Source: Cystobasidium ongulense
Taxonomy: Eukaryota > Basidiomycota > Cystobasidiomycetes > Cystobasidiales > Cystobasidiaceae
Length of the DNA stretch: 64,000 nt
Assembly: GCA_022835595.1 (NCBI GenBank)
Contig: BQUP01000001.1
Coordinates: forward strand, 2,418,001-2,482,000
Direction of reading: 5' to 3'
Position numbers and translations under genes: made by a program. The first letter of the stretch is position 1, and every line of letters starts with the position of its first letter. Shown one piece after another: positions 1-64,000 of the stretch. The notes below the pieces were generated by a model. It did no database searches. It was given only the letters and a program-made list of their open reading frames with translations, and was not told the DNA's origin.

Positions 1-1719
1 TAGCTGTTACCAGCGGATAGCTACCAAAAGTTTCGGGTCAGCTGCGAGGAAAGCATGTCACTGATTGAGGAATGCTTACAATACTGGTCAAGATGAGAGC
101 GTTGACGACATCTGGGAAAACAGTAATTCCCAGGCGGCGCATCTAATGGTATTGACGAATATTCAGCAATTATCGGAAACTGGAAAGCCAAGAGCCACTA
201 ACGCTAAGGACGTATGGTGAATTGGCGGCAGAGGGTCCGAGCGCTCCGATTAGACTGTACGGTAAATGCAAAACGTCAGCTACGTCTTGCTAGCAGTCTG
301 ACTTTCCTGCAGCTCACTCTTCAGCTGTGTATGGGCAAACTATACCAACGGAAAGAGCGCCGATGATGAAAAAGAACACCAAGCGGTAGATGATGGAAAT
401 AAACGCTTTTGGCATGGTCTTTCTGGGATTGGAAGCCTCTCCTGCGACCTATATACATAGCAAAGGGTCACTACATATTCTCATTAGACAGCCGACTGTG
501 ACAGGGCTTACCATTGAGATATACTCAGGTCCAGCAATGACGAAAGCTGCACCGATAACGCAAGCGAGGAACCCTTGGAAGCGACCAGTGGCGCCAGTAC
601 CGATGTACTCGTTCATTAAGCCGGGATCCTGTACATATTTGTCAATTGCGAAGCATCTCGGATAATTGAAGATGCACTCACCCTCCAGTATCTGAAGCCA
701 TATCTGTCTCCCTGTGGGTTTCCTCCGAGCATCTATGCGCAAAGGTACAACCTTTAGCTACAGGTGGACGAATATTAGTTTTGCAAACGCTGCCTCGACT
801 TACACTGATGATGGTATAGAATAGAAGGGCGAAAATGAGACCAACTTTGCCCAGAGCAAGCCAGAACTCTGTCTCGCCGAAGAAACTGACGCTCCAGATG
901 TTGAGCAACAGGTAAAGGACGATGAGTACCGAGATGAATACAGCAGGGTGAATGGAGTCATCCCAGTATCTGATAACGGTATTGAAGATGTTGATCTCAA
1001 AGCATACCAGAGCGGCCTGGCTGAAGGCGTCTAATAAGCATTATTACTTGTCAGCGCGGGATAGCGGCGGGTCCTTGAACCATACAAGATAACTTACAAT
1101 TGTACCCCGCAGCCATACCATACGACTCATCTACGAATCGACCAGCAAACCTAATGAATGAACCATCGAGGGGAAGTAGAGTGACCATTTCTGCCTGGCA
1201 AAGCGCTGTGGCGTAAATGACACTGGCCCAGACGGTATAACCGAGAACGAGATTGAGAGGTCCACCATCTCTGAGATTTCCTCCAATACCAACGAAGAGA
1301 GCGGCACCTGTTTGTTTGCAAGCACGAGAAGTATTAGTACAGTTGATGTACCTCAGTCTGCAGGACTACGCAGTGCCTGGAGAACGCCGGCCCCTATTTT
1401 GGACGTGCTTCATGCGTAGCTCCGCCCTCCACTATTTTTTCCCTCATCGCGCACAGTGCCCGCAGAAGATGGAGAGCGTGGAGGCAATAGCAGTCGCGAG
1501 CTTCGCAGCTATGTACGTCTACAACCACTTACCGATAGTGCCTGCAATAGCCAAAAGCTGGATCTGCCGAGCTGAGAGTCTTCTGTGGTTGTGCATATGC
1601 TCGACCATCGTCATTTCGCTGGGCTCGTCGGCCACTCTGACCCCATCAGTCTTCTTTTCTGGGTCGACTACACCCGCCAAGGGGTCATCTTTGAGGATTG
1701 CATTATGACGGAACTTCAT
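1..1719 (-). CDS. Dicarboxylic amino acid permease (partial, 3' end beyond the left edge)
   Basis: Membrane transporter of the fungal YAT/AAT amino-acid permease family, closest in pattern to DIP5-like permeases. I chose the ATG at 1719 (MKFRHNAILKDD) because the upstream in-frame ATG adds an untypical leader. The cytosolic N-terminus runs into RRLSARQIQLLAIAGTIG (TM1 start); an intron follows and the next exon begins GAALFVGIGGNLRDGGPLN near 1309. Further exons give FQGFLACVIGAAFVIAGPEY near 560 (the conserved GPEY stretch), YRLVFFFIIGALSVGIVCPY near 370, GALGPSAANSPYV near 230 and MRRLGITVFPDVVNALILTS near 120; the last readable residues are SAGNSY, a family signature. At least five introns. 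Direct evidence is the spliced protein pattern; substrate is inferred from family only. Confidence 0.85.
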
Positions 1720-2996
1720 ATTGACAACGTGCCTCCAGCTTGCTTTGATGCCGTTCGCAGAGGTCGAGGAAGGAAGCTTGCGGGACCAGGCTTCACCAAG
1801 GTGCACGTGAACCGAAAGTTTGGAAGAGCCGAGTCTTGAAGAAGCTTGCGTGAGGTTTGGTAGCAATTCAAGTCAGACAGGAAAAAGTGTCCACCTGCAC
1901 ACTACTTGGAATCGCAAAGTGAAGGCAAGAGCCGAGTAGGGCAGCGCGGACTTGCAAGAAGTCTCCAACCGTAGCCTGGCTAAAATGTCATGGTGATCAA
2001 AGCGAGGCTTCCCGCCTTTCCAGACAGGTTGAGCGATCCAGGGAAAAGGCCCATGCTACGGAGTCGATAACTGTCCTTCAGGCCGTAAAACACCACCATA
2101 GCACACTTGTGTCAAGGCCTCTGGTGCCTTTATTGGGTATATAATCCTGCATAGCTGTCCGAATCGTTCCAAATGGATATCGCGCGTGTATTCGGACACA
2201 GCTTTGCGATCGAGAGCCAAGAGGAAGTCTAGAAGAGGGCATAGGGTAGATCGACATGCTGCCATAAACCTTCGGCTTTGGGAGCTGTGTACAAGTATTG
2301 CTTTCCTCTGCAGATGAGAGATTGGTGTGTTGACACGAGCGTGATAGTGAAAGCGTGTGTCGGCAGAAGTCCGTCTACTGAGATAGCACACCCTACAGCG
2401 TTTGAACTGGTGGACTAGCGATAATTGAGACACCCCCACGGGCTGATATAAAAGATGTGCGGTATTGGAAATTGGCTTGGCATTTTTCGCCCCCGTAGGT
2501 GTGGGTTCTGGTGATTCTGGAACTCGAAGGGCGTATACGTAAGTTTGCGATCGACACGCTTTCAGGGCACGATCATGAGGGACATGCAGCCATGCAGATA
2601 AGTTTCCAGAACTGCCTGGTTGTTCACGCCGTAGCTGCCGAAATTGCTCTTCATGCCGGGAACTTGAAGATACACTGTTGAGTTTCGGGATGGTAGTCGA
2701 TTGCCCATGCTCGTGTCAGTCCGCTATCAATGCTGATCTCCGCGTATACAGCTATCGAACAAGCCTGAATTTGCCTGCTCCTTCCTTCTGTTCAGTCAGA
2801 GTGACTGTTTTCTTCGAGATACGCTACAGTGTTGTAGTTTGCCAACGACTTATCCTACGGAAGGATCGCCTTAAGCTTAGGTGTCATTACTGCATAAATC
2901 ACGATACAATTTGACGTACGGAGTACAGGCCAGAGTCATATGGCCGTAAAGGCAGTGAAGTAGCGACCCTGACTTGGACGCCAGGTCTGACCCGAA
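1720..2996. other. Intergenic region, no supported gene
   Basis: About 1.3 kb between two minus-strand genes. It should hold the promoter of the permease and the 3' flank of AAR2. The longest reading frame, about 127 codons on the minus strand at 2056-2439, has no recognisable motif, is cysteine- and arginine-rich and lacks flanking splice structure I can defend. I see no repeat or RNA gene. Confidence 0.5.
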
Positions 2997-4921
2997 TCAA
3001 AGTTCGACTACAACAGGTGCATCATCGCCTTCCTCCCTATATTCATCATCCTCATCAGCTTCAGCGAGTAGATTATATTCGATTCTACCCTTTTGCTGTC
3101 TTAGGAGAGTCACATCATCCGGTTCCAAGCGTCCGAAAAGCCAACCAAATCTGTTTTCTGAAGTTATTCTTAAGCGTTCCCACGCTTCACATAGCTTCTT
3201 GAATTGTATAGACAGATTATTGTCTTCATCACTTGATTGACTGATTGTAATTTGAGCTGTCGTCCGACCCGTCTGAGTAGATTCAGGGAAATAATGCCGA
3301 TAAGCTGCTCGCAGCGATATTCGTAAATTTGCTACTTCTTCCTGAATAAAGCCATCCAAGCCTGGTAAGTCTTGCTCGAAGAATTCCGCTCGTAAGTGTT
3401 CGATATGAGGTAAGAGGACTTCGTCCAGTAAACTGACGTATAAGGGTATCGAGCGAACGGGTGGTAATCCATTAGAAGATGGTAAAAAGACGGATATCGA
3501 GCGTGAAAAGAGTGAAAGAAGGGATTTGTACGAATCGAGAGCTGAGAAATTGTGCAGTTGCGTAAAGATAACGAATGCAAGCTGCATTTGTGCGAGGAGC
3601 TCGTCCTCGGCTATAAAGCAGCGCAAAGGAAGAAGCAGAAGTAAGAGATCAGTTCATGATACCATAGGGTGAATTATTAGTATCAGGCGACCCCGACTCA
3701 CAGCCACCTGTTTGCGTATCCACAACGTGTTTGAGTAGCTGGATAGAACACGCAGTAAACAAATCAGTCTCTTCGAGCAATGTGATTTGGATCTGACGGT
3801 AGGAAAAAAGTGACCCACCCATGATTTATCTCTGCTATTCCTGGTAATTTCTTCTCCGAGAGCACCAATTCTCCAGCTTCTCTTGAGGTTAAAATTCGCG
3901 AATCTCATACATCTTTCTTTCCCTTTCTTGACATCTTCTTGCCAACCATCTTCTGTACCCTGGTTTTTTTCTGGCCAATTACTTCTATCCATTTCATCTA
4001 GCTCATTAACTTGTCTTTCTTTACCCCATTGACTTTGTGGTTTTTCTAAATTAGACGATGAAGATGATGAAGGAATACCCTCAAATTCATCTGCTAGACT
4101 TGACATTAGACTGTCACATCTACTATCTCCATTTCCATCATTTCCCAACACTGTAGTCAATGTACCTGATGAAATTAATGAAGTTAAGCGCTTCCATTCA
4201 GCTTGTTTCTCGAATGGGTAGGGTGCGAGTTTAGGGTCTAATGTCTTCAAATAGTCTTGAGAGATGATTGTCCCTTCTATCCCAGATGTTGATGCTGTAT
4301 TGAGTGCCACACTTGACCCAGTAGATGATTTGAACCTTTTGACGACTGCATAATCGGCACCTTGCATTTCGTCAACAGCACCCTCTTCAAGCGTTTCTTC
4401 CTGACCTTCATGAACAACCTCATCACCACTATCATATCTCCTGACTATGATTTCCTTGGGTTTAGAAAACCTGAATAGACCATGTCGAATTGTTATACCC
4501 TCTCCGAATGGAGTAGCTGATGACGAAGCCGGTAATCCTTCTGATTCTAGTGCTGCGGTGGATGGAGGTGCGGAGTAGACGAAGAGGTGGAAACCAGGGG
4601 GCAGGAATTTGATGCCCTATATACGAAAAGTGTACGCAATTGTTTTTTTGACAAATGGGCATTGAAGACGTACAGTTCAAGAAAAGTGGCGAAAATGTAA
4701 GTCAGTACTGGTGTTCAGGTTCTCGCGTTTACCCAAGCAGAGTAGCCAGTACGTCTCAAACTGTCGAATGAGAAAGTTAAGAGAAGAGGACATACAGCAA
4801 AACTATTCGCTTTAACAGCCCAAAGTGAACCATCGACTCCGAATTCTGTTCCTTTTTTATCAAGTGGTAGAATAAAGAACCCTCCAGCTTCGAATAGCCT
4901 TTGTGCTTGGTCTTGTTGCAT
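2997..4921 (-). CDS. AAR2: A1 cistron-splicing factor AAR2
   Basis: AAR2 is an assembly factor of the U5 snRNP; it binds Prp8 in the cytoplasm and is exchanged for Brr2 in the nucleus. The start at 4921 gives MQQDQAQRLFEAGGFFILPL, followed by GTEFGVDGSLWAV, the AAR2 N-terminal beta-domain pattern. After an intron (acceptor just before 4616) the next exon reads GIKFLPPGFHLFVYS, again family-typical. A long, low-complexity serine/glutamate-rich insert lies around 4000-4200. The C-terminal helical repeat domain (2997-3626) contains LLAQMQLAFVIFTQLHNFSA and LDSYKSLLSLFSRS. A small exon near 3660-3800 (IQITLLEETDLFTACSIQLL) joins the two halves. The C-terminus is acidic. Family assignment is strong; exon edges inside 3626-3830 are my model. 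Confidence 0.87.
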
Positions 4922-5851
4922 CTTTTTGGAATTAGTTACAGTTCTTGAATTTTATCGTTTCTTGCTTGTTTGCCCTGATCTACAGCTTTGACGGGTATGT
5001 GTTGAATAGACTTGTTTGCTCGATTGTACTCCCCACCTCAGGCCTAAGGTCAGCTCGTCGTGTTCCAGCCAGCAGGACACGCGAGAGCGCAAATCCAATA
5101 TTCGAAAGTGGCTCTAGTATGCGTGTCTTACAGACCTTGTGAATACTGATTTGTAGTGCGCATGAGAGAGAGAGAGTTACCGAAAGAGAGGTTGGCTTCT
5201 TGGTGGCGATCTTGAAAATAACGTGATCAAGCTGGGTATACACTGAACGACCTATCATACCGTGTAGGAAGTTAGCGGCAAGAGATGGAATAAGCTTGAA
5301 TGAGCTGCTCTATCGCCAAGTCTGAGTAAGAAACCTGAAGGCTAGTATTTCCCCAAGAGTGCTAATTAGACAGAGAGAACGCTTTGCGGTAATGCAGCCG
5401 TCTTGATTTACGGCTAGCCATTAGCAGCCGAGTCTCTAGTCAGATAAAGCACCAAAGAGTGCAAGCAGGACACCCAGAGCTACATAGAAGGTGCAATGAT
5501 TCAAGGCATGAAAACCTTCAATCAGCCTCCAGGCACCAGGATAATATCTAAACCTAGAACAGCATCACATTGCATGTAAAGAAAAAAAGGGACAAGGGGT
5601 TGTGTATAGAAAGAGAAAAGTAGGTACGTAACACCCTTCTATACAAGAGAGAGAGAGAGAGTTCCAAAGGAAGAAAGATTTGACGAGTAACAAAGAAAGA
5701 GGTCAAGAGCCCAAGATAATTCCCGAGGGTTTCAATTTCCCCACTTTCCGAATCTCTCTTCGTTCCTTCCCCCTGTTCTCAATTGAAACGTGTCATTCTT
5801 TCTTTGGTGAGCAGTAAAGTAGCGAGATCCTGCGTTTTTGTTTGCCCCAAT
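4922..5851. other. Intergenic region with a short GA microsatellite
   Basis: Lies between the AAR2 start and the RPS29 stop. A (GA)n tract of about 16-18 bases sits at 5647-5664 and a shorter one at 5166-5175. A 92-codon minus-strand frame at 4980-5258 starts with an ATG but matches nothing I know, so I do not call it. No RNA gene seen. Confidence 0.5.
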
Positions 5852-6979
5852 TTATCGCTGCTTGGTGAATCCGACTAGGTGGTGGATTTCACGGAAGCCT
5901 GTTTTACAGGGAAAAAGCGGGAGAGAAACGAATCAGCATTTGGTCTCACGCTTACGCTGGCTTGACTGTCGTCTGTCAGGATCTGTGCTGCTGCTGTGCT
6001 ATCACTGTGTGTCCGCTGCTGCTTTGTCGTCGACTGATGTCATGTTGGGATGCCATCTTCGTATCATTAACTAGCCTGGCAAACTTGCGGTATTCCTCCT
6101 ACAACGCCCTTCATGAATTTTGCGAGGTTTATTTGACGTGCTGCCTCTTGCATCGAGGTAGTCGGTCGGTATCAATGGCCCGCGTATCGTGTGTGTATTC
6201 CTGAGTGCAGCAGCAGTGGAAGGCGGGTGTCGGATTGGCACAGCCGTGCGTCGCTGTTACTTCGAGCAGCGCTGCTGTCCATACGCGTTCATTGACGCTA
6301 TGCCTTCCAAGCACAGGTAGACCTTCTCATTTTGCATCGGACTGCGCTCCACACCTTCAGAAGTATCCACTCTCCTGGGAGCTCGCCTGAGGGTATTCAG
6401 AAACCACCTGCAGTATTGCATCTTGAAGCGCGAACGACAATGTCTTCGTATAGACCCTCGCTCTCATCACCCCAATTTCTCCATCCTTCTCGATCCTAGC
6501 AGCAGCAGCTCGCACCCAGCGGCCTCCAGATAGACAGCACTCAAACAGCAAACAAGCGGAGAAATAAAAGTGGACTAACATTGACGGCAGACGTTGATTC
6601 CGTACTGTTTGTGAGAAATGAGGGGATAGAGTCAGCAAGAGCGACTTGTCGTGATTCATCGCCATTCGTTTGGGAGGCTCACCTTGCGGACTAGACCGGC
6701 CTGGTGGTGGCATCTTCGGCTGTGAATACGAAGGAGGAGGTGCACAATGTCAGTTATGACTCCCCTCTGCTCCCATCTTGCTCTCCGCCTTGCAGGCGTG
6801 CCCCATCTCGATCCATCATGCAATTGTCACTAACCATTGTCTCGAGCCTTTGCCGTAGGTCTTGGGTCTGCTGTTCCATACGTTCTCGTGGCCCTGTGAG
6901 ACACGACGCAAGAGTGTGCATGTCAGTAGGCTGTTGTCCCTCTCCCTGCCCCTCCAGTCTGAATAGATTGATGTACCAT
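5852..6979 (-). CDS. RPS29: 40S ribosomal protein S29 (uS14), five coding exons
   Basis: Zinc-binding protein of the small ribosomal subunit head. Invisible as a single frame; it appears only after splicing five exons: 6979-6977 (just the ATG), 6893-6835, 6719-6683, 6604-6580 and 5898-5852. Total 171 bases, 56 residues, exactly the family length. The protein reads GHENVWNSRPKTYGKG, then CRRC and CRQC, the two zinc-ligand pairs, with AGLVRKYGINV between them, and ends FREIHHLVGFTKQR. The second Cys pair is completed across the last intron (T|GC). That intron is 681 bases, far longer than the others. Every junction is GT-AG. The gene is divergent from RPS16, about 580 bases apart. The C-terminal HHL is unusual; the rest is typical. 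The complete length and both Cys pairs make the call firm. Confidence 0.93.
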
Positions 6980-7559
6980 GATTGCTGTCGGTTATGGATG
7001 AATTGCTTCGACGAGGGCGGGTTGGCTGGGAACAAAGAACACGGCGTGAGTAAGCTATCACTCTACTCGTATACTATGCAATGCTGCTGCCCACCTCGAT
7101 GAAGTGCGTGAGGGCGTGTGTTGGGCGGATGCTGGTGGTCGGTCGTCGGTGGTCGTCGTCGGCCTCGTCGTCGTCGATTGCCTTTCTGCCTCTGCCCGCC
7201 CAAATTGCCCTTGCCTGCCAATGGCTGTGGGAATTCGCCCCTTCTCGCCTCGAGGCTGCACTTCTCGCGCGTCCCTCTGTTTTGCCACTCTGCTCTGGCG
7301 GGGGGAGAGGGAGGGAGAATAGGGGCAGCGGCGAGGAAGGCTCATGAAACGGAAGGAATTCGAGACTCGCCCAAGTTTGAGCCTCTGCAGTGGTGGCGTA
7401 GCATGCGGGTGATCGAACTTTTGGCGGGCAGGGCAAAGGCCAGCGAAAACAGGGCGGGCAGAGAAAGGTGAGAGGCCATCGAGGACAGCGAGGACCCAGC
7501 AGGCGAGCCATCGAGTGGAGTCACCCCGTTCCAATTCCTCAAGCAACCAATCCCTCATC
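6980..7559. promoter_or_regulatory. Shared divergent promoter region of RPS29 and RPS16
   Basis: 580 bases between two divergent ribosomal protein start codons. It contains a CGT/GTC-rich stretch around 7136-7180 and a purine-rich GGGGGAGAGGGAGGGAG stretch at 7301-7317. Several long frames cross it on both strands but they are explained by low stop density in GC-rich DNA. Placement as a bidirectional promoter is inferred from gene geometry; I cannot identify a specific ribosomal-protein promoter element. Confidence 0.55.
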
Positions 7560-8662
7560 ATGTCGTCCAAGACTCAGAGCGTACAGACATTCGGCAAGAA
7601 GAAGGTGCGTTTGTTTCCCTCGTGGGCGTGGGTCTGTTGCTGCAGTATCCTGATGTGAATTGCTTGCTGTCCACAGAGTGAGTTTGATCAATTCGATATT
7701 CATGCATGCATGCGTGTGGTGGTGGTGGGGGAAGGAGACAAGCAAGAGCAAGAGATGGACAGCTGCCACACGCACGCAGCATAGGATAGTTAGTTACAGC
7801 CAATATTGATGCAATCTCCTTGCGACCTGCAGCGGCCACCGCCGTCGCTCTCTGCAAGCAGGGCAAAGGTGTCCTACGAGTCAACGGACAGCCAATTGGC
7901 CTGACAGAGCCAAGAATTCTCGCTTTCAAGGTCTACGAGCCAGTGCGTGCTTTGCTTTGAACCCGGTATCTCCAGTGCAAGGCTCATTCGCGTCGTTCTT
8001 GTCTCGCAGGTCCTCGTCCTCAAGCCAGCAGCTTTCGCCAACGTTGATATCAGAGTCAGAGTCTCGGGTGGTGGTCACGCTTCCCAAGTTTACGCTATCC
8101 GTCAAGCAATTGGTAAAGCTATCGTCGCTTACACCGCAAAGTACGAAGATGCCGCTCAAGCTCTAGACTTGAAAAAGGCCCTAGTCGCATACGACAGAAC
8201 CCTGCTCGTCGCTGACCCAAGACGATGCGAGCCAAAGAAGTTCGGTGGTCCAGGTCAGTTATTATACGAGGCAGTGGACGAGGTAGCTCGAGACAGCGTT
8301 AGCTGTCGAGGCTATCGAGTGCTGCCGAGTCGGCCGACCAGCTATACGTGTAGGCCAATTGCTGATGATTTGCCTTTTTTACAATTACAATCAACACCGT
8401 CTACACTACAATGCATACGACGACAACGAACACTCTCTTACGTCCACCGTCATGCTCGCTGTCTCGCAAACGGATCAAATTTTCAAAAATGCCCTCCTTC
8501 GCCGTTTTTTCGATGTATTACGCCTACACTACAACAACACAACAACAACATCTTCTTATCATCAACAGGTGCCCGCGCAAGATATCAAAAATCTTATCGG
8601 TTCGCGAATACCTCTGCCAAAATATGGAAACTCACTAACAATCATTTCCACTTCACAGTTAA
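7560..8662 (+). CDS. RPS16: 40S ribosomal protein S16 (uS9), six exons including a predicted 1-nt exon
   Basis: Small-subunit protein whose C-terminal tail contacts P-site tRNA. Exons: 7560-7604, 7677 (one base), 7833-7942, 8010-8253, 8569-8599 and 8659-8662; sum 435 bases, 144 residues, the normal length. The protein starts [15 protein letters not shown], then [13 protein letters not shown], and contains [19 protein letters not shown] and [13 protein letters not shown], and ends [11 protein letters not shown], all uS9 hallmarks. The invariant C-terminal Arg codon and the stop are split by the last intron: CG before 8600 and TTAA after 8658. Without the single A at 7677 exon 1 and exon 3 are out of frame and the conserved Thr/Ser after KKK is missing. 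The branch site CACTAAC is visible in the last intron. Family call is certain; the one-base exon is inference. Confidence 0.95.
7605..7832 (+). other. Two RPS16 introns flanking a predicted one-nucleotide exon (A at 7677)
   Basis: The first intron would be 7605-7676 (GTGCGT to CCACAG), the second 7678-7832 (GTGAGT to CTGCAG), leaving only the A at 7677 as exon. The A supplies the first base of an ACG Thr codon finished by CG at 7833-7834. Donor and acceptor on either side of the A are both near-consensus. An assembly error in exon 1 is the main alternative. Confidence 0.6.
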
Positions 8663-8952
8663 ATCGAGTGGCTGTCATACCCTCGACTTTGCGATTGGCT
8701 CGCTACTGCATGGCTTGGATACAAGTAACAAGCGTTGTCTCCACTTGTTCTTTCTGGTTCATGCAATACAGCCTCTACTAGTTTCTGTCATTGCTTCATC
8801 GCTTTTCAACATTAACACTGCCTTAATGAAGCATGACAGCCAAGCGAATATCGGTTGACTTACTTGTACGGAGGGTACAAGCCCCCGGCTCAGCGTCATC
8901 AATCGACCCGTCCCAGGCCCATCTTGCGCTGAGTACCGCTGCAGAGCAAATG
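8568..8952 (+). repeat. Inverted duplication arm A: last exons of RPS16 and downstream DNA
   Basis: This segment starts at the first base(s) of RPS16 exon 5 and runs about 290 bases past the stop. It recurs in inverted orientation at 11384-11753. In the parts I compared by eye (about 310 bases) only nine bases differ, about 97% identity. The duplicated stretch keeps the last intron, so it is a genomic DNA duplication, not a retrocopy. Confidence 0.9.
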
Positions 8953-9741
8953 TTTGAAATGTTTGAGGTATGCCTATATATTGATTGCATTGATTAAATC
9001 CACGCCATTTCCGTCACTGACTTTCCTTGAGTATGACCGCAAGCAAAGAGCAAAGTAGACTGATTTTCTCCGAGTCTTCTTTATACGTAACAGATACTTC
9101 CCTTCCCTCTCTGGACGTTCTCCTTCCCCTTCTATTCGTATACTAGTCAAGAAGGGAAGCGGATATGCGTATCCACCAAGTACCACCATCCTTAAATGAC
9201 TGAATGATCCAAAGAAGGGCATAGAAGGATCTACTGACGTATTCCTCCTTCCATGCTTCCATGTTTAGTAATGACCATGACGACCTTCCAAAAATCTATG
9301 ATATGTGCTTTCTTCCACATTGGGGCTATAAAAGACGGCGCTCATTTCGGATTCATCTCTTGGTTCCGTAACTAATTTTCCTAATTATACTCTTCCCCAG
9401 GTCAAGTTTTATAACTATCTTAACCCTCATCTATCTAACATAATGGATTTGATGCCCTACATTCCACCCTTAACGATAATGGAAAAAAAGGCCACTCACT
9501 ACTCCACGAGCACTCAGAGGCTCACAACATCGATGATTTGACTACGAGACCGTTTTACATAACATAACAAAAGTGCAGCACTTTGAATCGCATATACCAG
9601 AGCAACAGCAAGCAAAACTAGGTTCTCTTCCCTGCGGCGTTACAATAACGCACTAGGATACCTCTCCCAATTAAGAGTCTTGAACCAGCAATTTAATAGT
9701 TTGGAAGCATCCCACCCATCGTGGCTTTCAAGTCTTCGACC
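8953..9741. other. Intergenic region, no supported gene
   Basis: Between the end of repeat arm A and the coiled-coil gene. AT-richer than its surroundings, with no frame or RNA gene I can support. Confidence 0.5.
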
Positions 9742-10739
9742 ATGGATCCACGTGAGGCAACTAGCCAGCGCTTTGAGTGCCGATTTGACAGTTCTACGTT
9801 CGTCGCTGCAACAACCCCAAACATGGATCTCGACGACGCGATACCGGGAGACTCACCACCAGAAGTAGGCACGACTGGGGAGCCGCAGCACCATCAGTGC
9901 AAGGAGAGCGTCTCAATGGCCGTGCCATCTCCTGGCACCTGCCAGAGATACGCAGCGGCGTACCTGGGTAAGTCCACGCCCTGTAATACTGGTCACGGCC
10001 AGGACGACGTATAGACTAACATTGAATCGACTACGACAAAGCTTCTTGTGAGGTTATAGCTAGACAGCAGCTACAGCAGACGACAGCACAAGACGAGGGT
10101 CCGCCGTCAAGCCAAGAGTCACAACTGACTTCCATCAGCCAATTTGACATTCGAACAGGTGGCTCACTCTCCATGTAGATAGGCCTTCTCCCGTAGCTGG
10201 TCGACCCGTACTCGACAAAGACAAACTGGAAAATGCTGATCTCAAGAGCGCATTAGAGCAAGTTCAACAAGCTTATGTACAAGTCAGTCACGAGAACAGG
10301 GAGCTGCACGGGCTTGCGACTCAGCTACAAGAGGAGCATTCGGCGACCATGCAAATTGTAGAAGAGCTGGTAGACGCGGTCGAAAGCAAGGACCAGGGCG
10401 ACTCCGCGGAGGCTCTTGCCAAGGTATAAGCGTGCTCGCAACGGAACAAAGAGGGAGCAAGTCTGATGTGCGATTTCCCGCAGCTGAAGGGCAACGCCTA
10501 TGCATGGAAAGTCGAAGCCGTGCGACAAAGGATGAAAAGGGCAGAGTTGGCGCAAGCACAAACAGTCAGTCGCTACACTCGCAGTGCTAATCCGAATGAG
10601 GCTGTTCATCTGATCTCCCTCTCTATAGCCATCATCCTCTCGTCTGGTGGAGACATCGAAATGCCCATATCCTCCGATGTCGAAAGCTCCCCAGCCCAGC
10701 GCAAGCTTCGCAGGAGCGCACATGCTCAACTCAGTATAA
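9742..10739 (+). CDS. Uncharacterised coiled-coil protein in the inverted-repeat island
   Basis: Not recognised. A consistent five-exon model exists: 9742-9967, 10042-10158, 10197-10423, 10484-10564 and 10629-10739, total 762 bases (253 residues), all GT-AG and in frame. The first ATG after the upstream stop was chosen (MDPREATSQRFECRF). Residues about 1-115 are polar and low in complexity; exon 3 (DKDKLENADLKSALEQVQQA, then ENRELHGLATQLQEEH) and exon 4 (WKVEAVRQRMKRAELAQAQ) are strongly helical with heptad-like spacing, so a coiled coil is likely. The C-terminus is Pro/Ser-rich. Intron 2 is only 38 bases, so that edge is least certain. It lies between the arms of the inverted RPS16 duplication and just upstream of a Copia fossil, so it could be a recently arrived or fast-evolving gene. 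No function can be given. Confidence 0.6.
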
Positions 10740-10949
10740 ACACCTTCTAGAGGGCATACTGGCACAGTTCCAATCTGGTCCTTTGATTCTCGCCGCGCAC
10801 ATCAAGGCAGCTCTATGTTCCCTTCTACGAGGCAAGAGCATTCTCCTAAGGGACCTAGATCGTGAGCAAGGCTGTGTTGGTTCGCAGCATGAATTGCGTA
10901 GTTCGCTGATCCAGTGATCAACAGACTCGAATCGTGATATCCTATTCTT

Positions 10950-11240
10950 ATCATTGAAGCTATCTCAGAAGCTGTTTGGCTCAGTCAACTACCAGACGCA
11001 TTTCAGGGTCAAGCTGTCAAAGCTGCTCCAATCACCCTCTATGGCGACAACACCGGTACACTAAATTTAGCCAAGAACAACAAGTCACACGAAAGGACAG
11101 AGTACTTCGTAGTTCGCTTGTTCTCAATCTTGGAGCTTTCCATTAGCATTCAAACGCTGTCATCTGAGGCGTGCAACGACCGCTTTGGCGACAGTCAGCT
11201 CGAATTGTCCAGCTCCACAAGTTGTGGAACTCCTGTAGCC
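10950..11240 (+). mobile_element. Fossil fragment of a Ty1/Copia LTR retrotransposon (RNase H end of pol)
   Basis: The stretch EAVWLSQLPDAFQGQA, then APITLYGDNTGTLNLAKN and KSHERTEYF, matches the RNase H domain at the end of Copia polyproteins (the YGDN...A and SHERTKH-type motifs). Only this terminal part of pol remains; integrase, reverse transcriptase and capsid parts and recognisable long terminal repeats are absent nearby, so the copy is truncated and broken, with a few further breaks. Age cannot be measured without flanking LTRs, but the level of wear suggests it is not recent. Confidence 0.8.
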
Positions 11241-11383
11241 ATTATTCACCGTCGAAAGACCATAAAGCATACGGGGATGAAGGCAAGTCACCAAAGGAAA
11301 AGCTCCCTCAATTAAGCTGAGAACGAAGTACTCATTGACTATTTGCCGCTCCGCTCAATCCTATAAAAGGATACAAACCTAAT

Positions 11384-11753
11384 ACATTTGCTCTTCAGCG
11401 GTGCTTAGTGCGCGATGGACCTGGGACGCGTCGATTGATGGCGCTGAGCCGGGAGCTTGTACCCTCCGTACATGTAAGTCAACCGATATTCGCTTGGCTG
11501 TCATGCTTCATTAAGGCAGTGTTAATGTTGAAAAGCGATGAAGCAATGAGAGAAACTAGTAGAGGCTGTATTGCATGAACCAGAAAGAACAAGTGGAGAC
11601 AACGCTTGTTACTTGTATCCAAGCCATGCAGTAGCGAGCCAANNNNNNNNNNTTCGATTTAACTGTGAAGTGGAAATGATTGTCAGTGAGTTTCCATATT
11701 TTGGCAGAGGTATTCGCTAACCGATAAGATTCTGGATATCTTGCGCGGGCACC
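11384..11753 (-). repeat. Inverted duplication arm B: copy of RPS16 3' end
   Basis: Minus-strand copy of 8568-8952. It carries a near copy of RPS16 exon 5 (GARARYPESYR), the last intron and the terminal exon, but no upstream exons, so it cannot encode S16. Its intron donor reads GTTAGC instead of GTTCGC and its branch region CACTGAC instead of CACTAAC. It contains the 10-N assembly gap, which replaces about 30 bases present in arm A. Confidence 0.9.
11643..11652. other. Assembly gap (10 N)
   Basis: Ten unknown bases inside repeat arm B. By comparison with arm A, about 30 bases are missing here, so the N run is a placeholder. Its position inside a repeat suggests assembly difficulty, and the orientation and copy number of the repeat need independent support. 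Confidence 0.97.
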
Positions 11754-12039
11754 CACACAATTGTAGGATAGAGTCTGGTCATCCATTTTCGTATAATTGC
11801 ATTCTTTACTACTTTGATGCTTCAACAAAATGATGAGCAAACCGAACTCCTTCTTGCATGTACGAAGAACAGCGGACACCTAACTCGAGATAAAGGCCCT
11901 GGGCTGAGCCAGATGCACAGACAGACCTGTTCAAATGGAAGCGTATAACAATACAGCATGTTTGAATTACAATCATGCTCAGAAGCAAGCAAAACCGAAC
12001 GACAGTTTGGATTATGCCTCTCCCTCTCAACATCCTCAA
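11754..12039. other. Intergenic region, no supported gene
   Basis: About 290 bases between repeat arm B and the RFC1 stop codon; presumably RFC1 3' flank. Nothing else seen. Confidence 0.5.
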
Positions 12040-15000
12040 CTACTTTTTTGTACTCTTGCTTTTTGGTGCAGCTTTAGCCGACGCACCTTTAGCAGCGGGA
12101 GCTTTTCCACCAGCAGCGGCCTTGCCCTTTGCAGCTGATGCCGCCTTGGGCTTCTTTGCCTTGACAAGCTTGTCTTTGATTGTGTTCTCATCTTCTCCCT
12201 TCTTGGGCTTCTTTTCTTCCTCCTCCGGATCTGCTTCAGCTTCAACTTCGAATGCTTCTTCGAAATCTGGCTTTTCTGCAGCCGGCATTTTCTTTGATTG
12301 TGCAATGTCTGTAGCTTTATGGAACGGTATTGGATGGTCTGAGCTGTTATATTTGCGAGTGAAAGCAGACTTGGTTTGCGTAGGGATTTTCTTGAGCAGA
12401 GCGTCACCAGTGTTCTCGCCAATGCCCATTTCAACAATGGCATCCCACTCGTCTTTACTGAGATAATACTCGTCCATCTCCTTGATGACCTCGGAAACAC
12501 CGTCTGTCCCTTGATCGATAAGAGGTTGAACGAGTTTGTGCGAAAGTGCAGGAATGTACGATTGTCGTATTTCGCGCTTGTCGCCGGAAACCTTGAGACG
12601 CATGTGTATTTGGATATCCGTCAAGGACCTTTGTAGCCTGCCTTGAGTACTGTTCTTGCCAAACCAGCCTGGGAAGGCTCGAGCGTTCTCGCCGCCGCCA
12701 TTCCAAGAGCCAAAGCTGCCTGTACCGTAGGTGTAATACGCGGGTAGTACAGTGGATAACACTCCATGCACCGGCATGAGACTCCACTGCTGCTGAGAAC
12801 TAAGCGGTGGGATAACAGGAAAGTAAACACGTGTTCATACGTCTGGTCATCAACAGAATGCTGCTTACCCGTGTATCATGCGATCAACCATATCGCCGTC
12901 GGAGATAGAGTCTGCTGCTTGCGAAGTCAACTGCATCTTTGTCCATGCCGCACGTCTTGGGTCAGAATTTGCTCGAGCATACTTGTGTTTGAGATAGTTT
13001 TCTTGCACGAAAAGCGGCAAAAGATCGAACTCTTGGAAATAAACTTCGAGCATCTCGCTAATTTTGGCTTGCGATGTTGACGACCAGGCGTACGGTCCAA
13101 AGAGCTTGTCCATGAGCGCGAATGGCGTAGCCAGTGAGTTAGAGTCGCGTGCGTCGGTGCTGTAAACAGACTTCTATTAGTTATAATCTCAGTACCACTG
13201 AATCGGGTCAAGCACTGACAGCTTCTTCGTCTCATCGAAAGAGAGAGTATTTGAGCTCAATTTCCAGGTAGATAGGATATTGATGATTTGCCTGATATCT
13301 GATTGAGTGCCATTGACCAATTGATCTGCCACTGTTTTATCGATCTTGATTCCCTCCTTGAAAGCAATTGACATAAGACGCGAGCGAATTGAATTTGCAT
13401 CCGGTCTTCTGAAGCGTAGATCTAGTGTTGTGGCTTGGAGGGGTTTCATCTTCTGTAAACTTCGGTCGTTGGCTATACAAATGATAGGTACTTTGGTTTT
13501 CTTGATCAAAGCATTGAGGGCTCCAATACCACCTCTGTCACCGGCTGATGTACCGTCCACCTCGTCCATGATGAGACAGGAGCGATCTGACAAGTCGAGT
13601 GGCCCCTCCTTTGGCTTTCCTGAGAGGAAGCCATCTAACACGGTGTTGTCCAGCGTACTCTTCAACATCTGCTCAAGCAATTTCTTGTTACGCGTGTCGC
13701 TGGCATTCAATTCGATGACCTTGTATCCGCAAGCTTTCGCAACGAGGTGAGCAGTTGTTGTCTTGCCAATGCCAGGCGGGCCTGACAACAAAGCTGCGCG
13801 AAACATGCCCGACCCGTCTTTACCAGGCTTTGCGAAATTGTACTTTGCGTTTTTCGGCCTTGAAAGATGTCATCAGCTGAGTACTAAGACTTGTTAAACG
13901 TTGCACGGGAAGACGACTCACCAGGCCTCCAGCCACTCTGTTAACTTCGTTATGATGCCTGGGTTTCCACATAAGTCTTTTATGGTTCTTGGCGCATACT
14001 TCACCGTCCACAGAGCATTGGCGCTGTCACTGTTGTGAAGTTGCATCAGTATTCATATTTCGCAGAATAGATGTGGCTTCACTGACGGTATGTCTGTAGT
14101 CATAGCTTTCGCGGTCTCCTTGATCTTCTTTTCCTCATCTTTCTGCTTCTTCAGGTACTTGTCATCCAGATCCTCTGATCCTCTCGTGGCGATGAGATTC
14201 AGGAACTCATCTTCCGTCAATGTCTTGATCTTGTTCTTCTTTATCATCTCCAGCTTTTTCGGACCAGCGTCGAGACCGAGTACCACGTACGACGTCTTGC
14301 TGGAAACGGCAGTGGTGACTCGGCTGCCCAACCGGACGAACACTGCATTAGCTTGGGCACTGGCGTGACAAAGAACTGTACGTACCCTCCGTAACGCTTC
14401 GCAAGGGTTATAGCTTCCTCTCGTCCAAGCGATTCCAGCTCTCCCGTAAATACGAAAGTAAGGCCTCCGAGAGCATCGGGAGCGCCTTCAGGTATTTCTT
14501 TGGAACCTTTTAATTAGAACGAAGTACATTCAGCCGATAATCGCATCAAGTCGCCTATAACTTGATTTACCTGGATTCAAGGGAGCACTTGGGCCTTTCG
14601 GTACCCATTTCGGCTTCGGTTTCGCCTCTACAGCTTCATCATCGTCCTCTAACTTTGTCTTGCTAGATGTCGCTTTACCTGATGATGCTTTACTTGCCGG
14701 TTTGCTAGCAGGAGCTTTCTTAGCTGGGGTCGGCTTCTTTGCAGGTGCTGCTTTCTTTTTGGCTGGCTTGACATCCTCTTCTTCGCTGGATTCAGCCTCC
14801 TCTTCTTCAACCTCTTCTTCAACAAGATCATTGTCTTTATAGTCTCCTTCTTCATCATCCTCGGAGTCGACTACTTTGCTGGCCTTCTTGCGAGCAGCTG
14901 TAATGGGTCTAGACGCCCCACCTAGCGACGCGCGCTTCTTAGCAGGCTTCGCATCTTCGCTGTCACTTTCGCTTTCTAACACAACCTTTCTTTTGCCATT

Positions 15001-15379
15001 AGAAGCAGGAGCGCTTGCCTTGGAGGTCGGTTTCGGAGTGCTCTTGTTGCTGGAGGTGCCGTTCGTAGCCTTGCTGGTGGCTACTCGGGGACCATCGTCT
15101 TCGGAAGAGTCGCTTAGCTCAATCGGCTCAGGCCTAAGCAAGAAAGTAAGCAAGCATTGTTAGCTCGCAGAGAGTTGTGTGTCATCGATCTTGACTACGT
15201 ACTTGACGCTGCTCTTGCTCGGTCCCGCTTTCTGCAATGCGCAATCAACGCGATCTCATCAGCGCTCTGCTGTTGATAGTGCCTGATGAAGCTACTTCTG
15301 CCCGGCATAGAGCATTCTTCGCCAGGAACGAGTCTCTCCAGCTACTCACTTTCGCGGGCGACCTCGTCTTGGAGCTCAT
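12040..15379 (-). CDS. RFC1: Replication factor C large subunit
   Basis: Largest subunit of the RFC clamp loader, which opens and loads PCNA at primer-template junctions in the nucleus. The start at 15379 gives MSSKTRSPAK; a short exon KAGPSKSSVK (15232-15202) and the exon PEPIELSDSSEDDG follow. The N-terminal ~200 residues are Lys/Glu/Ser/Ala-rich. A BRCT domain spans about 14480-14230 (LGGLTFVFTGELESLGREE, then AKRYGGRV and TSYVVLGLD). The AAA+ core begins at about 14030 (ALWTVKYAPRTIKDLCGN) with Walker A GPPGIGKTTTAH near 13780, Walker B LIMDEVDG near 13570 and sensor region CIANDRSLQKM near 13470. The RFC1 C-terminal domain follows (12870-13130, then 12040-12777) and ends in a basic Ala/Lys tail. 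No obvious N-terminal PCNA-interacting box was seen. At least seven introns. Confidence 0.95.
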
Positions 15380-16098
15380 GATGGACACATACACCGCGTT
15401 GCACAGTTCAGCAGAGTCGAACAGGCGAGTCGCGAAGATCAACAGGCGCGAAAGTGGTGGTGATCGGGCTTCTCAGAGCGACAAAAGTGCAGCAACGTGA
15501 AGGTCAGTCTATTGTGATTGCTCTCTTGCTAATCTCATACGTATAAGGGATCCAGCGGTACTTCTCGAGGAAGTCATTGTGTCCAATACGAACATGCACT
15601 TTCGTCTGGCAGCAGCAGTGCATAAGACAAAGCCAGATCAAAGTGGACGGCCTCGTCTACATTACATTGAGTAAACTAAACAGCTACCGTTTAAGCAAAC
15701 AAACCAGTTTCCAAAAAGTAGAGCGACCGTAGATACCGGTAAAGAGGTATCATAGCTTTTATTATCGGACTCGAATGATCGAGGTAGCCGATGTGGCGAC
15801 TGACACGGCCAGAAGCAAAGAGATGCTGGATGGCGACTCTCCCTCACCAGTTTGTGTTAACGGAAGCACATCAATGTTGTAGATCAATCGTAACTTGCCT
15901 CGCTCTCAGCATCGGCTGTGGCGGACACACCTTTGCTGATCATGCGCCACCAGAGGAACGTTTGTTGCCTCTCCACTAACATCGTTTATCATCTTGCATT
16001 CGTTATTTACATCGATACACTCATTACAAGCGATAGAAGGCTAGAGTGAGAGGGCATCGTCTGCGTAAGAGAAGTCTTGAAGAGAGAAAAGCACGACG
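15380..16098. other. Divergent intergenic region between RFC1 and the RNase III gene
   Basis: About 720 bases, presumably both promoters. No frame, repeat or RNA gene I can support. Confidence 0.5.
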
Positions 16099-19000
16099 AT
16101 GCTATTTGGAAGTGAGTGCAATTCTGCCTGCATGACGGTTGCTATGGAAGCGCAATCTTACTGTTTCCGGTCTCATTCACTTTTCATCAGAGGATCTCTA
16201 TGCCCAAGTTCCACTGAAAGAGGTTGCCCCGCCTGCTCTGCCATCGCTGAGCCCGCAAGTATGGAATGCTGCGTTCGTGCATTCTTCCAAGAACATCGGC
16301 CACATTCCAAGATCGAAGTTCCGTTATGCGGAAGACTTCGCAGATAATGAGAGACTAGAATGGGTCGGAGATGCTTTCCTGTAAGCTTGTCAATAACACA
16401 TCTATGGTGGCCTCCATACATCGCAACTGACATTGACTTCCGTAAACCCTCAGCTACTCGATCGTAGCCAGCTACCTCTACCGGACTTATCCCAAGCTCA
16501 GAGTCAGCTATCTCAGCGCTATTCGCCAGAGATTAGTTCAGAATGCTACTCTCGCCAAGTTTGCGAAGTTGTACAAAATGGACCAAGCTCTCGTCATGGG
16601 TTCTGGAGCGGAGAATATGCGATACGACATGAAGAGTAAGTGGCGAAGTGATCCCAATGTTTTAATGTTATTAAGAATACTGACCTTAACGCCATTCCAG
16701 CATTGGCCGATACATTCGAAGCTTTCGTTGGAGCTGTGCATCAAGTACATGGTCTGCAGGTGACAACGGATTGGATAGAAGCTCTGATCAAACCATGTAA
16801 GTAAGCCTTGACCATCACGTCAAACTATCAAGTTCTTACACACCTCTATGACTAGATGCGACGCAACTCTATGAACATTATGCCAAGATTTATGGCGAAA
16901 ATGTTGGCTCAGAAGCAGATGAGCCGGCCGAGACACCTGCTGTCTCATTAACACCAAAGTCTCGCTGGCGACGATTCTGCGGCATCATCCCTATACCGTT
17001 CTTGTATTCACCCGAAACAAAGTCAATCGCTGCAGCCTCATCGGATGCTCCGCAATATGGTACACTTGTAACTGTTGGCGAAATAACCAATAATCAAGGA
17101 TACACACGCCTGCCAGAGGAGAGCGGTTCTACACTTCCATCTGCACTGAAGAGAGGCAAGTCACGAGACACACCGCTGGCACAAAACACAGCTGCTTTGG
17201 CGAGTTCGGCTGCTGCATCAGTAAGGCGAAGCAAAAGTCGAGACAGAGTAGCTTTCACACCTCCATCTGTTAGCAATCTGGAGAGTCTGAAGTCTGCACA
17301 AAAGAAGGCGAAACAGATGGGGACTGGTTCTTTATCTGAAGGTGAAGCCCCACGAACCGTTCCAGGCTTGCCGAAGCCCGTCCCAACAACGCCTAAACAG
17401 GCTCGTATAAAGACAAATTTCGACGCTGCTGGCAACTCTCTATCCGTGGCTAGTCAGAACAAAACTCCGAAACAAACCCAAGGAGTCGTATACTCAATTG
17501 ATGATCAAGCAATGCCAGCATGGGTACCTGAAGCTACAGTGACAACGCCAGCGGCTGTGTCAGTTATCGACCGCAACACAGCTTCTGGCGCACCAGCTTG
17601 GAATTCCGACGGTGAGCGCACTACAGCGCCTAGCTCAAAGGCTGCAAACGGTACGAGTAAAGCCGTCACCGCCACCCCTGCCGCACAGAGAAGCATTCTT
17701 CAAAGGCCCACTGGAACACCGACTGGGCAGGTGCCGAACGGTAAGAGTGTCTCCAAGACATTCTCACAAGCTCAAAGCGAGGAAGATCGGTCTTCTGAAG
17801 TCGCGAAATACGTCGAAGCACTCACTGCAGCTCGAACCGATCCCGTTGCATTCTTGGAATCGCACACTCTTTTCAATCCCCAGAAATCTCGGAAAGCTAA
17901 AAGCTTGCAGTATGACGATTCGACTTCAACACCCAAGAAGTGTGTTGTTCAGATCAAGGTTGATGGAAAGCTAGTGGCACAGTCTGCAGCAGCTGGTCAG
18001 GACATCAAGCTTGCTAAGGCGAGGGCCGCTTTCAAAGCAATCGATGCGCTTTCAGTGAGTGACTTACTTAGTAGATTCTCGGTCTGTCTCATCTGCGCAT
18101 ACTGAGAACTCTCTGCAGCTGCTACCTGATACGCCAGAGGATCTAGTCGACAAAGATGGTTTCTCGAAAGTCGACTTGATTGGGGAATCTTCACCCAGTA
18201 GCAATGCTGTTGAAGACCCTATCTCAGTACCACCTGTAGATAAGAAGGTCATTGCTAAGCCATCAAGGGAGTTAGCAGTACCAGCAAATTCCGTATGGCT
18301 CCCTGATATATTCAGGAAGATGGAAATAATGCCCACGAATGGCCCCCCTACAGAGGCTGCTCCTGCAGTCGTTGAGGCCGGACTGAAAGATGGCCCGACT
18401 GGCCCATCATCTTCAACACCAGTACAACTCAAGAAGCAGGCCGATGCAATTGACAACCCTCCTGGCCCGTTACCTGGCTCGATTTACGGATCTCTACCTG
18501 GACCTGGAGTGAAGGGCTCTGGCACGCGATACTACATTACCAGTAACAAGGGCTTTACAGCGGGCACATACCATGCCATATTGAATGCTCAACTACAAAT
18601 TATCGGTCAAGCTGCATCCTTGAAGAAATTGACAGCGATTGAAGATGCCGAGAAAATGGCTCAAACAAACGCGGTCAGCGGTAAGACGCTGGACCGTACA
18701 ATCTGGCATTTCGTAGACTGCTCGAAGACAGGCGAATTGGCCAAGAAAGTCAATCTGATGCAAAATCCGAAGGCAAACACCGGGGATCTGCCTCTCTTGA
18801 CGCATGCCTTAGCTGTAGACGCGAATGAAAAAGCGCGTCTCATTTGGCTTGAATGGTATGCCGAGGACAAGAAAGCGTAAGTCGCACTGCAACATCACTA
18901 CACTCGTCACATGACTGACGAAGTTGCATTTGCAATGCAGATGGAAGTGCGTTGTCTTCGCAGATGGCGTTTACGTCGGCTCCGGTAAAGGCGCTGAACG

Positions 19001-19122
19001 CAAACAAGCTAGTGAGTCTCCACCACATACATCGATGACATTCATGGCTGACCCTTGCTTTCACAGTCACTAATGCTAGTGCAAATGCTCTGGAGAAGTT
19101 GGAAGAAATGCAAGGAAAGTAG
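16099..19122 (+). CDS. RNase III-family protein with two dsRNA-binding-like regions
   Basis: Likely double-stranded-RNA endonuclease. Exon 1 is only 13 bases (16099-16111, MLFG+); the intron to 16190 joins it in frame to DLYAQVPLKEV. One RNase III domain follows: WNAAFVHSS, the signature NERLEWVGDAFL at 16345-16382, YSIVASYLYRTYPKLR, and the second motif ALADTFEAFVGAVHQVHGL near 16700. The four acidic metal ligands of the family (E and D in ERLEWVGD, D and E in ADTFEA) are present, unlike mitochondrial ribosomal relatives that lost them. A long Ser/Thr/Ala-rich linker (17000-17750) precedes a dsRBD-like segment near 17830-18050 (CVVQIKVDGKLVAQSAAAGQ then AKARAAFKAIDAL). A second, C-terminal one reads WKCVVFADGVYVGSGKGAERKQA then NASANALEKLEEM. 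Between them GTRYYITSNKGFTAGTYHAI may be an extra RNA/DNA-binding fold. Single RNase III plus two dsRBDs resembles budding-yeast Dicer architecture; orthology is not claimed. Confidence 0.8.
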
Positions 19123-19254
19123 TAAAGCACTTCAATTGTATATAGCCTAATACACCTGGCCTGCTTCGATTCTCCAGCACGCATTTTCATCCTTACATTC
19201 AGCCCAGCAATGCACAACACTCTCGTTACTATAAACACATCTGGCACGAAATGA

Positions 19255-21430
19255 TTACAATTTGGCTTTTGTGCGTCGTTGCCATTCTTGTTCAACTACC
19301 TTCTTCAGCTGGTCTATTTTAGCAAAAGTGGAAAATTAGCGCAAGCCAGATGAATGGAAACGGAGCGGGCCTTACTTTTTACGATCTTTCCGTTCGGATT
19401 GCGCTCTATCCGTAGCTCTGGATCATCATCGTTTGAGTTTCTGATCATCACCATTACTGGCACAGAGTGCCTTGGTAGGTGCTTCTTGGAGTCTTCAATG
19501 ATCTGCTGCTCTGTTGTATCTTTCGCAGTAGGTCGAAGGACGACCACAGCGGCTGGCAGCTCGCCTAGCTTTGTGTCACTTACACCAACCACAGCGCAGT
19601 CTTGTACTGCAGGATTCCGGAAGATTGCGTTCTCTACTGCTGTCGCAGCTATGTTTTCGCCACCTCTGATGATGATGTCTTTCGCGCGGTCTCGGATGTA
19701 TACGAAGCCTTCTTCATCGATGGACACGAGGTCACCGCTAAAAAGCAAAAATGTCAGTCTTAAATGAAGCACAAGGCCGAACAGGAAGCACTACTCACGT
19801 CTTGAACCACCCATCTTTTGTCAGAACCTCGTTGGTTGCTTTGGGATTCTTGTAGTACCCCTTGAAGACATTCGGTCCTTTGACCCAAAGTTCTCCGATT
19901 TCTCCAGTCTTGACTTCCTTTCCATCTGGTCCTACGACTTTGAGTTCGTTCACTAATGCAGCTAGACCAGTACTTAGCGGTTTTCTGAGATAGTCCTCGC
20001 CACCATGGCCTGCGACAACCGAGTTTGTCTCTGAAAGACCGTATTGCTGGGTCATAATGCTGCTTTTGTGGCGGCTTGCATGCAAGCGTGGTAGACCTCC
20101 ATGAGCGGGTGCACCTGAAGATCACGATTCATTAACACACGAAATTGAGGCTCAAACCCGGTTCAAGCCACATACCGCCATAAGTCAGGTTTTCTAACGT
20201 TTTCAGGTCCTCATCAGACCCTGACTCCAGCAATTCTTGCACTATGAACGGTACTCCGCCTGAGATAGTGACCTTTTCTTCCCTGAACAACCTTAGACCT
20301 TCTTTCTTTGACCATTTGTGCATTAGGACAATCTTGCCGCCTGTTGCGGTCATAAGCATGAGCAAGGATGTGGTGCCTGAAAGAAAGCATGCTAATGGTT
20401 AGTGCAGTCTCTTTGCGTCTGAACATGCGTTCTTACCTGTCACGTGGAAGAGGGGTACAGGAAGTAAAAGAATCTTCTGAGGATCTTCCGGTGAAGGGAC
20501 TGGCAAATCTTCGCCTCGACGCAATGTCGCACGTCGGGCTGCTACAGAAAGAGTGAATAGATTGGTAATGAACATTCTCTGAGAAGATAGTACTGCTTTA
20601 GGCATTCCTGTTGTTCCACTTGTGAAGAAGATGGAGCAGTCATCTTCAGGCAAGACATTTGCTTCCGGAACTTGTGGGTTTTTGCTGTATTTCGCCATTT
20701 CATCCCCTAGATTAGACATGCCTGAAGGTGCACGCTCTTGACTGACTAGTACCTTGCGAGCTCCATTCTTTGCTAGCGTTGGAACTTCGTCTTTTAGCTG
20801 AGTGGCTCGCTCGCCGTCTAGTATTATGACCACGGATTCTGTGAGGTTCAGACAATGTACCAGGGCTTCTGTCGACAGCCAGCAGTTCACGGCTACTGCA
20901 CAGCCGCCGAACAGATGTATAGCCCAGAAAGCCTGTTAAAACCCAATCAGAACGTGGTCCATGCTCCTGAAGTAATGGCACAAGCCTACGACAACCCAAT
21001 CTGGTCTATTACGCATGCAAATCGAGACCTTGTCGCCTTTCTTGCAGCCATACTCCTTCGTGAGCAGGTTTGCCAGCACGCAAGCTTTTTCGTGGACCTG
21101 GATGCGAACATCAGTACGAAGATATTTGAGATACAGTATGCAAGAAGCGAATCTCACCTGCTTGTAAGTGAGACGCTCGTCACCCAGCACAAGATATTCA
21201 CGATTCGCCCAGGTAGCCGACATTGCCAACCAGAAGTCTCGCACAGATTGCGGCGCATTCTTGAACACCCGGACTGTTCTTCCTTCTATTGTCTTTACTT
21301 CCCACTCGTGCATAGCTCCCGGTGCCGTCAGTATGGCATGACACTCTTCCACAGTGCGCTTTGGGGGTGGAAGGTCGTCAACAGCACTCGTAGGCTGCAA
21401 GCCATCCGTGTCTCTTGCGTAGGTAGCCAT
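19255..21430 (-). CDS. Acyl-CoA synthetase (AMP-forming), peroxisomal-type C-terminus
   Basis: ANL-superfamily enzyme: activates a carboxylic acid to acyl-AMP and then the CoA thioester. The start at 21430 gives MATYARDTDGLQPTSAV. Motifs in order: phosphate-binding FFTSGTTGMPKAVLSS near 20620, PLFHVTG near 20440, MTQQYGLSETNSV near 20040, GELWVKGPNVFKGYYKNP near 19870, GDLVSIDEEGFVYIRDRAKD near 19710 with the IIIRGGENI that follows, and the catalytic-lysine region NPNGKIVK near 19380. The last exon reads QEWQRRTKAKL; AKL at the very end is a PTS1 peroxisome import signal variant. About seven introns. Divergent from the SDR gene at 22014. Substrate (fatty or aromatic acid) is not decidable by eye. 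Confidence 0.9.
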
Positions 21431-22013
21431 AGTGGTCTGGCCAGTAGATGTAACAAAACTTCAAGTAATGTATAATGGAGAGAGCGAAAGCTGGAATAGT
21501 CAGTCTAGCCGCCCACTTGGACTCGGCCTCTTTCGAGCCGGCCAGTCCGGGGTAATTATAGTGGGGGAGCCGTGATCTGCACGTGCAGCAGCGGAAAGTC
21601 TGCGAGCTATGGGAGCACCTTAGCATTTGTTGAACTTAGTATGCAGCCTTGCTCCTCCTCCTGGTAAGTGCTGGGATGTGGTGTCGGGTATGCTGAATTG
21701 GTAGCCCATCGCCACTTCGCCGGCATGTAGATCTTGTGGCGACTACCAATGCGAAAGACCACGAAATAAGAGCTGCAATTGACATTCGATATGTTCGGGC
21801 TCCATCACTGCCAACACCATTTCCAATCAATTCCATCCGAGGCTCTGAGTACTGAAATAAACAGTTGTGCGTCATCATCGACATTCTCCCGCGCAAACGT
21901 CGGCGATAACAGCCGCACGTGCGAAATAGCTCGCTCTCACCGCTTCTCTCTCTCCTTTGGATAGAGTAATTCAGCTCTCTCTTCAGCACCAGGTCCACTC
22001 AACTCGCATCGAA
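21431..22013. promoter_or_regulatory. Divergent promoter region between acyl-CoA synthetase and SDR
   Basis: 583 bases between two divergent starts. No gene seen. The geometry makes co-regulation possible, but I recognise no specific operator. Confidence 0.45.
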
Positions 22014-23548
22014 ATGTCAGACAAGGTATTCCTCATCACAGGTAGGCTCAATGTACTCTCATCTCGATGGACCGACTCGTTCCTGACGGTCTTGGGGTGC
22101 GCGTTGACAGGCTGCACAACAGGCTTCGGTATGTTCCAGGTCACCCAGCACAGAGCAACGTACTTAAGCTTGAGCCTCACTGACATGATTTACTCTCCCT
22201 CAGGCCAGCATTACGTCGACGTGGCACTCAAGAACCGCCACAAGGTTATCGCAACCTCCCGCAAGCCCGAAACTCTGCCCAAGTTCAAGGACGCAACCGA
22301 CGACAACTACCTCGCCGTCGCACTCGATGTAACCGACAAGGACAGTATCGAGAAAGCCTTCAGCGCTGCCCTCGACAAGTTCAAGAAGATCGATGTAGTC
22401 TGCAACAATGCTGGTTTCGGCCTCAGTGGCGTGTTTGAGAGCCTTTCCGAAAAGCAGATTAGGATGCAAATGGGTGGGACTGACCACTTCCAGACATTTT
22501 GATTAGCAACGCTGAATCATTTCTATACAGAGGTAAACTTCTTTGGTCTGATGTGGGTCACGAAGAAGGCCGTACAGGTGAGCATTCCCCGACGAAACAG
22601 TACCTCTTTCATGTTCGTATGTGAGGTAAATATCGACTCTGCTACAGGTCATGCGAGAACAAAAGACCGGAGGCAAGATTCAGCAAGTCACTAGTATTGG
22701 AGGGTAAGCCGACATTAAAAACGTGAAACCTTGCAATTGTCGCTGAACATATATTTCAGACAAACCGGTGTTCCGCTTTTCACCTCTTACTGCGCCTCCA
22801 AGGTAAACTCACCTTGCCAATAAGACATCCTCACTATTTTCAGGTACTGATCATTCCTCTGTTCCTCTTGCAAAGTGGGCCGTTGAAGGATTCACCGAAG
22901 CTCTCGCAGCTGAACTCAAGCCAGAATGGAAAATTCAAGTAAGTCTGTCAAAGCAACTGCCAAGAGATGGTACTGACAGCCCGCTTCAGCTCACTTGCAT
23001 CGAACCTGGTGGCTTCCGTAAGTATAGAAAATCACAAAGAGCTTCATATGCCATGGCCTAAGTCTGCTACCCCTCTTCAGGAACTGAATGGGCCGGAGCT
23101 TCAATGATTTTCGGAGAGGAAGAAGCACCAGCTTACGACCACCTTGATGTGAGTCGTCTCCCGCAAGCAGGACCAGAAGGGACTGGGCTGACTTTCACAC
23201 AGGCTAAGAAGGCTATGGCATCTCGCAATGGTAAACAGGTATGTTGGCTCGTCGTTCAAACCGCATAAAATAGATGGCTAATTTGGTGTTGCAGGGTGGA
23301 GATCCTCCAAAGGGTGCTCGCGCCATGTACGAGATCGCAATGATGGACAGCCCACCTCCGCGCGTTGTCCTTGGTAGTGATGCCTGTGAGTTGTCAATAC
23401 CGTTTTCTACCTTGAGTCTATGTGTATTTACGAATTTGCGGCCTTTTGCTTACCTCCAGACGAGCGTATCATGAAGAAGATCGACGATTACGGCAAGCTG
23501 TACCCACAATATGAGAAGCTCTCCAAGGGCACAGATGTAGATGAATAG
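22014..23548 (+). CDS. Short-chain dehydrogenase/reductase
   Basis: Classical SDR with an NAD(P)-binding Rossmann fold. The start at 22014 gives MSDKVFLITG; an 18-base exon (CTTGF region) completes the cofactor motif TGCTTGFG across two introns. Further motifs: ALDVTDKDS near 22330, CNNAGFGLSG near 22400 (NNAG), VTSIGG near 22695 (catalytic Ser) and YCASK near 22790 (catalytic Tyr and Lys), then CIEPGGFRTEWA. About nine introns; length about 290 residues, typical. Closest in style to oxidoreductases acting on hydrophobic alcohols or ketones; substrate unknown. Convergent with the P450 gene, whose stop lies 140 bases downstream. Confidence 0.9.
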
Positions 23549-23688
23549 AAAGATTCAGGGACCACCATGTTCTGTGTCTGCCAGACACCACTTTTTCAGC
23601 ATCCTTGTCGCATGTTTACCGCTGCAATACAAATCAACTGCTAGGCTACAAGCCGTATCTGCTTCTTCCATCCATTTTCGTGTTGCCT

Positions 23689-25525
23689 TCATTTTGTATC
23701 GTATGCTGCAAAGTCATCGTGTGCGGCTTCAAATTCTCTTTCAATCACTCTCGCATGCGTAGGCGAGCGAGGTGTAATGCTGACTTTGAACGGATCTGGC
23801 AGACTGTTAAAGCCGTTTGAGAAGGCAAAAATATCAACAGGTATATCGTTTCCACTTTCATCTTTCGCAGGTCCAATGTTGAATGCCCAGATTAAGCGAG
23901 AAATATTGAGGAAGAGTGAATTGTTTGCCAGCCATTGACCGACACAGACGCGTCTGCCCCATCCGTATGCTGAATGTCCCCATTGACCTGGATATTCACG
24001 ATTTTCCGTAAACCTCTCAGGTTTGAAGTGATGAGGATCAGGGAAATCTTGCTCATTCATGTGTATCGACCACATATTAGAAATAATAGTGGAGCCTTTT
24101 GGAATGAAGAAGCCGTTGAAATCAATGTCATCGGTGGTTGCATGTGGTGTGCCGCCTAAAACAGCTACTGGGCGCCATCGAAGAGTTTCTGCTATGACTG
24201 CTTTGACATAGGGTAGATCTTGCTGATCTTCGTAGTTTGGAAGTCTGTCATTGCCGACTACGGCATCGATTTCCTTTTGTGCTTTGTATAGGAACCTGTG
24301 ATATTCGGGTACAAATGTAAGCCTCGCATACAAAGTCCATTCGATAACATAACGACTTACTCGTGACCGAACTTGGCGCACGCCAGCATAAAGCATAGCA
24401 TTGTGCCTGAAGTCGTCTCGACTCCTGCACCAAAGGGCGAAGAGCAAACGTATGCAATGTCCATTTCCGTCATATCCAATTCTTTCTGATTCTCAAGTAG
24501 CTGCTTGCAGAACGAAAGCTGTGCTGTGCCGTTCTGCACTTTGCCTCGCACTTCTTTAACCAGACCTGTGAGGTAGCTAATGTCCTTCGCCCTCTGGGCA
24601 AGAGCTTCTCGTCGCCAGGGAGTCAGGAAATTCGGGAGGTAGAGCATAGCTGGAATAGTCTCGACGAGATATTTGCCAGGAATACTGTGGGAGGGCATCA
24701 GCTTGCAATGCACAAAGAGATCTGATTTTGGTACTGTTTGCACTCACTTGACACTGGTGAGATAATGCATGGATTCACGATTGAAGTTGACGACTGCATC
24801 ATTATGTATATCTGTGACACGACGACCATAAGTGATAGATACCACAACTGATGTTGCATATCTTTCGAAATAAGTCCTATAGTTCTGAGGATCCCTCAGC
24901 AATTCGTGCATGAGCTGCTTCGACTCCATTTCCTGAATTGGCTTGTACGCATCGGTGGCTTTGTTGTTGAGGAGACTGTGCAGTCCTTTACGCCATTTGC
25001 GCCAGTTGTCGTTGTACCCCATCAACAGCCCGCGACGGTTGTCCGAGAGAATCTCGCCCGCCATAATCGACCTTGGACGCGAGCTTGTCACATTGGAGCG
25101 TTTTTCTGAGCAGGAGCAACCAGTCACAAAGGTCAGCTCCCTCGGACTGTCTCTCTAGCGTATTCAAGTTACCTAGCAAATCCCACGCTACTTGAGCGCT
25201 GCCCAATACCACTACTGGCGTGCTGCCCATCCAGAGCATGAAGATATCGCCATACTGGTCGTTGAGCTGCTTGAACCACCTCCAAGGCTTGATACTAGGC
25301 ACCTGATTGCGATTACCGACCAGGAACTCTGGTTTTGGCCCAGGTGGTAGATTCTTGTTGCCATAGGACTGTATACATGCTGGTCAAATGCGTGCAGGAC
25401 GAGCATGAGCAGCTTGGACGCACCTTTGGCCGGCCAACCGCCACCAGCAGGATAGCAGCGAGAATAGCAGAGGCCACGCTAGCTATGACTACAGCAGGGT
25501 CTGCTCGCAAGGTATGTAGCTCCAT
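23689..25525 (-). CDS. Cytochrome P450 monooxygenase
   Basis: Haem-thiolate monooxygenase, probably ER-anchored through the hydrophobic N-terminus (MELHTLRADPAVVIASVASA and on). Order: proline-rich hinge LPPGPKPEF near 25320, PWRWFKQLNDQYGDIFMLW near 25270, YNDNWRKWRKGLHSLL near 25000 (C helix), I-helix FGAGVETTSG near 24420, ExxR motif ETLR near 24190, PERF near 24020 and the haem loop YGWGRRVCVG near 23940. The usual Phe of the haem loop is Tyr or Trp here; the Cys ligand is present. The pattern resembles fungal CYPs of the O-methylsterigmatocystin-oxidoreductase type, common in secondary metabolism. About six introns. Reductase partner would be encoded elsewhere. Confidence 0.93.
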
Positions 25526-26193
25526 GATCTACGAAGCCTTCTCTTGTATGTCCGCTAGCTAACGTCTGCAGCTCTTAGGCGAAAGGCCTCCGATTTCAAG
25601 AGTACGGTAGACTCTTCACAAGAAATCGAAGTCCAAGGGCTGTCTGTACAAGCGATACCTTGAGTTGGTTGCGGAGACCGCACAAACGGTAACGGCGGAT
25701 CTGCTTGCAGGCTTGTCTCGACGAATCCGAGATGCCGGATTCCTAGGTAGTGGGTCCGGGGCCGATCACAGCAAAAGCCAACACCGCCAACCCTTGTCTT
25801 GACAGCAGCTGGGTAGCTGGCTTTACTGATAATCCGTAGATCAGCCAATGTAACATCGAGTCAAGACGGTTCCGGAAATGATTTCCACATTCACTATCCG
25901 ACGAGGCATCCAAGGTAGGTGCCGGCGTTTTTTCTGCGGTATTTCTTGTCTCTGCCCGGCGGCCGGCAGAGACATTCAGAAACTCAGACCTGAAGGTAGC
26001 TACTAGCTTTAGTTCGTTGTATCCATTTTGCCGACTCCTACTGGAGACGTACACATAAAGAAGGCACTCGACAGCTTCAAAGAGCCTGGGGCTCCCCCCT
26101 CTGCTGTGCTCCGATTTCATCAGTGACTGGAAAGGTCGAATACACCATCCGAAATACCGATAGCGGCATCTGCAAGCCAAGCCTGTCGCCACT
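25526..26193. other. Divergent intergenic region between P450 and sugar transporter
   Basis: About 670 bases between two divergent starts. Contains a short GC-rich palindrome-like sequence GCCCGGCGGCCGGC near 25957. No gene seen. Confidence 0.45.
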
Positions 26194-28559
26194 ATGGCAA
26201 TTAGCAACGCTTTCAGCGGTCTCACAAAGACGTTCTTCCTAGCTCTTTTCCTAGGTACGCGCACTTCATTGTTATCAAGTACTTCCAGGGATATTGCGGC
26301 TAATCAAACTTCTCCAGGCATTGGTGGATTTCTCTGTACGTACACTCGCTAGCCGTTCCAGCTTCGTGCGATCATCACTGATGGCAGGGCGTTTCCAGAT
26401 GGCTTTGATTCTGGAATTATTGTAAGTTTTGATTCGAAAGCGTACACAGAAAGTAGTCAGCTCAATTACCTTGGTATTTACAGACTCCTACACTGTGAGG
26501 CAGGCAGGCACGCCCTCCCTGAATTCACCTTATCCTGCTTAACATTCTTCACTACTAGTGTACAAAAACAATTCGTGACATACTTCAAGAGCCCCAGCCC
26601 GTCCTTGACGGGCGCCATTGTCTCAGTATATCAAGGTGGAGGTAAGCTCATTGAATGTTGCGCAATGTGCATACATGATACTTTAGCTTATACCCCGAAC
26701 AGCATGGATCGGAAGCGCTCTCGTCGGAATCACGTCCGATAAATTCGGCCGAAAGAAAGGGGTTGCTATAGGCGCCGCCGTTGGTGTCTTGGGAGGAGTG
26801 CTCATGACAGCGGCCGCTCATGTCGCAATGCTCATCATGGGCCGGCTGTGCGTCGGCTTTGCAGTCGGTACAATGACGGGTGTAGCACCAGTCTTTGGTG
26901 CGGAGATCGCAAAGACTCACGAGAGAGCTCGAATTACTGCTTGTGTAAGTAGTTGATTTTCTGCACCAGGAAGTCCGTCACTGATAGCTCTTCCGCAGAA
27001 TCAAGTGAGTATCACGACAAGCTTACCGGAATAGCGGTTGGCTGTCTAGCTGTCAAAAACCCATCAGTACTCATGCTTTCGTTCGCAGATGTGTGTAGCA
27101 TTCGGATTTCTCGTAGCCAATGTGCGTTTTCATGAGCTATAGACGCGCACAGCGAAGGTCAGCTAAAGATTCTATGACTAAATTACAGTGGACCGGCTAC
27201 GGATGCAAGTTCTTGACCAATTCTGCCCAATGGCGATTAGGATTCTCGATTCAAATTATTCCAGCCTTGGTTCTTCTTGCCGGAGTCATGTTTATTCCGG
27301 AGTCTCCTCGATGGCTCTGCCTCAAAGGTCGTGAAGAGGAAGCTGAACACAACTTCCGCCGTTTGCACGGAGGCAACAGTTCCGAAGAATGGCTTATTCG
27401 AGAGTTTAATCTCATCAGATTGGGGATCAGAGCAGAGGTTGAAGAACAGAGGGATGTATCATGGGGCGAGCTTTTTAGAACGCCTCCTTTCCGCAAGCGT
27501 CTTGCAGTCGGTACATTCGTTTGGGCAGCTGCTATGCTGTCAGGAATTTCTTTCGTTCAATATTGTGGGTTGTCTCCTGATATTCCTTTTCGGCAACACA
27601 TTTGCTGACTACTGCTATATCCAGATCAACCTTTCGTAAGCTGTCTTGAAGTCCGATAAATGAGCTCTGCATTGCTAATCTATGCTATTTGTGCCAGATC
27701 TACCGAGCGTTAAACTTCAGCCCCGACCAACAGCTACTCGTCACCGGTCTCTACGGCTCCATCGCACCAATTGCTTGTATTGCATCACTCTTCTTCATAG
27801 ACAAGATCGGAAGAAAACCCATCCTCATCTTTTCGTCTAGCTTACTTTCCCTCAGCTATCTCATCATCACCGTCTTGAGCTCAAAGTATGATCCCAAAGC
27901 GATCAAGCCTGGCCAGCCCATCAACGACACAGCTCTCAGAGCTGTCGTTGCCATGATCTTCTTGGTGTCTGCGAATTGTGAGCGGCACACCGCATGCCCG
28001 GTATAGCTAAGCTAATCGTTACTGCCGCGTTTAGACTCGGCTCTCCTTGGACCCATGACATGGATCATTCGTAAGTTGAGTAAGATTCAGATGTTATAGT
28101 TGCGCGCTGAGCGATTCACTTCAGCCCCCGAGGTCTTTACCACGGAGTTCCGTGCCAAAGGTAACGCCATCGTCCAAGTAGTTCACTACTCCATTTCTTT
28201 GGTCATTGTAAGAAAAACGTTTTCAGGGAGAAAGAGATCCAAAGGCTAACCTAACAAATTGCAGACTCAATGCTCGCCAATCGCTCTTGCAAAAATCGGC
28301 TGGCGATATTACGTAAGTCTTGAACTCTCCTTGAGCCGGCCGTTCCATTTATGTTTTGCTTCTGTAGATTCTATTCATCATTACGAATGCTCTTTGCGCG
28401 ATTATTTTCACGTTCTACCCAGAGACGAAGGGTCGTTCGTTGGAAGAAATCGACATGATCTTTGGCGATGTCAAGTCGGTCGAGGCCGTTTTCAAAAACA
28501 GCGGTCGTCAAGACTCGAGATCACCTTCTGAAAGCGAGAAGATCAAGGAGGCTGCTTGA
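26194..28559 (+). CDS. MFS sugar transporter with several microexons
   Basis: Twelve-helix sugar:H+ symporter family protein of the plasma membrane. It must be assembled from many small exons: 26194-26253, 26318-26335 (18 bases), 26399-26421 (23), 26484-26494 (11), about 26562-26641, a longer exon from about 26702, 26999-27004 (6 bases, NQ) and further ones. Spliced N-terminus: FLALFLGIGGFLYGFDSGII, then TPTLVQKQF. Family motifs: SDKFGRKKG near 26735, GRLCVGFAVG near 26840, PESPRWL near 27300, FFIDKIGRKP near 27790, IPPEVFTTEFRAKGNAI near 28125 and PETKGRSLEEID near 28420. The stop is at 28557. Resembles lactose/quinate-type fungal permeases; substrate unknown. Loss of the 6- or 11-base exons in an automatic annotation is likely. 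Confidence 0.9.
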
Positions 28560-28742
28560 GTGAATTTCCCACATACGTATGGCGCTAGCTTCAGGCCTGC
28601 ATTTGGTATATCCAACAATTCCCTGGTTTCTGTTGATTGTTTCGGACGCATGAAGTGATAGTGTGGGCTACGTGTTGACAGTGAGGATGCACAGTCGGAC
28701 ATTGTATGCTACAGCAGAGGATGCACGGTATTGGAGCAATGA

Positions 28743-30007
28743 TTATAGCTTCCAGAGACCGTTGCCCGACCCTCCTTCTGTTTCTATCGCTCCATGAACG
28801 GCGGCAGCCGCGAATGTAGATCTAAGGGGTGTTATGCTGACTATGCCATGGTGAATTGCCCAAATATCAGTGCCTGGAACCAAGCTGGAGGCATCTGGTG
28901 CGATCAGCGAACCGATATCGGGCTTGAATCTGAAAGCAGTACTTGTAGATCTTATGCTAGGCTGAGGAGTTTCGCGAGGTGGCGGCGAATGTATAGCGAC
29001 GGCTGCTGGACCGGCTTCTTCTGCGTCTGCTTCTGCCTCTGTCTCCGGCTTAGCCTGTTCAAGAGGGACAAAGAGTCGACCGTACTTGCGTGGAGCCAAG
29101 GTTGTCCATTGCACTTTGGGCGCATTTGAGTCTTGACTCAATATATCGACAGTTAAGGGTATATTCACATTGTAGATATCGGCGTGACCCTCTGCACTGT
29201 TCGTTAGAACCGTCTCCCCTTCGGTAAGGAAAGCAAGGTTAGGAGATCGGGTCCGACTATTACCGCGAGGCTGCTGAGCTTACAAAGCTTTTTAACGACT
29301 GTACACGCTATTTCATTTGCCTTGTCCAGGACGCCCTCTGGAATGGGCTTGTCGAAGATTCCGTAAGATAACGCGATGGCCGGAACGCCAGCCATACTGG
29401 CGGACATAGCTGCGCCAACTGTGCCGCTACTCAGAGCGAATGCACTGGATGTGTTTCGTCCGTAGTTAGGGCCAGACACGACCAGCTGGATCTCTCCAGG
29501 ATAGAGATTATGCAGAGCAATGTTGGAACAAGTGGCTGGAGTACCGTCCAGGAGAGTCCACGGCTTGGTCATCGTGCCTTGATCTCCGTGATAATGTGAC
29601 ATCTTGATGGTGTCTTTGATTTGATATGCCTTGCCAATCCAGCTCTTCTGCCTGCAGAGGAAGTCAGCAATCCATATTCTGTGCTTTGCGGGTCCGTCCG
29701 GCGGCTGCATGAGACCAGGTCCAGAAGCCGTCGAGAACTTGCTTCCGAGCCAACAAGACACGAGCGCAGTGACACCAAGACACCCTAGCAGGCACGACTT
29801 ACGAAGAAGGTAGCACTACACGCATGTCTCGCCATCCTAGCCGTTCCTGCAAGCTCTGCACGAATGGAAGCACGAAGCTGGAGTCGTGATCGTTTGGTGG
29901 CCCATCGTCATTCCTGCAATGGACGACAGAGATCAGCTGTGAACGTCGTGTGACCACTGCACCGCATCAACTCACGTTATCAAAACAACCGGAGCGGGAC
30001 GAGACAT
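28743..30007 (-). CDS. SurE-like 5'/3'-nucleotidase
   Basis: SurE-superfamily metal-dependent phosphatase. The start at 30007 gives MSRPAPVVLIT; the first intron joins it to NDDGPPNDHDSSFV, making the catalytic ITNDDG motif. The next exon joins as VVLPSSQKSWIG after a roughly 130-base intron. Core motifs: TPATCSNIAL near 29540, VVSGPNYGRNTSSAFALSSG near 29490 (SGPN...G...SGTVGAA) and VPAIALSYG near 29390. The C-terminal part (28743-29168) has NVNIP and an Ala/Glu-rich insert, then IWAIHHGIVSITPL. Fungal SurE proteins occur alone or fused to a tubulin-tyrosine-ligase-like domain (yeast PBY1); no such fusion is seen here. Substrate not determined. Confidence 0.9.
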
Positions 30008-30460
30008 GTTCTTCTGTGGTTGAAGCCAGAGCCAACCCTGAATGCGCGAAAGCACGCGCGATCAAGCGTGCTTTTGAACGGTGCACCACAAGCTGCAAGC
30101 CTAGCTAGCGTGTTGCTCTGAATGACTCTATTCATGACTACCTCAATCCGCTGACCTCAGCGGGCTATGCAGGACTTGCACCTCCCAGCACTGCCCAGGT
30201 CTGTCCAACACCTGGTACCTCGCTTTCAAAGCGCCAGCAGATGCTAGAATCCCCTAGAAGACTTTGCAACCCGGTTCTGCTCTCCTCTAACCTGACAATT
30301 AGACTCTTTAACAGTAGACTGACACTAGAACCAACTACAGCGCCATCCCAGCTTACAAAACGGATCGATCTACCTAGGCGAACAGTGAGGGTTTTCAGAC
30401 CAGGACAGTACCTTTCAGCATCTATACCCCGAAGGACTCTCTATCCTGCTTCAGACCGCT
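30008..30460. other. Intergenic region, no supported gene
   Basis: 453 bases between divergent genes, probably both promoters. Nothing else seen. Confidence 0.45.
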
Positions 30461-31148
30461 ATGTCTTCCGGTCGCAGCACACCCCTTGACAATCTCTCCA
30501 TCTCGTCGGAGCTAAGTCACGCCTTGACGAGTCCTATTGCGCTTTCGCCCACCATCACCATCTTAGGCTCGCCCCGGATTGAAAGTCGTCGTTCTAGGGC
30601 GACCAGCGGCTCGTCTGCGCATCGTCGTGTGAGTCAGTATGAAGTTTTTATTAGATTGGCAAGTCTTCTGATCTTGGATGTTCGCTGATCCATCAGCAGA
30701 GCCCGCCTCGCTCACCTCACGATACCAAGGTTCTGTATGAAAATGCAGTTCAAAAAGCAGTCCACTCTACTGCAGCAGTCACAGATGAGATTATCACGAG
30801 ACAGTCAGAAATTCTGGCTCGAAAGCACGACATTGCGGTCTGGCAGGTAAGGGCACAATCTCCAAGAAGCGCAAGATGCCTGCTGATCAGCCATCTTCAC
30901 AGCGTAAGATCCAAGCTGCCGAGAGGATCATTGCTAGCCTTCAAGATCAAGTCGATGTCCTGGTGGTGGAGGCTAGAGAGAAGCAGAGTGCTGAAAAGGA
31001 ACTGACTTGTCAGCGCGATGCTATGATGGCCAACGGCGCCATCTCCGAAAAAGAATGGAGCGCTTTGACTGCGGTCCTCGCCGATCCAGACACTCACGAA
31101 ACCTGCACTCGTGCAGAAAGAACTCCTCGAAGCCTCATCGAGACCTAA
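30461..31148 (+). CDS. Uncharacterised small coiled-coil protein
   Basis: Not recognised. Three exons fit cleanly: 30461-30628, 30700-30846 and 30903-31148, total 561 bases, 186 residues, all GT-AG. The N-terminal 70 residues are Ser/Pro-rich (STPLDNLSISSELSHALTSP) and likely disordered. The middle is helical (ENAVQKAVHSTAAVTDEII, then QSEILARKHDIAVWQ). The third exon continues as a probable coiled coil (AAERIIASLQDQVDVLVVEA, then REKQSAEKEL) and ends with SEKEWSALTAVLADPDT. This layout suggests a structural or adaptor subunit such as a kinetochore, tether or mediator-like component, but that is speculation. The 3' flank to 31300 is T-rich, as in a 3' UTR. Confidence 0.7.
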
Positions 31149-31482
31149 CTTGAAGGCCACAGACCAAAATTCCTTGCTTTTTCTCCCTTGCTCCTGTTTT
31201 TACAAGCTTCTATACTTTGTTTTTCTTTAGCTTTTGATTGGCTATTCTTTTTGTCTATGGTTCTTTATGGTTCTATTGCTATGTTACGGTACACTCGTTT
31301 CCTTTAAAACATAGGTTTGATTACAATGCAATATCTGTTTCTTGATTTACCGGTACGGTAAACGCGATCGGCTGGTTGTTGATAGCCTTCGCTCCACCTT
31401 CACCACTTGTCACCACAGCGACCCGACCGCGACCACATCGCCAATCACAGATTGCTGGATTCCACAAACCGTTGCTGCAGAC
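31149..31482. other. Tandem intergenic region, T-rich
   Basis: 334 bases between two plus-strand genes. The first ~150 bases are strongly T-rich and probably hold the 3' UTR and polyadenylation signals of the upstream gene; the rest is the promoter and leader of the F-box-like gene. Confidence 0.5.
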
Positions 31483-34227
31483 ATGCGGCAGCTCGAGCTG
31501 CCTGCAGAGGTCCTGACGCTCATCTGCACGGAGGCCCTGCAATGCGGCACGTCCTCAAGCACGCTGTTGACCATCAATTCGAGCTGGCACCAGGCTAGCT
31601 CCGGCATACTCTACTCATGCCTAGCCGTGCCCGATAGCACTCTGCTGTTCTCAGATGCGTACCAGGATGACCCAAAACTGCAATGTTCGACGACCACTGT
31701 TTGGTCGAATCGCCTACATGGCAAGCTACGCGCTATCCTTCGTAACAAGCACTACGCAACAGCAGTGTCAGCTCTTTACATTCTATCAAATAATCTCGAA
31801 TTTTTAGTATCGCCTTCACTTTCTGGAAACGAGCAGGGAAACTACACAGAAGTTCGTTCAACAACATCTCCAAATGTCGACTTGGACCATATGAGCGACA
31901 GTCGGCTTCTTGATTTGATCACAAATCACCTAACCTCTATTCGCTCGTTGTCATGGCTTCTGCCTCGACCTCCTTCCGATGACTTTATGAAAGGATTGCA
32001 ACGGTCTTCCATCCGCCTAGTCTCTTTCGATTTTCTGCCTTCGACTGCACAAATTCTACGACGTCAAAGCACTCCAGCAAGCGGCCATATATCACCGGGG
32101 GAACCACTATGTACTACAATCTCGTCGAGCGCTATTCGATGGGATGCCGGTTCCTTGCAGACTTTCGGTTTGTGCACCCTCGTCGTGTTGACTTTGCAGA
32201 ACCTGTCACTGGACGGCGTAAGGACACTTGGGCAACTTTGTCCCACTCTTCTATCGTGCGAGGAGCTGTCGTTATTGGATACTCTCTTTGTGGACGATAT
32301 GCTGCTTGCTAGTATTGCAGAACACATGTCGAAATTGCGAGCTTTGCGAATTAAGCGAATGGCAGGTACCAAAGTCACTAATAAGGGTATTGCATCTATT
32401 ATGGAGTCGGCTTATGGTTTAGAGGAACTTGAACTGGTAGAATTTGAAGGTAATGCCACAGCTTGGAATTAATAAGCGGTTCTGACCTTTGACGTAACAG
32501 GTCGCTTATCGAAGAGATGCTGGGAGGATATAGTCACCTTTCCGGCCGGTTTTTGCAGGATGAAGATTTCCTACGCTGAAGACAATACACATTCGCACTC
32601 GTGAGTAGAGCAAAACTGCCTCATTTATGCACCAGACGCATATGCTGAGCAAGAGCGCCCCAGCTGGACAATGGATCATCTATCCTCCATCGCTTGCCTC
32701 ATCGAACGGGTCAATACCCTGGAAGTATTTCATGTTAGACGCATTCCTCGAGCAGTGCTGTGCGGTCCCGAGTCCGATACCTTGGATTCCACACTAGTAC
32801 CTACCGCACTACAGCCAAGACCGCTTCCCGACGGATTTTTAGCTGTCCTGATGCAGCACGGGAATAATCTGAAGGACATCAGCCTAAACTTCTGGGAGCT
32901 GTCTTACGACCGACTTCGAACTCTATTTCAGACCAGCCCTGGGCTTTTGGCTGTTCAGATTCTGCTAGATGCCCCTTTCAGCAAACTGGTGAGGGGATAG
33001 ACTGAATGAACCTCGGAGCTAAGGCTGATAGATTTCAAGCTGTCTGCTTCCTCGAGCCACATGTCTGCGTCAAAAATCCAGACCTTGTCTGTTAGCATTA
33101 CCGACCGACACTTGTCTGAAATGGTAGAGAAGAATGCATCAAAGGGTAGAGCTCGATCCACTTCTGCTGCCGATATCGTAATGCAAGCTCCGGAACGGAT
33201 TCGTCAAAGCAGCATCAGCTCCATCTTATCCTGTGCAAGCTCGATGACCAGTCAGTCTCTGGTACCGACATTGAAAGACGTCAAGAAGCTCGTGAAGCGC
33301 TTTCCGCAGCTCAAAACCCTGACATGGGATGGCAAAGCAGGCGCAGGCCACTGGCAAGCCGCCCGCTGCTTGACCAAGGAAATGACAGTCACCTTCCAGT
33401 CCGCAATTGAGAAGCAAGAGACCCTCAAGCAGCAGAGCAAGCTCACGCAATTACAGGTTCCTGACTTCGGGTCCATCTTGTCAACTTTGGGTCTCGATAT
33501 CGCAAAGCATACTCAACTTGCGGCATCAACAAGTGCCAAAGAGGTATCCCTAGCCACTTCGGGTACTTCGAGCAGTCTTGCGACGATCTTGTCAACAAGC
33601 AGCCACGCGACGACCGCTAGTACGCATACCACTGTCACTGGCGGCAGTGGCTCGCCAAAACATCGCATGTCCCCAGCAACCCGTACTCACAAGACTGTTC
33701 AGCCAGTATCGCCTATTAGCCCTTCGTATGCAAGCTCCGCTAGAGGTCTAAGTAGTTCCGCCTTCGTCAATGCACAGACTGTGTCTCCTTCGGTAAAACA
33801 TGGTTTACCATTGAAGCTTGACATTCCGAGAACTTCGCAACCACCCAAGATCGAGAAGAAAGTGCACAGGGATGGGTAAGTATCTGGTAATTCTGCGGCA
33901 ATCAAATGCTGATGGACTTTGCGGTATCATAGATGGGTCGTCAGAAACCCATCATCGGCAAAGCGGACAGCATCGACTTCGAACGTCAAGCAGTCTCAAG
34001 GTAAAAGTGGTCAGAAGGCGGTCCCTTTGACTGAAGAAAATCTTAAACAGCTCAGAAAGAACGTGCAAACTACTAAGGTACCGGGCACGACAACTGCAGT
34101 CTCTAAGCAGAGACCAGCTGCAGAAGACGTGGATGGAAAGGAGAAAGAGACAAAAAGGCCCACCGAGACGATTGATGGCGGTTTCGCTTTAGTCAGTAGA
34201 AGTCGCAGAGCAGGTCGAAAGCTGTAA
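31483..34227 (+). CDS. F-box-like protein with leucine-rich region
   Basis: Probable substrate adaptor of an SCF-type ubiquitin ligase, inferred only from the N-terminus: LELPAEVLTLICTEALQ then INSSWHQASSGILYSCLAV has the F-box-like Leu-Pro-x-Glu-hydrophobic and Trp pattern. A leucine-rich region follows (TFGLCTLVVLTLQNLSLDGV, ELSLLDTLFVDD, KLRALRIKRMAG, GLEELELVEFE), consistent with irregular LRRs. Exons continue after introns at about 32450, 32610, 32990 and 33876. The C-terminal third is Ser/Thr-rich, disordered and basic, ending RSRRAGRKL. I chose the ATG at 31483 because upstream in-frame codons lack an ATG. It could also be a plain LRR protein; no close family is recognised. Confidence 0.65.
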
Positions 34228-34522
34228 GACAGGGACAGCGGAGGGAATTTTCCGGGCCTTACACATGTACACGGACAAGATTGATGCACATTGCTTTACC
34301 TGCTCAATCTGCCGTAAGTAAAGAAACATTGCAAAGATATTCAGGACCCTAACGAGCTTGCTCGAAGGCATTAATAAATTGTCCTGGCTACAAGTGAATT
34401 TGGGCTGACATCACAAAGATTGATATGGTAGTATGAAGATTTTGATTTCAAGACGGTGATTGTTAGACACGCTGTGTCGAGGCGAGATTGTCCTTTTGAC
34501 AAACGACACTTTTCAGATCCAC

Positions 34523-36116
34523 TTAATAGAACACTCGGTCAAGATAGGCGAGCATCTCTTGATATACTGCAGGAGCCTGAACGTGGAAGTTGATACCATG
34601 ACCGACGTCTTGGGGAACATACGAAGAGAAGCTTCCAGCAGCAGGGTAAAGCTGTGTCACAGCGGCAGGAATGGAGTTGAAGCCAGCTGGAGCACCAGAG
34701 ATACAATTGAGTCCGCAGAAAATCCAGTCTCTATCGCCAGTCACGACGTGAACGTTGCCTGTGTACTCGGGCGCAGGTCCTGGAGCACTGCCGAAAGTAA
34801 AGAGAACGCCTTGGGTGACTGGCTGTTCAGTTGCTCGGGCCAAGGTGATAGCCTCGTTGGTATAATAAGGCCTAATTAGAACAATCCTTTCGGTCAGCGA
34901 GAAATTATTCTGAATAGACATTCACATTGAGACGCTCACCAGTAAGCGAAGTTCAGCTGATTGGTCCAGGCGGAAAGTGTGACGAGGTAAGCATTGGTGA
35001 ATTGGCTTGAAGGGAAGCGGTCTGGTAGAACAATAGATGCGGTAGAATAGGCGGTACTAGTGAGGTAAACAGGAACGAAAGAAGTGTTGGCGGAGAATCC
35101 AGTAAGGACGACCGTATCCAAGGCACTAGGCACAGCCTGAGGTGGAATACAGACCAATTAGCAAGAATGTCTGAAGGAAGCCGTATTGTTACTCACTTGT
35201 GTGATAGCATTCAATTGAACGGAACCGTAAGAGTGACCAACACCAGCAATCTTGTTGAAGCTCCTGCCGCCAATTTTGCCATTTTGTAACATTGTGATGA
35301 TTTCAGTCAAAATAGCAATATCTGTAGCTGCTTGAACAACGCTATATTGGTAAAGGGGCTCGTCAGTGAGACCATAGTGAAGTGCGCAGGCAAAGTTTGC
35401 TACGTACTTGTATGCATCGCCAGGCTTCTCACCATTGCCAGTTCCGAGTCGGTCGTATCGGAAAGTAGCGTGTCCATTTTTGGCAGCAGCTGAAACATAG
35501 GAGTAATCCTGGTCGGTGGCAGCAAAATCCCAGTAGCTCCCATCGAAGCCAATTCTAGTGAGACAGTCGAATAGCTTCAGTCATTTTGCAACGACTGTAT
35601 TCCGATAGAAGTCCCCTTACCCGTGGACGAGTAACTGAATCGCTCCATTGTCTTTATAACCAGACTCGGGTTCGCAGTAAGTTCCAGCGATCTTGTAGGT
35701 GCCCTTGACCGTCTTCTTTCCAGTAGCAGTGAACTCTTCTGTGAAATTGCCCACAGCGGCGGGAAGCTGTGCAACGAACTTGCTTAAAAGCGAAGTCAAG
35801 ACCGTCTGGACCGATATATGGGAAAATCAGCTAATGTTTCCAGTGACGATGACAGTACCAAGAGGGTTCTGGTAACGCTCACCTCATTGGCATTGCTCAT
35901 GACATTCTCGAAGAGAGTATTTTCGGAGGTAACGGAAATATCGTAGTATTCCCTGTTGCATTTGACGCCAGAAGGTCCGACCCGTTGCTTGTAGCCCGGG
36001 TTGCCGTAGCTTCCGTACTGGCCTTTGCCGCCGTCATTGTTGCGTTCAGTGAGGGGTGTAGCTTGAACTAAAGCTAGAGCTCCGAGAGCTGCGGCTGCTG
36101 TAGTGATGTAGTGCAT
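34523..36116 (-). CDS. Secreted alpha/beta hydrolase
   Basis: Extracellular or cell-wall serine hydrolase. The start at 36116 gives a signal peptide MHYITTAAAALGALALVQA followed by TPLTERNN (probable signal cleavage and a basic or polar propeptide). After several introns the alpha/beta-hydrolase core appears: QLLVHG (oxyanion loop) near 35620, FDGSYWDFAATDQDYSYV, TFRYDRLGTG near 35460 and the nucleophile elbow GHSYGS near 35235. The acid and histidine likely lie in VVTGDRDWIFCG near 34735 and PQDVGHGINF near 34605. Two Cys in the last exon may form a disulfide. The substrate (ester, lipid or peptide) cannot be told. About six introns. Confidence 0.85.
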
Positions 36117-37388
36117 GCTGAGGAGGAAGATAGGGCAATTGGGACGGTGATCGAAGAAGCTTTGTGAAGATAGCAAAGACAAGCAGAGGAGGTCAATAAT
36201 GGGAAGTCGAACAAGAAAAGCTCCTCTGTATTCGTTGCTCTGTATTCGTTGATCAGTATTGTGTTTTCTTTCTCCCTCAAGCCGGTCTCTGTTATGATCA
36301 TGTATAGAAATGGCCTGACCTGGGAACGTTAGGCCCAAAACGGGTAAGGCGCTCGCCATAGCCATACGTATGTCATTGATTTTCCCATCCGGCAGCTTGC
36401 TTGACGCCGCATTGCCTTGAACATAGTGCTCTTGCTTTCCTCGGCCAGCATATAATAGGTGCATAGAGGTCGGCGATCGGCCTACTTGCGGAGAGTCGGC
36501 TGGATGTATGCAAGCGAGGGATCACCGGAAATCACCAGCAGGGTGCAGCTAGCGATTGACTGATTGTGATCATCGTACATCACGGATGCTTATGTGGTCT
36601 AAATCAAGCGCGGTGTTGTTGGCTGAGGCTGTTGCGGCTGCTCGTGCTGCAAAGAAGTGGTTTCGACTTCGATTTGCAGTAATCATAGAGTAATGCACAC
36701 GACACTATGGGTAACAGTATCCAGACTGTGTAATTTTGCTGGCACAGTGCTTCTCCAGCCCTAATGGCGCATCACAGAGAGGGTCTTGATCCAGCTTGGA
36801 TCCGTCTTGAAGCTTGTAGGCAGCTTCATCCAGCAATGTTCGCGCGGACAGTCTTCATGACAGACCCCAGCAGACTGTAATATTTGCGTACGCCGGCAGT
36901 TTGCGGACTGAGTCGTGCCAAGCAGCCAAAGCTGGAAGGCAGATAGTAGTGACGAGGAAGTGCAAGCAGATAAAAGGTTGGATGATCAAGAGGGTATGAT
37001 CTGAAGGGCAAAAGTTTTCATGCGGAGAACGCGTCCATTCTAGTAAGCTCTTTTGCATACGAGCAAAGGCAACTTATTCGACATTGCCTCTGGGCATCCA
37101 TAAGGAAGATAGTGGATATCTAGCACGTTCACAGTATGGTATTGCAACCCTAAGGCCGATGTCCGACGAATCATCAAAACGAATCGAATGCACAGCTTGG
37201 CATTTTATTGCAATGTATAGCTGCATTGCACATAGTGTGGTTACAACGTGACAGACTGAAGAAGGGAAACTGAATACATATTGCAGAAAGCGAGTAACAC
37301 TCCGTTAGCATTGAGAGAGTCAACGCTTTAGTGGTTTGACAGTTCATAATAGCTTGCTGTGGTGTGGTGACTGCACAGTAGTGGTGAC
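36117..37388. other. Intergenic region, no supported gene
   Basis: About 1.27 kb upstream of the secreted hydrolase and downstream of the fumarate reductase gene, both minus. I see no convincing frame, repeat or RNA gene. Probably a long promoter for the hydrolase. Confidence 0.5.
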
Positions 37389-40083
<2,695 letters not shown>

Positions 40084-41011
40084 CCAATCAGCATGAATGC
40101 AAACACGGTAATGCGCGACGCGACGCGGGGACCTACATTGTGCGTTGAGGAGCCATGGCTGGTGTGTGGTGGTGGGGTGGGTATGTGTTGTACCGCGGTG
40201 AGTGGAAAGCTGGTCAAAGCAGGTCAAGAGAGAGAACGCTGCAAAGAGAGAACGCTGCCCCATGTCCGGCCTCGTCGTGGAATTAGTTTGCCACTCGTCC
40301 ACCCCGCACTGCGTGAATCGGCACTCTGGGGACCCGAGTAGCCGGACAGACACCCCTGCACACGGCTAAGTTATCAGGTGTCTGTGTGTGGGAAAATTGC
40401 ACTTAGATGAAGATATTCTCGTGACATGCAAAGCCTCGCTTGTCATATCGCGCTATTCTACTGTAGCAAGGCACGGTGTCGAACAAGCATAGATGGCTTT
40501 GTTGAGTGCGCCGAGACAGACGCTCTTCAAGCTTCCCCGATACTTCCACGCACAAGCACCACAGCACAACCCTACAGCTCTGCAATTCTTTCCTATGATT
40601 GACGCAGCCGACACCATACCATACTAGCAGATCCAGGAGCTTTACGGGCCGAAGACAATTATCGGAGAGCGCCGAGACGTCTATCTGCCGAGATTTGACA
40701 ATACTGATCGCGACTGTTGTTCGGGCGTACAGCTTGAAAGCCATCGTGGGTGTAGTTCACGTCAGTAGCGAAGTATCAAGTGCGTGAGCCATACTGTGAA
40801 AGTACTTCAACGTGGTGTCGTAATATTGCCTCATAATCGTTTACTCATTTCCAAAGACTTGTAACAAAAATATTGCCCTCAACTTAGCCATTTCCTTTCG
40901 GGACCATTCATTCAGCATTTCCGTCACTTTTTGATTGTCTTGAGAAGGGTCCGGAAATTCATTGTATGCCACGAGGCCGCTTACCGCCGCTGACTTCTCC
41001 ATCACTATCAT
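40084..41011. other. Intergenic region, weak small frames only
   Basis: About 930 bases between two minus-strand genes. Includes a TG/GTGG-rich stretch near 40165-40195. A 44-codon plus-strand frame at 40493-40627 and a 113-codon minus-strand frame at 40403-40744 overlap and match nothing; neither is called. Confidence 0.45.
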
Positions 41012-44000
41012 CTACGCATCTTCATCGCTCTCGCTAGCACTCGTAGGAACCTCAACTCTTCGATTTGAACCAGGATGCCCAACTACATTTCTAGACTTGC
41101 TCTTTTGGGGCACACGTGGCTCATTTGCTATTGCTCCTTCGCTAACTGGACTCTTCGAGCGAGCAGCTGAAGGCGATTTGGGAATGAGGAATTCAGGACT
41201 TGCAGTTGAGCTTCGTTCTTCTACCTGATGACCGGGAAGAGGGCTTGTAGAGCCTTCTCTCCGAAAACTTGATGCTACTACTCCCGGGGTGGGGCTTGAA
41301 AGCGCTGCACTTCGAGCTCGTGCTTGCGCAGTAGCGAGGGCGGTTTGCAGTCTTTCTTGAATAGATCGCATAGTCTCGGTGATGGCCTGATAGAATGGAG
41401 AGAAAACGTACAAATTAGCTGGGTCTTGTGCGAATCGCCTAATTCATCACAGAAAGCGCACCATTCGGCGCATTACAGCTACTTCGAGGTACTCGTCTTC
41501 TTCTTCCAGGTCGTGCCCCAAGTCACCAGTCACTTCTTCGTGACGGTCTTCGTGTCCATGCTCAGTGCCACTCTCTGCGACCTCTGCGAGGGTCTGGGTT
41601 GTTGCATTTGATGCAGTTGATGTCTTCCTAGATCGGTTGAAGCCATTATTAGAGCTAGCGCCCGGGGAAGTTGGACTGAATGGAGCCGCTCTCGTACTCC
41701 TCATAGAGGCTTTGCTGTGGGCTCTAAGCAAAGTCATTGAAGATTTTGAAGCACTTCGCATCAATGAAGGCGACGAAGTGACAGCAGCAGAAGCTGATCT
41801 AACAGACCAGGCATCACTCCTCATTTCGAGCTTGGTAGCGATGTCATCTAGCATATGATGATCTTCAGTAGAAGCAGCAAGGCTAGCCATTTCGTTGAAA
41901 ATGTCGTCACGCTGATCTTGTAATTCTTGTCTAAATTCTTCTATTCTTTCTAATTCTTGCATTGCTTCTTTATGAGCTTCTTCAGCTTGAACAAGTTTCT
42001 TACTTAGATCTTCTTGTGCTTGTTTGGACTCGTAAACTACTCCACTTAGTCGCTTGGCTTCGCGACGTTCCTTTTCAAGTTTCGTTCGAAGATCACTAGC
42101 TTCATTGCTCAGTTTCTCTGTGAAACCTTGAAATTGGGTAAATTGTGAATTCCAGGATTGCGATTCTTGCATGAGCAGAGCAAGACGTTTGTTCATTCGC
42201 CATAATTTAGCTATTAAAAGGACATAGACGTCAACATTTCAATTTGTTCCCATCTGATAAACCATGAAACCAACATACCTTCCATCAAATCTCGCTTGTC
42301 GACGAAATTATTCGATTGATTCCTAACGAGTTGTTGAACATGCTGAGCATTTGTAGTCAATTCAGCAGCTTTTCGGACACTATTTTTCAAGTGTAGGAGG
42401 CGCTGGAGGACATTCGTATTCGGTCGAATGGAGATTATAGTATCAAAGGTAGATAAGAACCGATCTTGATTGTAGTTCCAGTTCGCTGGCGCAAGGAGTC
42501 GTTCTGCTGGGGCAACACGTCCGTTCTAGGATGAAAGGGATCAGCCATGGTTCTGTCCCATACCTATCCAATATGATTACTCACCACTTCGACTTGCGAA
42601 AACGGTCGGAAGCGACTTCCTGGGAAAGCATCTGTGAGCTCCGGTGGTACGCCGCTGAAAGCACGAAGATCAGCCTGGAAGACGTCGAAGCATGTGAGCA
42701 TATGTATCCGTCACGCACTAGTAGCCTATGTGTCCGATAGCCTCCGAAAGCTTCTTCACAAGTCTCTCTCTTTGTGCCCCTCTGAAAAGTGAGCCAGGAG
42801 GTGGCTGTTGACATCTCACGTCGTTCGTCTCAAGGTCTACATAGCATATCTCAGGGTCGACCTTTTCTCGAGCAATGTTGATACATCGAGAATCGATGCC
42901 AATGAGGAAAGGACCTGGATCTTCAATGTAGACTTTAATATCACGGGTGTGTACAACGCCATGAACAATACCTTTCCACTAGCATTGCCGAAGCATGCGT
43001 CAACTTTATGTTCTGCGACTCTTCAGAAAAAATGGCAAGCTTACACCGCGAGGTTCAAGGAGATGTCGGAATGTCTCTACTGCCACATTGAGCATATGGA
43101 CATGCTGGCAGAAGAAGACTACCCTTCCAAAAGGCGAGAGCGCGATCTACAGAAAGTGTTATGACGGTATCAGCCTATGCTTCGCACATATAGATTTGCT
43201 TGTACAGAACACGTCCATCAGCTTACCTCTGCTACGCGAAGGAGGTTATCTGCATCCAAGCACCTCAAGACAGGCCAAATCTGAAAGTCGATATCGGCCG
43301 TAATACTATTTAATGAAACTTTGCCAGGAAATCGCATGACGAAAGCTCCTTCGGCATCTGCCAGCGGGTCAACTGGGATCTTGAATCTTTCGCTTGGTCG
43401 AGGAGCTGGAAACTCGAGTAACTTGCGCATCGTGAGGGAATGTCGAGCGATATTGAGGTGATATCTGCAGCGATAGTTAGCGAGTTGAAGCGAGTGACAT
43501 ATAGTCCACATGCGACTTGACAATCTTTGTTTAATAGACTCACCTTGCCCAGCTGAGTCTGAGGGTATCACTCAACAAATCGTAGATGGGATATTTGCTG
43601 ACCAAAGTTAGAGCGTAGGGTAACCAAAAAGTAGAAGATTTGAGGAATGGTAGCTCAGTAGCTGAAGCGTTCAGCGGCGCAGATCCTCTTCCTTCCCACT
43701 CGGACTCCATGTAGACTTCAGTCTCGAACTCTGTCTCGCCCCCGCTGGTGACATTACCCTTACCCGTGCCAGTAGTTTTGCCCTTGCTGCCGAGTGGCGC
43801 ACTTCGACCAGGCCCTTGCTGGCGAGCTATACGTTCGCCGAATTTACGGCCTGCAGCAGCTGCTTTGGCAGCTCTTGCGAGGGCCAGCGATCGCGCCCTG
43901 GACCCGACTTCGATAGCTGCGCGAATTGCATCTGTTCTAGTCTTGTCCGCGTGTGTCCAAACGATTAGAGAAGCTCCGTAGTAGGTAGTATCATCTCTGT

Positions 44001-46770
44001 CTGTACTAGCAGGTCGAGCGGATTGCGCAAGTGCGAGATCCCAGGACGCACCGAGTGCTCCTTTTATGCTGCCGCTACGGTCGAGTGAACTGTTGGTAGA
44101 AACTGCCTTGATGGTGAAACTGAATGTATGAGAAGTGGCAGGTGGTGCTGTTCCAGCTGCTATGATCTCAACATCGCGAGGCATCGATAGCTGTCATGTT
44201 ATTCCAAAGTTCAGTAGAATCGCAAATTTCCTCCAACATTGCACTCACCTTGATAGCCTTGGCCTGTATCTTGGCAATTTCCTCTTTACTCAAAGTAGGC
44301 TGTTCCTCGATGGTAGTCATAGGTGTAGCGGTCGAAATATTAGTCTTCCCATGCGCATGTCTGCCTTTCTTGTTGAGCCCCTTATATTTCGATCCATTAA
44401 CGTTGCGACCTTGAAACCCTTCCAAAGCATCAAGAGCAGCTTCACCACCGCCACTAACCATAGATCCCAAAACTTCAGCTTTAAACCATCTAGGAACTGC
44501 ATTTTCCATATGTGAAGCTTCTAGTCCAATATCAAAATCATGTTCCGCCAGTGCCCAATTGTTTGGATCTTTAGGCAAACCAGCGACTAGATATAGACTT
44601 GCTAGAGTCTTACGCGGACTATCACGTATTGTTGCATATGTCTGGGTTGATTGCTGAGATCCAATAGAAGGAGCATCGCTCAGAGCTTTCGAAAAGCGCT
44701 TTTCAATTCGAGTGGTAGGCTTCCTTCGCGGAACAAGCACAGAGGAGGGTAGCCTGCTTCCGCAACCTTCGGCGTTGCTGTCTGTGACTGGTGGCGGGAA
44801 GTTGCCATTGTCAATAAGTTGCTTGTCGGGATGAGAAAGAGCAGTCTCGAATGTTGCGGCGGATATGCCGGTACCGGGTCTGAGGCCATCGTCTCCGCTG
44901 CTCATAGCATCAAGAGCAGCATCACCTTTCAAGACTATCGGTCTGAGGTTCACCTTCGATGACTCTGCTATATCCGGTCTTATACTGAGCGAGTCGGCCG
45001 TTGTATGTCTCTTGCTCACTGTTACAGCTTGTCTCAATAACTGATTCTTCGTTTTCGACGATGGGAAAGGACCGGATGCAAGCATTCGGGTAGAAACGGT
45101 GGGAACAGGCGGTGGCGGATAGAATACCGCAGCAGCACTGGAATCAGAAGAAGTCGAATGTGCAGATGCTTTACGTTCTCTTTCACGATCCCAGTTCGAT
45201 TTTGTAGATGGGTACGATCGGCCTCCTCTTGGTAGAGAACCAGGTATAAGAGGACCTAGTGTCGAAGCTGTAGTGTCGATGTCGCTCTCATCTGCGTCAT
45301 CTTTGCCTTCTTTATAGGTAGTGGCGATGGTCGAGGTATCTGAACGAATGGAAAAGACAGATTGTCGGGCATCTGGAGCGCCTGTGTCATAGTTTTCTGA
45401 AGGAGGTTGACTGGTGACCTTGATGCCTGCAAAGGGTCGTAGGAGGCCGATTAGCACATCCAATATAGGCTCCATAGCTGCATCATCCCTAAATGATTGG
45501 GAACACACCTGATAACGTCGAGACGGCCTTAGCGGGCGTCTGAATCGGTGTACCAATTAATCTATCCAGTGCTTTACTGCTTGTACTGGGAGGTACACCA
45601 GCAATCAATTCGATAGCATTGACAGGCCTCCTAGGTTTTCCGGTTCTCGTAAGTACCTCTTGTGGACTGTTCGGCTTGTCACCCCCATCTTTCCCGCCTT
45701 GAAGCTTAGCAGGGGATTGACCGAGACCACTGTCTGACAAGTTGTTTCCGCCTTCTGAGTCAACAGTGTCGCCCTGAGCAAGCTCTGAAACATCATCTTC
45801 CTCCCGAGCAGTACCTGCTGAACCAAATGCAGAGAATATATTGGCGACACTAGGTTTGCCACCTTGTTCAGGTTGGGTACGAGCGGTGGGATGGGTAGCA
45901 GCGGACAGTGTAGGATCCTGGACAACCTTAACGTGAACTAGATTAGCCGCCTTGTGATGCGTGGTTGAGCGGAAATTTGATAGTATTCGGTTTCCAACGG
46001 AGGCTGAAGCAGGCTTAGAACGGTTGCTGATCAACGCATCTTGCCCATCATCACGAGCAGTAGTACTTGTATTCTTGATGTTATTGTTGAATTTGGAACC
46101 TGTTGTATTCTTTTGGTTAGCTAGCGGCTGTTGACTTGCTTCTTGCTTAGCCGAAGCATATTCGACATTAGCATGATAGAAACTGTGGCAGATAGGATGG
46201 AACCGACCATCAGCAAGTGGACATGCATAAGTATGTTCGCCATAGTATGCAGCCGAGAACGAATGCAACTCACGGATCATCGCGACCGGTCGTCAATGAA
46301 GGAACAGGTCCGCGAGGCTGTCTTCCCTTTTGCGGTGTTTCGACTTCCTTCTTCTGCTGAGGGGATTCGATCTTGCCCGAAGGCGCAGCAGCTGACGTGT
46401 TAGCGCGAGCTTGTTGATCGCTCTTCGAATCATCAATTTGTAAAAATGATTGACCAGGTGAGATAGGCCCTTTTCCGACTTCCGAAGGAGTACTTGTATT
46501 GGACGCAAGCCCGTTACTCATCAATGGCGAAGTAGACTGACGGAACTTGGCATACAACGGAGGAGGTGAGGCAGCAGGATGTTCTTGTTTTGGTGCTTGA
46601 TGAGCCTTGTCTTCCGCGTTCACGGGCGGTGGCAGACGTCGCGAGGCTGCAGTGCTCAGGTCGCCTGAGTAGAAGCTGCGGCGTTCGTAACGAGAGCATA
46701 TGTCAGTAAAGCGAGCGTCATATACTAAGGAGAGAGCGAGCGTGCCTGTAACTCACACTCCGTTGCTCAT
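41012..46770 (-). CDS. DENN-domain protein, probable Rab/Arf regulator
   Basis: Large protein with a DENN module, a fold that acts as guanine-nucleotide exchange factor for Rab GTPases. The start modelled at 46770 (MSNGV, spliced to FYSGDLSTAASRRL) may be internal: the same frame stays open upstream to about 47187. Long Ser/Pro-rich segments occupy 44800-46600. The upstream DENN part reads LASLYLVAGLPKDPNNWALA near 44590 and VPRWFKAEVLGSMVSGGGE near 44480; the core reads FWLPYALTLVSKYPIYDLLS near 43590, joined to YHLNIARHSLTMRKLLEFPA near 43430. A coiled coil follows at 41890-42196 (KLEKERREAKRLSGVVYES, then AHKEAMQELERIEEF), then a disordered tail ending SASESDEDA. At least nine introns. The exact DENN subfamily is not identified. 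Confidence 0.75.
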
Positions 46771-47748
46771 CCTGTACGCTGGTTGATAGGCAGTTTTGCG
46801 CCTGCTTGTGTAGGGCGAAGCCTCGCTCGCCCAACTGACACGCGTATCTCCAAAGATTGTTCTAGCCCGTACTCTCGAATCCAGCGAGTCCTTGGACGTG
46901 ATTCTGATGCTCGGATTCAAATGAGATACTCTAGCAGCTTGAGTCGCAAAATCCAGTTCGAGTGCACGGGTGCCTTCGTCCAGGGACAGAGAGCGCTTTC
47001 TGCGCAGTGAAGCGGCGCCGAAGAGCGAGGCTGCGGATGTGGTGATTGCAGCGACTGCTTCGAATATCTCGCCCGAATGGGGTCGCTCGTGCTGGTTGCT
47101 GCCCTGCCTTCTGCGCTTGCTGAGTGAAGCTGCAGAGAGCTTCTTGCGGACAGCAATGGTGGGCAGACTACACTTTGCACGGAGGTGAGGTCAGCTCGCT
47201 CGCTCAAAAAAGAGATAGACAGAGAAGAGTGGGGAAGAAGAAGAGTCAAGAAAGAGAAGACCAGAGACAGCTACAATATTTCAGCAGCTCCGGATCAAAA
47301 CGACTTGAGCGCAAAAAGTCATTGCATCGGAAGCTGGGCGGTTGTTTGTCCAGCGAGAGAGTGACGGTGCTCGACGCATGTTTGCAGAATACACGTTCGT
47401 GCTTGCTGATGGGAGATGCTGATGACGGTCATGCTGCTGCATCAAGTACTCCGTGAATCCGTGTAGTATCGAGGAAAGAAAGAAAGAGACGAATGAATGC
47501 CTTTCAAGCTGGCGGTGGAAGTAGTGGCGAAGTTTGCAGGAAAAGAGAGCTTCTTGCACTTTCAGCGCTGTCAAGTTCGATGTACCGGCGCTAAGAACAC
47601 CCAAGCTTTGATAATTGTGTTTCATAGCATGAAGATGGCCTATCAGGAGGCCAGACTGTCTGTGAAAGAAACACGTGCCACCACGACTTGCATCTTTCCA
47701 GCTTGCTCTGCATTGGCTTCTCTCCATACCAATGAGCAGCAACTACCC
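46771..47748. other. Divergent region between DENN gene and AP-3 sigma, partly coding-like
   Basis: From about 47187 down to 46771 the minus strand holds an open frame continuous with the DENN start exon (RKRSLSLDEGTRALELDF is part of it), but no in-frame ATG and an upstream stop, so it would need an upstream exon I cannot place. A pyrimidine-rich tract (minus strand) lies at 47210-47260. The rest is presumed promoter. Confidence 0.4.
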
Positions 47749-48577
47749 ATGATACACTCGGTCCTCATATTCGTGCGTTATGTCGATAAACGTCGCTCGC
47801 CCCAGCTCTCTAACGCAATCACTTGTTCCAATTATGACACAATGCAGAACCAGGCAGGCAAGCCTCGAGTACAGAAGTTCTACACTCCCTACCCGACACA
47901 CAAGCGGTTAGGAGTAATACAGCGCATATTCGAACTAGTCCGCGAACGTCCAGATACATTATGCAACTTTATCGAGATACCTCGAAACGAGTTCGAGGAT
48001 GAAGAGTCTCGAGAAGCACGTCAGAAGCAAAGCAGATTGAAGGGCAGTCATTCAGCGAGTACAGCTGCTGCTGGGCAGAAGGATGACGACGAGCCTGAAG
48101 AGGAGGTCCTGAGAGTCATATACCGCCATTATGCAACACTGTATTTTGTCTTTTGCGTCGACGAAGCCGAAAGTGAACTCGGTATCCTCGATCTCATCCA
48201 GGTGTGTCGTAGCTACATCATTGCTTGCAATACGACCAAGCAAGTCAACTGAACATTCTACCCATCTATTCTGATAACAGGTCTTTGTAGAATCACTCGA
48301 CAGATGCTTTGAAAACGTCTGCGAGCTAGATCTAATCTTCAACTTTGACCAAATACATTCCTTACTTTCATGCATGATAGTAGGAGGTTACGTACAAGAT
48401 ACAAGTATAGATAGTATATCATCCCTTTTCAATTCACTCCAGAAAAGTAGGAAAGCCTCTCAACAGGCTGGTAGTATTCAACTACCTGACTTGGGCTTGG
48501 GAAGTGGTGGTGCTAGCGTGGCAAGTTGGTCGGAGCGCCTGACAAGGAATTTAGGAAGAGGTAGGTTAGGGCGGTAA
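47749..48577 (+). CDS. APS3: AP-3 complex subunit sigma
   Basis: Small subunit of the AP-3 adaptor, which sorts cargo from the late Golgi/endosome to the vacuole. Three exons: 47749-47772 (MIHSVLIF), 47848-48201 and 48281-48577; 675 bases, 224 residues. Spliced start MIHSVLIFNQAGKPRVQKFY followed by TPYP is the sigma3 hallmark. The longin fold continues with VIYRHYATLYFVFCVDEAES near 48112 and LGILDLIQ, then VFVESLDRCFENVCELDLIF and CMIVGGYVQDTS (typical of sigma3). An Ala/Ser/Asp/Glu-rich insertion of about 40 residues sits before EEEVLRVIY, and there is a short Gly/Ser tail. Both are common in basidiomycete forms. Confidence 0.93.
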
Positions 48578-48714
48578 CGGATCGTCTCCTGGGTTTCGCA
48601 TTGAGAATTCTATCGGTGCACCCTTGTTGTTGTATGAATCCTGTCGTTCACGATGGTTATGCTACACATTGTTATTCGCAATTCATATGCTTTCTGATAC
48701 ATCTCGTCCAGAGC

Positions 48715-50631
48715 TTACTCAACAACGACCGCTCTCTCCTTCTTAACAAGATCATCTTCCCTCTTCGCCGTAGCGTCCTCCTTCTTCGGAGTGACATTGA
48801 AATAACTCTTCAAAGTATTACTCTGAGCAGGTCTAGCTTTTAATTCTTTCTTAGTAGGAGGTGCATTAGGGTCTTTCTCTCCAATCTTCATTCCTTTCAT
48901 GAACAATTCGAAATCTTCTTTTTTTATTATTCCTCCTGTCGCTTCTTTATGACCTCGTGCGAAATCTTCTCCCACTCGTTCCAAGAATCCATCTCCTGTC
49001 TGTATGGGATGTCGAGAGACTTAGCATTGATTTGTAAACAGGGTTGAGCAGGATTTTGCATTGAACGCACCAGTTTCCCGTACTCTTTCAACAACTCTAT
49101 CAGATTCGGTCTCTCCCCTTCAGGTAACTTCCTAAACTGACTCGCCAGTCGACAAGAAAAGGAAGTAAGTTCGGGATTAGGATTATGCCCGGGATTTTCT
49201 ACCATTATCATTTGCAGCTTCTTTGCGGATTTAAGAGTGCCAGCCCAACGGGTAGCAATGACAGGATGTACTGATAGTATAGAGAGAGGAAGGACTTGAG
49301 AAATTTACAAGGCTTTATGAGTCAACCCGCTGCTTCGGCTTACCTTGGAAACCACTGTCAATCCTTAAGAGGGCAACTCTGCCATCCATACTGAATTTAG
49401 GAGCTGTATGCGTACAACGCTCAACTTCTCGATTTACTCTGTCTCTTGCTTCTTGTAGAATTCCTGAACGAGAAATTTCATCTGGCGTTTTAGCTTTGAA
49501 AAGCACCTTCCAGGCATCTTCAACGTTATATTCGGCGGTTCTCCGCGCTGCAAAACGCATTTTCTCGTCAGCCTTCTTTTCAGCTGAAAATGCGGTAGCT
49601 TCCGTGAGGGTACTCACGAGCGTTAATAGCTCCCACTGCTGAACTCAATGATTTCTTGCCTATCCGCTTAACTTCTTCTCCTAAATCTATCATTCCCTGA
49701 CTAGCAGGCCAATCACTCTTGGGATCGCCCCAATTAATTTCACTAGGTGATAAATCCCCAAAGACGCCAAGAATAGCATACCACATTGTAAGTCTTGGTA
49801 TATCTGGATGTAAAGGAGCGCATGTGAGGTATGTAAGTAGTGAGGATGTTGCGATAGGAGATGAATTGCACGCTGTTAAAACTACTGATTCGTCGGGCCA
49901 GGAAGTTGACATGTGATGGTCGATAATGATGGTTTTGAGATCGGTCGTATTCACTGCTGATTTACGAACTAGAGGGGGGCCTGGACGACTTCCTTGATCT
50001 ACAATGATAACACGGACAGGCCGACTTGACAATGAGGATGGTGGCGGTAGCGTGTCTTGCGATGTGGAAGCTGTTGCAGTATTCATACTTGCTCTATCAA
50101 TAGGCAGACTTTCATTTATCAAAGCTTCCATACGCTCTTGCTCTACTGGGCTGAAAAGACTTGTTCCCTTGCCGAGTAGAAACACCTTGATGAGATCACT
50201 TGACAGTCCTAGTGTTGTGAGAGTCTTCCAAAGGACCATACCGGATGAGACTAGATTGTAAGATCAGATCCATCAACACCACCATCATTGACTTGCACTA
50301 GTCAGAATTTACAGCACTCACGCCCATCCGCATCCTTGTCTGGGACTATAATGGAAAGAGCCTGTTCACGTGCACTAAGAATGGACCAAGAATATCGCCT
50401 CAGCTTGTGAAGCCATCGCAGCGCGGGCTAAGAATTGACTAACCATTCTTTGAAGAACTCTCTCGCTCGCTCTATCTGCTCCAACGGAGCAGGCCAGTCT
50501 CTCCATCTACCGCCTTCTTGACCCAATATCGCATGAGCAGCTTCAGGCGAGCTCGTTGACGACTTGCGTTTTGCTTTCTTTACCGGAGACGAGGACGACA
50601 GCGATGATGCACCTCGCTTGACAGGCGGCAT
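48715..50631 (-). CDS. DHH/DHHA1-family phosphoesterase with a C-terminal PIP-like motif
   Basis: RecJ-like fold nuclease or phosphoesterase. The start at 50631 gives MPPVKRGASSLSSSSPVKKA, a basic N-terminus suitable for nuclear import; an upstream in-frame ATG at 50670 is possible. After an intron: SIIVPDKDADG joined to LSSGMVLW (DHH motif I, DxDADG), then RVIIVDQG near 50010, TIIIDHHMS near 49925 (the DHH motif) and WYAILGVFGDLSPSEINWGD near 49760. The C-terminal DHHA1 domain reads RVALLRIDSGFQ near 49380, HPVIATRW near 49265 and GHKEATGGIIKKEDFE near 48955. So all metal- and substrate-binding motifs are present. The extreme C-terminus has SNTLKSYFNVTPKK (48770-48810), like the PIP box of translesion polymerases. 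Substrate unknown; a DNA repair role is inferred. Confidence 0.8.
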
Positions 50632-50988
50632 GAGTATCGGTAACGCCCCACGAGCGAGCAATGAATGCATCAATGGAGCAAAGCAGAGTGCAGGCAATGC
50701 AACGATCGCATCGCTTAGGCAGGGTGGCGAGAATGACGATCAAGGCAAGCCTTCATGCAGTGAACGAGCTTGTCAATAATGTACGAGGTGGATATTATGA
50801 CTTCCCGAATAGATTCTGATTCGATTTTAGCGCAGACGCACTCCTCCTTCTTCCAAGCTGATAGCTATTAATAATCATAATAGTGTGGGAAACCCTCAGA
50901 AATGGGTGTAATGGGTATGCGGAAGATGTGCTATTGTTTTGGCAACGATGATGGAACTGATATGCAGCACTGAAATGATACTACTCTA
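50632..50988. other. Short intergenic region
   Basis: 357 bases between the Byr4 stop and the DHH-protein start, both minus-strand genes. Presumed DHH promoter and Byr4 is transcribed towards it. Nothing else seen. Confidence 0.45.
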
Positions 50989-53900
50989 CTACAACTTCAC
51001 TAACTGTGAACGATGGTCAGCCTACACACATTGCTGAAAGAAGAATTGGAAGTAGAATAAGCTCACCTGTTTAATTTCGTGTAAGTGCTGACCCTGATCC
51101 ACGCTATAGGAATCATTTGCATTCTTCCAAGCTTTCATTTCTACATTGTGTCGCTTGTTGGCTTCCTTTTGTCTGCGACTAAACTCGCCAAAATTCCAGT
51201 TATCCTGATCCATGTCTCCGTGACTGGAAGCGTTCGAGCTACGATCATTTGCGAAACTCTTTCTTGTCCGCAACCGCATCTCCTCTCCGCCTGCCCAAGC
51301 ATCAATGGCGTGATCTTTGCCTTTTCCAGTCTGTCCCGTTCTATCGTCTTCATCATCACCGAAATTAAGCTCCTCTTCGCCCTCACCTGACATGGAGAAC
51401 CAAGATCTCTTGACTGGGTCGAATATCATATCGCCCACTACTCTGACCCCACCAAGCGATGGTGTGGTACCATGCGGATTAGAGACAGAGAGCAGTCGTT
51501 CGGAAATGGAAGAGTCCATCTGCTGTCCACTTCCTCCGGGCAATGCACTAGCAAGAGAGGATTTGGAGTACACGTTGCGAGGTGAAAGCGGGCCGAGGGG
51601 AGAAATGAGAGCTGGTCGTGCTGACGAAGCAATCACATTGTCGAAATCTACCAGGGATGATTCGTTGCCTTCCCACTTCAGCAGAACTGGATTCCACTTC
51701 ATCTGTCCTTGTACTGAATCTAACATCAGCGACTACTTCGTTTTCCTTATGGCATAGCAAGAATGAGGACTCACCTTGTGACAAGCCAGTAGCGCTTAGA
51801 TTGCGAATAAGCTTCAGAGCCGGACGCTTGCCATTCTTAATGCTAATCGCGGTCTGATTGCCAGTACTTGCAAGCGCACCAGCGGGAAGATCACTTCGCC
51901 TGGCTCGTATAGAATTGGTGCCACTTCCATCATTCTGCTTCCTGCGTACAGCCTCCGCCGTTGAATCCGTCCTTTCTCTTTTTACCAAGTGGTGAAACTG
52001 CCGAGTAGTGACTTGATTTCTCTGACTGCCAACTGTACTGGGATTGGAATCCACGCTGGCCACTCCACTAGATTGCCGTCTTCGCATCGGGACTTTAACA
52101 AACTTCTTTTCGACCTCTCGGTTGACAGGAAGATCGTCAAATCCATCCAATTCCGATCCGTCGCCAAAGGTTTGCAACCGTCTCGGTTGCCTGTATAGTC
52201 CAGTCTTGCTGTCGCCTCGGACCAATCTGATGGTCTTTAAAGGTGACGATGGTGCGGAAGGGACAGGCATACCTAAAGAAGCGGAGGTGCGCCCAGATGG
52301 ATCCGAACCAGTTGGTCGATGTGACTTGGCACTTGAAGCAATAGTGGGTCTAGTGAAACGGGAGAAGCTGCTCAAATTCGAAGAGGAGGGTGAAGAAGTA
52401 AGAGTAGACTTTGAATCCGTGCTGATCGATGAGAAAGGTAGAGCTGCAGGCGTAGAAGGTCGACTGCTGGATCCTGAACGGCCTAAGGTCGCAAATGGTA
52501 AGTGATGGCGAGCAATTGACGCTCGTGTGGGTTGAGCGTAATGAGCCATAGAACTGCTCGGTCTATCGTGATCCACATTTGCAGCGGAAGCTCGAATCGC
52601 GTCCGCCAATGCATTCGCGCTCGCCTTGCGTAGAAGTGTTTGAGGGCGCGTTGTGGAGCCAGAACTAGCCGTGCCGGAAAGGTTTGACAAGGAAGGGCGC
52701 GATCTTAAGCCTCTCGGGCCAGAGGCCCTGCTTACGGACGGTCCACTCGTAGAACTGTCCCTGTTTGCAACGTCTTCGATAGGTGCTGCGTAGGCGCTGT
52801 CATGCATTAGATGAAGTGAGCTGCGAGATGGGCGCACTGTCGCATTTGACCTGGTACTGGAAGAGCGAGAAGAAAGATTACCGCTCGTAGGCAAGGGTGA
52901 GAGTCGCTCGAAGCTTTGCGAGCTGGGTAGTGTTCTGAGAGAAGTGCTCGAGGGGAGCATTGGAAGAGCGCGTTGTGAGGCACGACGGGCCGATGAAGGC
53001 AGTTCGTCTTCGAAAGTGAAGGAACACTCAAAAGGCGCGTCCTGTGCTTCGACATACTTGTCCATAGAGGCTTTTCGTCTTGAGGCGACGGAGTCACTTG
53101 CTGAGTACCCGTCTAGTGAGGATATCGCGGATGGCTGCGCGGAAGGCTCGAAAAGACGGGCACGTGCTTGCATTTTTTCCTTCAAGACCGCCTGCAAGTT
53201 GGCCTTTTTTGATGTGCTACTATCGACTGAGGAAGGTGGTGTATTGTATGTAGATCCTCCTCGTGCTAAGTATGAGGGCAGTTCTAATCCTTCGAAAAAA
53301 TCATCATCGGTCCCAACATCTTCGGACGATTCAGTCTTCCTAGCGAATGACGAGGCATGCGAATGAGCAGTATCGGAGCGCTTGTGCATTGAGCTTGGCA
53401 GAGACCAGCTCGAAGACGATCTGGACGCGGGTCTCTGATTGGTATGTGAATCTGGTTGAATTGGTGGCTCTTTTGGTATCGAGGGTTTCGATGCCTGTAC
53501 CAGACTGAGTCTCGACGTCGACGCGGGTATCTCAAAGCCTGCTTCGAAATCATCGTCTTGTTGTTCCATTTTAGATGCTGTCCTGTGATCCAAGTGCTTC
53601 TCAGATGTGCAAGCGGCAGTCGACCTGCTTGAGGATGCCTCCTTTGCGGAAGCTGCTTGGACTTTCGAGAGAGCTAGCTGCTCTGCGAAATCGGCCGGGA
53701 GCTGGTTGGCCTTCAGCGTGCTGCTCTTCTCGTCATCTTCATCGTCATCTTCATCGTCAATGTTGTCGCTACCGGCGTCAAACTCTCCTGCACTAGGTGT
53801 GTATTGTAGAGAGGTGCTTGCTCGGGTCTGGGTCTGTGCAACCGCATGCTGTTCGAGTCGCCTGCCTAAGCTGGCCAGAGTATCGTGCTGGTCCTCGCTC

Positions 53901-54139
53901 TCGGACGTCGACTCTGACGAGGTCGAGAATACGATAGAACCCCCAGAGGTCGACGTCGAGGCTGATACGTCTGATTGTGACGTCTGGGGCCGCCGCTGTA
54001 GACGACTGCCTGCTCGACTTGCGCCCTCCTTGGACAAATGGAAGCTGAGGGAGCCTTTGGGCAGGACGAAGCCGCTCTCGAAGTCTTCTGAATCACTATC
54101 CATACGCCCGTGTCCGCGCTGCTTGCCCATGCTGTCCAT
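50989..54139 (-). CDS. Byr4/Bfa1-like subunit of the mitotic-exit two-component GAP
   Basis: Scaffold half of the Byr4-Cdc16 (Bfa1-Bub2) GAP that holds the Spg1/Tem1 GTPase inactive at the spindle pole body and so restrains septation or mitotic exit. The start at 54139 gives MDSMGKQRGHGRMDSDSEDF. Three copies of an acidic-aromatic motif are visible: SEDFESGFVLP near 54090, DDDFEAGFEIP near 53550 and DDDFFEGLELP near 53305, as in Byr4 and Bfa1. Most of the protein is Ser-rich and disordered. The conserved C-terminal block is reached over one intron (near 51715-51773): MKWNPVLLKWEGNESSLVDF near 51700, ARPALISPL near 51620, and VVGDMIFDPVKRSWFSMSGE near 51440. A second intron leads to a short last exon ending ADHRSQLVKL. 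The frame read straight through the first intron is not protein. Confidence 0.9.
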
Positions 54140-54492
54140 CTTGCTTACGTTAACGTTGTATTTTGTGTATGTCGTTGTTCACATGCAGCCCAGGCAGAGC
54201 ACCCAAGCAGATGCCTCAGGAAAGTATGGAGGACAGTGAAGCCATCGTTGTAAGATGATGATACGATATCCGATGCGTATGCTGTTTCTGCATCTCCTCG
54301 CAAGATTCGACTGGAATTGGCATGCTGACAACCAACAACGCTTGAAAAGCCTCCAGGCGATCAGGGTGGCGGCCAAAGCGCCTAGCCAACAATTGGATCT
54401 CAATGTACAGAGACAAAGTACTCAAGCAATCGAGCAAGCTTCATGTGTATCTTATTTACGGCAGTACACGAAGTCCGTAAGGATAAAGGACA
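54140..54492. other. Intergenic region between Byr4 start and asparaginase-like stop
   Basis: 353 bases upstream of Byr4 and downstream of the asparaginase-like gene, both on the minus strand. Presumed Byr4 promoter. Frames on both strands are unsupported. Confidence 0.45.
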
Positions 54493-56041
54493 CTATACTG
54501 GAACCGCAACAGGCTCAAAATCTGTTCCAAAAGCCTGCCTGATCTTCTTCAGATCCTGTCCGTGCGCCGCCAGAGCCTGTCGATGAGAAACAGTCAGTCA
54601 GGCGCGTGGTATTGCTGCATTATTTCACCAGGCTTGCCAATCTTAGAAGCAGATATGCCTTGTTTGGGGGTAAATCGCCCGCTGCAATCTGATTGCGTGT
54701 GGAATACGTAGGAGTAACATGACTGGAGAAGCGTGACTTTAGTCAAGCTTTTCAATGCGGAAGGTCAAGCCTACAGTGTACTTACGCATCAGAGTTTTGT
54801 GATGCTCTCACGATCGGATATCCTTTCTCCCCCAGTTCTACGGCGACTTCATTCCAGCCCCCACCAATTAAGGACTGCAAAGTGAATTCGCGAACTCTTC
54901 AGATCTCCTGTTTCCACTTCCATATGATCACAAGCACGGCGAAGAAGAAATGACACGTGAACTTACCGTTCCCCATCCCGCGATTACTATACCTTTCGTG
55001 TCTGGATCTGAAGCCTTCTTCTCAAGTTCACTCAGGTCCATGTCGATATAGCAGTGCAGCAGAGCAACTTTGGGTAAATCTTCATAACTTGTAATATCAA
55101 AGTAAGGTTTGTTTGTCGCTTTACTTGGCTCGAAGAAGAAGTGTGGAGTGAGATTGTTCATCAAACCTAAATGACCCGCTTCGAAACATTTAAAGGTATC
55201 CAAATGATTGGCGGACAACTTTAGAGCGTAAAAGGCGGGAGAGATACGGTCGCTGAATAGTAGCATCACACCACGGTCTCGGGCAGAGGGGTGCACTGCC
55301 AGTGAACAAGCTTGGACCAGGTTATCTGAAACAGAAAGTCGGATTTTAGCGTCAACCTGTCAACCAGATTACCACGAAGACTCACAGTAGCCATCGGTCG
55401 ACAGCTATATCGTACTCAGCATCAGACATGGATAATATCCTGTATGTGAAGCACTCACAGCTGAGATGGGCCTCATGGATCCTGTTATTACCACGGGACC
55501 TGGTCTCTGAAGCACCACATCCAGGAAGAATGCCATATCAGACAAAGTCTACAGTACAATTAGTCAGTATCGTTTGCATTGCCATGTGCTGAGCTGAAAG
55601 AGACAAGCGCTTACTCCGGTCCCTCTCGTTACGATCACAGGCAAGTCCGGGTCCAACGAGAGGATCCATTTCGCACACTGGAGGTATGCCTTAGCGCTAG
55701 ATATCGAGCTGCCGTCGTATGTATCGACGACGTCTACGACTTTATTAATATCTAAAGACGCAAAGATGTAAGATTGAGCGCCCGGGACCATTTCGCTGCC
55801 GAATTAATGTTCATTCTTCACCTGGAAAGTGAGCTTTGGCTTCCAAAAGCCCCATAATAGGTTTGGATCCAGGGCACACGGCTTATGATATAGTTTCGAG
55901 ATTCGAATCTGCTCGACAAGCAATGGTACCCTTACTACATAGTGGAGGTGTCAGCCTCAGTCTGCTAGATCTATCTTGAAGTCAAAAAAGGGCCTACCAA
56001 AACATCCATGCAATCTTTGGAAGACCATTCCTGGCAGTCAT
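54493..56041 (-). CDS. Asparaginase/glutaminase-fold protein with a degenerate active site
   Basis: Type II asparaginase fold. From the N side: NGLPKIAWMF near 56010 (5' end uncertain; the TGGTIA threonine motif is not cleanly readable and 55800-55960 is open in all three frames), EMVPGAQSYIFASLDINKVV near 55790, AYLQCAKWILSLDPDLPVIV near 55665, TRGTG joined to TLSDMAFFLD near 55620-55530, PVVITGSMRPISA near 55480, a 19-base exon STDGYY near 55400, DRGVMLLFSDRISPAFYALK near 55270, LLHCYIDMDLSELEKKASD near 55055, KGIVIAGWGTV near 54985, GGWNEVAVELGEKGYPIVRA near 54840, then AAGDLPPNKAYLLLRLASL near 54660 and the last exon ending FEPVAVPV. The catalytic HGTDT motif is RGTGT here, so the essential Asp is Gly; the catalytic Lys (ALKLSAN) is kept. 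Probably inactive as an asparaginase or repurposed. Confidence 0.75.
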
Positions 56042-56943
56042 CGTGCTGGACGCAGTATGCAAAGAACGCGTTATGCAGGGGAGAAGGCGTAGAGTATTGA
56101 TATCGGGCGAAAGCGAGCTGCAAGTTAGACTAAACACAATCTGGGCAAGCAGAGATGAACGCTTTGGGTCGCTGTAGGCATTTTCGCACGTCAGCCGGCT
56201 AGACGCGAGGCAGTAAGCCGCGGAGAGGACACAAAGGGTCTGGCAGTAGAGTTTGGTGTAGTATTTGCAGAAGCGTTCATCGTGATTGCGCAGGCTTGAA
56301 CAGGATAGTCCGGAAAAGTGCGCTTTTGTCGTCAGCTGGCTTTGAAAACAGGTCAAAAGCCATGCCAGACCTACAAGGACACCGCTGAACAGCTATTTGG
56401 CGTTGCTAGTTCAGAGCAGAGTCGTGAGGTAAGTGAGATGACTGATACAGCCTGAGCCAGTCGCATATGTGAATAGTGAAAATGATTAGACGGAAATCCT
56501 TTACAACGTGCCTGGGGGATTGCGGTCCAGTGAGACGGTTACGGTAGCGAACAAGAGCTCATAAATGCATCCATAAGAAAGATGATAGCGAACATATCGC
56601 GTAGTCTTGAAAGTCTGAGCGGTCCCTGTGCCTGTGCGATTTGAAGCGTGACCCGTCTTCAAGCTATGCAGCAGTCGTTGTGTCAGCAGAGGGAGACTGA
56701 CCGGTAGCCGCGGTGTCTTGCTATGAGCTTGTCATGGTCGTCAGTGTCAGTACTGTCACTTCTCTCAAATCGCTGCTTCACTCGCTCTTCTTGCTCTTTT
56801 GGCGGCAAAATCCTGCGCGCAGAGAGGCAAAGAGGGCGAATTTTTACGAGGCATCTTTCACTTTTCATCCAACCCATTCCATCCAAAAACTCACTTCAGA
56901 GAATAGACGGGACATACAAGAGCGGTACATCACCCTCTCGTCT
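56042..56943. other. Divergent intergenic region upstream of PAB1
   Basis: About 900 bases between the asparaginase-like gene and the leader of PAB1. Presumed promoters of both. No repeat or RNA gene seen. Confidence 0.45.
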
Positions 56944-59600
<2,657 letters not shown>

Positions 59601-60153
59601 ATGTCCTTTCTACGCGCGTCGAAGCCAAGCTTGTCTTTCCCTGCACTGGGCAAATCCGTCTACGGTACTTTTCCATCTCCTAGCAAATCGCTATTACTCT
59701 CTCACATTCCCATCCACGCACTATCACCACAAGGCCTTCGTTCTAGCTATTTTCAATAGCCTTGTAACGCTGTACTCCTCGTGACCTGTTTGATTGTTTC
59801 TGGTGTTTTCCTTTTCCGAAATAGAAGATTTTCTCTGGGTCAAATGTGTTCTGTCTGGACATGCAGGACTTGCCCCGTGCTTTTAGAACATCAAACCTGC
59901 TGATCCCTGTCTTGCTTGCAGCTCGACTCTGTCTGTTTCTCCTCTTGCCGGATCTGATCCACTTTCCTGTACAGCATACGGCGCCCGAGGCACTGCCTGA
60001 GATGACAGCCCTCTACAGAAACGGAAAAACAAAACGGCCTAGAAAAATCTGCTTAAGCGCGACCCTTCACTTTCTGTGTCCTACCACATCTGCAAACGAA
60101 CCACTTTGCATAGCACCTTTTCACTCCAGCTCGAAAACCCCAAAGCAAAAGAT
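59601..60153. other. Tandem intergenic region (PAB1 3' flank and next promoter)
   Basis: 553 bases between two plus-strand genes. T/C-rich first half suits the PAB1 3' UTR. No further gene supported. Confidence 0.45.
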
Positions 60154-60897
60154 ATGGATGAAGCCACAGCCAATCGTTTCTCTCCTCAACAAGCCAATTA
60201 CTGGGCCTGTTCATCAACAGAGTCCACTACGTCGTCATCAAGGTCCTCCATGTCGTCACTGAGTCTAACGAGGGCACAACTCAGTTTGTCAATGACACCC
60301 ATGAGCCTGTCCCCCGCATGCGGCCTCACTCCAGGCTACATCGCCGCATCACCTCACGATACTCTGATGTACAACCCTTCCGCTGAAATCAGCTTTGAGA
60401 TTCAAGATGTCGTTGAAGTTGTACATGCTCCTCCTATTCCTAACAGTGTTGCACCACCCATCGTTGAAAATCAAGTCAGAATCGCAAATAGTGGTCGAGA
60501 GACTTGCATACCAGCGTAGGTTGGGCGATTGTATATAGAGCGAATCGTTCAAAACTGATTTTTCAATTCCTGTCTTTTCACGAGCAGCGCGGAAATGACT
60601 TCTTCAATGCAAGCAAAACTCCGTAAGCTGTCTGCAGACGAGATTAAACAAGATTATCGAGTTACTAGATCCGACGAAGTTGGTTCAAGAGGCCTATACA
60701 CCCTAATAAAACCAGAATGGTTAAAGCTATCAAGACCTAGGAGTCTTCAAATAGGCAGTGTGCCTTCTCCATTTTTGGGTCTAAAAACTCCTCGAAGCGC
60801 TTTAAGTTCCGCTACAAGAGGGCTATTCAGCCTGCTAACACCTTCAGCAATGTCGCCAGCCATGGAAGCTTCGACTCGAGATTCTTATTTCGACTGA
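60154..60897 (+). CDS. Uncharacterised Ser/Thr-rich protein
   Basis: Not recognised. Two exons fit, 60154-60515 and 60588-60897, total 672 bases, 223 residues, with a GT-AG intron of 72 bases. The start MDEATANRFSPQQANYWACS was chosen as the first ATG in a frame that continues across the splice. Residues 20-60 are Ser/Thr-rich and likely disordered; FEIQDVVEVVHAPPIPN and LRKLSADEIKQDYRVTRSDE are the most ordered-looking segments; the C-terminus repeats short Pro/Ser/Leu stretches (TPRSALSS, LLTPSAMSP). No transmembrane segment. No family can be named, and the gene could be lineage-specific. Confidence 0.55.
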
Positions 60898-61018
60898 TCG
60901 TAATGCACTGCAACTATCCATACTCGCCGTGAGTCGCTAGTGCTGTTCGTCGCTATATTTCTGCACGCATATACATTGTACAACAACATTTGTGCTTTGC
61001 CTTGACATAAGACCCAAA

Positions 61019-62109
61019 TCACAGCTTCGCAAAACGAGGAGTCTTCTTTTGCATGACTGCTGCTATTGCCGCCTTCATATCATCAGTCTGCACCATTGCG
61101 GCGTTCCAAATAGCGGTGTAGGCGAGACCTACAAAAATATAGAATTAGCTGATTATTGGCGACAATTATGCTGCATTATGACTAACCTTCGGCTACAGAA
61201 TGATCTCTGCTGTAGTTCAACAGATGCTTCGTGCCCAGGACAGCCACTGGTGATTTGGCTGCGTAAGATGATGGAAGTCAACAGACGGCACAAGGCAGAA
61301 CGAATTGTGTGTGGCAAAACATACAGCCTATAACGCGAGCTACAGCGAGAGCGGTCTCTACCACATCTTTGTGTCCTCCCTGTACAATGCGACTGACGAA
61401 ACCCATCTTTACTGCTTCGTCCGCCTTGAAAGGCCTTGCTGTGAATGCGAGTTCTCGGGCCAAGCTATCGTTGCCGATAATCTTGCCAATGCGCGAAAGA
61501 GTACCTATATCGGCAGCGATGCCAATGTCGACTTCCTGTTAGAGGCTTTGATTAGTATTGTCCAGTCGGGCTATGACGCCGACCACACTTACTCGTATGC
61601 TGAATTGCACATCCTCTGTACAGTAGCGGATGTCGCACGCGCAGCATATATCGATAGCCAGGCCGTACGCAATCCCGGCGACAGCCGCTATGACAGGCTT
61701 ATCGCAATGTTCTATTTGGCTGATTGCATCTTGCCAATCTGCAGAAGATTGCAACATCTGGCGTGAGTTCCTGCACGCCTGTCACGGTACCGGCCTACAG
61801 CTTGCCGGACTGACCTAGAATGTGCTGCTTCAATGCAAGCGCTTTGCGAGCAGGATCTCCGGGATGGCTGTTGAGACTGCCAGCAGCTTCTTTGAGGTCC
61901 AATCCAGCCGTAAAGTACTTTGGCAGCGTACTCGACAAGACTATTGCGCGAACATTGGGGTCTCCCTTTGCCAATGCGAAATAGTGGCCAAGCTCGAAGA
62001 AGTACTGCCCGCTGAAAGCATTGACTGGAGCGCGGTTGAGTTGCAGATGGAGGACCCCGGTATCAGCTTCCACCTCTCCCTGCATGAATTCGCCCTTGTA
62101 GTCTGCCAT
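61019..62109 (-). CDS. Peroxisomal delta3,5-delta2,4-dienoyl-CoA isomerase-like enzyme
   Basis: Crotonase-fold enzyme of beta-oxidation of unsaturated fatty acids. The start at 62109 gives MADYKGEFMQGEVEADTG; ATG-less extension upstream was rejected. Motifs: LNRAPVNAFSGQYFFELGHY near 62030, YFTAGLDLKEA near 61915 (oxyanion hole), CDKPVIAAVAGIAYGLAIDI near 61690 with CACDIRYCTEDVQFSI, then KEVDIGIAADIGTLSRIGKI near 61530 and NDSLARELAFTARPFKADEA near 61470. The acidic residues expected for dienoyl-CoA isomerase (Asp in DIRYC, Glu in KEVD, Asp in AADIG) are all present, which favours this activity over simple hydration. The last exon ends TPRFAKL; AKL is a PTS1 variant. About five introns. Start codons of this gene and the tRNase Z gene are only 143 bases apart. 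Confidence 0.9.
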
Positions 62110-62252
62110 TCTGGATGATTGTATTGATTGTAACTGAAGAAGGTGATCGCGGATTGTTGGAAATGTCAATCACAAGGTGGCCAACTCTTTTCGCTTTCGA
62201 TTTTGACCACTCCGAGTCCACATACAACGACAGCTGATGCATCAATAGCCGT

Positions 62253-63921
62253 ATGCGAATGAGCGCACAGCAGCTCAAGCGGAAGCTCGCGGATTCGTCG
62301 CCAAGAGCTCTTCAGCCGCCAGCAAAGCAGCAAGTCAGACGCGACATGTCCACCACTCCCAAAATGCAACGACCCAAGACACTGGACAGTCTAGACATGT
62401 CAGTATGTATAAAACGGATTCAAATGCACTACTGACGCCTTGCGATCTTGCAGAACATGGCTCGGAACAAGTTCAGCTGCGCCTGGCAAAACCAGAAATA
62501 CATCTGGCTCGGCTCTCAGGCTGGACGGCGAGGTAGGCATCAGCTGGCCCGCCAGCTTGCTGGCCCTGCAGTCTGTAACCGGCACTAATCATTTAGTATA
62601 CAGATGTGGATGATTGACCTGGGTGAAGCTACTCAGCATCAAGTCCAACGTTCAAAATTACGAATTGGAACCGCCACCAAAATTGTAGGTATCCATTTTC
62701 ATTCATCGGGTGACTCGCGCTCTCAAATTTACAATTCAAATCCATAGTTCCTTACGCATATGCACGGAGATCATGCTTTTGGATTGGTACCCTTCCTTTG
62801 CGCTCTGGCAGATGGAGCGGGCGGCGTGCTAGAGGGAGCAGATTGGAGGGAACGCGAAGCTTTGAGATCGGTACGTTGCAGTTCCTGCTTTCTGGCACTG
62901 CTATTCCATATACTTATTGAGTGGATTCGATATGTAGCCCCCTGTGGATATCTACGGTCTTCGTGGCACCCGCCGGCTAATTAGAACCACACTCGAGTGT
63001 ACATATACAAAGCTTGCACGGCGGTATCGCGTCCATGAGCTTCTTTTCGAAAATGATGAACCTTTTGTCGGTCGTCCCCATCGGCAAGAAATGCCAGGAC
63101 GAGACCTAGTCATCAACTCTGAAGGGTATTGGCCTGATATATTGAGCGAAGACGACAAGATGCAAGCTTCAGCCGTTCCAATCAAGCATACAGTTCCATG
63201 TGTTGGCTTTGTCTTCAAAGAACACGCCCGACCAGAAACTATCAACGTAAAGGAACTTGAACCGCATTTGGTCCGAAACAAGGCCGCTCTCGCTCAAGCA
63301 CCATACAACCTACGCAATCATATGCAAGTTATTGGTATTCTGCAGAGAGAACAGGAACCTTACACACTACCAGACGGCACCGTCCTGCAACCGCCTGGCC
63401 TTACAGAAAATGGGCGGAAACTAGTGATTCTTGGGGATACATACGACGCTGAAAGTGAAGCTATGGATAAGGTAGCTATGGGCGCAGATCTATTGGTACA
63501 TGAAGCTACAAACGCTTTTCTCCCAGATCTAGAAGGAAAGGATGCCGACGCAGGAACCTATGAGGAGTTAGCTAAGAAGACTAAGTCACATGGTCACTCT
63601 ACACCGCAAGTCGCTGGCCGATTTGCAAAGCGAATCAATGCCAAGTCTCTCTTCTTGAACCACTTCAGCGCTCGATACGTAGATGCTGGGAGTACACTTG
63701 GAGGATCACTTCCAGTCCGTATCACAGATGAGGTGCAGGTCTCTGATCTAGGAGTCGAATGGAAACGAGATAAGGAGGAAAAGTTGTCGAGTGAAGATGA
63801 GGCAAGAATCGCCTGCATGAAGGAGATTGAGAAGCAGGCTTCGGATGTTTGGGAATCTGGCATCCGTGCTGTGGCTACGAGAGACTTCATGTCTGTTGTT
63901 ATAAAACGTCGGAAAAATTGA
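62253..63921 (+). CDS. tRNase Z (short, ELAC1-like metallo-beta-lactamase fold)
   Basis: Endonuclease that removes the 3' trailer of precursor tRNAs. The start at 62253 (MRMSAQQLKRKLADSSPRAL) is followed by exons joined as TLDSLDITWLGTSSAAPGKT, then SGSALRLDGEMWMIDLGEAT and SKLRIGTATKIFLTHMHGDH (introns at about 62399-62454, 62532-62605, 62691-62747). Zinc ligands are in HMHGDH near 62755, PIKHTVPCVGF near 63180, LGDTYDAE near 63430, VHEATNAF near 63495 and NHFSARY near 63660. HSTPQVAG near 63595 is a tRNase Z signature. The 3' half of the gene has no introns. The C-terminus is charged and ends VVIKRRKN. The N-terminal ~45 residues are basic and might target the nucleus or mitochondrion. Single-domain length (about 400 residues) indicates the short form. 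Confidence 0.92.
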
Positions 63922-64000
63922 GGTACTGTACTATTATGAACCTCGCGTAATGATAATTTACTTCAAAGGCTGGGAGTTTCACCAGAATGGAGTGGAATTG

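Follow-up and report, generated by a model that had tools for sequence, protein, structure and literature searches.

The cytosolic ribosomal protein uS9 (RPS16) is encoded on the forward strand at positions 7560-8662 of the window, i.e. of the whole 64-kb stretch of DNA analysed here, with its ATG at 7560. All parts of the gene described in the following lie on this strand. Coding exon 1 (7560-7604) ends in phase 0 after the residues FGKKK and is followed by a predicted intron 1 of 72 nt (7605-7676), which starts with GTGCGT and ends with CCACAG. Recognisable uS9 coding sequence resumes at 7833 as CG-GCC-ACC-GCC, directly behind the terminal CTGCAG of a predicted intron 2 of 155 nt (7678-7832) that starts with GTGAGT. 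The single base between the two introns, A7677, is the predicted one-nucleotide exon. It would open the Thr codon ACG, the CG of which is supplied by coding exon 3 (7833-7942), reading onward to YEP. Further downstream, intron 3 (67 nt, 7943-8009) and intron 4 (315 nt, 8254-8568) were placed by frame and splice scores, and coding exon 4 (8010-8253) and coding exon 5 (8569-8599) by frame. Intron 5 (59 nt, 8600-8658) combines the weak donor GTTCGC with a CTAAC branch-like site, and the last coding exon (8659-8662) completes the C-terminal Arg codon with one base, followed by the stop codon TAA. Elsewhere in the window, two open frames, at 12040-15159 on the reverse strand and at 57816-59600 on the forward strand, resemble by eye what we take to be replication factor C subunit 1 and a poly(A)-binding protein, respectively. 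Rfam and tRNA scans of the 64-kb window gave no matches.

The product that contains A7677 matches the Pfam family PF00380 with 120.4 bits over the full profile (positions 1-121 of 121). Its best PDB match, a 40S S16 chain, scores 204.8 bits, and in the five PDB alignments printed the site of A7677 is gap-free against eukaryotic uS9. The other PF00380 match of the assembly, located on contig C4, reads IGRKKTASARAW and looks like a mitochondrial or bacterial type. Thus, among the best candidates scored, the gene at 7560-8662 seems to be the only cytosolic-type uS9 gene of the assembly and should therefore have to work. The uS9 of mitochondrial or bacterial type (locus L001, 1498-2964, reverse strand) is encoded by a single long open frame (488 codons). 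Within the domain, a gap-like insert with many Glu, Ser and Thr residues may be either an expansion or a short intron that has been retained. No uS9 relative was found in the viral contigs scanned.

A previous, sequence-only reading of this DNA had claimed that exon 1 stops in phase 0 after KKK, that one extra base is needed before exon 3 and that exactly one base with good splice signals is available. Frames and coordinates turned out as claimed. CCACAG-A-GTGAGT, spanning 7671-7683, contains the only AG-N-GT between 7605 and 7832 (at 7675), and the flanks of this sole candidate base are good by same-genome splice matrices. Recomputation also returned the conserved Thr (ACG) that had been said to be regained: the six exons including A7677 total 435 nt, which corresponds to 144 residues plus the stop codon. 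When A7677 is skipped and 7604 is joined to 7833, the frame is shifted and a stop follows at codon 39 (7902-7904). Retention of intron 1 or of intron 2 in the uS9 mRNA leads to an early stop in either case.

Six conserved genes of this genome (uS11, uS12, uL14, EF1A, actin and calmodulin) supplied 37 reference introns against which splice sites were scored. These introns were located by homology without splice scores, using an aligner that permitted only GT/GC-AG. A second set comprised 15 introns of two actin-related genes, after two of 17 (longer than 300 nt) had been left out as doubtful, whereas self-trained codon and intron models, which gave 26 noisy introns, were discarded. All four sites flanking A7677 fall within or above the range of the 37 reference introns. 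Donor 7605 (11.8 bits) scores above all 37 reference donors and donor 7678 (8.2 bits) above 11 of them. Acceptor 7676 (9.1 bits) exceeds 25 of the 37 reference acceptors, and acceptor 7832, at 6.4 bits below the median, exceeds nine. The branch-like A of intron 1 (7653) belongs to CTGAT and precedes the intron end by 23 nt. The branch motif CTRAY is absent from intron 2, where TTGAT alone is present (A at 7809, again 23 nt before the end). Among the reference introns, 24 of 37 harbor CTRAY within 60 nt of the acceptor and 13 are without it.

Within its limits, the enumeration gave 55 in-frame, stop-free readings with a single intron (GT/GC-AG or AT-AC) and eight other ones with two introns; counting the A7677 model, the two-intron readings between donor 7605 and acceptor 7832 number nine. 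The alternatives alter the conserved protein, and those that were scored have poorer splice sites. Against PF00380, five other readings reached 118.6, 114.4, 111.9, 110.9 and 110.7 bits, compared with 120.4 bits for the A7677 model. The best ordinary rival is a single GT-AG intron of 224 nt (7609-7832) with the donor GTTTGT, which is in frame and needs one intron fewer. Here, exon 1 would be extended by four bases (GTGC), and the protein would read KKK-V-P-ATAVA and comprise 145 residues, with Val-Pro in place of the Thr. However, this adds a residue where the five PDB alignments show no gap, and the match is 7.5 bits worse for the best PDB chain (197.3 vs 204.8 bits) and 8.5 bits worse for Pfam.

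To align protein with genomic sequence, a spliced protein-to-DNA aligner was purpose-written and run with and without intron-side splice scores. Without them, the one-nucleotide exon was chosen at an intron cost of 8 and the 224-nt intron at the other three of the four costs (12, 16 and 20). With same-genome splice scores, ten intron costs between 6 and 30 bits were tried; every one of them returned the one-nucleotide exon and none the 224-nt intron. Protein similarity alone mostly prefers donor 7609 in this aligner, and thus it is the splice sites that decide. Donor 7609 (tgc/GTTTGT) reaches only -0.02 bits, below all 37 reference donors and, after adding the 15 actin-related introns, above one of 52, and the 11.8-bit donor 7605 sits four bases upstream of it. 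On the other hand, this weakness is matched within the gene itself: donor 8600 (GTTCGC) of the last uS9 intron has 1.3 bits, again below all 37, and yet the intron is needed for the protein to end at the conserved Arg. Weak donors may therefore be used in uS9. Of the ten intron costs, only 6 and 10 bits let the splice-scored aligner keep this last intron. On balance, we regard the 224-nt intron as very unlikely.

The best of the other two-intron readings uses a 4-nt exon, GATA (7785-7788), and gives KKK-D-TATAVA in a protein of 145 residues, and a single intron from 7605 to 7789 would lead to a 14-residue insertion. Both are in frame, but acceptors 7784 (-0.0 bits) and 7789 (-6.9 bits) score below all 37 reference acceptors, donor 7789 of the GATA exon (2.9 bits) below all 37 reference donors, and Pfam drops to 114.4 and 110.7 bits, respectively, so that the chance of either being correct is close to nil. 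Further readings were rejected. A GC donor at 7594 loses KKK (Pfam 110.9 bits), and donor 7632 joined to acceptors within exon 3 loses TATAVALCK. Recursive splicing through a zero-length exon (AG/GT) does not apply, since one base separates AG and GT and this base is required by the frame.

The weight of the splice pattern depends on how often it is expected by chance. AG-N-GT is present 438 times on both strands of the 64-kb window, so that about 0.8 are expected in 228 nt and the bare pattern is unsurprising. By contrast, CAGNGTRAGT was found at 460 places on both strands of the 19.77 Mb assembly (304 for the reversed pattern as control), which corresponds to about 0.003 per 228 nt, and the stricter YYNCAGAGTGAGT occurs at 25 places assembly-wide (reversed control, 10). 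In 465,636 strand-bases (233 kb), only one of 1,634 AG-N-GT sites reaches both of the splice scores found at A7677, namely A7677 itself. This sample consists of the window and 20 stretches chosen for containing CAGNGTRAGT, and the comparison is conservative because of that preselection.

By chance, a strong AG-A-GTGAGT carrying the correct base is expected about 0.0005 to 0.003 times in 228 nt, and this bears on an explanation by assembly error. If the assembly had lost a base where exon 1 ends or where exon 3 starts, removal of a single ordinary intron of 228 nt (7605-7832) would suffice. Only one wrong base is required for this, and the intron length is plausible, as the 37 reference introns include some of 214, 283 and 311 nt. 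However, the well-placed AG-A-GTGAGT would then be pure chance, and the missing base would have to sit exactly at the junction, outside a homopolymer run. We consider such an error highly improbable. The six reference genes align end to end with frameshifts forbidden and give no sign of many indels, although this says little.

Introns with GT-CA or TG-AG termini are exceptional. A non-standard intron of this kind, 227 nt long and running from 7605 to 7831 (GT-CA) or from 7606 to 7832 (TG-AG), would produce the same mRNA in both cases. The encoded protein has 144 residues, reads KKK-A-ATAVA and is just 1.8 bits worse in Pfam (118.6 vs 120.4 bits). Nevertheless, AG-A-GTGAGT is left without explanation, and the termini speak against it, although the 37-intron reference set could contain GT/GC-AG only. 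In our view, a GT-CA or TG-AG intron is extremely unlikely.

The one-base-exon interpretation put forward in the sequence-only reading is thus supported, being favoured alike by homology, by the same-genome splice matrices and by the splice-aware aligner. One-nucleotide exons are of very low frequency, which makes for a low prior. Even so, A7677 is very probably a constitutive one-nucleotide exon of cytosolic uS9 (RPS16), with an ordinary spliceosomal GT-AG intron on either side (72 nt upstream, 155 nt downstream), and we infer that both of these introns are actually removed.

Small exons are predicted in other genes of this genome as well (19.77 Mb in 19 contigs, about 49% G+C in 233 kb sampled), the gene structures of which suggest a fungus, probably a basidiomycete. 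Alignment of the six reference genes gave 31 internal exons, seven of which have at most 21 nt and five at most 15 nt. In calmodulin, internal exons of 7, 12 and 7 nt are predicted with good splice sites (locus L035, reverse strand, 1017-1023, 1193-1204 and 1439-1445), and splice-scored alignment predicts an exon of 9 nt in EF1A and one of 13 nt in uS11. The EF1A exon is the least certain, its alignment starting poorly and with a first residue other than Met. A splicing machinery that handles exons of 7 nt renders an exon of 1 nt more credible. A scan of the 233 kb for microexon-like pairs of sites yielded 22 matches over lengths from 1 to 29 nt, a number that comes without a chance control. 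As a separate observation, uS11 is predicted to start with a coding exon that is nothing but the ATG, with an intron directly after it (locus L030, reverse strand, 937-939).

Introns 1 and 2 of uS9 would be U2-type introns, each defined across the intron rather than across the exon. They would have to be excised successively, because 3' and 5' splice sites one base apart could hardly be occupied together. Either order may leave a usable site: if intron 1 is excised first, the next donor would be AAGAAGA/GTGAGT, and if intron 2 is excised first, the acceptor of intron 1 would be CCACAG/ACGG. The spliced uS9 mRNA is predicted to read AAGAAGAAG-A-CGGCCACC over the junction. Since skipping of A7677 or retention of either intron leads to an early stop, inaccurate splicing would be costly, and mis-splicing of uS9 could in principle serve as a means of control. 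Regarding the origin of the intron pair, the ends of introns 1 and 2 are unusually similar. Depending on the end-length setting, 0 to 67 of 1,326 unrelated intron pairs are equally similar; the first end-length was chosen after inspection, and 48 settings were then covered. This is a weak hint that the two introns may have arisen by tandem duplication, or by gain of an intron beside an existing one. With a repeated family in mind, the assembly was also searched for a second copy of intron 1 or intron 2, and none was found.

A second candidate for a one-nucleotide exon, CAG-A-GTGAGT, lies shortly upstream of the uL6 (RPL9) start codon, in what is presumably 5' UTR, at locus L069 (1-801, corresponding to G000:C6:907730-908530), where the base is A403 (C6 908132). 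Among the 24 other places of YYNCAGAGTGAGT, only this one pairs an acceptor score of at least 8 with CTRAY in the last 60 nt (here CTGAC), by a cut-off that was fixed after the scores were seen. The first 47 residues of uL6, read across one intron, match uL6 chains in PDB (best E 1.4e-10); Pfam gave no match for this 47-residue start. In the candidate reading, donor 338 (8.0 bits) opens a 65-nt intron that is followed by A403. Donor 404 (8.2 bits) then opens a second intron of 176 nt, which ends at acceptor 579 (2.9 bits, above 3 of 37 reference acceptors) directly before the ATG at 580. Retention of this second intron would place an upstream frame of 20 codons ahead of uL6. As the candidate lies in untranslated sequence, the frame gives no test, and the region may instead hold one long intron or an ordinary exon that starts at 403 and runs up to the ATG. 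Homology searches had supplied 30 loci with 404 distinct AG-N-GT sites, of which one more satisfied looser cuts. It may be speculated that one-nucleotide exons recur in the first introns of ribosomal protein genes of this lineage (uS9 and uL6) and that obligatory two-step splicing could be the slow step that sets the amount of mRNA. The latter idea derives from the early stop that follows skipping of A7677 in uS9. We regard this proposal as rather doubtful.

If A7677 is indeed an exon, an essential, presumably highly expressed and apparently single-copy ribosomal protein gene relies on the accurate inclusion of one base, and intron definition alone can support an exon that has no room for exon signals. 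A single base is the smallest possible exon, and gene-finding software easily misses such exons. The wrong-looking uS9 that was returned without splice scores at three of four settings is a warning that annotation pipelines mis-annotate such genes. If the uL6 candidate is real as well, one-nucleotide exons may be commoner than the two or three published cases suggest.

On good sequence evidence, A7677 of uS9 would add to the published one-nucleotide exons of APC11, VPS55 and CYP621A. The mention of Arabidopsis in the earlier reading is correct but incomplete, because plant VPS55 (PMC8831610) and Fusarium CYP621A (PMC12940212) have been published too. The one-nucleotide exon of Arabidopsis APC11 was proven by cDNA and by constructs with the base altered or deleted (PMC4674806). 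As in uS9, a single A lies between AG and GT, is required by the frame and has a candidate branch point upstream (PMC4674806); the uS9 exon is predicted from sequence. In land plants, APC11 and VPS55 harbor one-nucleotide microexons that were missed by reference annotations (PMC8831610). A GTRAGT donor adjoins the single base there as it does in uS9. The land-plant exons are conserved over many plants and supported by RNA-seq and RT-PCR (PMC8831610). Placozoan mitochondrial cox1 has a one-base exon too, but through mitochondrial trans-splicing and not by the nuclear spliceosome (PMC5436844).

Among the matches listed from the open-licence PubMed Central literature, there was no one-nucleotide exon in a ribosomal protein gene, and Fusarium CYP621A was the only fungal nuclear case. 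In passages of a Cryptococcus transcriptome study, 'microexon' occurs only as a mapping setting (PMC3990503). The one-nucleotide exon of CYP621A is called the first in a fungal gene by its authors, who inferred it from 20 orthologues and confirmed it with 18 RNA reads (PMC12940212). It resembles uS9 in that both genes are fungal, the base between AG and GT completes a conserved codon and a phase clash gave the clue. The base in CYP621A is a G in the middle of a Gly codon of a rarely expressed P450, whereas the base in uS9 is an A that would be the first of a Thr codon (PMC12940212).
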